From assembly GCA_963169675.1 (NCBI GenBank), contig CAUJFJ010000076.1, forward strand, positions 1-47,548: a DNA stretch of 47,548 nt, read 5' to 3'. Below, one piece after another: positions 1 to 47,548 of this stretch. A model generated the notes under the pieces. That model searched no databases. It worked only from the letters and a program-made list of their open reading frames with translations, and had not been told where the DNA came from. The position numbers and the translations under genes are program-made. Positions within the stretch are counted from its first letter, which is position 1; every line of letters begins with the position of its first letter. This DNA is from Bacteroidota bacterium (lineage in GTDB: Bacteria > Bacteroidota > Bacteroidia > AKYH767-A > OLB10).

Positions 1-65
1 AAGCGCTTCATCAGGAAATACAAAGACCCAAGAATTACTATACCGGCTGCAATTTCCTGCCACAT
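1..65 (-). CDS. 5' end of a small membrane protein, cut by window edge
   Basis: An ATG on the minus strand at 63-65 opens a frame that stays open to base 1 and encodes about 21 residues starting MWQEIAAGIVILG, a hydrophobic stretch typical of an N-terminal membrane helix. The rest lies outside the window, so the family cannot be named. Small Bacteroidota proteins annotated as FeoB-associated Cys-rich membrane proteins begin in a similar way, but the diagnostic cysteines would be off the edge. It is divergent from the E1 dehydrogenase gene, and 71 bp separate the two starts. The call rests only on an open frame and its hydrophobicity. Confidence 0.4.
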   Translation of the reverse strand, partial: MWQEIAAGIVILGSLYFLMKR

Positions 66-106
66 CGTTTTGTTGATTATTAGCACGAAGATACCCCTTT
101 TTTCAA

Positions 107-114
107 TACTTTTG
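107..114 (+). promoter_or_regulatory. -7 promoter element of the E1 dehydrogenase gene
   Basis: TACTTTTG is a perfect match to the Bacteroidota housekeeping -7 consensus TAnnTTTG, 22 bp before the ATG at 137. No clear -33 TTG is visible at the usual spacing. It predicts a leader of roughly 15-20 nt. Confidence 0.6.
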
Positions 115-136
115 AGGCGATTTTAAGCACTATCAA

Positions 137-2113
137 ATGCACTTCGACAGAAAAGACTTATCAGATAGCCAACTGATTCATATTTATACCCAACTCATTA
201 AGCCTCGTCTTATTGAAGAGAAAATGCTGGTACTCCTGCGCCAGGGCAAAATTGCCAAATGGTTTTCGGGAATTGGCCAGGAAGCCATTTCTGTAGGAAC
301 GGCCCTGGCTATGGATTCCGATGAATACATCCTTCCAATGCACCGTAATCTGGGTGTTTTTACAGTCAGAAATATTCCTTTACATCGCCTTTTTAGCCAG
401 TTTCAGGGTAAACCCGGTGGTTTTACCAATTGCCGCGACCGATCCTTTCATTTCGGCACTCAGGAATTCAAAATTGTTGGTATGATCTCACACCTGGGTC
501 CACAATTAGGTGTAGCAGATGGTATTGCCCTCGCCAATAAATTGAAGGTTAACAATAAGGCAACTGCCGTATTCTCAGGCGATGGCGGTGCCAGTGAAGG
601 CGATTTTCATGAATCAATAAATGTAGCTGCAGTATGGGATTTGCCCGTCATTTTTATCATTGAAAACAACGGCTACGGTCTTTCTACACCATCGAATGAA
701 CAGTTCCGTTGCAAACAGTTTATTGATAAGGCAATCGGTTACGGTATTGAAGGCGTGCAGGTTGATGGAAACAATATTCTCGAAGTCTATCATGCAATCA
801 AAAACATAACAGGTAAAATAAGATCTAACCCCAGACCAGTTTTGCTGGAATGCCTCACCTTCCGGATGCGTGGACACGAAGAAGCATCAGGTACGAAATA
901 TGTACCTCAGGAACTTTTTGAAGAATGGGGAAAGAAAGATCCAATCAAGAATTTTGAAGAATACTTATTGAATGCTGATATCCTCCATGAGTCTCTGATT
1001 AAAGAAATTAAAGACGGCATTCGCCATGATATTGAAAAGGGGTTGGAAATTGCCTTCGCCGAACAGGAAGCAGCTCCGGATACTGCAAAAGAAATGGCGG
1101 CCATGTTTGCACCAGCACCTGCATCTGTAAAATCAGCATCATCATCTAAAACAGAAAAGCGTTTTCTCGATGCCATTACCGATGCGATGCGCGAATCGAT
1201 GCATAAATTCCCCAATCTGGTAATTATGGGTCAGGATGTCGCAGAATATGGGGGCGTTTTTAAAGCTACTGCGGGATTTGTAGAGGAGTTTTCTAAAAAC
1301 AGAGTGCGCAACACACCCTTGTGCGAATCAGCTATTGTAGGAGCCGGACTCGGTCTTTCTATAAACGGTTATAAGTCGATTGTTGAAATGCAATTTGCCG
1401 ATTTTGTAACATGTGGATTTAATCAGATCGTTAATAACCTTGCGAAAACACATTATCGCTGGGGACCGCATGCCGATGTGGTTGTCAGAATGCCAACCGG
1501 TGCAGGCGTTGGTGCCGGTCCGTTTCACTCACAATCGAATGAAGCGTGGTTTTTTCATGTACCGGGATTAAAAATTGTGTATCCTGCCTTTCCTGAAGAT
1601 GCAAAAGGACTTCTAAATGCAGCAATTGCCGATCCTAATCCCATAATGTATTTTGAACATAAAGCACTTTACAGAAGTGTTTCAGGAATGGTTAGCGACG
1701 ATTACTTCACAACTGAAATAGGTAAAGCTGCATTGGTTAGAAAAGGAACCGATTTAACAATTGTAACTTATGGCCTCGGAGTTCATTGGGCTATGGAAAT
1801 ACTCGATAAAAATCCCGCAATCAGTGCCGACCTCATCGACCTGAGAACTTTACTTCCCTGGGATCAGGAAACCGTAATTAATTCAGTTAAGCAAACCGGA
1901 AAAGTTATAGTGCTTCATGAAGATACACTAACCGGTGGAATAGGAGCTGAAATTGCTGCTGTGATAGCTGAAAATTGCTTCAGAAATCTGGATGCACCTG
2001 TAGTTCGCTCCGGCAGTTTAGATACTCCTGTGCCTATGTCTTCGCAACTTGAATGGAATTTCCTCCCTAAAGACAGGTTTGAAGCGCAACTGAAGCAACT
2101 TGCTGACTACTGA
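137..2113 (+). CDS. Fused E1 alpha/beta subunit of a branched-chain-type 2-oxo acid dehydrogenase
   Basis: This 658-residue protein joins the two halves of a heterotetrameric thiamine-diphosphate E1 enzyme. Residues about 1-320 are the alpha half: the TPP motif is GDG at 148-150 followed by NN at 177-178, with ENNGYGLSTP after it. A short Ala/Pro/Ser-rich linker (about 322-340) leads into the beta half (KRFLDAITDAMRES, then MGQDVAEYGGVF), which ends with the transketolase C-terminal domain. E1 decarboxylates a 2-oxo acid and passes the acyl group to the lipoyl domain of E2 in the cytoplasm. Single-chain E1 proteins of this length are common in Bacteroidota and usually annotated as 2-oxoisovalerate dehydrogenase; pyruvate cannot be excluded as substrate. 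E2 and E3 genes are not in the window. The gene converges on the next one, and the two stop regions overlap by 7 bp. Confidence 0.9.
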   Translation: MHFDRKDLSDSQLIHIYTQLIKPRLIEEKMLVLLRQGKIAKWFSGIGQEAISVGTALAMDSDEYILPMHRNLGVFTVRNIPLHRLFSQFQGKPGGFTNCRDRSFHFGTQEFKIVGMISHLGPQLGVADGIALANKLKVNNKATAVFSGDGGASEGDFHESINVAAVWDLPVIFIIENNGYGLSTPSNEQFRCKQFIDKAIGYGIEGVQVDGNNILEVYHAIKNITGKIRSNPRPVLLECLTFRMRGHEEASGTKYVPQELFEEWGKKDPIKNFEEYLLNADILHESLIKEIKDGIRHDIEKGLEIAFAEQEAAPDTAKEMAAMFAPAPASVKSASSSKTEKRFLDAITDAMRESMHKFPNLVIMGQDVAEYGGVFKATAGFVEEFSKNRVRNTPLCESAIVGAGLGLSINGYKSIVEMQFADFVTCGFNQIVNNLAKTHYRWGPHADVVVRMPTGAGVGAGPFHSQSNEAWFFHVPGLKIVYPAFPEDAKGLLNAAIADPNPIMYFEHKALYRSVSGMVSDDYFTTEIGKAALVRKGTDLTIVTYGLGVHWAMEILDKNPAISADLIDLRTLLPWDQETVINSVKQTGKVIVLHEDTLTGGIGAEIAAVIAENCFRNLDAPVVRSGSLDTPVPMSSQLEWNFLPKDRFEAQLKQLADY

Positions 2114-4404
2114 TCTCCTTGTGCGATGCCTTTAGGTTCGGGATTGTAATTCAATAATTCACCGGTGCGTTTCAGCGACTCCATATTTTCAGGGGTGAAA
2201 ATTGCATAACGTAAAAACATCTTTTCCTTTTCAGTAAGGTGCCATGATAAAGCAATCTTTTCTTCCATGTAGGGAAGTTGATATGGAATGAAATCAAAGG
2301 GACAGTCCATCATGGTTTCGATGTATTTTAAATAATCATCCTGAACATAATCCTGCATCAGAATAAAATTGCCGGTAACATTTCTCACCGGAGCAGTGAT
2401 TTTTTGTAATATCGTCGACAGACTGGTATTCTGTAATCTCGATTTTTTATTTGTGTCTCTGATCTGTATAAAAACTACACCTCCGGTATTGGTTTGAATC
2501 CATTCTTTAAACTCGTATAAGAATCGAACCGAGTTTAAAATTCCATAATTGTCTCTGATCCCGGCATCCATTACTTCCACCGGTGGTTGAGTAGGCAATG
2601 ATGCAGATGGCATAATGTATGGGAAGGTAGCATTCATCCTTAACACACTTGTAAATTGTGTATTCAGCGGATTGTTTGCTGCAAAAAATCGAGTGTATTC
2701 AATGGCATCCGGAACCGGATCGAGCGTTGAACCATATACATCCGGATTTTGAAGCATGTAAGAAACGCCAACAGGTGAAATCATCAGTGCACGTCCATCA
2801 TTCATGATGGTTGGACTAATGAGCATCATTGGAATTTTAGCATTCATTTCCGGCTCACGGTAATAACCTAGACGGTGATTCAGTATCTGATCAAGATTTT
2901 TATTCAACTGTTTCTCGAAGGCATAAGCACGGTCCTTGAAATATTTGTTATCCCCATCTTCAAACGTTTGCATATTCAAAAATGCATCACTAACCATAAA
3001 ACTGAAAGCAGTGGTATTCAACAAGTCTTTAGCTATAGCATCGAGGTATTTATTTTGCGGATCACGAATTGCCTTTCGTAAGGAATCAGGTTCATCGAGA
3101 TAGAGTCCCCGATAGTAGGAAGCACCTACAACACCCCCGGATGAACCAGTTATAAAACGAGTGTGATCCATCAGCTTTCCATTCAGTAAACTATCCATAG
3201 CCATCATGGTTCTGAAGGTAAATAAGGAAGAGCGTAATCCGCCTCCGCTTACATTGATAATCACAAATTTTGGTTTGCTCACACCTTGCGCTTCCCAGCC
3301 GGCTTTCCATTTTTCAAGTATGGCAATCGTTTCTTTCTTATCTTTTTCAATTTGCTTTTTATCTACAGAAACTGAAAGTGATTCAATTGAATATTCTTTT
3401 CGGGGTTGTTTGTAATCGAGACCATAGGCTTTATTTCGCTGGTTAAAAAACTCGAACTGCGAAACATAGTTCAATGCAATAAATGCAACTATTATTGCCG
3501 TGTTAGCCCAGGAGCGCAACCAAAAACGGAAAACCCCTGACAGCATGATGAACATGGTAAACAAAAGCATCAGACTTGCCGCAGCCGGAATCTGAAATAT
3601 GTCGTATTCACGAAACAAACCGAGCAAAATGAAAACCACAAAAACAATCAGCTCCATTACTGCCGCATTGATGTGGTTTTGTTTGAAAACCGATTGCAAC
3701 ATATACTGTTTGTAATGCTCGGTATTTCTGACCAATCGCGTATGAAATGGAAATGCCAGGTATGTCTCAACACGCCAGATTTTGGAATCGGATGATTTCT
3801 TTTTTTTGTTTCTGGTGCGTTTGCGTTTAGATAAGGGAGTGGCATCAGTTGGAGAAGCTGCTGAATCGGCATGTTCAACTCCAAAGAGTTTGTAAATGTC
3901 TTTGTTCGTCAGTAAAAAGTATCGGAGCGTGAAGCTAATAACTAGAAATATTCCTGCCAGGAAACCAAAAATATTTACCGCAATTTCCAAAGGGCTTTTA
4001 AACTGACTGAAGTATTGAAAATAGATAATTTCAAAAATGTATATCAACACGAAAACTGCCGGGATGATAAAATTATTGAAGGTGTATTTTTGAAATGTTT
4101 TCGACAACGATGCCAGGAACGGGAACCGGAAGCTGTTCAAAATATAGCTGGAAATATTGAAGGCCATGATAAACACGCCACAGGCAATACCAACTATGAA
4201 AAAGGAAACGATATCAACTTTCCCTAAATATTCGGGATCAAGAAATAAGTAAGGGATTCCGAATCGTTTGGAAAAAGACTGTGTGATGAATCCGAATAAA
4301 ATTATCCAATACAGCATCAAAAGCTGGTTCTTCTTGATGTGCATGACAACCAGCTGCACTGCAAAAGAGTAAATTAGGCGGTCGGGGAAGAATCTAAGCC
4401 GCAT
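2107..4404 (-). CDS. Patatin-like phospholipase with polytopic membrane N-terminus
   Basis: A 765-residue protein with two parts. Residues about 25-310 contain several hydrophobic segments (near 28-42, 65-85, 112-130, 142-165, 250-265, 275-293, 302-312) interrupted by a very basic Lys/Arg loop at about 192-203. Residues about 375-700 form a patatin domain: the oxyanion-hole motif GGGLRSS at 387-393, the nucleophile motif GSSGG at 420-424 with Ser422, and DAG at 613-615 supplying the catalytic Asp. Patatins use this Ser-Asp dyad to hydrolyse acyl esters of lipids. The membrane part suggests action on the cell's own inner-membrane lipids, with the catalytic domain probably cytoplasmic. The gene lies 92 bp downstream of ftcD on the same strand and may be read from the hut promoter, though no metabolic link is obvious. 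Confidence 0.85.
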   Translation of the reverse strand: MRLRFFPDRLIYSFAVQLVVMHIKKNQLLMLYWIILFGFITQSFSKRFGIPYLFLDPEYLGKVDIVSFFIVGIACGVFIMAFNISSYILNSFRFPFLASLSKTFQKYTFNNFIIPAVFVLIYIFEIIYFQYFSQFKSPLEIAVNIFGFLAGIFLVISFTLRYFLLTNKDIYKLFGVEHADSAASPTDATPLSKRKRTRNKKKKSSDSKIWRVETYLAFPFHTRLVRNTEHYKQYMLQSVFKQNHINAAVMELIVFVVFILLGLFREYDIFQIPAAASLMLLFTMFIMLSGVFRFWLRSWANTAIIVAFIALNYVSQFEFFNQRNKAYGLDYKQPRKEYSIESLSVSVDKKQIEKDKKETIAILEKWKAGWEAQGVSKPKFVIINVSGGGLRSSLFTFRTMMAMDSLLNGKLMDHTRFITGSSGGVVGASYYRGLYLDEPDSLRKAIRDPQNKYLDAIAKDLLNTTAFSFMVSDAFLNMQTFEDGDNKYFKDRAYAFEKQLNKNLDQILNHRLGYYREPEMNAKIPMMLISPTIMNDGRALMISPVGVSYMLQNPDVYGSTLDPVPDAIEYTRFFAANNPLNTQFTSVLRMNATFPYIMPSASLPTQPPVEVMDAGIRDNYGILNSVRFLYEFKEWIQTNTGGVVFIQIRDTNKKSRLQNTSLSTILQKITAPVRNVTGNFILMQDYVQDDYLKYIETMMDCPFDFIPYQLPYMEEKIALSWHLTEKEKMFLRYAIFTPENMESLKRTGELLNYNPEPKGIAQGDQ

Positions 4405-4496
4405 GGTTATATCGGATCATCTTTTTAGGTATACGTAAAGAATGAGAAAAAGATGCCCTTTATTTCCAGTTTGGATAAATTATATCCTATTGAAAA

Positions 4497-6179
4497 TTAA
4501 ATATTTGCAGCAACTGCTGCCAGGGTAGCCTTTTCCAGTTCCAAAGCTTTGTTTTCAATAACTGTGCCTTTGGCAATTATATCGGAAACAAAACCTTTGT
4601 CATTATAGGAGCCGCAATTGATTCTAACATTCAGAAATGCTCCGGAAACTGCTGTTCTGGCACACATGGCACCAACACCGGCATCAGAAGCCGAGGCAGG
4701 ATTTCCTTTTTCAGCCATAGCCTTGATAATTTCCATAGACTCCAGACAAAGTTCCATCACCTTAAAAGGCACTTCGATAGCATACTTAGTTGCAGTTTGA
4801 ATAGCCTGTTTACGTGCAGCGATTTCATCAGGTGTACCCTTAGGAAGTTGGAAAGCGTCCATGATTTTATTGAAAGAGCGGGTATCTTCATCAACCATAA
4901 AAAGCAATTGCTTTCTGAAGTGTTGCCCTTTCTCAGCCCAATCAGAAAAGCTTTCCCACTGATCTTCCCAACCTTTTTTAGAAGAGCTTAAATTGGCAAC
5001 CATTGTTCCCAGGGAAATACCTAGTGCACCCAGATAAGCAGCAATGGATCCTCCTCCGGGAGCAGGAGATTCGCTGGCTGTTTCAGCAGAAAACTGCATG
5101 AGATTCATGTTCACCAAAGGATTTTCAGCAGAATCTTCGAGGCAATATTCGATAATACGTTTTTTAGGTTCGAATGGCCCCAGTTCATCGAGTCCCATTG
5201 ACTTAACAGCAATGTGAATGAGTTCTTCATCCGAAACTCCAGAGCTTAGTTGCTGTTTGTTCAGGAAATACTTTCCGGCATCCAGCATAGCTGAAAGTGG
5301 TACCAATCCAACCAATTCGGATCCTGTTACACGAATTCCTCTTTCTGTTGCACTTGTAACACACTCATCAAATACCTTGTGCAAGGGGGTTTCGCGAAAG
5401 CGGGTGATATTAATTGATACCTGTGCAATCTTGTATTCTTCTATAAACCAGCCAATGGCTTTCACTCCTTTTAGTTTTCCCGGAATCCTGATTTCCTCGC
5501 CATTTTCATCTTTAGCAATTGGGCCGCTGATAGGGTTGCCATTTCGTTTAACACGACCTGCTTCACGGATATCGAATGCCACTGAATTAGCACGTTTCAC
5601 TGATTTTGTATTCAAATTCACATTGTAGGCAATCAGAAAATCACGGGCACCGATAACTGTAGCTCCTGACTTTATATTAAAAACGGATGGGCCAAAATCT
5701 GGTTTCCAGGCAGGATCTTCCATTTTACGGGCAAAACCTTCATATTCACCGGAGCGAATTACAGCCAGATTATTTCTGGATGTATTCGGTTGAGCGGCTT
5801 CGTATAAATAAACAGGAATAGACAATTCAGAGCCTACTTTTTGACCAAGCTTCTTAGACCATTCTGCAGTTTCTTCGAGGGAAATATTTGCAACTGGAAT
5901 CAAGGGACAAACATCTGTTGCGCCCATTCTAGGATGTGCTCCTGTATGGCGGCTCATATCAATTAATTCTGCCGCTTTCTGAATTCCACGAAAGGCAGCT
6001 TCTACAACAGCCGCAGGTTCACCAACAAAAGTGACTACAGTACGGTTGGTAGCTTTTCCAGGATCAACATTTAAAAGTTTAACTCCTTCAACACTTTCAA
6101 TGGCAGCAGTAATCTGGCTGATGGTGTTCATATCGTTCCCCTCACTGAAATTGGGAACACATTCTATCAATTGCTTCAT
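4497..6179 (-). CDS. ftcD: Bifunctional glutamate formimidoyltransferase / formimidoyl-THF cyclodeaminase
   Basis: A 560-residue protein doing the last steps of histidine breakdown: it moves the formimino group from N-formimino-glutamate to tetrahydrofolate, then releases ammonia to give methenyl-THF. The start used is the ATG giving MKQLIECVPNFSEG, the conserved family N-terminus; an upstream in-frame ATG at 6200 would add seven unrelated residues. The transferase half (about 1-330) carries SRHTGAHPRMGATD with His82, the position of the catalytic histidine in mammalian FTCD. The cyclodeaminase half starts near residue 355 with ESPAPGGGSIAAYLGALG. The single-chain arrangement is as in animals and many Bacteroidota. 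It follows hutI by 38 bp, so the two are probably co-transcribed. Histidase and urocanase genes are not in the window. Confidence 0.95.
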   Translation of the reverse strand: MKQLIECVPNFSEGNDMNTISQITAAIESVEGVKLLNVDPGKATNRTVVTFVGEPAAVVEAAFRGIQKAAELIDMSRHTGAHPRMGATDVCPLIPVANISLEETAEWSKKLGQKVGSELSIPVYLYEAAQPNTSRNNLAVIRSGEYEGFARKMEDPAWKPDFGPSVFNIKSGATVIGARDFLIAYNVNLNTKSVKRANSVAFDIREAGRVKRNGNPISGPIAKDENGEEIRIPGKLKGVKAIGWFIEEYKIAQVSINITRFRETPLHKVFDECVTSATERGIRVTGSELVGLVPLSAMLDAGKYFLNKQQLSSGVSDEELIHIAVKSMGLDELGPFEPKKRIIEYCLEDSAENPLVNMNLMQFSAETASESPAPGGGSIAAYLGALGISLGTMVANLSSSKKGWEDQWESFSDWAEKGQHFRKQLLFMVDEDTRSFNKIMDAFQLPKGTPDEIAARKQAIQTATKYAIEVPFKVMELCLESMEIIKAMAEKGNPASASDAGVGAMCARTAVSGAFLNVRINCGSYNDKGFVSDIIAKGTVIENKALELEKATLAAVAANI

Positions 6180-6217
6180 AGTAAAAATTTGGTGGTGCAA
6201 AGATTATAAAATATTAT

Positions 6218-7474
6218 CTAAATTTCCTGTCCATTCAGGAATACTCTGTCAATAAGATTGGAGCCAAAATTATAAGGAATACTTGAAATGGAAGCAACCG
6301 GTTTGGTAATAAAAAAGGAGGCTTTCCTTCCTGCTGTGATAGTTCCGTTGGTTTTTTCTACTCCCATGGCGTAAGCACTGTTAATAGTGGCTGCGTTAAT
6401 AGCTTCTGAAGGATCCATTCCCATGTAAATACACGACAGTGCAATCACGAAGGGCATATTTCCGGAAGGTGAAGAACCGGGATTAAAATCTGTTGCCAAC
6501 GCAATGGGGAGGCCCGCATCAATCATTTTACGTGCCGGGGCATAGTGCAATCGAAGAAAAAAGGCAGTCGATGGAAGCAGTGTAGGCATCGTTCCGGAAT
6601 CCTTCAACAATGCAATTTCCTCTTCACCGGTAAACTCCAGATGATCTACAGACAATGCACGATGTTTAACCCCAACCTGAATGCCACCCGAGAAATCGAG
6701 TTCATTGGCATGAATTTTCGGTTGAAGCCCATATTTCCATCCTGCTTCCAAAATTGTTTCTGTTTCAGCAGGGGTGAAAAAGCCCCTGTCGCAGAATACG
6801 TCACAATAATCGGCTAGTCCTTCTTCCGCTATGGCGGGAAGCATTTCATCAGTCAATAGCTGAATATATGAGGCCCTGTTTTGTTTGTAAGCCAATGGAA
6901 GTGCATGAGCCCCTAAAAAGGTTGCCTTAATGGGGAGTTGAAACGAACTTTTCAGTTTTTTAATTACCCGCAGCATTTTCAATTCTGCATCGAAACTCAG
7001 CCCGTAACCGGATTTAATTTCAATGGCACCGGTGCCGAAAGCAATCATTTCCCTGATTCTGGCAGCTGCATCTTCATATAATTGTTCTTCCGGAGTTTCT
7101 GCCAAACGAGCCGCTGAGTTTAAAATTCCACCACCTTTACTCGCGATTTCTTCATAGGTTAATCCATGAATCCTGTCCACAAATTCCTGCTCTCTGGGTG
7201 CGGCAAAAACAATGTGCGTATGCGAATCACACCATGAGGGGAGCACCATGCCACCTGCTGCATCTATAATTTTAGCAGTGCCTGCAGGATCAAGAACTTT
7301 CAATTCAGCATTAAATTTCGACATTGGACCCCACGACTGGAAATTTCCACCTTTACAAAATAGCCAGGCATCCTGCAGTAAAGGAATTGTTTTCATATCG
7401 CTGCCTGAAATGGTAACTATCGGATTTTCATGATACTGTACCAGCCAGCCAATATTTTTGATTACTAAATTCAT
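6218..7474 (-). CDS. hutI: Imidazolonepropionase
   Basis: A 418-residue metal-dependent amidohydrolase that opens imidazolone-5-propionate to N-formimino-L-glutamate, the substrate of the adjacent FtcD. Visible family motifs are the metal-binding HTH at about residues 85-87 (SHTHIVFAAPRE), the IKSGYGL region, GAHALP, HANELDFSGG, DHLEFTGEEE and ATDFNPGSSPSGNMP. The length is normal for HutI. The ATG at 7472-7474 has no Shine-Dalgarno sequence, as is usual in this group. It is divergent from prmA and is the first gene of an apparent hutI-ftcD operon. Confidence 0.95.
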   Translation of the reverse strand: MNLVIKNIGWLVQYHENPIVTISGSDMKTIPLLQDAWLFCKGGNFQSWGPMSKFNAELKVLDPAGTAKIIDAAGGMVLPSWCDSHTHIVFAAPREQEFVDRIHGLTYEEIASKGGGILNSAARLAETPEEQLYEDAAARIREMIAFGTGAIEIKSGYGLSFDAELKMLRVIKKLKSSFQLPIKATFLGAHALPLAYKQNRASYIQLLTDEMLPAIAEEGLADYCDVFCDRGFFTPAETETILEAGWKYGLQPKIHANELDFSGGIQVGVKHRALSVDHLEFTGEEEIALLKDSGTMPTLLPSTAFFLRLHYAPARKMIDAGLPIALATDFNPGSSPSGNMPFVIALSCIYMGMDPSEAINAATINSAYAMGVEKTNGTITAGRKASFFITKPVASISSIPYNFGSNLIDRVFLNGQEI

Positions 7475-7576
7475 AAATCAATTATTTGGCGCTAAATTAA
7501 TCAAAATGCTTGCAAAGGTTGTTGAAAACAATCTGTTCGTACGTTGATTATTCACAATTTTCTCGGACGGGTTTTT

Positions 7577-7584
7577 TACTTTTG
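7577..7584 (+). promoter_or_regulatory. -7 element directly in front of prmA
   Basis: TACTTTTG matches TAnnTTTG perfectly and ends only 4 bp before the prmA ATG at 7589. A start site a few bases downstream would fall on or next to the A of the ATG, so the transcript may be leaderless. This also argues against the longer reading frame opening at 7544. Confidence 0.6.
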
Positions 7585-7588
7585 TTCA

Positions 7589-8425
7589 ATGGATTATGTA
7601 GAAGTAGATTTTACCGTTAAGCCGGCTCAGGAATACAATGAAATAGTGATTGCTTATCTCGGAGCCATTGGTTACTCGATGTTTGAAGAATCTGAAACTG
7701 GTGTTAAGGCATATATTCCGGAACCGGAATTTGACAGGCAGGAATTGGACGAAATGCCTTTGTTTCAACAGGAAGGAACCTTTAAGATCACTTATAATTT
7801 TTCCACTATCGCATCCAAAAACTGGAATGCCGAATGGGAGAAGAATTTTGAACCTGTGATCATTGGTAAGGAAGTTTATGTTCGGGCAGAATATCATCCT
7901 GCCGATCCGGCTTTCCGTTATGAACTGGTTATTCAACCTCGCATGGCATTTGGCACCGGACATCATGCAACTACTTCATTGATGATGGAATCGATGCTGG
8001 AACAACCATTGGCAGGAAAGGAAATTTTAGATATGGGTTGTGGTACTGCTATTCTTGCAATGCTGGCCGATAAAATGGGAGCGAAGCATATTCTTGCCAT
8101 CGACAATGATCCCAACGCTACCGAAAATGCAGTTTTAAACTGCACGGTAAATGATACCGGAAACATTCATGTGGTCACCGGAGATGCGTCAACACCGGGA
8201 TCTGCTGTGTTCGATGTTATTCTGGCAAATATTAACAGAAATATTATTCTGGAAGATTTGGCGTTATATAATGCTAACCTTAAGCCTGGAGGATTATTGC
8301 TCACTTCCGGTTATTATTTGGAAGATTTAGAAATGATACGCTCAAAAGCAGCATCATTTGGTCTGGAATTAATGAATCACCGCACACGTGATAATTGGTG
8401 TCAGGCAGTATTTCACAAAAATTAA
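7589..8425 (+). CDS. prmA: Ribosomal protein L11 methyltransferase
   Basis: This 278-residue cytoplasmic enzyme uses S-adenosylmethionine to trimethylate lysines and the N-terminus of ribosomal protein L11. The N-terminal domain has the family pattern MDYVEVDFTVKPAQEYNEIV; the catalytic domain has PRMAFGTGHHATT, the SAM motif LDMGCGTAILAM with the acidic AIDNDPNA strand, and the NINRNIILEDL motif near the active site. The ATG at 7589 was chosen because it matches the family N-terminus and sits just behind a perfect -7 element; the frame is open further upstream (7544), but those residues are not family-like. The next gene starts 13 bp after its stop. Confidence 0.93.
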   Translation: MDYVEVDFTVKPAQEYNEIVIAYLGAIGYSMFEESETGVKAYIPEPEFDRQELDEMPLFQQEGTFKITYNFSTIASKNWNAEWEKNFEPVIIGKEVYVRAEYHPADPAFRYELVIQPRMAFGTGHHATTSLMMESMLEQPLAGKEILDMGCGTAILAMLADKMGAKHILAIDNDPNATENAVLNCTVNDTGNIHVVTGDASTPGSAVFDVILANINRNIILEDLALYNANLKPGGLLLTSGYYLEDLEMIRSKAASFGLELMNHRTRDNWCQAVFHKN

Positions 8426-8438
8426 ATAATTGAAAATA

Positions 8439-11400
8439 ATGGTTACCATCCGGAAATCAACACAGGTTTTATTGTTTATCATTTTGTTTTTACCGGAATT
8501 TGTTTCGGGTCAGACATTAAAAAATTTCTCTCACGATAAAGTGAAATTTATCGCTGAGATGGAAGCATTTCTTCAGGCTACCAATAAAAAGGATGGCGAG
8601 AAACTGATGGAAAGATTTCTGATTCCCTGGAATGCCGGAAAATTCAGTCCCGCACAACAGGAAATTATTTATAATACCAGCGATGGTATGCTGAAAAAAA
8701 GATTAAAGGCATTTCCTGATTTCAGTAATTATTTGAATGCATTGATCGGATTTTCACAGAGCTCACAATCGACTCAGAGTTTCGATAACTGGCATGCAGG
8801 AATTGATAAGCTTTTGAAGGGATCAGTAAGAAACTTCAGTAATTATCTTGAAGTCTGTTACGATTTGTTTGCAACCAATACTTTATTCAGTTCTTCATCA
8901 ACCGTATGGAAATCGAATAATAACGGATATTCATTTGAATTCGATTCGCTTCCTAAAATAGTTTTTACCAATTTTAATCTTGCTTGTACTGCCAAATCAG
9001 ATTCCGCAGTTATTTACAATACCAAAGGAGCTTATTATCCGAATCTGAAACGGTTTTATGGTGTTGGAGGAACGGTGAACTGGTTACGTGCCGGATTACC
9101 TGCCGGTGATGTTTATGCAGATCTGAAAAAGTTTACAATTGATTTAACTGGATCTGATTTCGATGCAGATTCAGTGACCTTTTATAACCGACAGATTTTC
9201 AGTCAGCCACTCATTGGAAGATTATCGGAAAAAATACTGGCTAATGCAACTGTTGAATCTGCAACCTATCCCAGATTCAGATCTTACAATATGAATCTAG
9301 AAATTAAGGAACTTGTTAAGGATGCTTCTTACAAAGGTGGTTTTTCAATGCATGGTTCTAAAATGATTGGTTCCGGTGGTCGCGACAGGGCTGCATCGCT
9401 GATATTCAGCAGAAGCAACAAGCCTTTTCTGGCACTGAAGGCACAGAGTTTCGTCATTCGTCCTGAACGCATTGTATCCGATAATGCTACAGTTACTTTT
9501 TATCTGGGATCCGATTCTATTTACCATCCCGGACTGGAGTTTAAGTACATCTCCAAAGAGAGAGAATTATCCCTCATCCGCCCATCCGGCAAATCATCAG
9601 GTACACCATATTACAATTCTTTTCATGGTGTAGATATGTACTTCGATGCTATGGTATGGAAGATCGACGACCCGTTAATTGATATGAAAATGATCAGTGG
9701 TGAGGGTGAGGTGAAACTGGTATTTGAATCGGCTAATTTTTTCAGGGCGCAAAGATATCAGCGATTACAGGGACTTTCTGAAGTGAATCCTTTATACACC
9801 ATAAAAGCTTATGGAGAAAAGTATCAAACCAAGGTAATTGGAGTTTCGGAGTTTGCAGCGCATTTACGAATGGAAGAAGGTCAGATCAGGAATTTATTTC
9901 TGGCATTGAACAGTCAGGGTTTTCTGGCTTATGATGAAACCACCGATAAAGCCGTAATTAAAGACCGGTTATACTATTACCTCAGTGCAAGCGTGGGTAA
10001 AACGGATTACGATATTATTGAATTTTCTTCACAGATCAGTGGTAAACCGAATGCTACACTGAATCTGTTGAATTATGATATCAATATGCGAGGAGTTTCC
10101 CGGGTAGCGCTCAGTGATACGCAAAATGTTTTTGTGGTTCCTACTGAACAGGAAATTACACTTCAGAAAAACAGGAATTTCACATTTGATGGTCGTGTAC
10201 ATGCAGGGCGGTTTGATTTTGTTGGGAAAGAATTTGCCTTTAATTATGAAGAATTCAATTTGCATCTTAAAGCAGTTGATTCACTTAGTATGAAGATTCC
10301 GAGTGAAGAAGTTATGCCAGACGGCAGAGTGCGTTTGATTCCTATCCGAAGTGTATTGCAAAATGTTACCGGATACCTGAGCATCGATCGCGCCACCAAT
10401 AAATCATCCTATCAGAAGAGTTCTGAATACCCGGTATTCAAGAGTGACAAGCAGTCGTATGTCTATTATGACTACCCGTATATTTTCAATAGTGTTTATA
10501 ACAGAAATAGTTTCTATTTCCAGGTTGATCCGTTCACCATTGATAGTCTTGATAATTTCAAACCGGAAGGTCTTACCTTTGATGGAAATCTGGTTTCAGC
10601 AGGTATTTTCCCGGATATTACGGAGCAACTTTCCATTCAGCAGGATTATTCGCTTGGTTTCAAACGGGTATTGGGTGACGAAGGATTACCGGCTTATGCA
10701 GGAAAAGGAACATACTATGAAAAGTTAAATTTGAGTAATAACGGTTTACGTGGAGGAGGAAGGATTAATTACCTGAACTCAAACAGTGAGTCAAAAGACA
10801 TCGTATTCTTTCCGGATTCTGCCAATGCCGATATCGATGACTTTGCCATGGTGCGAAAAGTTATTGCGGGAACCGAATATCCTTCAGGTAAAGCAACTGA
10901 TATTTACATGAACTGGCGCCCAAAGCAGGATAAAATGTTTCTTTACAAAAAGGCAAACAACTTCAGCATGTACGATGGTAGGGTAGATCATGATGGTGAT
11001 CTGGTCCTCGCACGTAGCGGTTTGACAGGATCGGGTACAATTTCGTTTGAACAGGCTCAGATTTTATCACAAATTTTTGAATTCAAGGGAATCACTCTTA
11101 AAGCTGATACTTCCGACTTCCGTCTTAAGTCGAGCGATTCGGGAATACTTGCACTTTCAACCACCAACATGAAATCGTTCATCGATTTCGATAAGCGATT
11201 TGGTGAATTTGCTTCGAATGGTACCGGTTCTTATGTGACATTCCCGTTGAATCAGTATATCTGTTACATTGAAAAATTCAAATGGTTAATGGATGATAAG
11301 AATGTGGAGTTTGGTATGACTGTAGCTGCTAAGGACAAAACGGAAATGAATATTGCCGGCTCCGAATTTGTTTCCATTAACCCTAGTCAGGATTCGCTGC

Positions 11401-12920
11401 GATGGTTTTCTCCCGATGCATCCTATAATCTCACCGATTATCTGATTAAAGCAAAAGATGTAAAAGAGATTAATGTCGCCGATGCTTCTATAATTCCAGG
11501 CGATGGCAAAGTGGTAATTGAAAAGAGTACTTATATAAGGACTTTGGTAGATGCTAAAGTGGTTGCAAATACATCAACCCGTTATCATACCATGATGAAT
11601 TCAACCATCAATATCACCAGCAGGAAAAATTATTCCGGTGCCGGTGATTATGAATATGTGGATCAGTTAAAAGTGAAACATTTATTGCGGCTTACGCAAA
11701 TTGGTGTTGACACCTCTTATCAGACATTTGCAAATGGTGATATCCCGGATTCTCTGAACTTTATGTTGAGTCCGAACATTCAATACAAAGGAAGGTTATC
11801 GATTCAGGCATCCCGTCAAAGTCCGTTTTTCCGTGGATTTGCCCGCGCCAATCACAATTGTACAGCACTTAGGCAGAACTGGTTCGGATTTGCTGCAGAA
11901 ATTGATCCTAAAGGTGTGAATGTACCAGTGCGTTCTCCATTGAATGAGAATGGTGAGAAGTTGTATTCTTCTATATTCTTTGGTAAAGATTCAGCGAATG
12001 TTTATGCAACATTTATGTCTGCAAAACGAAGTGCCTCTGATCAGGAAATAGTTTCAGCAGAAGGTTTGCTGTCGTATGATAATTCGAGTAAAGAGTTCCG
12101 CTTGATGCCACCTCCGGAAGAGACAGGTAAGAAAGAGAAGGAATCGAAAGATGCTCCTGAAAAACCTTTCAATACAGGGAATGCCTTTGCTTTGGATGAT
12201 GTGAATTGTTCTTTCCGTGGAGACGGAAATATTAATATGGGAGCCAACTTTGGTCAGCTTAAAACCAAAACAATCGGAGTAGCGAAATTCGATCCGGTTC
12301 AGGATACCTTGTATTTTGATGTGATGGCTGATCTCGATTTCTTCTTCAATCAGGATGCCTTGAAATTGATAGCTGATCTGATGTTAACTTTCCCAACATT
12401 ACCTCCAACCAACGACAATCGTCCGGAATACCAAAATGGTTTGAGAGTATTATTGGGACGTGAAGCAGCAGATAAATACATTTCTGATATCAGTTTATAT
12501 GGAGCACCTAAGAAATTGCCTGAAGAAATGCAGCATTCAATCTTCCTAACGGATCTGAAATTGTATTGGCAAAAAGAAAGTTTGTCGTATAAATCTGTAG
12601 GCCCAATCGGAATTGGTTACATGGGTAAGCAGCAAGTCAATAGAATGGTTAAGGGTTATTTCGAAATCGCCAGAAAGCGTTCGGGAGACCAATTCAATCT
12701 GTATTTTGAGTTAGATGGCAACACCTGGGTTTACTTCAATTATCAAAGAGGAGTTTTACAGGCTATTGCATCCGACCCTAAATTTAACGAGACCATTGAT
12801 GCAATGAAGCCTGATAAAAGAGTTGCTGATGAAAAAGGTGGTTTAGCGCCATATCAGTTCCTGCTTTCGACCGATCGTAAGAAGAATGAATTCCTGAAAA
12901 GAGCTGAAAACAGGGAGTAA
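8439..12920 (+). CDS. Very large exported protein of unknown function
   Basis: I do not recognise this 1493-residue protein. It starts with a clear Sec signal peptide (hydrophobic core LLFIILFLPEFVSG, likely cut near residue 27). The rest is hydrophilic, rich in Ser, Asp, Asn, Tyr and Phe, with no internal membrane helix, no obvious Cys pairs and no T9SS sorting domain at its C-terminus. Many segments look like repeated amphipathic beta strands, such as GRVDHDGDLVLARSGLTG, GSGTISFEQAQIL, NNGLRGGGRINYLNS and NATVTFYLGSDSIYHPG. This is the texture of a long beta-rich periplasmic or surface scaffold and is loosely reminiscent of AsmA/TamB-type proteins; that comparison is only an impression. A charged Glu/Lys/Pro segment lies near residues 1228-1245. 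The ATG at 8439 is preferred to an in-frame TTG at 8430. It follows prmA by 13 bp and is probably co-transcribed. Confidence 0.75.
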   Translation: MVTIRKSTQVLLFIILFLPEFVSGQTLKNFSHDKVKFIAEMEAFLQATNKKDGEKLMERFLIPWNAGKFSPAQQEIIYNTSDGMLKKRLKAFPDFSNYLNALIGFSQSSQSTQSFDNWHAGIDKLLKGSVRNFSNYLEVCYDLFATNTLFSSSSTVWKSNNNGYSFEFDSLPKIVFTNFNLACTAKSDSAVIYNTKGAYYPNLKRFYGVGGTVNWLRAGLPAGDVYADLKKFTIDLTGSDFDADSVTFYNRQIFSQPLIGRLSEKILANATVESATYPRFRSYNMNLEIKELVKDASYKGGFSMHGSKMIGSGGRDRAASLIFSRSNKPFLALKAQSFVIRPERIVSDNATVTFYLGSDSIYHPGLEFKYISKERELSLIRPSGKSSGTPYYNSFHGVDMYFDAMVWKIDDPLIDMKMISGEGEVKLVFESANFFRAQRYQRLQGLSEVNPLYTIKAYGEKYQTKVIGVSEFAAHLRMEEGQIRNLFLALNSQGFLAYDETTDKAVIKDRLYYYLSASVGKTDYDIIEFSSQISGKPNATLNLLNYDINMRGVSRVALSDTQNVFVVPTEQEITLQKNRNFTFDGRVHAGRFDFVGKEFAFNYEEFNLHLKAVDSLSMKIPSEEVMPDGRVRLIPIRSVLQNVTGYLSIDRATNKSSYQKSSEYPVFKSDKQSYVYYDYPYIFNSVYNRNSFYFQVDPFTIDSLDNFKPEGLTFDGNLVSAGIFPDITEQLSIQQDYSLGFKRVLGDEGLPAYAGKGTYYEKLNLSNNGLRGGGRINYLNSNSESKDIVFFPDSANADIDDFAMVRKVIAGTEYPSGKATDIYMNWRPKQDKMFLYKKANNFSMYDGRVDHDGDLVLARSGLTGSGTISFEQAQILSQIFEFKGITLKADTSDFRLKSSDSGILALSTTNMKSFIDFDKRFGEFASNGTGSYVTFPLNQYICYIEKFKWLMDDKNVEFGMTVAAKDKTEMNIAGSEFVSINPSQDSLRWFSPDASYNLTDYLIKAKDVKEINVADASIIPGDGKVVIEKSTYIRTLVDAKVVANTSTRYHTMMNSTINITSRKNYSGAGDYEYVDQLKVKHLLRLTQIGVDTSYQTFANGDIPDSLNFMLSPNIQYKGRLSIQASRQSPFFRGFARANHNCTALRQNWFGFAAEIDPKGVNVPVRSPLNENGEKLYSSIFFGKDSANVYATFMSAKRSASDQEIVSAEGLLSYDNSSKEFRLMPPPEETGKKEKESKDAPEKPFNTGNAFALDDVNCSFRGDGNINMGANFGQLKTKTIGVAKFDPVQDTLYFDVMADLDFFFNQDALKLIADLMLTFPTLPPTNDNRPEYQNGLRVLLGREAADKYISDISLYGAPKKLPEEMQHSIFLTDLKLYWQKESLSYKSVGPIGIGYMGKQQVNRMVKGYFEIARKRSGDQFNLYFELDGNTWVYFNYQRGVLQAIASDPKFNETIDAMKPDKRVADEKGGLAPYQFLLSTDRKKNEFLKRAENRE

Positions 12921-13046
12921 CAAGGGATCCATACAGTTTGGTTCGCACTGAAAGTAGGAGACTTTTGAAGCTTCTTATTTCAGTGAGAAGGTCATCATTG
13001 TTGTATAGTGATATAACACTGTTGCGGAAACCCGAGCAATAATTTC

Positions 13047-13054
13047 TATATTTG
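13047..13054 (+). promoter_or_regulatory. -7 element of plsY
   Basis: TATATTTG matches TAnnTTTG, 22 bp before the GTG start of plsY. No convincing -33 TTG is seen at 19-21 bp. The 156-bp gap holding it otherwise shows nothing I can name. Confidence 0.55.
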
Positions 13055-13076
13055 GCGAAATTAGGAATACCAAAAC

Positions 13077-13736
13077 GTGATAAACGGAGAAAATCTGTTA
13101 GCCCTTGCCATTGCCTACCTCATAGGGTCGATCCCTTCTGCTGTATGGATTGGAAAGGCCATGTGTGGCATTGATGTCAGAGAGTACGGCAGCGGAAATG
13201 CCGGGGCAACCAACACTTTCAGGGTTTTAGGCAAAAAGGCAGGCATTCCGGTACTGATTGTTGACATTGCCAAAGGCTATTTTGCGCTTCAATTGGCCCA
13301 AGTAATAGGTAACTATTTGCCTGGAACACAGCAATATGTGAATTTTAAGTTGGCTCTTGGAATAGCTGCTCTATTAGGTCATATTTTTCCGGTCTTTGCA
13401 GGTTTTCGCGGAGGAAAAGGAGTAGCTACCTTGTTGGGGATTTTAATTGGAGTTCAACCGGTTGCGGCATTAATCTGTACCGGAATATTTATCGTTATTT
13501 TGATTATAAGTGGTTATGTATCACTCAGTTCCATGTCAACAGCCCTTGCATATCCTTTTATTATCATGTTGGTTTTGAACGAAACCATTCCAACTGTAAA
13601 CATTTTTGCCATGGCAGTAACTGTTCTCGTGTTAATAACCCATCAGAAAAATATTGAAAGGCTACTGCGCGGAACTGAATCTAAAGTAGCATTTTTGAGA
13701 AGAAAATCACCGCCTCCGGGCGAGTCATCTAATTGA
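13077..13736 (+). CDS. plsY: Acyl-phosphate:glycerol-3-phosphate acyltransferase
   Basis: A 219-residue inner-membrane enzyme that transfers an acyl group from acyl-phosphate to glycerol-3-phosphate, the first committed step of phospholipid synthesis. The family motifs are present: AYLIGSIPSAVWIGK, the glycine-rich YGSGNAGATNTFRVLGKKAG, and GHIFPVFAGFRGGKGVAT. Around five hydrophobic helices fit the known topology. The start is GTG, placed 22 bp after a perfect -7 element. The C-terminal 20 residues are basic and cytoplasmic. PlsX, which makes the acyl-phosphate, is not in the window. Confidence 0.95.
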   Translation: MINGENLLALAIAYLIGSIPSAVWIGKAMCGIDVREYGSGNAGATNTFRVLGKKAGIPVLIVDIAKGYFALQLAQVIGNYLPGTQQYVNFKLALGIAALLGHIFPVFAGFRGGKGVATLLGILIGVQPVAALICTGIFIVILIISGYVSLSSMSTALAYPFIIMLVLNETIPTVNIFAMAVTVLVLITHQKNIERLLRGTESKVAFLRRKSPPPGESSN

Positions 13737-13792
13737 CGCTGTGTAACAAGTGTTATTGATAGCCGTATAACGGGCAACTAATTTATTAAGTC

Positions 13793-16700
13793 ATGTTGAA
13801 CCGAACAGGGAAACCAGCTCTTCTGCCCATGTTGATGTTGTTTCTATCGATTTCTACCGGCATTTTTGCTCAGGCAGGTTATAAATCGGAAGAAGAACTG
13901 ATTAAAAGTGCAGAGAAATTTTTCTCGGAAAAGAACTATGAAAAAGCCTTTCCGCTCTTTTCACAGATAGTCAGTAACCGCCCCGATAATTCTTACTACA
14001 ATTATTGTCTGGGAGTTTGCATCATGAAAGCAGGCACCGATAAAGCTGAAGCTATTCGTTTTTTAGATATTGCTACTAAATCTCCTCAAAATCCATCCGA
14101 CAGTTGGCTGTATCTCGGGAATGCATTTCATCAATCTTATCGATACGAAGAGGCAATAGCAGCCTATGAAAATTTTAAATTAAACGGTGGACGGTCGTCG
14201 TGGAATAATGCCAAAGGTGATTTGCTGATCAAAATGTGCCGCAATGGAATCATGATGAAGAATGATTTGTCGATGAATCGTCACCGTATTCTTGAAAAAG
14301 CAGAAATAGAAGGAGCCGATTTTTATACTTTATACAAAAACCTGAATGATTGGGGACGCTTTTTGAAACTTCCCAAGGAATACGAAGATAAGAATACCAA
14401 AGAGCGTCCTGAAAGCGCCTATTTATTTTTGGCAACTAAGGGCAATGTAATGATGTATGCCAATACCGGCAAGTCGTCTGATCGTGGATTTGATGTCTTT
14501 AAGGTTATCAAGGATCAGAAAGGATTATGGACTTTCCCGGAGGCACTGGCTGAAATAATTAATACTTCAGGTGATGAAGCCTTTCCGGTTATTATTAATG
14601 AAGGGAAAACAATTTTCTTCAGTTCGCGTGGTGACAAAAGTACCGGCGGCTACGATGTTTTTCGTTCCGATCTCAATGAAAGCACCGGATCCTGGTCTGA
14701 ACCGGTCTCCTTAGGCCCTCCTGTGAATTCTCCTGCCGACGATTACTATTACCTTCCATCAGCTGATAATTCCATAGCCTATTTTGCTTCCAATCGGGAA
14801 TCGAGTGGCACCAAATGTCATGTTTACAAAGCATCCATCATTCGGGAAGATCGCAATTTTGTGGCTATATCAGGACTCTTCAATTGTGTTGCCGGCCTCG
14901 ATTTATCGGATGCAAAAGTTACTATTCTTGATCCCAATAACCGTGCTATTGTAGCCGAATTCCGCACCCCTTCACAACAGGGAGATTATCATCTGAAACT
15001 TACTTCAGGAACCAAATATATTTATCAGGTTGAACTGGTTGGTTTTAATTCTCAGGAGCAATTGGTTGATTTAGCTGCATACTCAAGTCTTGAATTGATT
15101 CAGGAAATTTTGCTGGTGAGAACCGATCAGGGTAAAGAAGTGATGAATATTACCAACCGCATACCTGTTAAGAGTGATGTTGTAGCACAAAATAATGAAC
15201 AGAAATTGTTGCAGGTAGGAGCTGCACCGGGAGGTGTTGAATCCAGAATGGCAACTCGAAATACTCAAGCTGTTAATGCGGTTGCTAAAGAAGATGAAGA
15301 AATGGTTCTGGCAAGCGCACAACCGATTTCCGATAAAACTGCTTCCGGTTCAAAGTCTAATGAAATTAGCAGCAATAAAACATCAGAAAACAATCCCGCT
15401 ACAGCGGAAAATGAAAGTAACCGGACTGCATCATCTAATTCCGATAGTGCAGTTGAAAATTCTAAAGCAGGTTCAACAAATTCAGAAACCACACCAGCAG
15501 GAGATCAAAAGTCTGCAACCAACAAGGGTCAAACAAATAACAATACCCAACCATCATCCAATGATGAGGTAAGTAAAAATGGCGTGGCATTAAAGTCGGA
15601 TGGTGACAAAAACAACAATGTTGTAACACCAAAAATTGAAAATGTCTCAGAAAATAATTCTATAACCAACAATGAATCTGTCGCTGAAAAAAACACGGCT
15701 TCAGGAACTAAAACCAACGAATCAGGAAGTCAGGTTAAAAATAATCAGACTGATGTAGTTAAGAATACAGAATCAAAAAATGGTTCTGCTGGAAATGAAA
15801 CTAAAAATGCAATTGCTGAAAGTGATTCAAATGCTACTGAAGGAACTGCTCAAGTAAAAGCAGGTTCAACAGATGCAAGTCAATCTTCTGAAAAATCAAA
15901 ATCACAAAATACTAATCAACCTGAAGCAAAACAGATTCCAGACGGAAAATCAACCAGCAAAGAGACTGAACCTTTGGTGGCTGTTTTGTCAACTCAAGAG
16001 TTAAATAATAACAATGCAGGAAATGCTGATCAACCAGCATCTGAAACACAACAAAAGGAAAGCAAACCTGCAAATAGTGATCCTTCAACAAATTCAACTT
16101 CCGCAAATAAAAATTTAGCAAATTCAACTTCCGATAAAAGTTCATCAGAGGTACCTGTTTCGAATGTAACACCAGGGACTGTAACTTCAGAAAAACCGAA
16201 TTCATCACCTGCATCTTCAAAATCTTCAGCACCTACTTCTGAGAATGAAAGCAGTAAAAAATCAAGTGATGCTACCGGAACAGATGCTATGGCTCAACAG
16301 CATGTAGTCACTCCTTCGGGCGACACAAATAATCAAGCAGTCGATGCATCCGTTGCAAAGAACAACACAACTACATCTTCACAAAATACCACAGCGGTTT
16401 CATCACAGAATGAAAATTCCGGATCAACGCAATCCAAATCTGTGGATCCTTCAGAACAAGCTGTTTCGGTAAATTCAACTTCAGCAACCAATGCTGAACA
16501 TGGAACACCAACTACTGAAAAATCAACTGGTGAAAAAGTTCAGGATAGCAGGGTGGATGCTAATGTGAAAGACAATGATGCAGTAGCTGAAACGAATAAA
16601 TCAAAAGACACACAAACTGCTTCTGTAGATAATTCCGGTAGTATACCTTCCAAATCTTCAGAGACTAGCAACGATAAAAATGTTGCCTCTTCAAATACAC

Positions 16701-17638
16701 AAAAAGGTGAAAACACTAACGGAAACACCCAGGGAGATGAAGCTACTGTAAGTAGTGCACAGAAAACGGATCAAGGTAGTGAACCGAATTCTTCTCCAGT
16801 CGCAACAACAGCTTCTGATACAGCCAATAATCAGGTTGCTGCAACTAATTCCAATCCGAAATCAACAGAAAGCCCTTCAACAAATAATGCTGGAGCAGCA
16901 AATAAAAATGGTTCAGTTAATTCCGGATCAGAGAATACCAATGTGAAAAAGAATTCATCAAGCGATGATAATTCTAATTCAAATGTTGATCAGTCAGGAA
17001 AGGCAAATTCTGCAACGTCCTATGTTTTACCTGCCGATCCGGCAACTAATCAGACAGGAACATCTTCTACGGAATCAAATTCCGGTTCACCGGTTGTAAA
17101 AAATCAGGCAAGCACTTCAAGTGAATCTGAAAGTCAGACTGGCAACAAAAATGCACCAGTAGCAGAAAACCAAAGCAATGTAAGTAGCAACAATTCTGAA
17201 ACGGGCTCAGCCGAAAGTGCTAAAGCTGATCAGAAAAACAAAAAGAAGGGCAGCGGATTATTTGGAAGAAAGAAACAGGATGACAAAGTTGACGAACGAC
17301 CCGTTGCTGAGGTGGTAATTCCGGATGCTGACAGTTTGACAAAAGCTGAAGCAGCCTTGTATAAAAATCTTGTTTTCCGCGTTCAATTGGGTGCATATAA
17401 AGATCGTAGTGTTGAAGATTTGAAAAAGAAATTTGAAGCTATGGGACTGAAGGATCTTGTTTATGTAAAAAATGAAGTAGGTCTTTTATTGGTAATGACC
17501 GGAAGTGAAAGTTCCTATGAAGCAGCGCTGGCATTGAAGGCCGATATGATAGGAAAAGGTGTTGCCGATGCATTCATCGTAGTTTATTCGGAAGGTGCCC
17601 GATTACCTGTCCAGATGGTAGTGCAGCCGGCGGAATAA
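13793..17638 (+). CDS. Envelope protein: TPR, PD40 propeller, CRD-like domain, long disordered linker, SPOR domain
   Basis: A 1281-residue exported protein (signal peptide about 1-27, LMLFLSISTGIFAQ). In order: TPR-type helical repeats at about 35-130; a beta-propeller of PD40/WD40-like blades at about 205-345 (GDEAFPVIINEGKTIFFSS and YYYLPSADNSIAYFASN); a carboxypeptidase-regulatory-like beta sandwich at about 352-440; a Ser/Asn/Thr/Ala/Glu/Lys linker of roughly 680 residues (about 470-1150); a short basic patch (KNKKKGSGLFGRKKQ); and a C-terminal SPOR domain (about 1190-1265, FRVQLGAYKDRSVEDLKKKF). TPR-propeller-CRD is also the front half of PorE, the T9SS component that anchors to peptidoglycan through an OmpA-like domain; here a SPOR domain, which binds denuded glycan strands, takes that place. 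I infer a periplasmic or outer-membrane protein tethered to the wall, perhaps near division sites. It follows plsY by 56 bp. Confidence 0.85.
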   Translation: MLNRTGKPALLPMLMLFLSISTGIFAQAGYKSEEELIKSAEKFFSEKNYEKAFPLFSQIVSNRPDNSYYNYCLGVCIMKAGTDKAEAIRFLDIATKSPQNPSDSWLYLGNAFHQSYRYEEAIAAYENFKLNGGRSSWNNAKGDLLIKMCRNGIMMKNDLSMNRHRILEKAEIEGADFYTLYKNLNDWGRFLKLPKEYEDKNTKERPESAYLFLATKGNVMMYANTGKSSDRGFDVFKVIKDQKGLWTFPEALAEIINTSGDEAFPVIINEGKTIFFSSRGDKSTGGYDVFRSDLNESTGSWSEPVSLGPPVNSPADDYYYLPSADNSIAYFASNRESSGTKCHVYKASIIREDRNFVAISGLFNCVAGLDLSDAKVTILDPNNRAIVAEFRTPSQQGDYHLKLTSGTKYIYQVELVGFNSQEQLVDLAAYSSLELIQEILLVRTDQGKEVMNITNRIPVKSDVVAQNNEQKLLQVGAAPGGVESRMATRNTQAVNAVAKEDEEMVLASAQPISDKTASGSKSNEISSNKTSENNPATAENESNRTASSNSDSAVENSKAGSTNSETTPAGDQKSATNKGQTNNNTQPSSNDEVSKNGVALKSDGDKNNNVVTPKIENVSENNSITNNESVAEKNTASGTKTNESGSQVKNNQTDVVKNTESKNGSAGNETKNAIAESDSNATEGTAQVKAGSTDASQSSEKSKSQNTNQPEAKQIPDGKSTSKETEPLVAVLSTQELNNNNAGNADQPASETQQKESKPANSDPSTNSTSANKNLANSTSDKSSSEVPVSNVTPGTVTSEKPNSSPASSKSSAPTSENESSKKSSDATGTDAMAQQHVVTPSGDTNNQAVDASVAKNNTTTSSQNTTAVSSQNENSGSTQSKSVDPSEQAVSVNSTSATNAEHGTPTTEKSTGEKVQDSRVDANVKDNDAVAETNKSKDTQTASVDNSGSIPSKSSETSNDKNVASSNTQKGENTNGNTQGDEATVSSAQKTDQGSEPNSSPVATTASDTANNQVAATNSNPKSTESPSTNNAGAANKNGSVNSGSENTNVKKNSSSDDNSNSNVDQSGKANSATSYVLPADPATNQTGTSSTESNSGSPVVKNQASTSSESESQTGNKNAPVAENQSNVSSNNSETGSAESAKADQKNKKKGSGLFGRKKQDDKVDERPVAEVVIPDADSLTKAEAALYKNLVFRVQLGAYKDRSVEDLKKKFEAMGLKDLVYVKNEVGLLLVMTGSESSYEAALALKADMIGKGVADAFIVVYSEGARLPVQMVVQPAE

Positions 17639-17690
17639 AATTGTTAATGTTTGCTAATCGCTTCTTTCTGAGCATTTACTGAAAATGCAA

Positions 17691-17722
17691 TTTGTAAATT
17701 TGAAATAAAATTCTTAGCTTTG
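17691..17722 (+). promoter_or_regulatory. Complete -33/-7 promoter for clpS
   Basis: TTTG at 17691-17694 and TAGCTTTG at 17715-17722 are 20 bp apart, a standard Bacteroidota promoter. The clpS ATG is 26 bp after the -7 element. Confidence 0.65.
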
Positions 17723-17748
17723 TTGAAGTACCATGGATCCACAGACTC

Positions 17749-18027
17749 ATGCAAAACAACAAAACTCAAGAAGAATTTAGTCTGGTAATTGACCCTGAGG
17801 TTAAACCCGACAACCACCTGGTTATTTATAACGATGATGTCAATACTTTTGATTTTGTTATTGAATCATTGATTAATGTCTGCAAACATGAACGTGTTCA
17901 GGCAGAACAATGCACTTACATCATCCACTACAGTGGAAAATGTTCAGTGAAAGATGGTGATTTTAAGCGCCTTCAGCCAATGTGTGAAGCATTGCTCGAC
18001 AGAGGGTTGTCGGCCTCCATTGAATAA
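17749..18027 (+). CDS. clpS: ClpS N-end-rule adaptor for the Clp protease
   Basis: A 92-residue cytoplasmic adaptor that binds N-degron substrates and hands them to the ClpA/ClpC-type unfoldase of ClpP. The family pattern is clear: HLVIYNDDVNTFDFVIESL (the NDD motif contacts the substrate alpha-amino group), then CKHERVQAEQC with a following IHYSGKCSVKDGDF, and LLDRGLSASIE at the end. The length is usual. An upstream out-of-frame ATG at 17733 is not used, because that frame ends after a few codons. It has its own promoter and is followed by nfeD after 56 bp. No Clp protease subunit lies nearby; ClpB in this window is a disaggregase and not its partner. Confidence 0.93.
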   Translation: MQNNKTQEEFSLVIDPEVKPDNHLVIYNDDVNTFDFVIESLINVCKHERVQAEQCTYIIHYSGKCSVKDGDFKRLQPMCEALLDRGLSASIE

Positions 18028-18083
18028 CATACAAGCAATTCTTTTTTTTATTACTTTCACCGGATAAACTATTTTCAGGCTGT

Positions 18084-18551
18084 ATGGTTTTAATCATTGG
18101 TTTAATTGTTATAGGGATAGTATTGCTGGTACTTGAGATTCTGGTATTGCCGGGATTGATTGCAGGTATCATAGGTGGAATATTCCTGTTAATTGCTATT
18201 ATCTGGATGTACAGTTCTGAGGGAGATACTGCAGGTCACATTACGCTGGTAAGTACCTTTGCAGTAACTGCAGCAGCCATTTATTGGTCGTTAAAATCGA
18301 GGATGTGGAACAGGTTTGGGTTGAAAGATACGATTGACAGCAAAGTGAATGATGTTGCTTCATTGAACATATTGGTTGGAGCAGAAGGATTAACTGTATC
18401 CGCATTACGTCCATCAGGAACCATTGTAATCGACAATCAGAAAGTAGAAGCACAATCGAATGGCGAATTGATTGATGCCGGAACTAAAGTTATAGTATTG
18501 GAATCATTGCCAAACAAAGTAATTGTTAAAACAAAAGTCACACCACTCTGA
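18084..18551 (+). CDS. NfeD-like membrane protein
   Basis: A 155-residue protein with two or three hydrophobic segments (about 2-22, 25-44 and 52-70) followed by a soluble C-terminal beta domain of about 65 residues (LVGAEGLTVSALRPSGTIVI to KVIVKTKV), which fits the OB-fold NfeD domain. Short NfeD proteins are typically encoded beside flotillin-like proteins and are thought to act with them in membrane microdomains. Here floA follows after 32 bp on the same strand, the classic pairing. The length fits the short NfeD class without the ClpP-like protease domain. Confidence 0.85.
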   Translation: MVLIIGLIVIGIVLLVLEILVLPGLIAGIIGGIFLLIAIIWMYSSEGDTAGHITLVSTFAVTAAAIYWSLKSRMWNRFGLKDTIDSKVNDVASLNILVGAEGLTVSALRPSGTIVIDNQKVEAQSNGELIDAGTKVIVLESLPNKVIVKTKVTPL

Positions 18552-18583
18552 AATTATATATAACCTGATAAACACCTGAACCG

Positions 18584-19561
18584 ATGACCTTTCCCTTTGT
18601 AATTCTGATTATTGTTGCATCAATAATTGTATTCTTTCTGTTTCTCTATTTTGTACCGGTTAACTTATGGATCACCGCCATTTTCTCCAATGTAAAAGTG
18701 AGTATTTTGGATTTGATTCTGATGCGACTTCGTAAAGTGCCACCAAGCGTTGTGGTGAATGCATTAATCAATGGAACGAAAGCAGGGTTGAGCATTACCT
18801 CGAATGATATTGAAACGCACTATCTGGCAGGTGGAAACGTAAATAATGTAATTAAAGCATTAATTTCTGCTGATAAAGCAAATATTCCATTGACATTCAA
18901 AACGGCTACAGCCATTGATCTGGCCGGTCGTGATGTATTTGATGCTGTTCAGTTATCAGTTAATCCACGAGTAATCGATACACCTCCGGTTTCGGCAATG
19001 GCAAAAAACGGTATTCAGTTGCTTGTAAAAGCGCGGGTGACTGTTAGAGCGAACATCAATCAATTAGTAGGGGGAGCTGGTGAAGAAACGGTATTGGCAA
19101 GGGTAGGAGAAGGGATTGTAACAAATATTGGTTCTGCGCACGATCATAAATCTGTTTTGGAAAATCCGGATCAGATATCGAAAACTGTTTTGAATAAGGG
19201 ACTGGATGCAGGTACTGCATTTGAGATCTTATCAATTGACATTGCAGATATTGATGTAGGTGAAAACATTGGTGCTAAATTACAAACGGAACAGGCGAGT
19301 GCCGATTTAAAAGTTGCCCAGGCAAAAGCAGAAGAACGCAGAGCATTGGCTGTTGCCCTGGAGCAAGAAATGAAGGCAAAAGCGCAGGAAGCACGAGCAA
19401 AAGTAATAGAAGCTGAAGCACAGGTGCCGCAAGCTATGGCCGAAGCATTCCGGAATGGAAATCTGGGAATCATGGATTATTATAAGATGAAAAATATTCA
19501 GGCTGATACCGATATGAGGGAAGCAATTGCAAAGCCAAATCAGCCAAAAAAATCGGAATAA
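18584..19561 (+). CDS. floA: Flotillin-like scaffold protein FloA
   Basis: A 325-residue protein with an N-terminal hydrophobic hairpin (residues about 3-40), a flotillin/SPFH domain ([29 protein letters not shown] to [16 protein letters not shown]), and a C-terminal Ala/Glu/Lys/Gln-rich coiled coil (about 235-305, [20 protein letters not shown]). Flotillins oligomerise at the inner face of the cytoplasmic membrane and organise ordered lipid domains; FloA in Bacillus has this role. The length and order match the UPF0365/YqfA family. It ends an nfeD-floA operon, and the tRNA-Arg gene lies 79 bp downstream. Confidence 0.92.
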
Positions 19562-19619
19562 GCTGATAATCAGTCACAAATAACTGTCCCCTTAGGTTTT
19601 TTTATTTTTAAAATAAACC

Positions 19620-19627
19620 TATCTTTG
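19620..19627 (+). promoter_or_regulatory. -7 element of the tRNA-Arg gene
   Basis: TATCTTTG matches TAnnTTTG and lies 13 bp before the mature tRNA 5' end, giving a short 5' leader for RNase P to remove. Confidence 0.65.
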
Positions 19628-19640
19628 CAGCCTCAATAAA

Positions 19641-19714
19641 GGACCCGTAGCTCAACTGGATAGAGCATCTGACTACGGATCAGAAGGTTTGGGGTTCGAA
19701 TCCCTACGGGTCCG
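19641..19714 (+). tRNA. tRNA-Arg (anticodon ACG)
   Basis: A complete cloverleaf can be drawn. The acceptor stem GGACCCG pairs with CGGGTCC, and the discriminator is G714 (19714). The D stem is GCTC/GAGC, the anticodon stem TCTGA/TCAGA holds the loop CTACGGA, and the T loop is TTCGAAT. The anticodon ACG is at 19675-19677 with the invariant T before it; A34 is expected to become inosine and read CGU, CGC and CGA. The 3' CCA is not encoded. A perfect -7 element precedes it and a strong terminator follows 20 bp later, so it is a single-gene transcript. Confidence 0.97.
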
Positions 19715-19733
19715 CAGTATGAGACAACCTAAA

Positions 19734-19756
19734 TCCCGGCTATGCCGGGATTTTTT
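19734..19756 (+). terminator. Rho-independent terminator of tRNA-Arg
   Basis: A stem TCCCGGC/GCCGGGA around the loop TAT (19734-19750) is followed by six T residues (19751-19756), 20 bp after the tRNA 3' end. Confidence 0.85.
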
Positions 19757-19810
19757 GTTTTAAAAATTTCTCGAAAGCTCGCTTTCAGAGAAATTTTTAA
19801 AACAAAAAAT
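19750..19810. repeat. 61-bp near-perfect palindrome
   Basis: ATTTTTTGTTTTAAAAATTT at the left arm is the reverse complement of the right arm ending at 19810. The arms extend through CTC/GAG and GAAAGC/GCTTTC with only a 2-nt centre and one unpaired A. The left arm starts in the T-run of the tRNA terminator. A second hairpin (ATCTGCCCC/GGGGCGGAT, 19809-19832) follows directly. Confidence 0.85.
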
Positions 19811-19820
19811 CTGCCCCGGC
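19771..19820 (+). repeat. 50-bp direct repeat, copy 1
   Basis: These 50 bases, from TCGAAAGCTCGCTTTC to CTGCCCCGGC, recur without mismatch at 19896-19945. Copy 1 overlaps the right part of the 61-bp palindrome. It looks like a dispersed intergenic repeat of the genome. Confidence 0.85.
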
Positions 19821-19895
19821 CCCGGGGCGGATTTAGGGAGTATTGCAATACCGGAAAGTAGGGATCAGCGCAGCTAATCCTTGTAATGCAGAAAA

Positions 19896-19945
19896 TCGAA
19901 AGCTCGCTTTCAGAGAAATTTTTAAAACAAAAAATCTGCCCCGGC
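19896..19945 (+). repeat. 50-bp direct repeat, copy 2
   Basis: An exact second copy of 19771-19820, 125 bp downstream. It has lost the left arm of the palindrome apart from its inner GAAAGC/GCTTTC hairpin, so it looks like a partial copy of the element. Confidence 0.85.
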
Positions 19946-20165
19946 AATGGAGGATTAAGGATTAAGATAGTTTTTTTTTGCAACTAGTCAATTATCAATA
20001 GAATCATTGTGAGTATGAGAAGCCACTAACTTTAGGTACCACAAAAGAAAACATTATAAATACGAAATCTTGAAGTTTATCTGTTTACCATTTATTCTCG
20101 TTCAGTAGTTCCTTTGAGCAACACAGAAACACTCTTAGTACCTGGTTCAGAACAGACTGATCACA

Positions 20166-20300
20166 GTTCACTCTTCACTGATTACTTTTCACTGCTAACT
20201 GTTCACTCTTCACTGATTACTTTTTACTGCTAACTGTTCACTCTTCACTGATTACTTTTCACTGCTAACTGATCACTCTTCACTGATCACTTTTCACTTT
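20166..20300 (+). repeat. 35-bp tandem repeat, about 3.9 units
   Basis: The unit starts GTTCACTCTTCACTGATTAC and ends CACTGCTAACT. Units are 20166-20200, 20201-20235 (one C-to-T change), 20236-20270, and a diverged last unit 20271-20300. Each unit contains smaller TCACTG-type repeats. The array ends 5 bp before the first TTAAC repeat of the downstream regulator promoter. Confidence 0.9.
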
Positions 20301-20305
20301 AAAAT

Positions 20306-20361
20306 TTAACCACAATTTAACTTTCATTCTATTTTGGGTTAAACCTGATGAAGTATTTTTG
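20306..20361 (+). promoter_or_regulatory. Pho-type promoter of the receiver-less regulator
   Basis: TTAAC lies at 20306 and 20317 and TTAAA at 20339, all on one 11-bp grid (the slot at 20328 is empty). The -7 element TATTTTTG is at 20354-20361. Offsets from repeat start to -7 are 48, 37 and 15 bp, the same grid as at pstS, phoB and two other promoters in the window. A TTTG at 20333-20336 could also serve as a -33 element (17-bp spacing). Confidence 0.65.
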
Positions 20362-20380
20362 ATGCACTAGAAAATAGCTT

Positions 20381-20767
20381 GTGAACAAAATCGTAATTTT
20401 AGAAGAAGATCAGGCAATCCCATCAGGAAATACCCGTAATACACGGGAGAATGGTGTTGATTGGAGATTGGCAGTGGATGCAGGAGAACTCGAGAGTAGT
20501 TTAATAATCGATAAACCTGCTTATACCGTTTATCTGGAGGGTAACAGAATATCTTTTCCTAAAAAAGAATTTGAATTGCTTTTGCTCCTTGCAACCAATC
20601 CCCGGAAGGTTTTTAAACGAAATGATATTCTTGAACATATTTGGGGAAAAGATTTCAAACAGAAAGATTCTCGTTCCCTGGATGTTCACATCAGAATGCT
20701 TCGGAAGAAGTTAAATGATAGTTATATCACGACCATAAGAGGAGTAGGGTATAAGCTGGAAAAATAA
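20381..20767 (+). CDS. Receiver-less PhoB/OmpR-type winged-helix protein
   Basis: A 128-residue protein whose residues about 45-128 are a complete Trans_reg_C winged helix, including FPKKEFELLLLLATNP, the recognition-helix segment DVHIRMLRKKL and the C-terminal RGVGYKLEK. By hand alignment about half of some 80 positions match the C-terminal domain of the PhoB-like protein at 27778. The N-terminus MNKIVILEEDQAIP resembles beta-1 and the acidic corner of a receiver domain, but the phosphorylated Asp and the rest of that domain are gone; about 30 unrelated residues join the two parts. It could bind PhoB sites without phosphorylation, as an activator, competitor or heterodimer partner. The start is GTG, 19 bp after the -7 element. 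Its promoter carries phased TTAAC repeats, and it converges on the pst operon. Confidence 0.8.
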   Translation: MNKIVILEEDQAIPSGNTRNTRENGVDWRLAVDAGELESSLIIDKPAYTVYLEGNRISFPKKEFELLLLLATNPRKVFKRNDILEHIWGKDFKQKDSRSLDVHIRMLRKKLNDSYITTIRGVGYKLEK

Positions 20768-20855
20768 TCCCTTTTCAGTGTGCTACGAATTCTTGTATTT
20801 TTCACGCTGAATTCAAAGAACTTTTATCAATTCATTCCCGGATTTCCGAAATTCA

Positions 20856-21713
20856 TCAATATTTTACGGTTCGCTTTATTCTCAGGTAAACAGCTGCAGC
20901 ATTTAGCAGGAAGGTGATTCCAAGCAAAATGATAATCCCCGCCGAAGCATTTACCAGAAAGGCTGCTTGTGGTCGTGATACCCAATTGAAAATCTGGATG
21001 GGAAGTACTGTAAATTCAGAAGTGGGACTAGTAGGTACGAATGGAACATATGCCAATGCACCCACAACAATAAGTGGTGCCGCTTCCCCAATGGCACGAG
21101 AAATAGCAATGATGATTCCGGTAATAATTCCACTGCTTGCAGATGGAATAACGGTAGATTTTACTGTCTGCCATTTTGATGCACCCAAAGCATACGATGC
21201 TTCACGTAATGAACTTGGAACAGCTTTGATTGCTTCTCGTGTTGCTACAATAATAATAGGTAATATAAGCAGTGCCAAAGTAAAACTTCCTGCAAGTATG
21301 CTTCCACCCATTCCCATCATACGACCAAAAATTTCAAGTCCTAATAAACCATAAATAATAGATGGGACACCGGCGAGATTGGTAATATTGATTTCAATAA
21401 TTTTTCCTAATCTCGATTTTTTGGAGAATTCTTCGAGGTAAATAGCTGCACCAATTCCAATCGGAATAGCTGCAAGTGCTGTAATAACTATAATCCAAAG
21501 TGTTCCTGCCAAAGCGGAAAGAATACCTGCTTTTGCAGGATTTCGTGATGGATAGCTGGTGATGAAATCCCAACTGATCCTGGAAATTCCTTCACTAAAA
21601 ATACTTGAAATGAAAATGGCCAGCATAGCCAATCCGAAGAATGTGCAAAACATTCCGAATATTTTAAAGGAAGAATCTTTAAAACGTGAGATTTTCTCGA
21701 AGCGATTAGACAT
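20856..21713 (-). CDS. pstA: Phosphate ABC transporter permease PstA
   Basis: A 285-residue inner-membrane protein with six predicted helices. It is one of the two permease subunits of the high-affinity PstSCAB phosphate importer. The ABC-permease EAA loop is visible as EASYALGASKWQTVKSTVIPSASSGIITG, and the N-terminal GILSALAGTLWIIVITALAA helix is typical. Its start overlaps the end of pstC by 8 bp, indicating translational coupling. It is the last gene of the operon: the ATPase gene pstB and the regulator phoU, which normally follow, are absent, and 88 bp later a convergent gene ends. Confidence 0.93.
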   Translation of the reverse strand: MSNRFEKISRFKDSSFKIFGMFCTFFGLAMLAIFISSIFSEGISRISWDFITSYPSRNPAKAGILSALAGTLWIIVITALAAIPIGIGAAIYLEEFSKKSRLGKIIEINITNLAGVPSIIYGLLGLEIFGRMMGMGGSILAGSFTLALLILPIIIVATREAIKAVPSSLREASYALGASKWQTVKSTVIPSASSGIITGIIIAISRAIGEAAPLIVVGALAYVPFVPTSPTSEFTVLPIQIFNWVSRPQAAFLVNASAGIIILLGITFLLNAAAVYLRIKRTVKY

Positions 21714-22587
21714 ATTTTTTCTCGAGTTTTTTGTTCAGATAGTAACTGGCATTATTTAACATGAAGGTGAATACAAAAAGTGCAATTCCGGCAGCGAAAA
21801 TCGTACGGTATTCCAAGGAGTTATGTGCAACATCGCCTAAGCTAACCTGAACGATGTATGTAGTAATTGTTTCAATGGGCACGAATGGGTCCAAAGTTAA
21901 CTTCGGTTGTTGTCCCGCAGCAATTGCAACAATCATGGTTTCACCAATAGCTCTTGAAATTGCCAGAATTGCTGAGACAATAATTCCGGAAGATGCTGAT
22001 GGTATGATTACCTTAAATGCAGTTTGAAATCTGGTTGCTCCTAAGGCAAGTGATCCTTCACGGATATAACGTGGCACAGCTGAAATTGCATCGTCACTCA
22101 ATGAAGATACATATGGGATAATCATAATTCCCATTACAAATCCTGCAGAAAGGGAATTGAATCCCGACATGGAAGGAAAAATGGTTTGTAAAAAAGGAGT
22201 TACAATGGTGAGAGCAAAAAATCCATAAACAACCGTTGGTACGGATGCCAAAATTTCGAGTAATGGTTTGATGATATTTTTAAATCTTGGTGACGTGTAT
22301 TCATTCAGATAAAGTGCAATGGTTAATCCAATAGGAAGTGCAACCATAATTGCAATGAATGAAGTCAATAAAGTTCCGGTAAGCAAAGGTAAAATTCCGA
22401 AATGTTTATCGGCGAATAGAGGTGTCCATTGAGTATCGGTAAGGAAATCGACTATTGAAACTTCACTAAAAAACTGAAATGCTTCGAAAAGCAAAACATA
22501 TAAAATTCCTGCGGTGGTCAGGATGGTAAGCAGTGCACATGCTGCTAGTCCCAACTCAATCAGTTTTTCTTTATCTCGTTTTTTCAT
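21706..22587 (-). CDS. pstC: Phosphate ABC transporter permease PstC
   Basis: A 293-residue inner-membrane permease, partner of PstA. Features are an N-terminal helix (LGLAACALLTILTTAGILYV), the periplasmic SEVSIVDFLTDTQWTPLFADKHFGILPLLTGTL-type segment of PstC (family FLt..W.P), and the EAA loop REGSLALGATRFQTAFKVII. The ATG at 22585-22587 (MKKRDKEK) is chosen over an in-frame ATG at 22602, because that one lies inside the pstS-pstC hairpin and adds only five residues. It overlaps pstA by 8 bp. Confidence 0.92.
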   Translation of the reverse strand: MKKRDKEKLIELGLAACALLTILTTAGILYVLLFEAFQFFSEVSIVDFLTDTQWTPLFADKHFGILPLLTGTLLTSFIAIMVALPIGLTIALYLNEYTSPRFKNIIKPLLEILASVPTVVYGFFALTIVTPFLQTIFPSMSGFNSLSAGFVMGIMIIPYVSSLSDDAISAVPRYIREGSLALGATRFQTAFKVIIPSASSGIIVSAILAISRAIGETMIVAIAAGQQPKLTLDPFVPIETITTYIVQVSLGDVAHNSLEYRTIFAAGIALFVFTFMLNNASYYLNKKLEKKYV

Positions 22588-22594
22588 AACCAGG

Positions 22595-22623
22595 AAAAGC
22601 ATCCGCTATTAACGGATGCTTTT
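22595..22623 (-). terminator. Hairpin between pstS and pstC
   Basis: An 11-bp perfect stem, AAAAGCATCCG (22595-22605) with CGGATGCTTTT (22613-22623), around a 7-nt loop. It begins 23 bp after the pstS stop and ends 7 bp before the pstC start. Read on the minus strand, the stem ends in TTTT, so it can act as a leaky terminator or as a 3' stabiliser of the pstS message. Either would give more PstS than permease, as is common for binding-protein genes. Confidence 0.7.
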
Positions 22624-22646
22624 TAATTAATTATTATTAAACCAAC

Positions 22647-23627
22647 TTATTTTTTAACATGAGTGCTCATGAAGTCTTCATATTTCTTTTTCTGAGCAGC
22701 ATATTCTTCATCAGACATTGGAATAAATCCAACTTCTCTTGTAAGAGCTCCTGCATTATCAAGATAGAACTTTACAAATTCATTCACTTCCGGACGATCA
22801 ACAGCAACTGAATTAACATATACAAACAATGCTCTTGAAAGTGGTGCGTATGTTTTGTTTTTTACTGTTTCAACTGATGGAAGAATTGCTCCTGCGCCGT
22901 TTGCTTCATTTTCATCGTTCACCGGAACCAGTTTCAATTTTTCTTTGTTTTCTTCATAGTAAGCATATCCAAAAAATCCTAAAGCATTTTTGTCGCCTGC
23001 TACACCTTGTACTAAAATGTTGTCATCTTCACTTGCTGTATAATCACCGCGGCTTTTGTGGCTTTCACCAACAATAGCTTCTGTAAAATAATCATAGGTT
23101 CCTGATTCTGTTCCTGCACCATACAAATGGAATTCAGTGTCAGGCCATCCTGCACGGATCTGGCTCCATTTTGTGATTTTTCCTTGTGCTTCTGGTTCCC
23201 ACATTTTTTTCAATTCTGCAACTGTAATATCTTTAACCCAGTCGTTTGCAGGATTAATTACAACTGATAATCCATCATAAGCTACTTCAAGTTCTAAATA
23301 GTGAATGTTGTTAGCTTCACATGCTTTGCCTTCATCTTCTTTAATATGACGTGATGCATTGTTGATATCCGTTTCTCCTCTGCTGAATTTCTTGAATCCA
23401 CCACCGGTACCTGATAAACCAACAGTAACTTTCACATCAGGTTGAACTGAACGGAACTCTTCAGCAACAGCTTCCGAAATTGGATAAACTGTACTGGAAC
23501 CGTCAATTTTAACTTCTCCTTTTAATTTGTCAGAGGTTGATGCCGTTTCTTCCGTTTTTGGGGCACCACATGAAGCGAATAATGTTGTTCCCACAGCCAA
23601 AATCGCGATCAAAGATTTAATTTTCAT
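22647..23627 (-). CDS. pstS: Phosphate-binding lipoprotein PstS
   Basis: A 326-residue substrate-binding protein of the Pst importer. A lipoprotein signal ends at LFASC with Cys20, so it is probably anchored on the outer face of the inner membrane. Phosphate-contact motifs are present: [17 protein letters not shown] (about 43-59), [12 protein letters not shown] (about 74-85) and [16 protein letters not shown]. The Lys-rich C-terminus [16 protein letters not shown] is typical of this PstS subclass. It is the first gene of pstSCA, with a phased-repeat promoter about 80-135 bp upstream. Confidence 0.95.
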
Positions 23628-23661
23628 AGTATTTTTTGATAAGTTTGATTTCTTTTTTGAT

Positions 23662-23688
23662 GTTAACCCGATGTTTGTTCCAGGTTAA
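23662..23688 (-). promoter_or_regulatory. Possible second PhoB-type repeat set in the pstS leader
   Basis: On the minus strand TTAAC starts at 23688 and again at 23666, 22 bp apart, with CAAAC in the slot between (23677). The spacing fits the 11-bp grid, but no -7 element follows at the expected offset and the site lies downstream of the predicted start. It could be a repressor site or coincidence. Confidence 0.3.
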
Positions 23689-23705
23689 GCCGTTTTTGAT
23701 TGATG

Positions 23706-23761
23706 CAAATTTGTGCACTTAACATTGGATAAACATTAACCCTATGTTAAATTAATGTTAA
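23706..23761 (-). promoter_or_regulatory. Pho-type promoter of pstSCA
   Basis: On the minus strand TTAAC starts at 23761 and 23750, TTAAT at 23739 and the weak CCAAT at 23728, a strict 11-bp series. The likely -7 element CAAATTTG (one mismatch to TAnnTTTG) starts at 23713. Offsets are 48, 37, 26 and 15 bp. The predicted leader before pstS is about 75 nt. Confidence 0.7.
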
Positions 23762-23853
23762 CATTATTATGTTATTGATAATGAAATAAATAGATCGTTT
23801 TCAGCTTTCAATTTTCACTGATTTTCATCATATTTTCTGCGATGGGAATGAAT

Positions 23854-23861
23854 TAACTTTG
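23854..23861 (+). promoter_or_regulatory. -7 element upstream of the 133-aa protein gene
   Basis: TAACTTTG matches TAnnTTTG, 28 bp before the ATG at 23890. It is divergent from the pstS promoter, about 95 bp from the pstS repeats, and not on their 11-bp grid. Confidence 0.55.
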
Positions 23862-23889
23862 GAAAAATAAATCCTAATTACTACCACCT

Positions 23890-24291
23890 ATGAAATTTAA
23901 ACTTACTGAAATAGCGACTATTGAAGATCTGAACTCCGGTTTCATGGCGAAATTCCCTTTTCTGAAGCTTGAATTCTTCAAAAAGGGTCATGGTGAGGAG
24001 GAGCCATCTGCAAAACGTGATCTTTTACAACCTTCTACCAGCCTTTATTCAATTTCTGTAACCAGGAAGGTGGATGAATTTGAAATTTCACCGGCAACTA
24101 CTGTCGCTGAGCTGGAGACCAGAATGAAAGATTTATTTGGTTGGCATGTCCAGGTTTTTCGCAGATCAGGGAAAGTATGGCTCGAAACCACATCGAGCGA
24201 TCATCTTACCTTAGGGGAACTGAATGAAATTGGAAAAGAGCACAGCACACCTTTCGAAGAAGATAAGCTGATTGATTTCGATTATGATTGA
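23890..24291 (+). CDS. Small conserved-looking cytoplasmic protein of unknown function
   Basis: A 133-residue soluble protein with no signal peptide, membrane helix or cysteine. It is acidic at the C-terminus (HSTPFEEDKLIDFDYD). The middle region ISPATTVAELETRMKDLFGWHVQVFRRSGKVWLET looks like a small alpha/beta fold, with a beta-strand pair after a helix. I do not recognise the family. The gene has its own promoter and lies between the divergent pst operon and the convergent CDF transporter, whose stop is within 10 bp of its own. A real gene is supported by the promoter, normal codon use and tight convergent packing. Confidence 0.7.
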   Translation: MKFKLTEIATIEDLNSGFMAKFPFLKLEFFKKGHGEEEPSAKRDLLQPSTSLYSISVTRKVDEFEISPATTVAELETRMKDLFGWHVQVFRRSGKVWLETTSSDHLTLGELNEIGKEHSTPFEEDKLIDFDYD

Positions 24292-25319
24292 TGTTTCTTA
24301 TCGCTTGTAATGCTGTGTTTTTTATTTGGAAGCATATTTTCCATGGTCCATTCAATCCGTTTTTCAAAAGCAGCCTTTCTGAAAGAGCATCCGGAAACCT
24401 GACAAACAGTACAAGATGTTGGTGTGATGCAGGGATCGGCATGAATGAAAAATTCTACTTCGCTGCCTAAGTTTGTCCGTATTAACTGTTCAACAGCCGT
24501 GACTTCTTCATGAGCAGCTTCAAGAGGTTCATACCATGGAAGGGTAATATGGCAATCGACATGTAAATTGGCACCATATTTAATTACTCTGAGGTTATGT
24601 ATATCAATCCACTTTTCTCTCCGGCTTTTCTCGAGACGTGTAATGAGCAGATTTAATTTTTCATAATCTGCTTCATCGAGCAAACTGTTAACCGATTTTT
24701 TAAGAAGTCCGAACCCTGTATAAAGGATTACTGCTCCAAAAATAATTGCCATCAATTGATCGATCCATACGATTTTGGTAAACCAGATCAACACTAATCC
24801 AACAACAAGTCCCACACTACTTACAGTATCCGATATAAGATGTTTGCCATTTGCAATCATCAACAGGGAGTTATTTTTAATTCCTTTTTTTACAAGGATT
24901 TTCCCCATGATAAAATTGATCAATCCGGATATAGCAGTCAGTATTGCACCGATATCGGCAGAATGAATTTCGGTAGGTTTAAACAATGCATAAATGGAAT
25001 TGCCGACTATAACCAGACCCGCAATAAAAATCAGTCCACCTTCAAAACCAGCAGAAAGAAATTCCATTTTACCATGGCCATAAGGATGATTTTCGTCGCG
25101 TGGCTGAGATGCGTAGTAAATGCTAAACAATGCAAAAGCTCCGGCAACAACATTCACAATAGATTCCAGCGCATCGGTGAGAATAGCATTGGAATGGGTG
25201 AGGTACCATGCAAGAAATTTTATAGCAAGTAATAGAATACTTACTATAAGTACGGTTCTGATAATACCAATTTTTTGCCTTTCCGATTCAGGGATGTTGG
25301 CAAGATTGAATAAATTCAC
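24282..25319 (-). CDS. Cation diffusion facilitator (CDF) family transporter
   Basis: A 345-residue inner-membrane protein that likely exports divalent metals such as Zn, Fe, Co or Cd by proton antiport. Six hydrophobic helices cover about 20-210. Metal-site signatures are NAILTDALESIVNVVAG in helix II and GKHLISDTVSSVGLV in helix V, with HPYGHGKMEF in the loop typical of CDF proteins. A C-terminal cytoplasmic domain (about 215-295) follows, containing LRVIKYGANLHVDCHITLPW. Unusually, the tail adds a cysteine cluster (Cys297, 303, 306, 311), which may bind metal. The substrate cannot be told from sequence alone. It is the third gene of a probable doxX-usp-CDF operon, 39 bp behind usp. Its 3' end overlaps the convergent gene's stop by 10 bp. 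Confidence 0.9.
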   Translation of the reverse strand: MNLFNLANIPESERQKIGIIRTVLIVSILLLAIKFLAWYLTHSNAILTDALESIVNVVAGAFALFSIYYASQPRDENHPYGHGKMEFLSAGFEGGLIFIAGLVIVGNSIYALFKPTEIHSADIGAILTAISGLINFIMGKILVKKGIKNNSLLMIANGKHLISDTVSSVGLVVGLVLIWFTKIVWIDQLMAIIFGAVILYTGFGLLKKSVNSLLDEADYEKLNLLITRLEKSRREKWIDIHNLRVIKYGANLHVDCHITLPWYEPLEAAHEEVTAVEQLIRTNLGSEVEFFIHADPCITPTSCTVCQVSGCSFRKAAFEKRIEWTMENMLPNKKHSITSDKKHQS

Positions 25320-25358
25320 AAGTTAATTAAAAGTGTTCCGGTAAGTAATATTGCAAAC

Positions 25359-26195
25359 TTAGTGATTTGCATGTAACACTAAAAGTGGTACATTGGGGTG
25401 ATACGAAAACTTCTTGGTCAGGCTCTTATCCCAAAGCATCTGAGGGAATTTTCTTGGATGAGTAAGCATGGCCACCATGTCGACATGCTGTTTCTCAATA
25501 AAAAGTGAAATACCATTCATAACATTCGGGTCGGTGCAGATATATCCTGAAGTTTTTGGATAATGAACCAATTGACGGATTTTATGAGACATATCTTCAG
25601 AAATTTTTTCACTGTCGGTATGTATTTTATCATCCACAAATAGAAAAATCAATTCAGAATTCATAGATGAAGCAAATGGAATCAGATCATTTACTGCCTT
25701 AATATTATCATCTTTCAAATCGGTGGTATAAACCAGTTTGGCAGCAGGTTTAAACGTTGCGTTTTCTGGAACAATAAGCACCTGACATTTTGATTTGTTA
25801 ATTAATGCCGTTGTGGTGCTTCCAACCAAAGTTCGCTCAACCACACCAGCACCGGTAGCACCGGCTATAAGTAAATCGGCTCCTTCTCCATCGGCAGTTT
25901 CCGTAATTGTTTCAGCCGAAATTCCCCTTTTTATTACTTCACTGATTGCAAGTGATGCATGCGATTGCTTCATTCGTAGCATCAGCGCATTCATTTTGGT
26001 ATCGGCTTCAGTGCGTGCCAGATTTTCAGCAGCTTCAATAGCAGTGTATGGCATTTCTGCAGTGTAAAACATGGGACTTTCATACACGTGAATGATAGTT
26101 AAGGATGCCTGAAGATGAACAGCCAAATCGGCGGCATAGTTAACTGCATTCAGAGAAACATCGGAGAAGTCGGTAGCAACAAACAGCTTTTTCAT
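25359..26195 (-). CDS. Tandem universal stress protein (UspA family)
   Basis: A 278-residue cytoplasmic protein with two Usp domains. Domain 1 (about 1-145) opens MKKLFVATDFSDVSLNAVNYAADLA and ends with the nucleotide-binding pattern GATGAGVVERTLVGSTTTALI before CQVLIVP, so it probably binds ATP. Domain 2 (about 150-278) opens LVYTTDLKDDNIKAVNDLIPFA and lacks the glycine motif. Two-domain Usp proteins of this size are common in Bacteroidota and are induced by stress or starvation. It lies 11 bp after the doxX-like gene and 39 bp before the CDF transporter. Confidence 0.9.
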   Translation of the reverse strand: MKKLFVATDFSDVSLNAVNYAADLAVHLQASLTIIHVYESPMFYTAEMPYTAIEAAENLARTEADTKMNALMLRMKQSHASLAISEVIKRGISAETITETADGEGADLLIAGATGAGVVERTLVGSTTTALINKSKCQVLIVPENATFKPAAKLVYTTDLKDDNIKAVNDLIPFASSMNSELIFLFVDDKIHTDSEKISEDMSHKIRQLVHYPKTSGYICTDPNVMNGISLFIEKQHVDMVAMLTHPRKFPQMLWDKSLTKKFSYHPNVPLLVLHANH

Positions 26196-26206
26196 GGTAT
26201 GTGAAT

Positions 26207-26638
26207 TTAAACTTTTAATTTAGCAAGGGTAAAAAGATAATCGAAGGAGAATTTATCCCATTCAACTGGAGTGAGTAATAACAAAAGAATCAGCAGCAAT
26301 CTCACAAAAACATGTGCAGTATCCCACATAGGTTTTGCCATGCTGAATCCGGTGGCTACGATCAACAAATCGATGCATAATAAATATAGCGCATAATATT
26401 TGAAGAACCCGATGATAAGCAGGAAGCCGCCAAGGAGTTCAATCCAACTGGTGCTTATTGCTACAAAACCAATAAAAGAATCGGGAAGTTTATGATTACC
26501 CAGATTGGCACTCATGGTTTGCTTCAGCTGGTTCATCCCAATTTTAAAGATTTTATCGTAGCCCTGAAAAAAGAAAAGGATACCTACAAAGATGCGGGCG
26601 GTGGCAATGGCTATGATTAGATTTAAGTCGGTGATCAT
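26207..26638 (-). CDS. DoxX-like membrane protein
   Basis: A 143-residue inner-membrane protein with four hydrophobic helices (about 7-26, 54-80, 84-103 and 109-125), the layout of the DoxX/SURF4-like family. ARIFVGILFFFQGYDKIFKIG in helix 1 and SWIELLGGFLLIIGFFKYYAL in helix 2-3 are typical. The family's function is poorly defined; some members take part in quinone or redox-linked processes. First gene of the doxX-usp-CDF operon. Confidence 0.8.
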   Translation of the reverse strand: MITDLNLIIAIATARIFVGILFFFQGYDKIFKIGMNQLKQTMSANLGNHKLPDSFIGFVAISTSWIELLGGFLLIIGFFKYYALYLLCIDLLIVATGFSMAKPMWDTAHVFVRLLLILLLLLTPVEWDKFSFDYLFTLAKLKV

Positions 26639-26680
26639 ACCTAATTGTTCTGTTATTGAATTTCAGGTTATTATCCTTCA

Positions 26681-26688
26681 CAAAGGTA
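26681..26688 (-). promoter_or_regulatory. -7 element of the doxX-usp-CDF operon
   Basis: On the minus strand this reads TACCTTTG, a perfect TAnnTTTG, 42 bp before the doxX-like ATG. No -33 TTG is apparent at the standard spacing. Confidence 0.55.
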
Positions 26689-26896
26689 TCAGGGTCGTTT
26701 CTGATAAAATATGACAGATATCAACTGCTCCCGTAGTTGTCCCATTTGTCAAAGATAGCAATGAATTGGGCTTTTGAGGGTGAAACAGATGAGATAAGGC
26801 AAGTGGATTTCATGTAAAGCTTTGAATATTAGGGAATAATATGGCTTTTTCAAGACAATTGGCGGCAGGAAATAGCGTTCTTAACCAACTAAATCG

Positions 26897-26904
26897 TATT
26901 TTTG
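26897..26904 (+). promoter_or_regulatory. -7 element of the outer-membrane barrel gene
   Basis: TATTTTTG matches TAnnTTTG and ends 4 bp before the ATG at 26909. The transcript may be leaderless, or translation may start at the next in-frame ATG (26924). Confidence 0.55.
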
Positions 26905-26908
26905 CATC

Positions 26909-27661
26909 ATGTTTAAACTAAGAATGGCAAATCGGGGCATTTTAAGGCTCCTTTTAATATTTTGCACAAGCTTCTTTTTGATACCATTCAAAAGTGTGTC
27001 ACAGGAGCAGGTGATTACTGCCGGTTTTCAGTTTAAACCTATTTTTTCGAGTAAATTTTTCAATATGGAAGCCAAAAGTGCAGCAGACCGGGGCGTTTCC
27101 TTTGAAATCAAACCATCTTCAGGTTATTGCATGGGAATGGTCATCAGAAAGGGCTTTACTAGCCGGATTTCATTTGAAACGGGAATAAATTATGTGAAAC
27201 GCAATTATAATCTATCAATTACCGATTCTGCTTCCACCCGCGAATCCGGGTTTTCAATTATTGGATACGAAATTCCTGCATTAGGATTGGTATTTATTCA
27301 ACTTTCTGACCATATTTTCATGGATGTCGCCTTAGGAGTATCACTCGATTTTTATCCTTCCGACATTCGAACCACCGACGATTACTTTGAGCATTACTCG
27401 GCCCGTGATTCCTGGTTTTCGCCATCCATTTTAGGTAATTTGGGATGGGAATACAGAACCGAAAAAAGCGGCTATTTCTATCTGGGTGCATCTTACCACA
27501 GACCGTTTAGTGATACCTTTTATTCTTTCATTGTATATCCTGAAGCCAAAGAGCCAAAGGCAGAATCCCGATTAAATCTTCAGGGGAATTACTTAACACT
27601 CGATTTGAGGTACTTTTTCCATTCCGACCCAGCTAAAAGGAAGAAGAAAATCAATAAGTAA
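26909..27661 (+). CDS. Outer-membrane beta-barrel protein
   Basis: A 250-residue protein with a signal peptide (about 1-31, LLLIFCTSFFLIPFKSVSQ) followed by alternating amphipathic strands separated by short turns, ending in an aromatic strand YLTLDLRYFF before a short basic tail (KRKKKINK). This matches the PorT/OmpW-like eight- to twelve-strand barrels common in Bacteroidota; there is no specific functional motif. The start could be 26909 (MFKLRMANRG) or the internal ATG at 26924 (MANRGILRL), because the -7 box is only 4 bp from the first ATG. It sits just upstream of phoB, with 116 bp and a separate promoter between them. Confidence 0.75.
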   Translation: MFKLRMANRGILRLLLIFCTSFFLIPFKSVSQEQVITAGFQFKPIFSSKFFNMEAKSAADRGVSFEIKPSSGYCMGMVIRKGFTSRISFETGINYVKRNYNLSITDSASTRESGFSIIGYEIPALGLVFIQLSDHIFMDVALGVSLDFYPSDIRTTDDYFEHYSARDSWFSPSILGNLGWEYRTEKSGYFYLGASYHRPFSDTFYSFIVYPEAKEPKAESRLNLQGNYLTLDLRYFFHSDPAKRKKKINK

Positions 27662-27715
27662 CTCCGTTTTTTGTCTTCTTAAACCGGCATACTTTAAGGA
27701 TTTGGAGTAAATTTG

Positions 27716-27760
27716 TTAACATTAACTTAACAATCACCGGTCGAAACGTAGATACCTTTG
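27716..27760 (+). promoter_or_regulatory. Pho-type promoter of phoB
   Basis: TTAAC occurs at 27716 and 27727 (11 bp apart) and the perfect -7 element TACCTTTG at 27753-27760. Offsets are 37 and 26 bp, on the shared grid. It suggests autoregulation of the two-component system. Confidence 0.65.
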
Positions 27761-27777
27761 CACCAGATAAAAGCAAG

Positions 27778-28461
27778 ATGAATCCTGAGAAGATAAAAAT
27801 ACTGTTGGTAGACGATGAGCCGGATATTCTTGAGTTTATGGAATATAATCTGAAGAAAGAGGGATTTCAAACACTTTGTGCCCGTAACGGGGAAGAGGCA
27901 GTAGAATTAGCCATCAAGAACAAACCGGATCTTATTATTTTAGACATCATGATGCCGGTGTTGGATGGAATTGAAGCCTGCAGAATGATACGGAACAATG
28001 CAGAAACCAAGAATGTACTAATAGCTTTTCTCACGGCCCGCAATGAAGATTATTCGCAAATTGCAGGATTCGATGTTGGTGCCGACGATTATATCAGTAA
28101 ACCCATAAAGCCCCGTGTATTAATCAGCCGCATTAAAGCTCTTTTACGACGTTCGGGAACAGAATCGGGAAGTGATGATTTTGTGAAAATCGGAAACCTG
28201 GAAATTGACCGGGAGAAATATCGGGTAAGCAGTAATGGTTTGGAACTTACCTTCCCACGAAAAGAATTTGAACTTTTATCGTTGTTAATTTCAAAACCTG
28301 GCAAGGTATTTACCCGCGAAGAAATAATGACCAAAGTATGGGGCGACGACATTATAGTTGGCGATCGTACGATTGATGTGCATATCCGGAAAATCAGAGA
28401 AAAACTTGGTGATGAATCAATTAAAACCATCAAGGGTGTTGGTTACAAGTTTGATGCATAG
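27778..28461 (+). CDS. phoB: PhoB-type phosphate response regulator
   Basis: A 227-residue OmpR/PhoB-family regulator. The receiver domain (about 5-122) has acidic residues D12-D13, the phosphorylation site Asp56 in LIILDIMMPVLDG, the Thr of AFLTAR and the Lys of YISKPIKP. The winged-helix domain (about 135-227) has FPRKEFELLSLL, the recognition segment RTIDVHIRKIREKL and KGVGYKFDA. The phosphate role is inferred from context: it is followed by a PhoR-like kinase, lies in the same window as pstSCA, ppk1 and ppx, and its own promoter has the TTAAC grid. A second protein with nearly the same DNA-binding domain but no receiver is encoded at 20381. Confidence 0.88.
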   Translation: MNPEKIKILLVDDEPDILEFMEYNLKKEGFQTLCARNGEEAVELAIKNKPDLIILDIMMPVLDGIEACRMIRNNAETKNVLIAFLTARNEDYSQIAGFDVGADDYISKPIKPRVLISRIKALLRRSGTESGSDDFVKIGNLEIDREKYRVSSNGLELTFPRKEFELLSLLISKPGKVFTREEIMTKVWGDDIIVGDRTIDVHIRKIREKLGDESIKTIKGVGYKFDA

Positions 28462-28482
28462 GCTGCTATTTTTATTGGCCGC

Positions 28483-28505
28483 TTAACGATCTTTTCTTAA
28501 CTTTG
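28483..28505 (+). promoter_or_regulatory. Promoter of phoR with a single phased TTAAC
   Basis: TAACTTTG (28498-28505) is a perfect -7 element in the phoB-phoR gap, with TTG at 28475-28477 as a possible -33 (20-bp spacing). One TTAAC at 28483 lies exactly 15 bp before the -7, the proximal slot of the Pho grid; the next slots are poor. phoR may therefore also be transcribed on its own. Confidence 0.45.
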
Positions 28506-28531
28506 AAATCGGATTAATTTAACATAAAGCC

Positions 28532-29581
28532 TTGAATACGCACAAACCCCGTAGAATAGCACTGAACACGGCCTTTTCCATTTCAGTGGTCGCTGCAATT
28601 CTGATGGCCACCTTGCTATGGTATCTGCAAGTCGAGAAATGGTATTTGCTGGCAGTAATAACTCTGGTTTTATTGCTCATCACTACATTTCTATTTATCA
28701 ATTATGCTCTCGATAAATATTTTTATCAAAACATCCGAATCATTTACAAGAACATTCTGCAACTAAAGAATGCTCAAGGTAAAACTATTGGAAAGAAAAT
28801 TGCAGATGAGCATGTGCTTCCTGAAATCAATAAAATTCTGATTGAATGGGAGCAAGGCAATAAAGATGAGATTGTACATCTGAAGGAATTGGAATCGTTC
28901 CGCAAAGAGTTTTTAGGAAATGTTTCTCACGAATTAAAAACTCCGATTTTCACGATTCAGGGTTACATTCATACCTTGATTGATGGAGGAATAGAAGATC
29001 AGGAAATTAATATGCTTTATCTCCAGAAAGCAGGCAAGAGTATCGACCGATTAATTTCCATAGTGGATGACCTGGAATCAATTTCAAAACTGGAAGCCGG
29101 AGAACTCATTCTTGAAAACAGAACATTTGATATTCATGAACTTGTTTTGGATGTGATGGAGTCTCTTGAATTAAAAGCAAAAGAGAACAATATTACACTG
29201 TCATTGAAGGAAAAGGAAACCGGCAAAGTGTATGTTTACGCAGATAAAGACCGCATCAGACAAGTGCTGGTGAATTTGCTGGTGAATTCTATTAAATACG
29301 GGAAAAGAAGTGGTGCAACTGAGGTTGATATTGATCAGAATGATGACGACGTAGTGATTGAAGTGAAAGATAATGGCATTGGAATTGAAAAGCATCACTT
29401 GAGTCGCTTGTTTGAAAGATTTTATCGCGTTGATAAAAGCAGATCACGGGAACAAGGTGGTACCGGACTTGGTCTGGCAATTGTGAAACACATTATGGAA
29501 GCCCACTCACAAAAAATTAACGTTGAAAGTACACCGGGCATTGGAACTACTTTTACCTTTACCTTAAAGAAAAGCAGATGA
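28532..29581 (+). CDS. phoR: PhoR-type sensor histidine kinase
   Basis: A 349-residue membrane kinase. Two adjacent helices (about 10-31 and 36-57) leave only a few residues outside the membrane, so it has no periplasmic sensing domain, as in PhoR proteins that sense through the Pst system. The cytoplasmic part has the HisKA box FLGNVSHELKTPIF with His133, then the N box VNLLVNSIKYG, G1 VKDNGIGIEKHHLSRLFERFYRVD, and G2 GGTGLGLAIVKHI. A PAS domain, usual in E. coli PhoR, is not evident between the helices and His133. The start is TTG; the first ATG would fall inside the first helix. It is 70 bp downstream of phoB. Confidence 0.87.
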   Translation: MNTHKPRRIALNTAFSISVVAAILMATLLWYLQVEKWYLLAVITLVLLLITTFLFINYALDKYFYQNIRIIYKNILQLKNAQGKTIGKKIADEHVLPEINKILIEWEQGNKDEIVHLKELESFRKEFLGNVSHELKTPIFTIQGYIHTLIDGGIEDQEINMLYLQKAGKSIDRLISIVDDLESISKLEAGELILENRTFDIHELVLDVMESLELKAKENNITLSLKEKETGKVYVYADKDRIRQVLVNLLVNSIKYGKRSGATEVDIDQNDDDVVIEVKDNGIGIEKHHLSRLFERFYRVDKSRSREQGGTGLGLAIVKHIMEAHSQKINVESTPGIGTTFTFTLKKSR

Positions 29582-29608
29582 TTGAAATGATAGATGATTG
29601 AAATGATA
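29577..29608 (+). repeat. 16-bp tandem duplication over the phoR stop, then ATGATAAATG-rich sequence
   Basis: GATGATTGAAATGATA occurs twice in tandem; the first copy contains the phoR TGA. The next 45 bp continue as loosely repeated GATAAATGAT-type units. This is low-complexity sequence of the kind seen in Bacteroidota intergenic gaps. Confidence 0.7.
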
Positions 29609-29727
29609 GATTATAGATGATAAATGATAAATGATGGATGATAAATGTTAGGTGATTTGCAGGGCAGAAACTAAAAGCCTTTTTTCAAAATTACCCATCA
29701 ATTTGCAATCAACAACTAAGAAGAATT

Positions 29728-30219
29728 ATGAAAAACGATAAAAGAATATTGTATTTGGTGCGTCATGCTAAGTCGGGCAAAGGAACAGCTGAAATTGCCG
29801 ATATTGACAGAACACTTAGTGATACCGGTGTTGAAGAGGCCTATGATATGGCTACCCGATTGTTTGACATGAAGGAAATCCCTCAGCTTATCATATCCAG
29901 TTCCGCCACTAGAGCCATCAGTACAGCTTTAATATTCCAAAGAGTATTGCAGGTTCCATTCGAACAGTTCAGGATCACCGAATCATTGTATGAAATGGAC
30001 ATAAACGATTTGTATGAGTTTGTTGCTGATCTCGATGACCGCTACCATTCTATCATGCTTTTCGGACATAATCCGTCATTAACATTGTTTGCAGCGAAAA
30101 TGGATCCTTCTGTGATGCATATTCCCACGGCGGGAATCATACGTTTCGATTTTGAAGTGGAAAAATGGAGGCATAGCAGCTATATAAATGCCGATCAGCG
30201 GATATTTATTGCTCCATAA
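29728..30219 (+). CDS. SixA-like histidine phosphatase
   Basis: A 163-residue protein of the histidine phosphatase (phosphoglycerate-mutase-like) superfamily, small SixA subclass. The catalytic RHA motif is in ILYLVRHAKSGKG (His13), the second arginine in SSSATRAISTALIF and the second catalytic histidine in MLFGHNPSLT. SixA removes phosphate from phosphohistidine, classically on HPt domains. The location between phoR and the H1-ppk-ppx genes makes a role in phosphate signalling or phosphorylated metabolites plausible but unproven. A near-match -7 element, TCAATTTG at 29698-29705, precedes it. Confidence 0.85.
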   Translation: MKNDKRILYLVRHAKSGKGTAEIADIDRTLSDTGVEEAYDMATRLFDMKEIPQLIISSSATRAISTALIFQRVLQVPFEQFRITESLYEMDINDLYEFVADLDDRYHSIMLFGHNPSLTLFAAKMDPSVMHIPTAGIIRFDFEVEKWRHSSYINADQRIFIAP

Positions 30220-30260
30220 CACATTTACTAAAACAGATTCCTTTTTCCATAAACTTAAAG

Positions 30261-30292
30261 TTGAATTCAATGTTAACTATATATTAAATTTG
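30261..30292 (+). promoter_or_regulatory. -33/-7 promoter of the H1-like, ppk1, ppx genes
   Basis: TTG at 30261-30263 and TAAATTTG at 30285-30292 are 21 bp apart, giving a leader of about 60 nt before the ATG at 30359. TTAAC at 30273 and TTAAA at 30284 are 11 bp apart but overlap the -7 element, so they do not fit the Pho grid. Confidence 0.55.
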
Positions 30293-30358
30293 ACATCCAA
30301 AATCATTAGTAGTCATTTTTTAACAATATTTACCGCAGTCGAAACCAAAAAAACAACT

Positions 30359-30673
30359 ATGAATAAGGAACTTAAAAAAGCTATTACAACAGAATTACAT
30401 GATCTGGTTGCAAATGCGCTATCTAAAAGAAATATGAAGGCTGCAGGTGAAATTGCTGATCACATTAAAGATGCTGCACGTCACATTGCCAGAAAATTTG
30501 TGAAACACCTGCCTGAAAACAATGTGCCTAAGGTTAAGAAAGCTAGTGCCGGAACTGCTAAAACTGCGAAAAAGAAAAGTGCAACAGTTGCTAAAAAGAA
30601 GAAGACGGTAAAGAAGGCTGCCACTACTGCAAAGAAATCAACTAAAAAAGCTGTTGCCAGGAAAACAGTTTAA
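30359..30673 (+). CDS. Histone H1-like basic protein
   Basis: A 104-residue protein. The N-terminal part (about 1-58) is amphipathic and helical (KKAITTELHDLVANALSKRN, then AAGEIADHIKDAARHIARKF); the C-terminal 45 residues are almost only Lys, Ala, Thr and Ser (KKSATVAKKKKTVKKAAT), like the tail of histone H1 and of bacterial H1-like proteins. Such tails bind nucleic acids or other polyanions. It ends 6 bp before ppk1, so the two are co-transcribed. Polyphosphate is therefore a possible ligand; the H1-like AlgP of Pseudomonas is reported to associate with polyphosphate granules. The ATG at 30359 is used because it lies at the start of the helical region; the frame is open further upstream, but that sequence is not protein-like. 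Confidence 0.8.
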   Translation: MNKELKKAITTELHDLVANALSKRNMKAAGEIADHIKDAARHIARKFVKHLPENNVPKVKKASAGTAKTAKKKSATVAKKKKTVKKAATTAKKSTKKAVARKTV

Positions 30674-30679
30674 TCCGTT

Positions 30680-32728
30680 ATGAAAATAAAGGAAATTCCA
30701 TTAGTTAACCGGGAATTAAGCTGGTTATCATTTAATGAGCGGGTATTGCAGGAAGCTGCAGATCCGCTCGTTCCATTGCTGGAGCGTTTACGTTTTCTCG
30801 GTATTTACTCCAATAACAGGGATGAATTTTTCAGGGTCCGTGTTGCCACTGTAAAGCGGTTGACGAAATTTGATAAACATCTTCGCATTTTGCAAGGTGA
30901 AAAACCTGTTGAATTGCTTGAAAATATTCAAAGAGTAATTCTGAAGCAACAGGAGAAGTTTGAAAAAATATTTCAGGGCATCCAGAAAGAATTGCATCAA
31001 CGGAAAATTCATATGGTTGATGAGTCTCAGTTAAACCCTGTTCAGGGACGTTTTGTGCGAAGCTATTTTAAGTCGCATGTACAACCTGTTTTATTTCCTG
31101 TTATACTTGGTCCCGGAAATCCATTTCCTTATCTGAAGGATAAATCCATTTATCTGATTATTCGTCTTCAAAAGAAAGGCAAAGATCCCAGATATGCATT
31201 GATTGAAGTTCCTTCAAAGCTAATTTCCCGGTTCCTTTTATTGCCTTCCAATAAGAATGAAAATCATTTGATTCTGCTGGAAGATGTGATCCGTTATAAT
31301 CTCGATGACATCTTTGCCATTTTCGATTTCGATAAAATAGATTCATACATCATTAAGATTACCCGTGATGCTGAACTAGATCTCGATAATGATCTCAGCA
31401 AAAGCTTTCTGGAGAAAATAAGTAAATCCATCAAGAACCGGAAGAAAGGTTTACCGGTACGATTGGCATACGATGGTAAGCTATCGAAAGATATGATGGA
31501 TATGCTAATCACGAGAATGAAATTCCGGAAATTTGATAATCTTATTCCCGGTGGACGTATTCATAACTTCAAAGATTTTATTCGATTCCCGGACATTGGT
31601 TCGCCAACCTTAAAATATCGTAAAAATAAGCCTCTCGACCATCCGGCATTTCATAATGGAGGATCACTCTTTCCGGTAATTGCAAAAAAGGATGTATTGC
31701 TATTCTTCCCTTATCAATCCTATCACTACATTTTGGATTTGCTCCGTGAAGCATCTATTGATCCCAAAGTGGAAAGTATAAAAATTACGCTTTACAGACT
31801 TGCCAACAATTCCATCATTGCAAATGCACTCATAAATGCGTTGAAGAATGGAAAATCCGTTACTGCAGTTGTGGAGTTACAGGCGAGATTTGATGAAGAA
31901 TCGAATATTTACTGGGCAAATCAGCTGCAGGAGGAAGGTGCTACCGTCATATTTGGTGTGCCCGGATTAAAAGTTCATTCCAAATTGTTTCTGATTACCC
32001 GTAAGGAAGGAAATCAGATTACACGTTACGCGCATATTGGAACGGGTAATTTCAATGAAGAAACAGCTGGATTATATTCGGATATCAGTCTGCTGACTGT
32101 TGATCAGCGTATCACCGATGAGGTTGTAAAATTGTTTAATTTTTATGCGAACAATTATAAAATCGGAAGCTACAAACATTTATTGGTTGCACCCTGGGAT
32201 ATGCGCAAACGTTATATCGCACTTATCAATAAGGAAATTGCCAACCACAGAGCCGGAAAACCAGCTTATATATGGCTTAAGTTAAACAGTCTGGTAGATG
32301 AGGAAATGATTTCCCGCCTGTATGTTGCCAGCTCGGAAGGAGTGCCTGTGAAATTAATCATCAGAGGCATTTGTTCCCTGGTGCCCGGAGTTAAGGGTTT
32401 AAGTGAAAATATTGAAGTAATAAGCATTGTAGACAAATTCCTGGAACACAGCAGAATTTTAATTTTCTGTAATGAAGGGGATGAGAAAATTTATCTGGCT
32501 TCTGCCGATTGGATGAGCCGGAACCTGGATCATCGTTCTGAAGTGGCTGTACCGGTATATGATAAAAGTCTGCAAAAGCAACTTAAAGATTTTATTCAAT
32601 TGCAATTTAAGGATAATTGCAAAGCCAGGTTGATTAATCAGCAGCAGGATAATCAATATGTTAAGTCAAGTTCCAAAGTCAGGGTCAGATCACAGGATGA
32701 ATTTTACAAATTGTTACTAAAAAAGTGA
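30680..32728 (+). CDS. ppk1: Polyphosphate kinase 1
   Basis: A 682-residue PPK1, which reversibly polymerises the terminal phosphate of ATP into polyphosphate. The N-terminal domain opens with VNRELSWLSFNERVLQEAAD and the substrate-interaction segment SNNRDEFFRVRVATVKRL. The two phospholipase-D-like catalytic histidines are His433 in GLKVHSKLFLI, taken as the autophosphorylated residue, and His618 in NLDHRSEVAVPVYD. The ARIGTGNFNEETA-type motif of the family appears as AHIGTGNFNEETAGLYSD. The length is normal. It starts 6 bp after the H1-like gene and is followed by ppx after 40 bp. It acts in the cytoplasm. Confidence 0.96.
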   Translation: MKIKEIPLVNRELSWLSFNERVLQEAADPLVPLLERLRFLGIYSNNRDEFFRVRVATVKRLTKFDKHLRILQGEKPVELLENIQRVILKQQEKFEKIFQGIQKELHQRKIHMVDESQLNPVQGRFVRSYFKSHVQPVLFPVILGPGNPFPYLKDKSIYLIIRLQKKGKDPRYALIEVPSKLISRFLLLPSNKNENHLILLEDVIRYNLDDIFAIFDFDKIDSYIIKITRDAELDLDNDLSKSFLEKISKSIKNRKKGLPVRLAYDGKLSKDMMDMLITRMKFRKFDNLIPGGRIHNFKDFIRFPDIGSPTLKYRKNKPLDHPAFHNGGSLFPVIAKKDVLLFFPYQSYHYILDLLREASIDPKVESIKITLYRLANNSIIANALINALKNGKSVTAVVELQARFDEESNIYWANQLQEEGATVIFGVPGLKVHSKLFLITRKEGNQITRYAHIGTGNFNEETAGLYSDISLLTVDQRITDEVVKLFNFYANNYKIGSYKHLLVAPWDMRKRYIALINKEIANHRAGKPAYIWLKLNSLVDEEMISRLYVASSEGVPVKLIIRGICSLVPGVKGLSENIEVISIVDKFLEHSRILIFCNEGDEKIYLASADWMSRNLDHRSEVAVPVYDKSLQKQLKDFIQLQFKDNCKARLINQQQDNQYVKSSSKVRVRSQDEFYKLLLKK

Positions 32729-32768
32729 CCACTATTCCTTATTTTTATACCCTGTAATTGTAACGGAA

Positions 32769-33686
32769 TTGAATAATCGGGAAATACTACGTTTTGCTGC
32801 TGTCGACATAGGCTCCAATGCCATCCGTCTGCTTCTGTGTAACGTTTACGAAGGAGGGGAGGAGCCGTTATTTAAAAAAGCCGAATTAATTCGTTTCCCG
32901 CTCCGCCTGGGTGAAGATGCTTTTCTCAAAGGCTATATTGCCGATGATACCATCAACAAGCTGGTTAAGGTAATGTGTGCCTTCCGTTCACTTATTGATG
33001 CGTATGATGTGATTTCCTACAGAATTTGCGCCACATCAGCCATGCGTGAAGCCGCCAACAGAAAAGAAGTAATTGACAGGGTATTTAAAGAATCTGGACT
33101 TACCATTGAAGTAATTGACGGACGTACTGAAGCGGAAATTATTTATTCTAATCATATAGCAGAAAATCTTGAAAGCAATAATTCCTATCTCTATATTGTT
33201 GTTGGTGGTGGTAGTACAGAGTTAACTCTTTTCTCGAAAGGAAAATTTATTTCAAGTGGATCTTACAATATTGGAACCATCAGAATGCTCCATGATAAAG
33301 TAACACGTGATCAATGGCGCGATTTTAAAGATCATGTTCGCAAGCTTGCAGTTGGCAATCAACCCATGGTTGCCATTGGCTCCGGTGGGAATATCAATAA
33401 AATATTCAAACTCGCCAATCGCAAAGAAAATCAGGTGTTGTCATTTGCCAAATTAAAAGAGGTGTATGAGTATGTAAGCACATTCACTCTCGAACAACGC
33501 ATCACTGATCTTAAACTCAATCCCGATCGTGCCGATGTTATCTTGCCTGCATTTCGTGTTTTTATTGCTGTGATGAAAGCAGCACAGATTGATGGAATCA
33601 GAGTGCCGCAGGTGGGTCTTTCAGATGGTATTGTTCATCTTTTGTATGAACGCTACAAAAAGCAAATTTTGACCGGAGTTTTTTAA
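32769..33686 (+). CDS. ppx: Exopolyphosphatase / pppGpp phosphohydrolase family protein
   Basis: A 305-residue protein of the Ppx/GppA branch of the ASKHA superfamily, which removes terminal phosphates from polyphosphate (some members act on pppGpp). ATPase-fold motifs are AAVDIGSNAIRLLL (phosphate 1), CATSAMREAANRKEV, the YIVVGGGSTELTLF phosphate-2 motif and AIGSGGNINKIFKLA. It is the short form without the C-terminal HD-like domain of E. coli Ppx (about 510 residues). The start is TTG at 32769, giving MNNREILRFAAVDIGS; no better in-frame ATG precedes the phosphate-1 motif. It pairs with ppk1 for polyphosphate turnover. Confidence 0.92.
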   Translation: MNNREILRFAAVDIGSNAIRLLLCNVYEGGEEPLFKKAELIRFPLRLGEDAFLKGYIADDTINKLVKVMCAFRSLIDAYDVISYRICATSAMREAANRKEVIDRVFKESGLTIEVIDGRTEAEIIYSNHIAENLESNNSYLYIVVGGGSTELTLFSKGKFISSGSYNIGTIRMLHDKVTRDQWRDFKDHVRKLAVGNQPMVAIGSGGNINKIFKLANRKENQVLSFAKLKEVYEYVSTFTLEQRITDLKLNPDRADVILPAFRVFIAVMKAAQIDGIRVPQVGLSDGIVHLLYERYKKQILTGVF

Positions 33687-33727
33687 TTGAACACCATTCT
33701 TGCTTTTTAAAATTTTACTCAGTTTTC

Positions 33728-33798
33728 TTAATTCAATGTTAATTCAAAAACGCATCCATGTTAATCAGATGTATTTTGTTTTTCTTTTATGTGTTAAA
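33728..33798 (+). promoter_or_regulatory. Possible upstream TTAAT repeat array before the TonB receptor
   Basis: TTAAT starts at 33728, 33739 and 33761, and TTAAA at 33794, all on one 11-bp register (0, 11, 33, 66). No well-placed -7 element follows, and the cores are variants, so this may be an auxiliary site or chance in AT-rich DNA. Confidence 0.3.
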
Positions 33799-33834
33799 CG
33801 CTTCTGAAGTAGCTGTAAATTAATTGTTTCCGGT

Positions 33835-33890
33835 TTAACAATGAATTAACCTGACTGTAACAATCAGTTAATTTGGTATGTATTTTTTTG
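33835..33890 (+). promoter_or_regulatory. Pho-type promoter of the TonB receptor gene
   Basis: TTAAC at 33835 and 33846, GTAAC at 33857 and TTAAT at 33868 form four 11-bp repeats. The -7 element is TTTTTTTG at 33883-33890 (one mismatch). Offsets are 48, 37, 26 and 15 bp. The ATG follows 58 bp after the -7. Confidence 0.65.
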
Positions 33891-33948
33891 CATCGTGAAA
33901 AGGTGCACAACATCGCTCCAAACTTAACTAACCCACTACCTCATTTAA

Positions 33949-36795
33949 ATGAAAAAGATTCTATCACTTGCAGTATTTATCCTTTGCTTATCGGTTACAC
34001 TGCATGCTCAAACAGGTTCCATCAGCGGTCGTATTATGGATGGTACAACTAAAACTCCATTACCCGGAGCCAGTGTTGTAATTGATGGTACCACTCAAGG
34101 TGCTATGACAGATCTGGATGGCTTGTTCAAAATTACTTCAGTACAACCCGGAAAAGTTAATTTGAAAATCAGCTACGTTGGTTATGTAACGCAATTGCTT
34201 TCAGGAGTAGAAGTTACATCTGGTAATGATACCAAGATAGAATTAAAACTTGTAGAAAATGTTAGTCAGTTGCAAGGAGCTGATGTAGTCGCACAAAGAA
34301 GCACACATACCGAAAATGCCGTTTTAATGGAGGTAAAACAAAGCGAGCAAATTATCAGCGGTGTTTCGAGTCAGCAAATAGGCAGATCACAAGACCGTAC
34401 GGCTGGTGAAGTAATTCGCAGAGTGCCCGGTGTAACTTTAATGGATAATGGTTTTGTGTTGATCCGTGGTTTGAATGAACGTTATAACACTGTTTTACTG
34501 AATGGAATTATAGCACCCAGCATGGAAGCCGATAAGAAAGCTTTCACATTAGATGTAATTCCTGCAGGTATGCTCGATCGTTTAATGGTTTATAAAACGG
34601 GTTCTCCCGAACTTCCTGGTGAGTTTGCAGGTGGTGTGATTAAAATTGTTACCAAAAATGTTTCTGAAGAAGATCAGTTTACAATTGGCTATACCAGTGG
34701 TGTGAGAGCTAATACCACCTTCAACGATTTTTATCAGGCACCAAAAGGTAATTCAGACTGGTTGGGAAGAGATGATGGCACCAGAAGTTTACCCGGTAGC
34801 TTTCCTACCAGTTTGTATGATATAAAAGATCCCGGTCAGCTAGCTGATTTAGGAAAGAAATTACCCAATGCATGGACTTCAGCAAAAATTCAGGCAGCTC
34901 CCGATCAAAGATTCAGTGCTTCCTTGATAAAGAATTTAAAGTTCGGCAAAATGAAAGCCGCAAATATTACAGCATTGCAATATGGAATGACTTTCGATTC
35001 TTATGAAGCACAAAATTTAGGTTTCAATTCGTATGATCTGAATACACAGCAAAGTGATACCATTTATGATTATAACGACCGCATGTATCGTGAAAATGTT
35101 CGTTTGTCATTACTTCACAACTGGACTTTCCTGGTTTCACCGGCCACAAAAATTGAATTCCGTAATTTCTTTAATCAACAAGGTTCTAACCAATCCATTT
35201 TGAGAACCGGTTCAAACTTTGAAGAAGGAAGTCTTGTAAAAAGTTATGCATACCGTTATCAGGAGCGTACTGTGTATAGCGGACAGTTGCATGGTTCACA
35301 TGAAATTAATGCCAACAGAACTAAAATCGACTGGACAGCAGCTTATTCCTATTCACATTCTGCAGAACCTGATTTTAGAAGAATCAGAACAAAAAAAGAC
35401 ATCAGTGCAACATCTGACAGCATTCCTTATCAGGTTGTAATTGCTCCTTCAGCTTCAACTATTGATGCAGGAAGATTTTATTCCGACCTCACTGAAAATA
35501 CAGGCAGCGGAGCACTTGATTTTGAACATGCTTTAAAATCGAAAGCAGATTTATTGATACCAAAATTCAGAGCCGGAGTTTATGTGGAATCGAAACAACG
35601 TGAATTCAGTGCCCGCTGGATGTCGTACAAACAATCGAAAATCACAGGTTTCGATAATTCACTTCTTTATTTGCCACTCGATCAGATTTTCGCTCCTGAG
35701 AACATTAATGATTCCACAGGATTTAAATTAGAAGAAGGAACTAATCCAAGTGATAAATATAGTGCATACAATTCGCTTACTGCTGGATATGCCGCATTAT
35801 CGTGGCCCATCACTGAGAAGTTCAATGTTTCAGGTGGGGTAAGAATTGAGCATAATATTCAGCAATTAGAGAGTCGTTCCTATACCAATGCAAAAATTAC
35901 GGTTGATAATACTATCACAAGTATTTTGCCTTCTGTTAATCTCTCCTACAACTTTACACAGAAAATGCTGGTTCGTGTTGCTTATGCACAAACAGTCAAC
36001 AGACCTGAATTCCGTGAACTTGCACCTTTCGCTTATTATGATTTTACTTTTAACAATGTATTAATCGGAAACAGTGAATTAAAAACACCAACCATTCAGA
36101 ATTTCGATGTGCGATGGGAGTTGTATCCTTCCAATAGTGAAATGATATCGATCGGTGCATTCTATAAAGATTTTCACAATCCGATTGAAATGTTTTTTGT
36201 CCCCGGTTCAGGTTCCGGAGGAACCAGAAACTTCACTTACAACAACGCTGATAAAGCTACAAGTTTAGGTTTTGAAATTGAAGTTAAGAAATATTTCATC
36301 TCGTTGTTTGATACCACAGGAAAAGATCAGGGCTTGTTTATTCGTCGTTTTGTAAGTCGTTTAGGATTAACTGCCAATGCAGCATGGATTGACAGTGAAG
36401 TGAAACTGGGTAACAAAGCTGTCGGTCAAAGTGAAAACAGACCAATGATGGGACAGTCACCATACATTTTCAATGTTGGACTATTTTTCTCGAATGTAGA
36501 AAAGAAATTCCAGGTTACTGCTTTGTACAATACAATCGGTAAAAGAATCTTTGCTGTTGGTACTTATGGTACTCCCGATATTTACTACATGCCACGACAC
36601 AGTATTGATTTGACTGTTACCAAAGGAATTGGAAAGCGCCTTGAAGTTAAGGCCGGCGTACAGGATTTGCTTGCACAGGATGAAGTTTACCAGCAGGATT
36701 CCAATGAAGATGGTAAGATAAATACTACTGATGAGAAGGTATTTGTAATCAGAAGAGGGGCTTATTATTCTCTTGGTTTTAATTTAAAATTCTAA
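33949..36795 (+). CDS. TonB-dependent outer-membrane receptor with CRD domain
   Basis: A 948-residue outer-membrane transporter. The signal peptide is about 1-21; a carboxypeptidase-regulatory-like domain covers about 23-102 (GSISGRIMDGTTKTPLPGAS); the plug domain is about 120-235 with GEVIRRVPGVTLMDNGFVLI and GEFAGGVIKIVTKNV; and a 22-strand barrel ends in the aromatic strand AYYSLGFNLKF. It is energised by TonB-ExbB-ExbD to import scarce ligands. It is not next to a susD gene; instead a beta-helix lipoprotein gene follows. The loop ERYNTVLLNG with MEADKKAFTLDVIPAG is typical of a Bacteroidota receptor subfamily I cannot assign to a substrate by sequence. The phased TTAAC promoter and the neighbouring phosphate genes suggest phosphate or a phosphorus compound. 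Confidence 0.88.
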   Translation: MKKILSLAVFILCLSVTLHAQTGSISGRIMDGTTKTPLPGASVVIDGTTQGAMTDLDGLFKITSVQPGKVNLKISYVGYVTQLLSGVEVTSGNDTKIELKLVENVSQLQGADVVAQRSTHTENAVLMEVKQSEQIISGVSSQQIGRSQDRTAGEVIRRVPGVTLMDNGFVLIRGLNERYNTVLLNGIIAPSMEADKKAFTLDVIPAGMLDRLMVYKTGSPELPGEFAGGVIKIVTKNVSEEDQFTIGYTSGVRANTTFNDFYQAPKGNSDWLGRDDGTRSLPGSFPTSLYDIKDPGQLADLGKKLPNAWTSAKIQAAPDQRFSASLIKNLKFGKMKAANITALQYGMTFDSYEAQNLGFNSYDLNTQQSDTIYDYNDRMYRENVRLSLLHNWTFLVSPATKIEFRNFFNQQGSNQSILRTGSNFEEGSLVKSYAYRYQERTVYSGQLHGSHEINANRTKIDWTAAYSYSHSAEPDFRRIRTKKDISATSDSIPYQVVIAPSASTIDAGRFYSDLTENTGSGALDFEHALKSKADLLIPKFRAGVYVESKQREFSARWMSYKQSKITGFDNSLLYLPLDQIFAPENINDSTGFKLEEGTNPSDKYSAYNSLTAGYAALSWPITEKFNVSGGVRIEHNIQQLESRSYTNAKITVDNTITSILPSVNLSYNFTQKMLVRVAYAQTVNRPEFRELAPFAYYDFTFNNVLIGNSELKTPTIQNFDVRWELYPSNSEMISIGAFYKDFHNPIEMFFVPGSGSGGTRNFTYNNADKATSLGFEIEVKKYFISLFDTTGKDQGLFIRRFVSRLGLTANAAWIDSEVKLGNKAVGQSENRPMMGQSPYIFNVGLFFSNVEKKFQVTALYNTIGKRIFAVGTYGTPDIYYMPRHSIDLTVTKGIGKRLEVKAGVQDLLAQDEVYQQDSNEDGKINTTDEKVFVIRRGAYYSLGFNLKF

Positions 36796-36849
36796 TCGAT
36801 TTTATTTCATTTTCAGCTAAGCACCGATTTATTTAAATCTGAAGATGAA

Positions 36850-36905
36850 TTAACCTAATCACTATTTAGTTTTAATGTTTAAGTAACATTAACACCTTTA
36901 TTTTG
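36850..36905 (+). promoter_or_regulatory. Pho-type promoter of the beta-helix lipoprotein gene
   Basis: TTAAC at 36850, TTAAT at 36872 and GTAAC at 36883 lie on the 11-bp grid (slot 36861 empty). The -7 element is TTATTTTG at 36898-36905 (one mismatch). Offsets are 48, 26 and 15 bp. It allows separate induction from the receptor gene upstream. Confidence 0.6.
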
Positions 36906-36934
36906 CCTCTGAAATCAAACATAAAACAGTAACC

Positions 36935-38305
36935 ATGAACATGAAACAAACTTCAAAAAGAATCGCAGGACTCAGCAGTATGATGCTGACCATGCTTGCC
37001 CTTGCTGCAATCACCATCGTAGGATGTAAAAAAGATGATGACGATGCTACTACACCAACTCCAACCGGAACAACTATTGAAATATCCGGTGACCTCACTA
37101 CTAACACTAACTGGACAGCCATCAATAAATATGTATTGAAAGGATTCGTTTATGTTAAAGATGGTGCTACCCTGAATATTGAAGCTGGTACCGTAATTAA
37201 AGGAGACAAAGCAACTAAAGGAACACTAATCATTGAAAGAGGTGGTAAAATTAATGCAGTAGGAACAGCTGCTAAGCCTATTGTATTTACATCTAATGAA
37301 GCTGCAGGAAGCCGTTCTTATGGTGACTGGGGTGGTATTATCATTTGTGGTCGTGCACCAATTAACTTGCCTGGTGGCGAAGGAACCGTAGAAGGTGGAA
37401 CAAATGCACTTTATGGTGGAACAAATGCAACTGACGATTCAGGAAAATTGAAATATGTACGTATTGAATTTTGCGGAATAGCATTTCAACCAAATCAGGA
37501 AATTAATGGTTTGACACTTGGTGGAGTAGGATCAACTACAGAAATTTCAAATATACAGGTTTCTTACAGTGGTGATGATTCATATGAAATGTTTGGTGGT
37601 ACTGTAAACCTGAAAAATATTGTCGCTTACCGTGGTTGGGATGATGATTTTGATACAGACAACGGATATATTGGTAAAATTCAGTTTGCACTTGCTTTAC
37701 GCGATAAAGATATTGCTGATCAATCAGGTTCAAATGGTTTTGAATCAGATAATGATGGTTCAGGAACTACCGCAACTCCTTATACAAAACCAATCTTCTC
37801 GAATGTAACTGTATTTGGTCCGATGGAAAATTCATCAACTACCACAAATTCACTTTACAAAAGAGCTGCTCATTTAAGAAGAAATACACAAACATGTATT
37901 TATAATTCTGTTTTTGCAGGATATCCTACAGGATTATTCATTGATGGTTCTTCAACAGAATCTAATGCTGCAGCAGCAGATCTTCAATTCAGAAATAATA
38001 TCATTGCCGGTTGTACAACTCCATTATCTGCAAGTGCATCATTCGATATTCAGGCTTGGTTCAATACACCATCTTTCGCAAATACGTTGCTTACCAATTC
38101 AACAGACATTCAATGTGGTTATCCGTTCGATTTGCTTTCACCTGATTTTCTGCCACAAACTTCTTCGCCATTATTAAGTGGTGCCGATTTCTCTAACAGC
38201 AACTTGCAAGGATTCTTCACTTCAGTTTCTTATCGTGGTGCATTTGGTACAACCGACTGGACAGAAGAGTGGTGTAATTTCGATCCACAAAATACTGCTT
38301 ACTAA
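36935..38305 (+). CDS. Surface lipoprotein with right-handed beta-helix, partner of the TonB receptor
   Basis: A 456-residue exported lipoprotein. The signal peptide ends at TIVGC with Cys31, followed by KKDDDDATT; acidic residues just after the Cys resemble the export signal that sends Bacteroidota lipoproteins to the cell surface. Residues about 50-330 have the stacked short strands of a beta-helix (GAGT/GATL-type turns, VGTAAKPIVFTSNEA, GDWGGIIICGRAP, GLTLGGVGSTTEISNIQVSYSG). An acidic stretch GWDDDFDTDNGYIG could bind Ca2+. There is no T9SS sorting domain. The start may be 36935 or the ATG at 36941. It follows the receptor by 139 bp, has its own phased-repeat promoter and ends at a strong terminator. 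I infer a surface ligand-capture partner in place of SusD. Confidence 0.8.
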   Translation: MNMKQTSKRIAGLSSMMLTMLALAAITIVGCKKDDDDATTPTPTGTTIEISGDLTTNTNWTAINKYVLKGFVYVKDGATLNIEAGTVIKGDKATKGTLIIERGGKINAVGTAAKPIVFTSNEAAGSRSYGDWGGIIICGRAPINLPGGEGTVEGGTNALYGGTNATDDSGKLKYVRIEFCGIAFQPNQEINGLTLGGVGSTTEISNIQVSYSGDDSYEMFGGTVNLKNIVAYRGWDDDFDTDNGYIGKIQFALALRDKDIADQSGSNGFESDNDGSGTTATPYTKPIFSNVTVFGPMENSSTTTNSLYKRAAHLRRNTQTCIYNSVFAGYPTGLFIDGSSTESNAAAADLQFRNNIIAGCTTPLSASASFDIQAWFNTPSFANTLLTNSTDIQCGYPFDLLSPDFLPQTSSPLLSGADFSNSNLQGFFTSVSYRGAFGTTDWTEEWCNFDPQNTAY

Positions 38306-38335
38306 GACATTATTAATAGTTGGGTTTATTAATAA

Positions 38336-38367
38336 AGGAGTCACCTCTCAGGTGGCTCCTTTTTTTG
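38336..38367 (+). terminator. Rho-independent terminator after the receptor-lipoprotein pair
   Basis: An 11-bp stem, AGGAGTCACCT (38336-38346) with AGGTGGCTCCT (38350-38360) and one G-T pair, holds the loop CTC. It is followed by TTTTTT and a further TTT after a G. It lies 31 bp after the lipoprotein stop. Confidence 0.88.
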
Positions 38368-38532
38368 TTTTCAGTTATAATGTTTTTGACTGGTAGCAAT
38401 CCGTATTTCCGAACCGTTAAATAACCATTAAAATTGGGTCTGTAAGGTTTGTTAATTCATTGAAAATCAATAATTAATGTTTTGTTTATGGAGTCTGGTC
38501 CGGAAAGCCTTCCCTTGTGTGCTCCTTTTTTG

Positions 38533-38540
38533 TAACTTTG
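38533..38540 (+). promoter_or_regulatory. -7 element of the T9SS beta-helix gene
   Basis: TAACTTTG matches TAnnTTTG, 18 bp before the ATG at 38559. The TTG at 38515 is too close (15-bp spacing) to be a typical -33. Confidence 0.55.
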
Positions 38541-38558
38541 TCAGGAAATTAAATTAAA

Positions 38559-41500
38559 ATGAAGTTCTTCAGGGTAGGCATTACCATATTGTTTTTGCTT
38601 TTTTGCACCCATGTTTCCGTTCAGGGTCAGGTTACTGTGGCAGGTGCTGCTGCTGCTACTCCCAACGGAGTTTTCCCCACTTTAGGTGCAGCATTTACCG
38701 CTATCAATGCAACCAATCAGGCTGGGTTGGCTATTTCAATTACTATTACAGCAAATACCGTTGAAGGCGCCGGAGCTGTTTTGCTGCAAAATGCCGGTCC
38801 ATGGGCTTCAGTAACCATTCAGCCAGCCGGTAATGTGTCCGTTACCGGAAATCTTGCAGTTCCATTAGTAGATTTGAATGGTGCCGATAATGTTACCATT
38901 AATGGAATTAATGCAGGTGGTAATTCACTAACAATTTCAAATACCAGCACATCCACTGTAGCATCTACTATCAGATTTGTGAATGATGCTCAAAACAATA
39001 CTGTTACGAATTGCTTAATTCGAGGTGCTGGTACTGGTGTTCCGACTACTGCTAATGATGGTGCTGTAATTTTCTTTTCTAGTACAGGTGCAACCGGAGG
39101 AACAGGAAATGATAATATAACTATCAGCAATAACGATATTTCTGCATCAACAACAATTCCATTTGTTTTAATAAAAGGGTATGGAACTACTGCGGCTGCT
39201 AACAGCAATGTCACGATCAGCAATAATTTAATACACGATTTTTTCTCAACAGTTAACTCTCATTGTCGCGGGATTTACCTTGGTTCAGGAAATACCTCAT
39301 GGAGTATAACAGGAAACAGAATTTATCAAACTGCCGATCGTCAATGGTTATCAAGTGGTAATAATGTTTACTCCTGTATTGAAATTACTAATGCTGTTAG
39401 TGGTAACGGAAGCAACTTTCAAATAACCAACAATGTTCTTGGCTTCCGCGATGCAGCCGGAACCGGTTACACGGTATTGAAGAATGGTGGAAGTTCCGCT
39501 ACCAATATTGCGTCAAATCTTCATGTAATTATTTTCAACGCAACCGGATCTGTAAATAATTTGATTTCCGGAAATACAATTGGAGGTTTTGATTTGATGT
39601 CGAGTCGTGCAACCGCAACTGCCAATGAAAACATTTTCGTCGGTATTTTTATCCGTACCGGAACAGTTTCAGTGACCAACAATACTATTGGTTCGGGCAG
39701 CAGTTCCAATTCTATTTTAATTCGTTCAACAGCAACTACAGCTCCTGCACCAGTTCCTGCAGCGGGAATATATGTTCGGGGAGCTAATCCGGTAACGGTT
39801 ACAGGAAACATTATAGGTGGATTATCGTTTTCTTTTATTAGTCCCGGCACTACCGGAAGTGACCGTATTTCTTTTATTGGTATTTTTTCAGACAATACCA
39901 ACCAGACATTCATCAGAAATAATGTGATTGGTGGCTCTAATTCCTCTAACATAGTTATGCCATACTTGAATGCACGTTTAGTAGGAATTCAATGTTCAGG
40001 TGGTTCAGGAGGTGGTATATCGAAAGTTACCGGAAACAAAATTTATAATCTGGTGCACACGGGAGTTCGTACCGCATTTTCTGGTCAAAATTCGAATGTG
40101 GTGGGGATTTTATTAGCACCCGGAAACGTGAACGATTCGATTGCACAGGATACCATCTTTAATTTATCATCAACTGCTGTAACTGCTTCGGGAAATAAGT
40201 CGCTGACCGGAATTTATGTCGATGCACCTGCTTTTGGTGCAGGTGTCGTGGTCAGCAAAAATTATATCCATAGTTTAACTACGCCGGGTGGGCCCGGATC
40301 AATTACCGGTATTAATACCAGTGCCGGCAAAACACGAATTCATAATAATATGATTTCTGTGGGAGCAGGACAAACAGGTGCTGATATTATTTTTGGAATA
40401 GATCAGAATCTTGCTACTACAACAGAAATTTATTTTAATACGGTTAAAGTTTCCGGAGTTTCTTCTGGAGTAAATACTGCAGCATACCGGTCAAATTGTA
40501 CAACTACTTTCCCGGGAATTTGCACCTTGAGAAATAATATTTTTTACAATGATCGGGTCGGTATTTCCTATGGATTACAAATTAGTACCTTCACTACGTA
40601 CACTGGTGATCACAATTTAATTTATGGTACCAGGTATGGTTTTTATCAGGGCGTTGCTTATTTGCTTCAGGCTAATTGGTTCACTATTACGGGACAAGAG
40701 CCACTGACCAATTCGATTAACAGTACCATGACTTTCATATCTGCAACCGATCTGCATACCAATGATCAGATCATACGCGGTGCAGGAATTGCTATTACAG
40801 GCATTAATGATGATATCGATAATTTTGTTCGTGGAACTTGTATCGACATCGGAGCTGATGAATTTGATCCATCAACAATTCCGGGAACGGTTTATACCTG
40901 GACTGGTGGAGTAAATGATTCCTGGTGCGAACCATGTAACTGGGATCGTGAAGTGGTGCCTCTGGCTGCAAACAATGTAATCATCAAAGACAAATGTTTG
41001 AATTACCCATTGCTACAGACAGGTTGCGGAAATCAACAGGTAAATGATTTGACGATTCTTCGGAATATTTCACCTTTCTACAGTGGAAAACTCGACTTAG
41101 GAACTTTTACACTTGCTGTTACAGGAAATGTCGATATTGAAGGAACCTGTTCCTGCACCGGCACTACCAATGCTTCCGTTACAACAGAAGGGTTATTAGA
41201 TATCATTTCAACTACTTCTCAACAAACATTAAACATCAAAAGTAGTAATGGAAATTATCCCGGTTATTTATGTAAACTTAGGATCAATAAAACAGCTCCT
41301 ACAGGAGTTGCCGGTGTAAATCATGAAGCCATCTTAAAAGGTAATTTGAATATCGAATACCATTTCGATATTACCAATGGCGTGCTGCTTTCACAAAATG
41401 GTGCAACTTATGATGCTGATGAATTCACAGCAAACAATTTTAAAACGATCAATATCTTCAATACCGATCCTGCATCTGTTACCCGACAAACCATCGGTGC

Positions 41501-42776
41501 TCAAAATACCAACAACGGCTTTTTCATGGGACGTTTAAACAGAAATATTGCGGCTGGAGTTAATCCGGGTCAATATTTATTCCCTCTGGGATTCCGCACT
41601 ACGGGCGGAAGTGGAGTAGTGGGAGATTATCAATATACTCCTGCGTTACTCGATTTTACAAATGTAACAACATCCAATTATGTTGCAGGAACATTTTTAA
41701 ACAACAACAATAACGGAACGGTTGATGGATCCGGAATCGGATTCACCGGTCATGGATGCTTCAATGCACTTGAAATTGATGATGCAGGTGGAAATACTGC
41801 AGTCAGCTGTATTGGAAAAGAAATCGATATGATGGCACAGCACTATTGGGATTTTTCAGAAGGAACACCTCCCGCATCAGATGGCAATCCAGTGCCTTCA
41901 GCCGGAGCATTAGGTGCTGTTTCATTCGATATTCAATGTTCGGGAGATGTTTATGCATTGCCTGCCAATGACGGACTCGCCGGTTCTGAATTGCGTTTGA
42001 TGAATCGTTCCAATGTGGTTATTCCGGGTAATGCGGGACAAGGCCCGTGGGCTTCAAATGCAGGAACACATGCCGGAGCCAATATCAGTGCTAACACCGG
42101 AATTGCCATGTACAGCAATGCTTTGTTACAGGGTGCACGAAGAAATGCAGTTACTTCATTTGGTGGCTTTGGTGCAGCCGGAAATGGTGATTCTCCATTA
42201 CCGGTTGAATTGCTATATTTTGATGCCGAAAAGCAAAAAGATGGTACTGTTAATTGCATCTGGGCAACTGCATCAGAAATAAACAGTGATTATTTTATTG
42301 TTGAAGTTGCAACTACTCTCGATAAAAATGGGAATCCGTTATTCAGCAACTTAGGTACCGTCAAGGCTGCTGGATTTTCAACCAATACCATCAATTATAA
42401 TTTCATAGATCCTGCAAGTTACAACGGTATTGTTTATTACCGGTTAACTCAAATTGATTTTGATGGCAGTGCTGTTGTTAGTCATATCGTAGCAATACGG
42501 TTTGATCACAACGGGCTATCATTTCAATTGATAGGTGTTGATCCTAATCCTGCACTTCATGAATCGGTATTAACAGTTTTTTCTGCCGGAGAAAAACAAA
42601 TTGCATTGCAATTGACCGATGCTACCGGAAGAATAATTTTAAACAGAAACGTTACTTTATCGGATGGAATGAATGCAATTCCGCTTTTTGAAAATCAAAA
42701 GCCCGGTGCAGGTGTTTATTTCCTCAAAGCCGGAGATCATACATTCTCTGAAATGTTGAGAATAGTGATTCTGTAG
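38559..42776 (+). CDS. Large T9SS-exported beta-helix protein
   Basis: A 1405-residue secreted protein. The signal peptide is about 1-24 (ILFLLFCTHVSVQGQ). Residues about 30-770 are right-handed beta-helix repeats rich in Asn, Gly, Ser and Thr, with many turns of the type ITNNVLG, VTGNIIGG and ISGNTIGG. A module starting VYTWTGGVNDSWCEPCNWD (about 773-792) opens a second, strand-rich region. The last 80 or so residues are a type-A T9SS sorting domain (IALQLTDATGRIILNRNVTL, then KPGAGVYFLKAGD and the basic-hydrophobic end EMLRIVIL), which is removed on export. Such proteins are cell-surface adhesins or polysaccharide-active proteins; no catalytic motif is visible. Composition is low-complexity at the DNA level. 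It converges on the META lipoprotein gene, with 5 bp between stops. Confidence 0.88.
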   Translation: MKFFRVGITILFLLFCTHVSVQGQVTVAGAAAATPNGVFPTLGAAFTAINATNQAGLAISITITANTVEGAGAVLLQNAGPWASVTIQPAGNVSVTGNLAVPLVDLNGADNVTINGINAGGNSLTISNTSTSTVASTIRFVNDAQNNTVTNCLIRGAGTGVPTTANDGAVIFFSSTGATGGTGNDNITISNNDISASTTIPFVLIKGYGTTAAANSNVTISNNLIHDFFSTVNSHCRGIYLGSGNTSWSITGNRIYQTADRQWLSSGNNVYSCIEITNAVSGNGSNFQITNNVLGFRDAAGTGYTVLKNGGSSATNIASNLHVIIFNATGSVNNLISGNTIGGFDLMSSRATATANENIFVGIFIRTGTVSVTNNTIGSGSSSNSILIRSTATTAPAPVPAAGIYVRGANPVTVTGNIIGGLSFSFISPGTTGSDRISFIGIFSDNTNQTFIRNNVIGGSNSSNIVMPYLNARLVGIQCSGGSGGGISKVTGNKIYNLVHTGVRTAFSGQNSNVVGILLAPGNVNDSIAQDTIFNLSSTAVTASGNKSLTGIYVDAPAFGAGVVVSKNYIHSLTTPGGPGSITGINTSAGKTRIHNNMISVGAGQTGADIIFGIDQNLATTTEIYFNTVKVSGVSSGVNTAAYRSNCTTTFPGICTLRNNIFYNDRVGISYGLQISTFTTYTGDHNLIYGTRYGFYQGVAYLLQANWFTITGQEPLTNSINSTMTFISATDLHTNDQIIRGAGIAITGINDDIDNFVRGTCIDIGADEFDPSTIPGTVYTWTGGVNDSWCEPCNWDREVVPLAANNVIIKDKCLNYPLLQTGCGNQQVNDLTILRNISPFYSGKLDLGTFTLAVTGNVDIEGTCSCTGTTNASVTTEGLLDIISTTSQQTLNIKSSNGNYPGYLCKLRINKTAPTGVAGVNHEAILKGNLNIEYHFDITNGVLLSQNGATYDADEFTANNFKTINIFNTDPASVTRQTIGAQNTNNGFFMGRLNRNIAAGVNPGQYLFPLGFRTTGGSGVVGDYQYTPALLDFTNVTTSNYVAGTFLNNNNNGTVDGSGIGFTGHGCFNALEIDDAGGNTAVSCIGKEIDMMAQHYWDFSEGTPPASDGNPVPSAGALGAVSFDIQCSGDVYALPANDGLAGSELRLMNRSNVVIPGNAGQGPWASNAGTHAGANISANTGIAMYSNALLQGARRNAVTSFGGFGAAGNGDSPLPVELLYFDAEKQKDGTVNCIWATASEINSDYFIVEVATTLDKNGNPLFSNLGTVKAAGFSTNTINYNFIDPASYNGIVYYRLTQIDFDGSAVVSHIVAIRFDHNGLSFQLIGVDPNPALHESVLTVFSAGEKQIALQLTDATGRIILNRNVTLSDGMNAIPLFENQKPGAGVYFLKAGDHTFSEMLRIVIL

Positions 42777-42781
42777 ATTTT

Positions 42782-43213
42782 TTATTTTTTTGCGAAAATT
42801 GCAACCTGTCTTTTTTGAATATATAAGGTCAATGAATTTTTATTAATAGCAATGGAATCGGTTTTCGACAGACATTCAATAAAATCTTTTTCCAGATTTC
42901 CTTTGCCAAAACACATGTAGCGGGTGGCTAATGCCGGGTGTAAAGAGATTTTGTCGCTTGTCATACTGAAATTCCCCGATAGCTTATTACAGCCCGAAAA
43001 TCCCGATAAAGCATTTGTTTGATGATCGAAATGTAGCTCCGGTGCAGGATCAGTGATTGGGTGTCCTGTAAATTCTGTCAGATGCCAGGACGTGTTGGTC
43101 AGCAATGGATCATTGTTATTTGTTTCGGATTTACCGCTTGTACACGATTCAATTCCGGTTGTAACTATAAGAATTAGCAAAGCAAATGGTATTGACCGAT
43201 ATTTAGTATTCAT
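42782..43213 (-). CDS. META / HslJ-type lipoprotein
   Basis: A 143-residue exported protein. An N-terminal signal ends near IESC (Cys24), an imperfect lipobox followed by a Ser/Asn-rich linker. Residues about 38-140 form a META domain: TSWHLTEFTGHPI, then LHFDHQTNALSGFSGCNKLSGNF, and a conserved Cys after the T-x-x-M pattern (ATRYMCFGKGNLEKDFIECL). In E. coli the META protein HslJ is an outer-membrane-associated heat-shock lipoprotein of unclear function linked to novobiocin resistance. Interestingly clpB, another heat-shock gene, is next upstream on the same strand, but a terminator and 171 bp separate them. Confidence 0.8.
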   Translation of the reverse strand: MNTKYRSIPFALLILIVTTGIESCTSGKSETNNNDPLLTNTSWHLTEFTGHPITDPAPELHFDHQTNALSGFSGCNKLSGNFSMTSDKISLHPALATRYMCFGKGNLEKDFIECLSKTDSIAINKNSLTLYIQKRQVAIFAKK

Positions 43214-43340
43214 GTTAGTTTGAAATGCAGGATTATGACAAATGCATTTTACGGATTGAAAGTACCTGAATAAAAGGTTATGTTTTTGTCAAATGAATAT
43301 TCGTTGCCTTCTGATTAACAGATGCTGCTTGGCAGGATGT

Positions 43341-43375
43341 AAATAAAAAAAGCGACCTTTTCGAAGGTCGCTTTT
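43341..43375 (-). terminator. Rho-independent terminator of clpB
   Basis: A 12-bp perfect stem, AAAAGCGACCTT (43348-43359) with AAGGTCGCTTTT (43364-43375), caps with the stable tetraloop TTCG. On the minus strand it is followed by TTTTTTATTT. It lies 9 bp after the clpB stop. Confidence 0.9.
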
Positions 43376-43384
43376 GGTTTTTCA

Positions 43385-45979
43385 TCAATTGCTGAATATG
43401 AAATTATTATTCGGATCGAGACCAATCGTGATTTTATCATCGCGATTCACTTTTCCCGCCAGAATCTGTTTACTCAGTTCATTCAGGATTTTCTTTTGAA
43501 TCACCCTCTTGAGAGGTCTGGCACCAAACTGTGGATCAAATCCAAGTTGCGATAACCAGTCGAGAGCTTCATCAGTTACTTCAAGATTTACACCCTGACC
43601 AGATAACATTTTTCGGAGTCCGTTCAGCTGAATTTCAACAATCCCTTTAATCTCGTTTCTGGTCAGCGGATTAAACATAATGATTTCATCTATCCTGTTC
43701 AGGAATTCCGGACGGATAGTTTTCTTTAGCAGATCATTGACTGCTACCCGTGTCGCTGCAAGGATCTCATCCCGGTTCGAATCATTCAGATTTTCGAAGT
43801 TTTCCTGAATCAAATGAGCACCTATGTTGGATGTCATGATGATTATTGTATTCTTGAAATTGGCAGTTCGTCCCTTATTATCGGTTAACCGGCCATCATC
43901 AAGTACCTGAAGTAAGATATTAAATACATCCGGATGCGCTTTTTCAATTTCGTCCAGCAATATCACACTGTATGGTCTTCTACGTACAGCTTCGGTTAAT
44001 TGTCCACCTTCATCATAACCTACATACCCGGGAGGCGCACCAATAAGTCTCGAAACAGTATGACGTTCCTGATATTCACTCATATCAATCCGTGTCAGCG
44101 AATTTTCATCGTTGAAGAGGTACTCGGCAAGTGCTTTTGCAAGTTCTGTTTTACCCACTCCGGTGGTACCAAGAAAAATGAACGAACCAATAGGTCTTTT
44201 CATATCCTGCAAACCGGCACGACTCCTTCGAACCGCATCCGCAACCGCTGCTATTGCATCTTCTTGTCCGACCACACGCTTGTGTAATTCATCTTCCAGA
44301 AGCAATAATTTCTCACGCTCACTTTGAAGCATTTTCTTAACCGGAATACCGGTCCATTTCGAAACCACTTCTGCTATATCTTCACTATCAACTTCCTCTT
44401 TAATCATAGCACCTTTCAATTGCTGCATCTCCAGCAATTGTGCCATCAGCTGTTCCTTTTTGGCCTCCGCTTCTTTTATCCGCCCATAGCGAATTTCAGC
44501 AACCTTACCATAGTCACCGGCACGTTCTGCCTGTTCTGCTTCGAGCTTGAACTGTTCAATACCTTCTTTCAGATTCTGAACCTGTTCTGCCAATTCTTTT
44601 TCTGCCTGCCAATGCGATTTTATTTTGTTGCGTTCTTCATTCAGATTAGCAAGCTCTTCGTTTAATTCAGCTAAGCGACGATCATCATTCTCACGTTTGA
44701 TGGCTTCCCGTTCAATTTCAAGCTGCATGATCTTTCGTTGAACTGCATCTAATTCTTCAGGTACCGAATCCATTTCCAAACGTAATTTGGAAGCTGCCTC
44801 ATCAATTAAATCAATTGCCTTGTCGGGAAGGAAGCGGTCCGTTATGTATCGTTCCGATAATTCAACGGCAGCAATAATAGCTTCATCTTTAATTTGGACT
44901 TTATGATGCGATTCATATCGATCTTTCAGTCCACGCAAAATTGCAATGGCATCTTGTGTATCGGGTTCTTCGACTAAAACTTTTTGGAAACGACGTTCAA
45001 GAGCTTTATCTTTTTCAATATACTTCTGATATTCACCAAGTGTGGTGGCACCTATGGCACGCAGTTCTCCGCGAGCTAATGCAGGTTTTAAGATGTTGGC
45101 AGCATCCATTGCTCCTTCGCCACCTCCTGCACCTACCAGTGTATGAATTTCATCAATAAACAATACCAGATCACCTTCTGCGCTGATAACTTCTTTTACC
45201 ACCGCTTTGAGGCGTTCTTCAAATTCACCTTTATATTTGGCACCTGCAATAAGGGCACCCATATCGAGTGAAAAAATGGTTTTTTGTTTAAGATTTTCTG
45301 GCACATCACCATTAATGATTCGATGTGCTAATCCCTCAGCAATTGCTGTTTTACCAACACCGGGTTCACCTATAAGAATAGGATTGTTTTTGGTTCTCCT
45401 TGATAAAATCTGCAAAACACGTCTGATTTCTTCATCGCGACCAATAACCGGATCAAGTTTACCCTGACGTGCCAGTTCATTCAGATTCTTGGCATATTTG
45501 TTAAGAGCATTGTAGGTTTCTTCCGCACTTGCAGAAGTTACACGCGAACCTTTTCGCAATTCGAGAATGGCAGCCTTAGCTTCTTTCTCATTCACTCCCG
45601 ATTCCCGCAACAGCGAGGCTACTTTATCTTTTCCATTGAGTAAACCAAGAAATAAATGTTCCAGAGAAACAAAATCATCCTTGAAATCTTTAAGCAACGA
45701 AATAGCTTTTTGAAGCGCTTGATTAGCATCATTGGAAAGATAAGGCGTTCCTCCGGAAACTTTAGGATACTGACTAACCAGAGTTTGTAGTTGCTGCGAG
45801 AGTGTGGCCATGTTCACATTCATTTTTTTCAGAATGTAGGGAACCACATTTTCATCAACTTCCAGTAAAGCCTGCATCAGGTGACCGGTTTCAATAGACT
45901 GTTGACCATTCTGTGATGCCAGCTGTTGAGCCTGTTGCACCACTTCCTGTGATTTAATAGTGAAATTATTGAGATTCAT
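43385..45979 (-). CDS. clpB: ClpB protein disaggregase
   Basis: An 864-residue Hsp100 chaperone that, with DnaK, threads aggregated proteins through its hexameric pore. In order: an N-terminal Clp repeat domain (about 1-145); AAA1 with Walker A GEPGVGKT at 204-211; Walker [16 protein letters not shown] and the pore loop [14 protein letters not shown]; the coiled-coil middle domain that distinguishes ClpB (about 400-530, [20 protein letters not shown]); and AAA2 with [34 protein letters not shown] and the sensor-2 [10 protein letters not shown]. There is no ClpP-binding loop. The length is normal. It is a single-gene transcript between its own promoter and a TTCG-loop terminator. Confidence 0.97.
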
Positions 45980-46030
45980 AATTGCGTGTTTACGATTTTA
46001 GTAGCTCTACCTCATGCTCCAAAACCCTAC

Positions 46031-46060
46031 CAAATATAAAATGGCCGTTTTTTACGTCAA
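46031..46060 (-). promoter_or_regulatory. -33/-7 promoter of clpB
   Basis: On the minus strand TTG (46060-46058) and TATATTTG (46038-46031) are 19 bp apart, a consensus Bacteroidota promoter about 50 bp before the clpB ATG. No CIRCE-type inverted repeat is seen. Confidence 0.65.
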
Positions 46061-46147
46061 TTTGGCAGGTCAGGAAAATTAAAATTGACAACTTGCCAGT
46101 CGCGTAGGGAATTTAAGGCGAAAATGACGCTATCGACTTGGTTTGAT

Positions 46148-46155
46148 TACTTTTG
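46148..46155 (+). promoter_or_regulatory. -7 element of the DUF457-type gene
   Basis: TACTTTTG matches TAnnTTTG and lies 10 bp before the ATG at 46166, predicting a leader of only about 5 nt. Confidence 0.55.
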
Positions 46156-46165
46156 TGTTTAGATT

Positions 46166-47176
46166 ATGGATTCATTAACACATATAGTAGCCGGGGCAGT
46201 CACCGGAGATCTCATTTTAGGAAGGAAAGTAGGAAAAAAGGCTATGCTTTTCGGGGCTATTGCCGGAAGTGCTCCCGATGTAGATGCGGTCTTGAATTTC
46301 TTTGTTTCCGATGTCGATTCGTTAGTGATGCACCGTGGAATTACCCATTCCATTTTTGTAGCACTGACAATAGGGCCATTACTAGGATGGCTTTTGTGGC
46401 ATTGGTTCAAGAAGCAGGAGAGAACACGATCGGGATGGATTGCTTTGGTGACAGTTAATATTTTGTTCCATCTGTTTCTGGATATGTGCACTGTTTATGG
46501 AACGGGATTACTGACCCCATTTTCAGAACAACGATTCTCATGGGATACTATTTTTGTTGCAGATCCACTTTATACCATTCCTTTACTCATTGCATCTGTT
46601 GTATTGTTGATTATGAAATCCAATAACACCGCCAGAGCTCGTGTTGCAATAACCGGATTGATCTTAAGTAGTGCTTACATGACATTTGCCTTTTTTGCAC
46701 ATTCAAAAGCAATCGATAAGTGTGAGCTGGCATTGCAATCAAAAAATATAAAAGCCACAGCAATAATCGCAACACCCACACTCATGAACACGGTGCTTTG
46801 GAATATTGTCGCTAAAGATACCGGCGGATACTGGAATGGTTACTGGTCGGTGTTAGATGCTCAAAATGAAATTCCGGAACTGACTTTTATTCCTCAACAA
46901 GCATATCTTTCTGACTCCATACAATCGAAAGCAGACCTGGCAAAAATGATTCAGTTTGCGAATGGTTTTTATACATTGACCAATGAAGAAGGCAAAATCA
47001 GATTTAATGTTTTGCGTTTCGGACAGGTTTCAGGCTGGATTAACCCGGCATCAAAATGTGCCTTCAGCTTCGACATGACTCCCGGAGCCGACAATTCCAT
47101 GGTAGTGCAACAAGGCCGAATTGAAACTACAAAGAAGGAAGTGTTGGAAGCGATGGTGGAGAGAATGGGATTTTAA
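46166..47176 (+). CDS. YdjM/DUF457-family membrane-bound metal-dependent hydrolase
   Basis: A 336-residue inner-membrane protein. The N-terminal half has the family's conserved His and Asp residues (MDSLTHIVAGAVTGD, GSAPDVDAV, MHRGITHSIFVAL, LFHLFLDMCTVYGTG) set among four or five hydrophobic helices; these resemble a metal site, and the family is usually annotated as membrane-bound metal-dependent hydrolase, with no proven substrate. The C-terminal 130 residues are soluble and probably outside the membrane. It has its own promoter and is divergent from clpB. No functional partner is evident. Confidence 0.85.
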   Translation: MDSLTHIVAGAVTGDLILGRKVGKKAMLFGAIAGSAPDVDAVLNFFVSDVDSLVMHRGITHSIFVALTIGPLLGWLLWHWFKKQERTRSGWIALVTVNILFHLFLDMCTVYGTGLLTPFSEQRFSWDTIFVADPLYTIPLLIASVVLLIMKSNNTARARVAITGLILSSAYMTFAFFAHSKAIDKCELALQSKNIKATAIIATPTLMNTVLWNIVAKDTGGYWNGYWSVLDAQNEIPELTFIPQQAYLSDSIQSKADLAKMIQFANGFYTLTNEEGKIRFNVLRFGQVSGWINPASKCAFSFDMTPGADNSMVVQQGRIETTKKEVLEAMVERMGF

Positions 47177-47223
47177 TGTGCTGATGGGTAAATGTGCTGG
47201 TGTGCTAATGAATGTTACTCAGT

Positions 47224-47377
47224 AAAAAGATGTGGCTGCTCTTGATTCGATGATTTGATGATTTGGTGGTTTGATGATTGATAAGCCTGAGTAAAAAGAT
47301 GTGACTGCACCTTAGTAGTGGCAAGTGGCAAGTAGCAAGTGACAAGTGGGGTGTGTGGGCAAAAAGATGTGACTGCA
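47224..47377 (+). repeat. Three 17-bp repeats at 68-69 bp spacing
   Basis: AAAAAGATGTGGCTGCT at 47224, AAAAAGATGTGACTGCA at 47293 and again at 47361. The DNA between copies differs in each interval and is itself low-complexity. Confidence 0.75.
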
Positions 47378-47458
47378 TTTTAATGTGCTAATGCTTGCCC
47401 TGAGCGCAGTCGTATTCTAGGATATCCAAATTAGCAAATTTATTTATCATTTAAGCTG

Positions 47459-47466
47459 CATTTTTG
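47459..47466 (+). promoter_or_regulatory. Possible -7 element of the gene entering at the right edge
   Basis: CATTTTTG has one mismatch to TAnnTTTG and lies 51 bp before the ATG at 47518. Confidence 0.35.
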
Positions 47467-47517
47467 TAGTTATCAACATACATTTCTTGCCTTTTCACTA
47501 CAGCAAATATTCGTAAG

Positions 47518-47548
47518 ATGAGTTTGAATTTTACATTGTTTAAGACGA
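47518..47548 (+). CDS. Start of a gene cut by the right window edge
   Basis: An ATG at 47518 opens MSLNFTLFKT and stays open to the last base. Only ten residues are visible, so the protein cannot be identified. A near-consensus -7 element 51 bp upstream and the end of the repeat-rich sequence before it make a real gene start plausible. Confidence 0.4.
   Translation, partial: MSLNFTLFKT

Follow-up and report, generated by a model that had tools for sequence, protein, structure and literature searches.

A Receiver-Less PhoB-Type Protein Conserved at a Phosphate Locus of Bacteroidota, a Candidate Feedback Brake on the Pho Response

RESULTS

A PhoB-type DNA-binding protein that has no receiver domain is encoded beside pstSCA in a Bacteroidota bacterium and is conserved, under purifying selection, at this Pho locus. 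Its gene lies in the window, the whole 47,548-nucleotide stretch of DNA that we analyzed (contig CAUJFJ010000076.1; Table 1). Its relatives indicate where it probably came from, and its promoter and altered protein surfaces point to a possible role in damping the phosphate response. Genomes are referred to by number, the window genome being G000.

Table 1 Features of the window and the receiver-only gene of the same genome
Feature	Position	Strand	Basis or remarks
Pho-type repeat grid, 11-bp phase	20305..20343	+	TTAAC at 20306 and 20317, weak TCTAT at 20328, TTAAA at 20339
TATTTTTG, match to the Bacteroidetes -7 element TAnnTTTG	20354..20361	+	
Receiver-less PhoB-type winged-helix gene	20381..20767	+	DNA-binding domain at residues ~40-128; low-confidence tail at residues 1-39
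pstA, convergent neighbor	20856..21713	-	TIGR00974, 273.5 bits (cut-off 193.45)
pstC	21706..22602	-	TIGR02138, 282.6 bits (cut-off 196.45)
pstS	22647..23627	-	TIGR02136, 298.9 bits (cut-off 206.6)
Canonical PhoB (receiver and winged helix)	27778..28461	+	Pfam, both domains
PhoR-type sensor histidine kinase, 3' of phoB	28532..29581	+	PhoR/PnpS models, E 1e-72 to 1e-79, below curated cut-offs
Receiver-only gene	G000:C257:17173-17565		131-aa intact receiver

The protein and its locus

The open reading frame starts with GTG, is uninterrupted, and encodes 128 amino acids. Trans_reg_C (PF00486) is the sole Pfam match (residues 54 to 126, E = 1.1e-24); the Pfam search found no receiver domain, and thus no PhoB-type receiver with a phosphorylatable aspartate, whereas the local PhoB has both domains. 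The original prediction of a full winged helix, about half identical to that of the local PhoB and lacking a receiver, therefore agrees with what we found, the domain identity being 51%. The structure prediction proposed at that stage gave a winged helix with high confidence (pLDDT ~90 over the domain, <50 in residues 12 to 26). Foldseek matched the model, among many family members, to the PhoB effector domain 1gxq and its DNA complex 1gxp (probability 1.00), so that domain and fold both place the protein with OmpR/PhoB-type winged helices. Two PhoB models score it low (NF053854, 70 bits with a cut-off of 270; TIGR02154, 65.8 bits with a cut-off of 296.2), but neither cut-off is reached by the local full-length PhoB either (220 and 229.8 bits, respectively), which makes these scores weak evidence for this genome.

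The gene had been placed next to pst, and TIGR models scoring above their cut-offs confirmed pstA, pstC, and pstS as its neighbors. The pstSCA genes lead directly to the convergent receiver-less gene (20767 to 20856). pstB and phoU are not adjacent to pstSCA in the window and are adjacent to it in G032, G158, and G029. A porin identity for the proteins adjoining pst in G032 and G158 was dropped, as they have no Pfam match. Two further open reading frames of the window also lack Pfam matches: one of 133 amino acids (23890 to 24291) is conserved in G001 and G004, again close to the receiver-less gene, and homologues of the other, of 456 amino acids (36935 to 38305), recur within the Pho loci of G029, G119, G083, and G040.

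Conservation and origin

G001, from the same genus, carries a full-length copy that is 95% identical and occupies the same place beside pstSCA. In G004, from the same family (JAHEMF010000025.1), the domain is 68% identical and the gene lies upstream of phoB at a distance of ~5 kb, among conserved neighbors. The window and G001 copies give a dN/dS of 0.064 over the whole gene. The ratio is 0.013 in the domain, where 1 change is nonsynonymous and 18 are synonymous, and 0.27 in the more relaxed tail; all of these values come from small counts in one genome pair. Purifying selection and the existence of orthologues thus speak decisively against a decaying fragment, the outcome that an absence of orthologues had been expected to signal. 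The search for orthologues and their gene context recovered them in related genomes; members of the clade described below mostly sit at pst or at another Pho locus. Relatives are present in several other families but are patchily distributed: strong matches were obtained in 2 of the 7 genomes of the order of G158, and no further members came from searching that order and the order of G119.

In a tree of 66 domains, which rests on 90 columns and whose bootstrap had not settled, 11 of the 13 receiver-less or pseudo-receiver proteins group in a single clade (88/86) that is separate from canonical PhoB. The window protein falls inside this clade and the G029 and G041 proteins outside it; the subclades unite the window protein with those of G001, G004, and G119 (99/87) and the G056 protein with that of G158 (100/96). 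Degenerate receivers are kept in the G158 and G083 relatives, and the G119 relative has a beta1-alpha1-beta2 remnant that is recognized by a receiver profile (0 of 2,000 shuffles reach its score). The N terminus of the window protein, in which the residues VILEED had been read as the vestige of a lost receiver, matches the same profile no better than shuffled sequences do (803 of 2,000 are as good) and has no significant alignment to the local PhoB or to the G119 relative; by these tests, VILEED is not demonstrable as a vestige from the window protein itself. Receiver loss is instead supported because of the pseudo-receiver relatives and the G119 remnant. The former suggest that the protein derives from receiver-bearing ancestors, and the relatives as a whole support a putative PhoB paralogue whose receiver was lost. 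Other genomes, too, have pseudo-receiver PhoB paralogues at Pho loci, with the acidic receiver residues replaced (L170:8510-9211 and L208:3383-4051).

Promoter

The claim that the gene's own promoter bears the Pho repeats was borne out: TTAAC recurs in 11-bp phase there, as it does upstream of pstS (~23725 to 23770) and in the phoB promoter (27716 to 27760), which reads TTAAC-N6-TTAAC, then 21 bp, then TACCTTTG. In pattern searches of the 3.87-Mb genome, the source of all promoter counts given here, TTTAACCACAATTTAAC (20305 to 20321) is one of three exact occurrences of TTTAAC-N5-TTTAAC. The TTAAC units lie 48 and 37 bp upstream of TATTTTTG, which matches TAnnTTTG, the established consensus of the Bacteroidetes -7 element. 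The same offsets from TAnnTTTG are found at the receiver-less genes of G001, G119, and G032, as well as at the receiver-only genes of the window genome, G001, and G158; the G004 receiver-less gene has TTAAC and ATAAC, i.e., one mismatch. TTAAC-N6-TTAAC-N19..45-TAnnTTTG has seven matches in the genome versus 1 + 1 with the reversed control, and among the seven are the receiver-less gene, phoB, and the receiver-only gene on contig C257. With a 32-bp gap, the layout has only two exact occurrences in the genome, at the receiver-less gene and at the receiver-only gene; its expected count of ~0.01, based on base composition, is descriptive, having been computed after the layout was seen.

Directly upstream of the start, 78 of 80 bases are identical between the window and G001, and the repeat array farther upstream has diverged. 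A 7-bp ACTG array (20156 to 20298) was considered for the Pho grid and rejected, because it belongs to a minisatellite that recurs across the genome (82 matches versus 2 for the reversed pattern) and because it differs in G001. TTTAACAATGAATTAAC (33834 to 33850) lies upstream of a TonB-dependent receptor gene (33949 to 36795), which itself follows ppk and ppx.

Because the promoter shares its repeat with phoB and pstS, we infer Pho control of the receiver-less gene. The repeats occupy what would be an activating position and are conserved in relatives, as expected of a Pho regulon promoter, and induction by phosphorylated PhoB is predicted from them. The four-unit grid, made up of two good and two weaker units, also bears on how the product might act. 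It could fill some units beside phosphorylated PhoB and tune occupancy or promoter choice with no net brake, in keeping with this mixture of units and with the head-to-tail arrangement of PhoB domains on 11-bp units in the matched 1gxp fold; we judge such cobinding very improbable, and the changed base-contact residues described below are equally compatible with different targets.

The receiver-only gene

The second gene with this promoter layout has orthologues in G001 (98% identical), G004 (67%), and other genomes; its grid is exact in G001 and looser in G004 and several others. In G158, G056, G029, and G040, a receiver-only gene sits next to a gene for a DNA-binding protein that is receiver-less or has a pseudo-receiver. 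Within the family, G000, G001, G004, and G007 have strong receiver-only orthologues, and the first three also have the DNA-binding-only gene. Shared layout, adjacency, and this co-occurrence would fit a regulator in two pieces, in which the receiver-only protein acts in trans on its DNA-binding-only partner or on PhoB. This arrangement has, in our view, a low probability: the two genes are unlinked in the window genome, the DNA-binding gene was not found in G007, which has the receiver-only gene, and G158-type relatives have the receiver-only gene even though their DNA-binding protein retains a pseudo-receiver.

DNA-contact residues and the sigma-contact loop

The recognition region DVHIR-x-LR-x-KL had been described as kept. 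The motif is present, and most helix positions are retained (R193, D196, V197, H198, R200, R203, and K205), but comparison of the helices revealed substitutions relative to the local PhoB. Among the four base-contact positions of E. coli PhoB, the window protein differs at 194 (T to S) and at 201 (K to M, the first x of the motif), both of which make base contacts in the E. coli protein (PMC3264566). Position 219 is R in the window protein and K in the local PhoB. Canonical proteins have T194 and K/R201 without exception (131/131 each), whereas the window clade has S194 and M201. Because positions 194 and 201 differ, targets or affinity may differ from those of the local PhoB. Taken further, the changes could direct the protein to other sites and tie phosphate starvation to another regulon, which is scarcely probable given the helix residues that are kept.

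Full-length E. coli PhoB binds the pho box at 440 nM when unphosphorylated and at 9.7 nM when phosphorylated; its isolated DNA-binding domain binds at 63 nM (PMC3264566) and activates transcription (PMC3264566, PMC4415409). The raised affinity and activity of this domain, together with the W184 and G185 equivalents retained in the window clade, speak for a constitutive activator that, freed of a receiver, binds Pho boxes, activates, and sustains the response once induced by PhoB (positive feedback). We nevertheless consider positive feedback improbable in light of the loop through which PhoB contacts sigma. In E. coli, the substitutions W184R, G185R, V190M, and D192G abolish activation (PMC3973317). 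Among the fetched sequences, whose rows are related and not independent (11 of the 13 receiver-less or pseudo-receiver proteins are one clade), the V190 position holds V or I in 131/131 canonical proteins and in 0/13 of the others, the loop is 8 residues long in 131/131 versus 5/13 (9 residues in 8/13), and G185 is present in 130/131 versus 5/13. Given this relatedness, Fisher tests on these counts overstate the evidence. Seven of the 131 canonical proteins were assigned by hand, a long or cut start having hidden their acidic motif. The window protein thus lacks the V at 190 expected of a PhoB sigma contact; its loop has one extra residue and a net charge of +1, whereas canonical loops are negative in 129 of 131, and its position 177 is N.

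The loss of the V190 equivalent favors a brake over a constitutive activator, a preference that comes mainly from the loop change and the effects of the E. coli substitutions. The loop argument crosses phyla and is one by analogy, because Bacteroidetes have a sigma factor different from E. coli sigma70.

DISCUSSION

We propose that a PhoB paralogue without a receiver acts as a Pho-induced, phosphorylation-blind competitor of PhoB and hence as a negative-feedback brake, a reading to which we give slightly less than an even chance. During phosphate starvation, phosphorylated PhoB would switch on the receiver-less gene. The product would then occupy Pho boxes regardless of PhoR, because nothing would silence its DNA-binding domain, and its altered sigma-contact loop would make it a poor recruiter of RNA polymerase. 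Competition with phosphorylated PhoB would damp or reset the response, including at the paralogue's own promoter. Both the Pho-box binding and the sign of its effect are predictions from sequence. The coregulated receiver-only protein may simultaneously drain phosphoryl groups from PhoR. By extension, some Bacteroidia might possess a two-part feedback module under PhoB control and with a shared promoter layout, in which the DNA-binding-only protein competes for Pho boxes and the receiver-only protein for PhoR; we regard this wider scheme as rather unlikely.

Receiver-less and pseudo-receiver members of the family are already known singly. The window protein resembles the Bacteroidota PhoB described by NF053854 and TIGR02154 in its winged helix, upstream TTAAC grid, and locus and differs from it in the missing receiver, the sigma-contact loop, and the residues at 194 and 201. 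Like the effector domain of E. coli PhoB when isolated by truncation in the laboratory (Ellison and McCleary 2000, cited by PMC3264566 and PMC4415409), it is a winged helix without a receiver, for which phosphorylation-independent binding would be expected; the E. coli truncation differs in retaining the activating loop and stimulating transcription, whereas the V190 equivalent is missing from the natural protein. ChxR, HP1043, and GlnR are phosphorylation-independent OmpR/PhoB regulators with pseudo-receivers (PMC12632262, PMC3960148), a type that the G158, G083, G037, and G040 relatives resemble. In the window protein, by contrast, the receiver is wholly gone, and the gene is a likely member of the regulon that its parent paralogue controls. 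Actinobacterial NnaR, which has been described as receiver-less (PMC12632262), partners with GlnR (PMC6277429) and, compared by description and not by homology, is likewise a regulator without a receiver that is both controlled by an OmpR/PhoB-type master regulator and active alongside it; it serves nitrogen rather than phosphate control, and it cooperates with GlnR instead of opposing it. We found no earlier description of the system reported here in the open-licence papers searched, which leaves its novelty unproven.

The relatives display stages of receiver loss, from a degenerate receiver through a beta1-alpha1-beta2 remnant to none, mostly at phosphate loci, and along with this loss the surface through which PhoB recruits RNA polymerase is altered. 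If the brake model holds, a natural feedback on the Pho response would come from a pared-down version of its own activator; if the two-part module is also true, a response regulator would have been split into two separate dampers made from PhoB-like parts.

Follow-up and report, generated by a model that had tools for sequence, protein, structure and literature searches.

Organization of the locus

The window analyzed here, meaning the whole 47,548-nucleotide stretch of contig CAUJFJ010000076.1 from a Bacteroidota bacterium, contains adjacent genes for a TonB-dependent receptor and a lipoprotein, together with a set of phosphate-related genes and sites:

20,856–23,627, minus strand: pstS-pstC-pstA, high-affinity phosphate importer (pstB/phoU are on another contig)
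23,723–23,764, minus strand: Pho-box-like operator of pstS, an 11-bp-phased TTAACA repeat as at the receptor gene, z 4.7
27,778–28,461, plus strand: PhoB/PhoP-type response regulator of the OmpR family, the probable activator, with a weak box upstream (27,694)
28,532–29,581, plus strand: PhoR-type histidine kinase
30,680–32,728, plus strand: ppk1, polyphosphate kinase, without a Pho-box of its own
32,769–33,686, plus strand: ppx/gppA-type exopolyphosphatase, without a Pho-box of its own
33,835–33,876, plus strand: Pho-box-like operator of the receptor gene, four TTAACA-like units with an 11-bp period
33,949–36,795, plus strand: TonB-dependent receptor, 948 aa (CarbopepD_reg_2, Plug and beta-barrel), not SusC-type
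36,850–36,891, plus strand: weak Pho-box-like site upstream of the lipoprotein gene (score 17.5, z 2.7, P 0.015)
36,935–38,305, plus strand: predicted surface lipoprotein, 456 aa, by description of the ElpS and FI/FII kind (right-handed beta-helix model, invariant acidic ladder, lipobox Cys31)
38,334–38,362, plus strand: intrinsic terminator closing the pair, 13-bp stem plus T run

The sequence-only reading had described a TonB receptor and a beta-helix lipoprotein lying directly after ppk1-ppx and closed by one strong terminator, and this description was borne out: both open reading frames were recovered at these positions immediately downstream of ppk1-ppx, and the terminator is the strongest of the region. 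The pst genes lie approximately 13 kb from the pair. A scan for sigma-70 promoters was uninformative, as promoter-like sites were rarer than in shuffled sequence (12 versus 16.4).

A receptor of BtuB-like fold and a beta-helix lipoprotein

The receptor matched the Pfam domains CarbopepD_reg_2, Plug, and TonB_dep_Rec (barrel), and its model (pLDDT 87.4) has a BtuB-like TonB-receptor fold (Z 36), with a resemblance to cobalamin and siderophore receptors that holds at fold level only. Against the SusC-type profile TIGR04056 it scored 57.6 bits, compared to a cut-off of 368. In the lipoprotein, the lipobox ends at Cys31 (codon 37,025–37,027) and is followed by KKDDDD, the acidic residues anticipated from the sequence-only reading. 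The protein had zero Pfam or NCBIfam matches, including no SusD domain and no lyase or hydrolase family on its core, and its profile matched none of the PDB sequences. It was nonetheless modeled as a beta-helix with high confidence (mean pLDDT 95.9), which upholds the earlier claim of a fold different from SusD. Fold comparison returned right-handed beta-helix proteins at Z 22–23.5 and 10%–16% identity, none of them outstanding; NosD, Pel9A, AlgE4, and PL6 lyases have this fold in common with the lipoprotein, but their surroundings differ.

Across the lipoprotein family, a ladder of acidic residues is invariant (D214, D215, E218/D236, D237, D240/E270), whereas no Lys, Arg, or His is. All-acidic invariants are atypical of a site that binds phosphate directly, so that a bridging metal must be assumed. 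The ladder probably binds Ca2+. A lipobox was recognized by a simple pattern in 42 of 57 homologs, 21 of which have at least three acidic residues among the next eight, and a T9SS sorting tail is present on 7 of 65 lipoprotein homologs.

A phased TTAACA box is shared with pstS and conserved across the phylum

No site in the window outscores the box upstream of the receptor gene (21.1; z 6.8 from 400 shuffles), and that of pstS is the second-best site cluster. Each gene of the pair had been proposed to carry its own phased-repeat promoter, which stands for the receptor, while the site before the lipoprotein is only marginal in this genome (P from shuffles). None of 18 other TonB receptors of this genome has the box (z at most 2.1), and the upstream regions of ppk1 and ppx likewise scored without a TTAACA box. 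Searching the genome for the exact pattern (KTAAY three times with a period of 11) gave five sites, versus seven for the reversed control; these numbers are not significant by themselves, and the case for specificity is built on the scored upstream regions. Downstream of two of the exact-pattern sites, C54:2105 and C180:12262, no phosphate gene is evident.

Upstream regions of receptor homologs were strongly enriched in the box (median z 3.56 versus 0.21 in 680 other genes, p 1.7e-21), and an independent sample of the phylum gave the same picture (z 3.95 versus −0.14, p 3.8e-16), with the box present on 71% of receptor upstream regions and 4% of other genes. The period of 11 was specific, and lipoprotein homologs often have a stronger upstream box than the lipoprotein of the window. 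The motif described for PhoP of Riemerella contains TTTAACA (PMC9603813). No box was found at the pairs tested from gut Parabacteroides and Phocaeicola. Among proteobacterial pairs, E. coli-type Pho boxes were suggestive only, and only for three lipoproteins (L012, L015, and L006; P 0.007–0.03 in 14 tests), and were absent at the L013 pair.

The two genes travel together, with phosphate genes recurring nearby

Co-occurrence of the two families, suggested beforehand as a check, was confirmed, with a receptor homolog directly adjoining the lipoprotein in 67 of the 72 loci where this is visible. The lipoprotein family was found in 196 of 296 genomes of the Bacteroidota phylum and extends to Alpha- and Gammaproteobacteria, where adjacency to the receptor also occurs. 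The distance to pst and pho genes, a second suggested check, is recurrently short: where a relative has both, PstB and the lipoprotein are 3–8 kb apart in 8 of 16 cases (our chance estimate is about 0.1), and 13 of 80 loci have a Pst, PhoU, Pit, or DUF47 gene no more than 10 kb away (chance estimate about 1–2). A regulator 72% identical to the response regulator of the window adjoins a homologous pair in another locus (L017), and an Alteromonas pair lies between phoB-phoR-phosphate-binding protein and a DUF3450-TtpC-ExbB-ExbD-TonB set. Linkage to another nutrient, named beforehand as evidence that would count against a phosphate role, was not found: no other nutrient recurs among the immediate neighbors surveyed, including iron, cobalamin, and glycan-degradation genes.

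The receptor and pstS share the box. Among 61 related genomes, PstB was as frequent in those having a close homolog of the lipoprotein as in the rest (16/24 versus 25/37), and Pst co-occurrence was rejected as a genome-level marker of the pair. Since PstB is equally common in either case and some loci lie beside Pit, Pst is not required for the pair. Linkage to Ppk was also rejected as a rule, with neither ppk1 nor ppx within 10 kb in any of 80 other loci. Nevertheless, ppk1 is placed similarly in a genome of the same genus (G001), lies 5.4 kb from a lipoprotein homolog in G053, and is part of the order PhoBR-Ppx-Ppk1-lipoprotein-receptor-DUF47-Pit in the unrelated genome G173.

Relation to known systems

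The idea of a lipoprotein–receptor pair of phosphate starvation is already published (PMC2996285, PMC8115612). In Caulobacter crescentus, ElpS (CC0170) is made only under Pi starvation from a gene beside that of the TonB receptor CC0171, which was reported to be constitutive and whose deletion did not abolish ElpS production; ElpS homologs in Bacteroides were also reported (PMC2996285). Like ours, the Caulobacter pair consists of a surface lipoprotein and a TonB receptor encoded next to it, and production in phosphate starvation is a probable further likeness; it differs in being followed by T2SS genes, and ElpS is released in a T2SS-dependent way. Alphaproteobacterial members of the family share the Caulobacter order lipoprotein-receptor-T2SS. 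In Flavobacterium johnsoniae, FI, FII, and the accompanying receptors rank among the genes with the strongest Pi induction (PMC8115612). FI (Fjoh_3856/3857) is a low-Pi-induced lipoprotein with an adjacent TonB receptor and a Ppk-like gene in its cluster, and FII (Fjoh_0545/0546) is a low-Pi-induced pair within a phoBR operon, with a pectin-lyase fold (IPR011050) (PMC8115612). Their clusters hold more genes, whereas the pair in the window lies beside ppk1-ppx. Judged by these descriptions, the pair is of the same kind as ElpS and FI/FII. The confident beta-helix model with its invariant acidic ladder, the phylum-wide box, and the linkage counts are additions to published knowledge.

SusCD and Pus systems also combine a TonB receptor with a surface lipoprotein, and PusCD is low-Pi induced in F. 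johnsoniae (PMC8115612). Membership in SusCD was rejected on the SusC score, the missing SusD domain, and the beta-helix model. By analogy, BtuB-BtuG of B. thetaiotaomicron (8blw, 8bmx) is the better analogue, being a TonB receptor with a non-SusD surface lipoprotein whose receptor matches our model at Z 32. BtuG differs from the lipoprotein of the window in fold, which is a beta-propeller, and in its cobalamin ligand.

A candidate phosphorus uptake unit of the outer membrane

Taken together, adjacency, the phylum-wide box, the Pst, Pit, PhoBR, and Ppk neighbors, and the published low-Pi induction of ElpS and FI/FII support reading this as a phosphate-starvation pair, in agreement with the control originally proposed; judging from sequence, it is very probably switched on when phosphate runs out. 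We lean slightly towards an outer-membrane uptake unit of the ElpS and FI/FII kind with a phosphorus ligand, working as BtuB-BtuG does. When phosphate is scarce, a PhoBR-type regulator would bind the phased repeats, which are observed and conserved as sites, and activate the gene of the receptor and, probably, that of the lipoprotein. The lipoprotein would reach the cell surface by export, and there its beta-helix may capture a phosphorus-containing ligand and present it to the adjacent receptor; as is typical of its family, the receptor would use TonB energy to move the ligand into the periplasm, where Pst or Pit could take over. Most likely, the ligand would be inorganic phosphate or something rich in phosphate, be it a compound or a polymer; a sugar or an iron chelate would be less expected. 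As points against this reading we count constitutive CC0171, the weak lipoprotein box, the boxless gut pairs, the lack of correlation with Pst, and the all-acidic invariants.

It seems to us unlikely that the lipoprotein releases phosphate from phosphorylated polymers outside the cell, either as a hydrolase itself or by activating one, with the receptor importing the fragments or merely co-regulated. Polysaccharide lyases, hydrolases, and epimerases also have right-handed beta-helices, and the lipoprotein has an invariant acidic cluster. Overexpressing ElpS increases the activity of secreted alkaline phosphatase; however, ElpS itself showed no phosphatase activity when purified, and the study took it to be an activator and not an enzyme (PMC2996285). 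That the family has neither an invariant His nor an invariant basic catalytic residue also argues against hydrolysis, and tight one-to-one adjacency to a receptor better fits a transport partner. We give somewhat less credence still to PhoB control that is real but serves a non-phosphorus substrate, such as a trace metal, siderophore, or oligosaccharide needed more in phosphate starvation. PhoX-type phosphatases need Ca and Fe, and beta-helices commonly bind glycans. The fold-level likeness of the receptor to cobalamin and siderophore receptors would suit such a substrate, and plant cell-wall glycans were proposed for FI/FII (PMC8115612). Yet it is phosphate transport genes that recur nearby, and P-responsive loci of unassigned function in F. 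johnsoniae are tightly repressed under N and Fe limitation (PMC8115612). Improbable, in our estimation, is specific import of polyphosphate, in which the ladder would bind a linear polyanion through Ca2+ for processing by the nearby ppk1-ppx. The ppk1 placements in the window and in G173, G001, and G053, and the Ppk-like gene of the FI cluster (PMC8115612), are in its favor, but ppk1 and ppx lack both the box and a place near the 80 other loci, and Ppk1 is a cytoplasmic enzyme that makes polyphosphate.

Entry of phosphate across the outer membrane is usually credited to porins. The occurrence of the family in about two-thirds of Bacteroidota-phylum genomes, with a PhoB-type operator before most sampled receptors, suggests that energized uptake of a phosphorus compound at this membrane is common, and the receptor–lipoprotein pair is a well-defined target for follow-up. 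More speculatively, and rather doubtfully at present, the pair may represent a third importer architecture of Bacteroidota, shared with Proteobacteria, in which a receptor and a Ca2+-laddered beta-helix lipoprotein serve phosphate or phosphate polymers. If so, there would be a general TonB-energized route for phosphorus where porins are usually assumed, with an importer in that same share of the phylum and, in Alteromonadales, one lying beside its own TonB-ExbBD set.

Organization of the receptor–lipoprotein locus

The TonB-dependent receptor gene and the beta-helix lipoprotein gene share their contig with pst genes and with genes for a response regulator and a histidine kinase:

20856-23627, pstS-pstC-pstA
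30680-32728, + strand, ppk1, upstream neighbour of the pair
32769-33686, + strand, ppx, directly before the receptor gene
33949-36795, + strand, TonB-dependent receptor gene (948 aa)
36935-38305, + strand, lipoprotein gene (456 aa)
38334-38362, terminator with a 13-bp stem, 3' of the lipoprotein gene

These coordinates bear out the sequence-only reading that the pair directly follows ppk1-ppx and that a terminator closes the unit. The receptor comprises CarbopepD_reg_2, plug and TonB-receptor barrel domains, and its model (pLDDT 87.4) has an ordinary TonB-receptor fold, nearest to BtuB (Z 36) and also matching BtuB of BtuB-BtuG complexes (Z 32). TIGR01782 was matched only in part and under its cut-off, and a SusC type was ruled out (57.6 bits vs a cut-off of 368). 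The lipoprotein had no match in Pfam or NCBIfam.

The pst genes of this genome are split, with pstB and phoU absent from the window and located together on another contig (C72, 1549-3031); in a genome of the same genus (G001), pstB and the lipoprotein gene are likewise on separate contigs. Just past the end of pstA, a 128-aa ORF (20381-20767) preceded by a Pho-box-like site (z 3.45) resembles a PhoB-type regulator reduced to its DNA-binding part, possibly a remnant or stand-alone domain.

A Pho-box-like operator conserved with the pair

Four TTAACA-like units with an 11-bp period upstream of the receptor gene form the top four-unit site of the window, and the second-strongest repeat cluster precedes pstS. 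Scored against shuffles, z was 6.8 for the receptor, 4.7 for pstS, 2.7 for the lipoprotein and 2.4 for the regulator gene; no box was detected upstream of ppk1 or ppx, and 18 other TonB-receptor genes of the genome reached at most 2.1. TTTAACA is the most conserved portion of the PhoP motif of Riemerella, also a member of Bacteroidota (PMC9603813). On these grounds, the earlier description of a phased-repeat promoter for each gene holds for the receptor and, in this genome, only marginally for the lipoprotein.

Of 80 loci picked by similarity in a scan of public genomes, 72 could be judged for adjacency, and 67 of these have a receptor homolog directly adjoining the lipoprotein. Median box z was 3.56 upstream of receptors (n = 85, p 1.7e-21) and 2.48 upstream of lipoproteins (n = 109, p 2.8e-18), compared with 0.21 in a background of 680 other genes from these loci, these and the following p-values being descriptive because related sequences are not independent. 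The signal was specific to period 11 (receptor mean best score 17.3 vs 14.2-14.9 at other periods). Because these loci had been selected by similarity, a second sample of 38 loci was drawn from genomes spread over the phylum, in which z exceeded 3 for 71% of receptors vs 4% of other genes (p 3.8e-16) and for 31% of lipoproteins (p 1.8e-9). The pairs scored in gut Parabacteroides and Phocaeicola were without the box. Of the Bacteroidota-phylum genomes sampled, 196 of 296 have the family, which was represented in 113 of 140 genera.

The lipoprotein as a predicted surface beta-helix

The lipoprotein was modelled as a right-handed beta-helix (mean pLDDT 95.9). Its best PDB comparisons were NosD (Z 23.5), AlgE epimerases, Pel9A (22.8) and PL6 lyases, no structure standing clearly apart from the rest. 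Across 65 homologs of several phyla, D214, D215, E218, D236, D237, D240 and E270 were invariant, while no Lys, Arg or His was (R315 is Arg in 92%). The first two acidic groups are 22 residues apart, which is one helix coil by the strands of the model; the groups should therefore stack into a ladder, from which we infer a putative Ca2+ site. The acidic residues reported after Cys31 were found as KKDDDD directly following the lipobox Cys; the corresponding stretch holds at least three acidic residues in half of the lipobox-bearing homologs, and 7 of the 65 homologs carry a T9SS tail, features all fitting a surface location.

Other forms of the lipoprotein were also encountered. Four tandem domains occur in single frames of ~2,320 aa in two genomes, G278 (C12, 8223-14474) and G262, and two-copy versions in several others. 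The window's own genome also encodes a paralog (locus L002; G000:C111:19858-21132) that is 38% identical to the lipoprotein over the matched part; its signal peptide is an ordinary one, and its neighbours are large secreted proteins instead of a receptor. A homolog on a Hymenobacter plasmid (L003, 7863-9296) is labelled "cell shape-determining protein MreB", apparently in error.

Known relatives and linkage to phosphate genes

ElpS (CC0170) of Caulobacter is a surface lipoprotein produced in phosphate starvation with a TonB receptor alongside (PMC2996285), and in Caulobacter the T2SS and several TonB receptors belong to the PhoB regulon (PMC11208175). In Flavobacterium johnsoniae, two lipoproteins, FI and FII, together with the receptors next to them, rank among the genes and proteins most strongly induced by low Pi; FI and FII are similar to ElpS in sequence, with a predicted polygalacturonase-like structure (PMC8115612). 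Given these published pairs, the pair in the window, likened to CC0170 and the Fjoh proteins by description, is very probably of the same known kind. T2SS genes come after alphaproteobacterial pairs, like the arrangement described in Caulobacter.

Linkage to pst/pho genes was found in part. In 8 of 16 relatives having both a close lipoprotein homolog and PstB above its cut-off, the two were 3-8 kb apart on one contig. Pst, PhoU, Pit or DUF47 genes lay within 10 kb in 13 of the 80 loci and a PhoB-like regulator was found in 13, with either in 21. One stretch of G173, a genome of another family, carries PhoBR, a metallophosphoesterase, Ppx, Ppk1, the lipoprotein, the receptor, DUF47 and Pit; Ppk linkage is occasional (the window's genus, G173 and the genome G053). 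Over 61 genomes, presence of the pair was uncorrelated with presence of Pst (16/24 vs 25/37), so the proposed single regulon of Pst and the pair holds in the window and several relatives and not as a general rule.

An Alteromonas plasmid has the order phoB, phoR, phosphate-binding protein, 2OG oxygenase, lipoprotein, receptor, DUF3450, two ExbB-type genes, ExbD, TonB and a TPR protein. Alteromonas and Pseudoalteromonas pairs (loci L012, 12231-17227, and L006, 998-4736) adjoin a DUF3450-TtpC-ExbB-ExbD-TonB set, accompanied in Alteromonas by phoB-phoR, which suggests a TonB complex of their own for phosphate starvation.

Proposed role of the pair

We consider it highly likely that the pair is under phosphate-starvation control. 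One main rival to uptake, the lipoprotein acting as an extracellular enzyme or activator, has to be set beside both the enzymes among its best structural comparisons and the lack of phosphatase activity in purified ElpS (PMC2996285). For the other, in which PhoB controls the pair but the pair imports a different nutrient, linkage to such a nutrient was sought among 207 genes flanking pairs, and no theme of this kind recurred.

Beyond the directly supported pairing, operator, linkage, modelled fold and conserved acidic ladder, uptake as a full mechanism seems to us slightly better than an even prospect. PhoB-type activation of the pair would be followed by surface capture by the lipoprotein, through a bridging metal, after which the receptor would take over the ligand, import it with TonB energy and leave its onward transport to Pst or Pit; Pi or an ester or polymer of phosphate may be what the pair brings into these cells.
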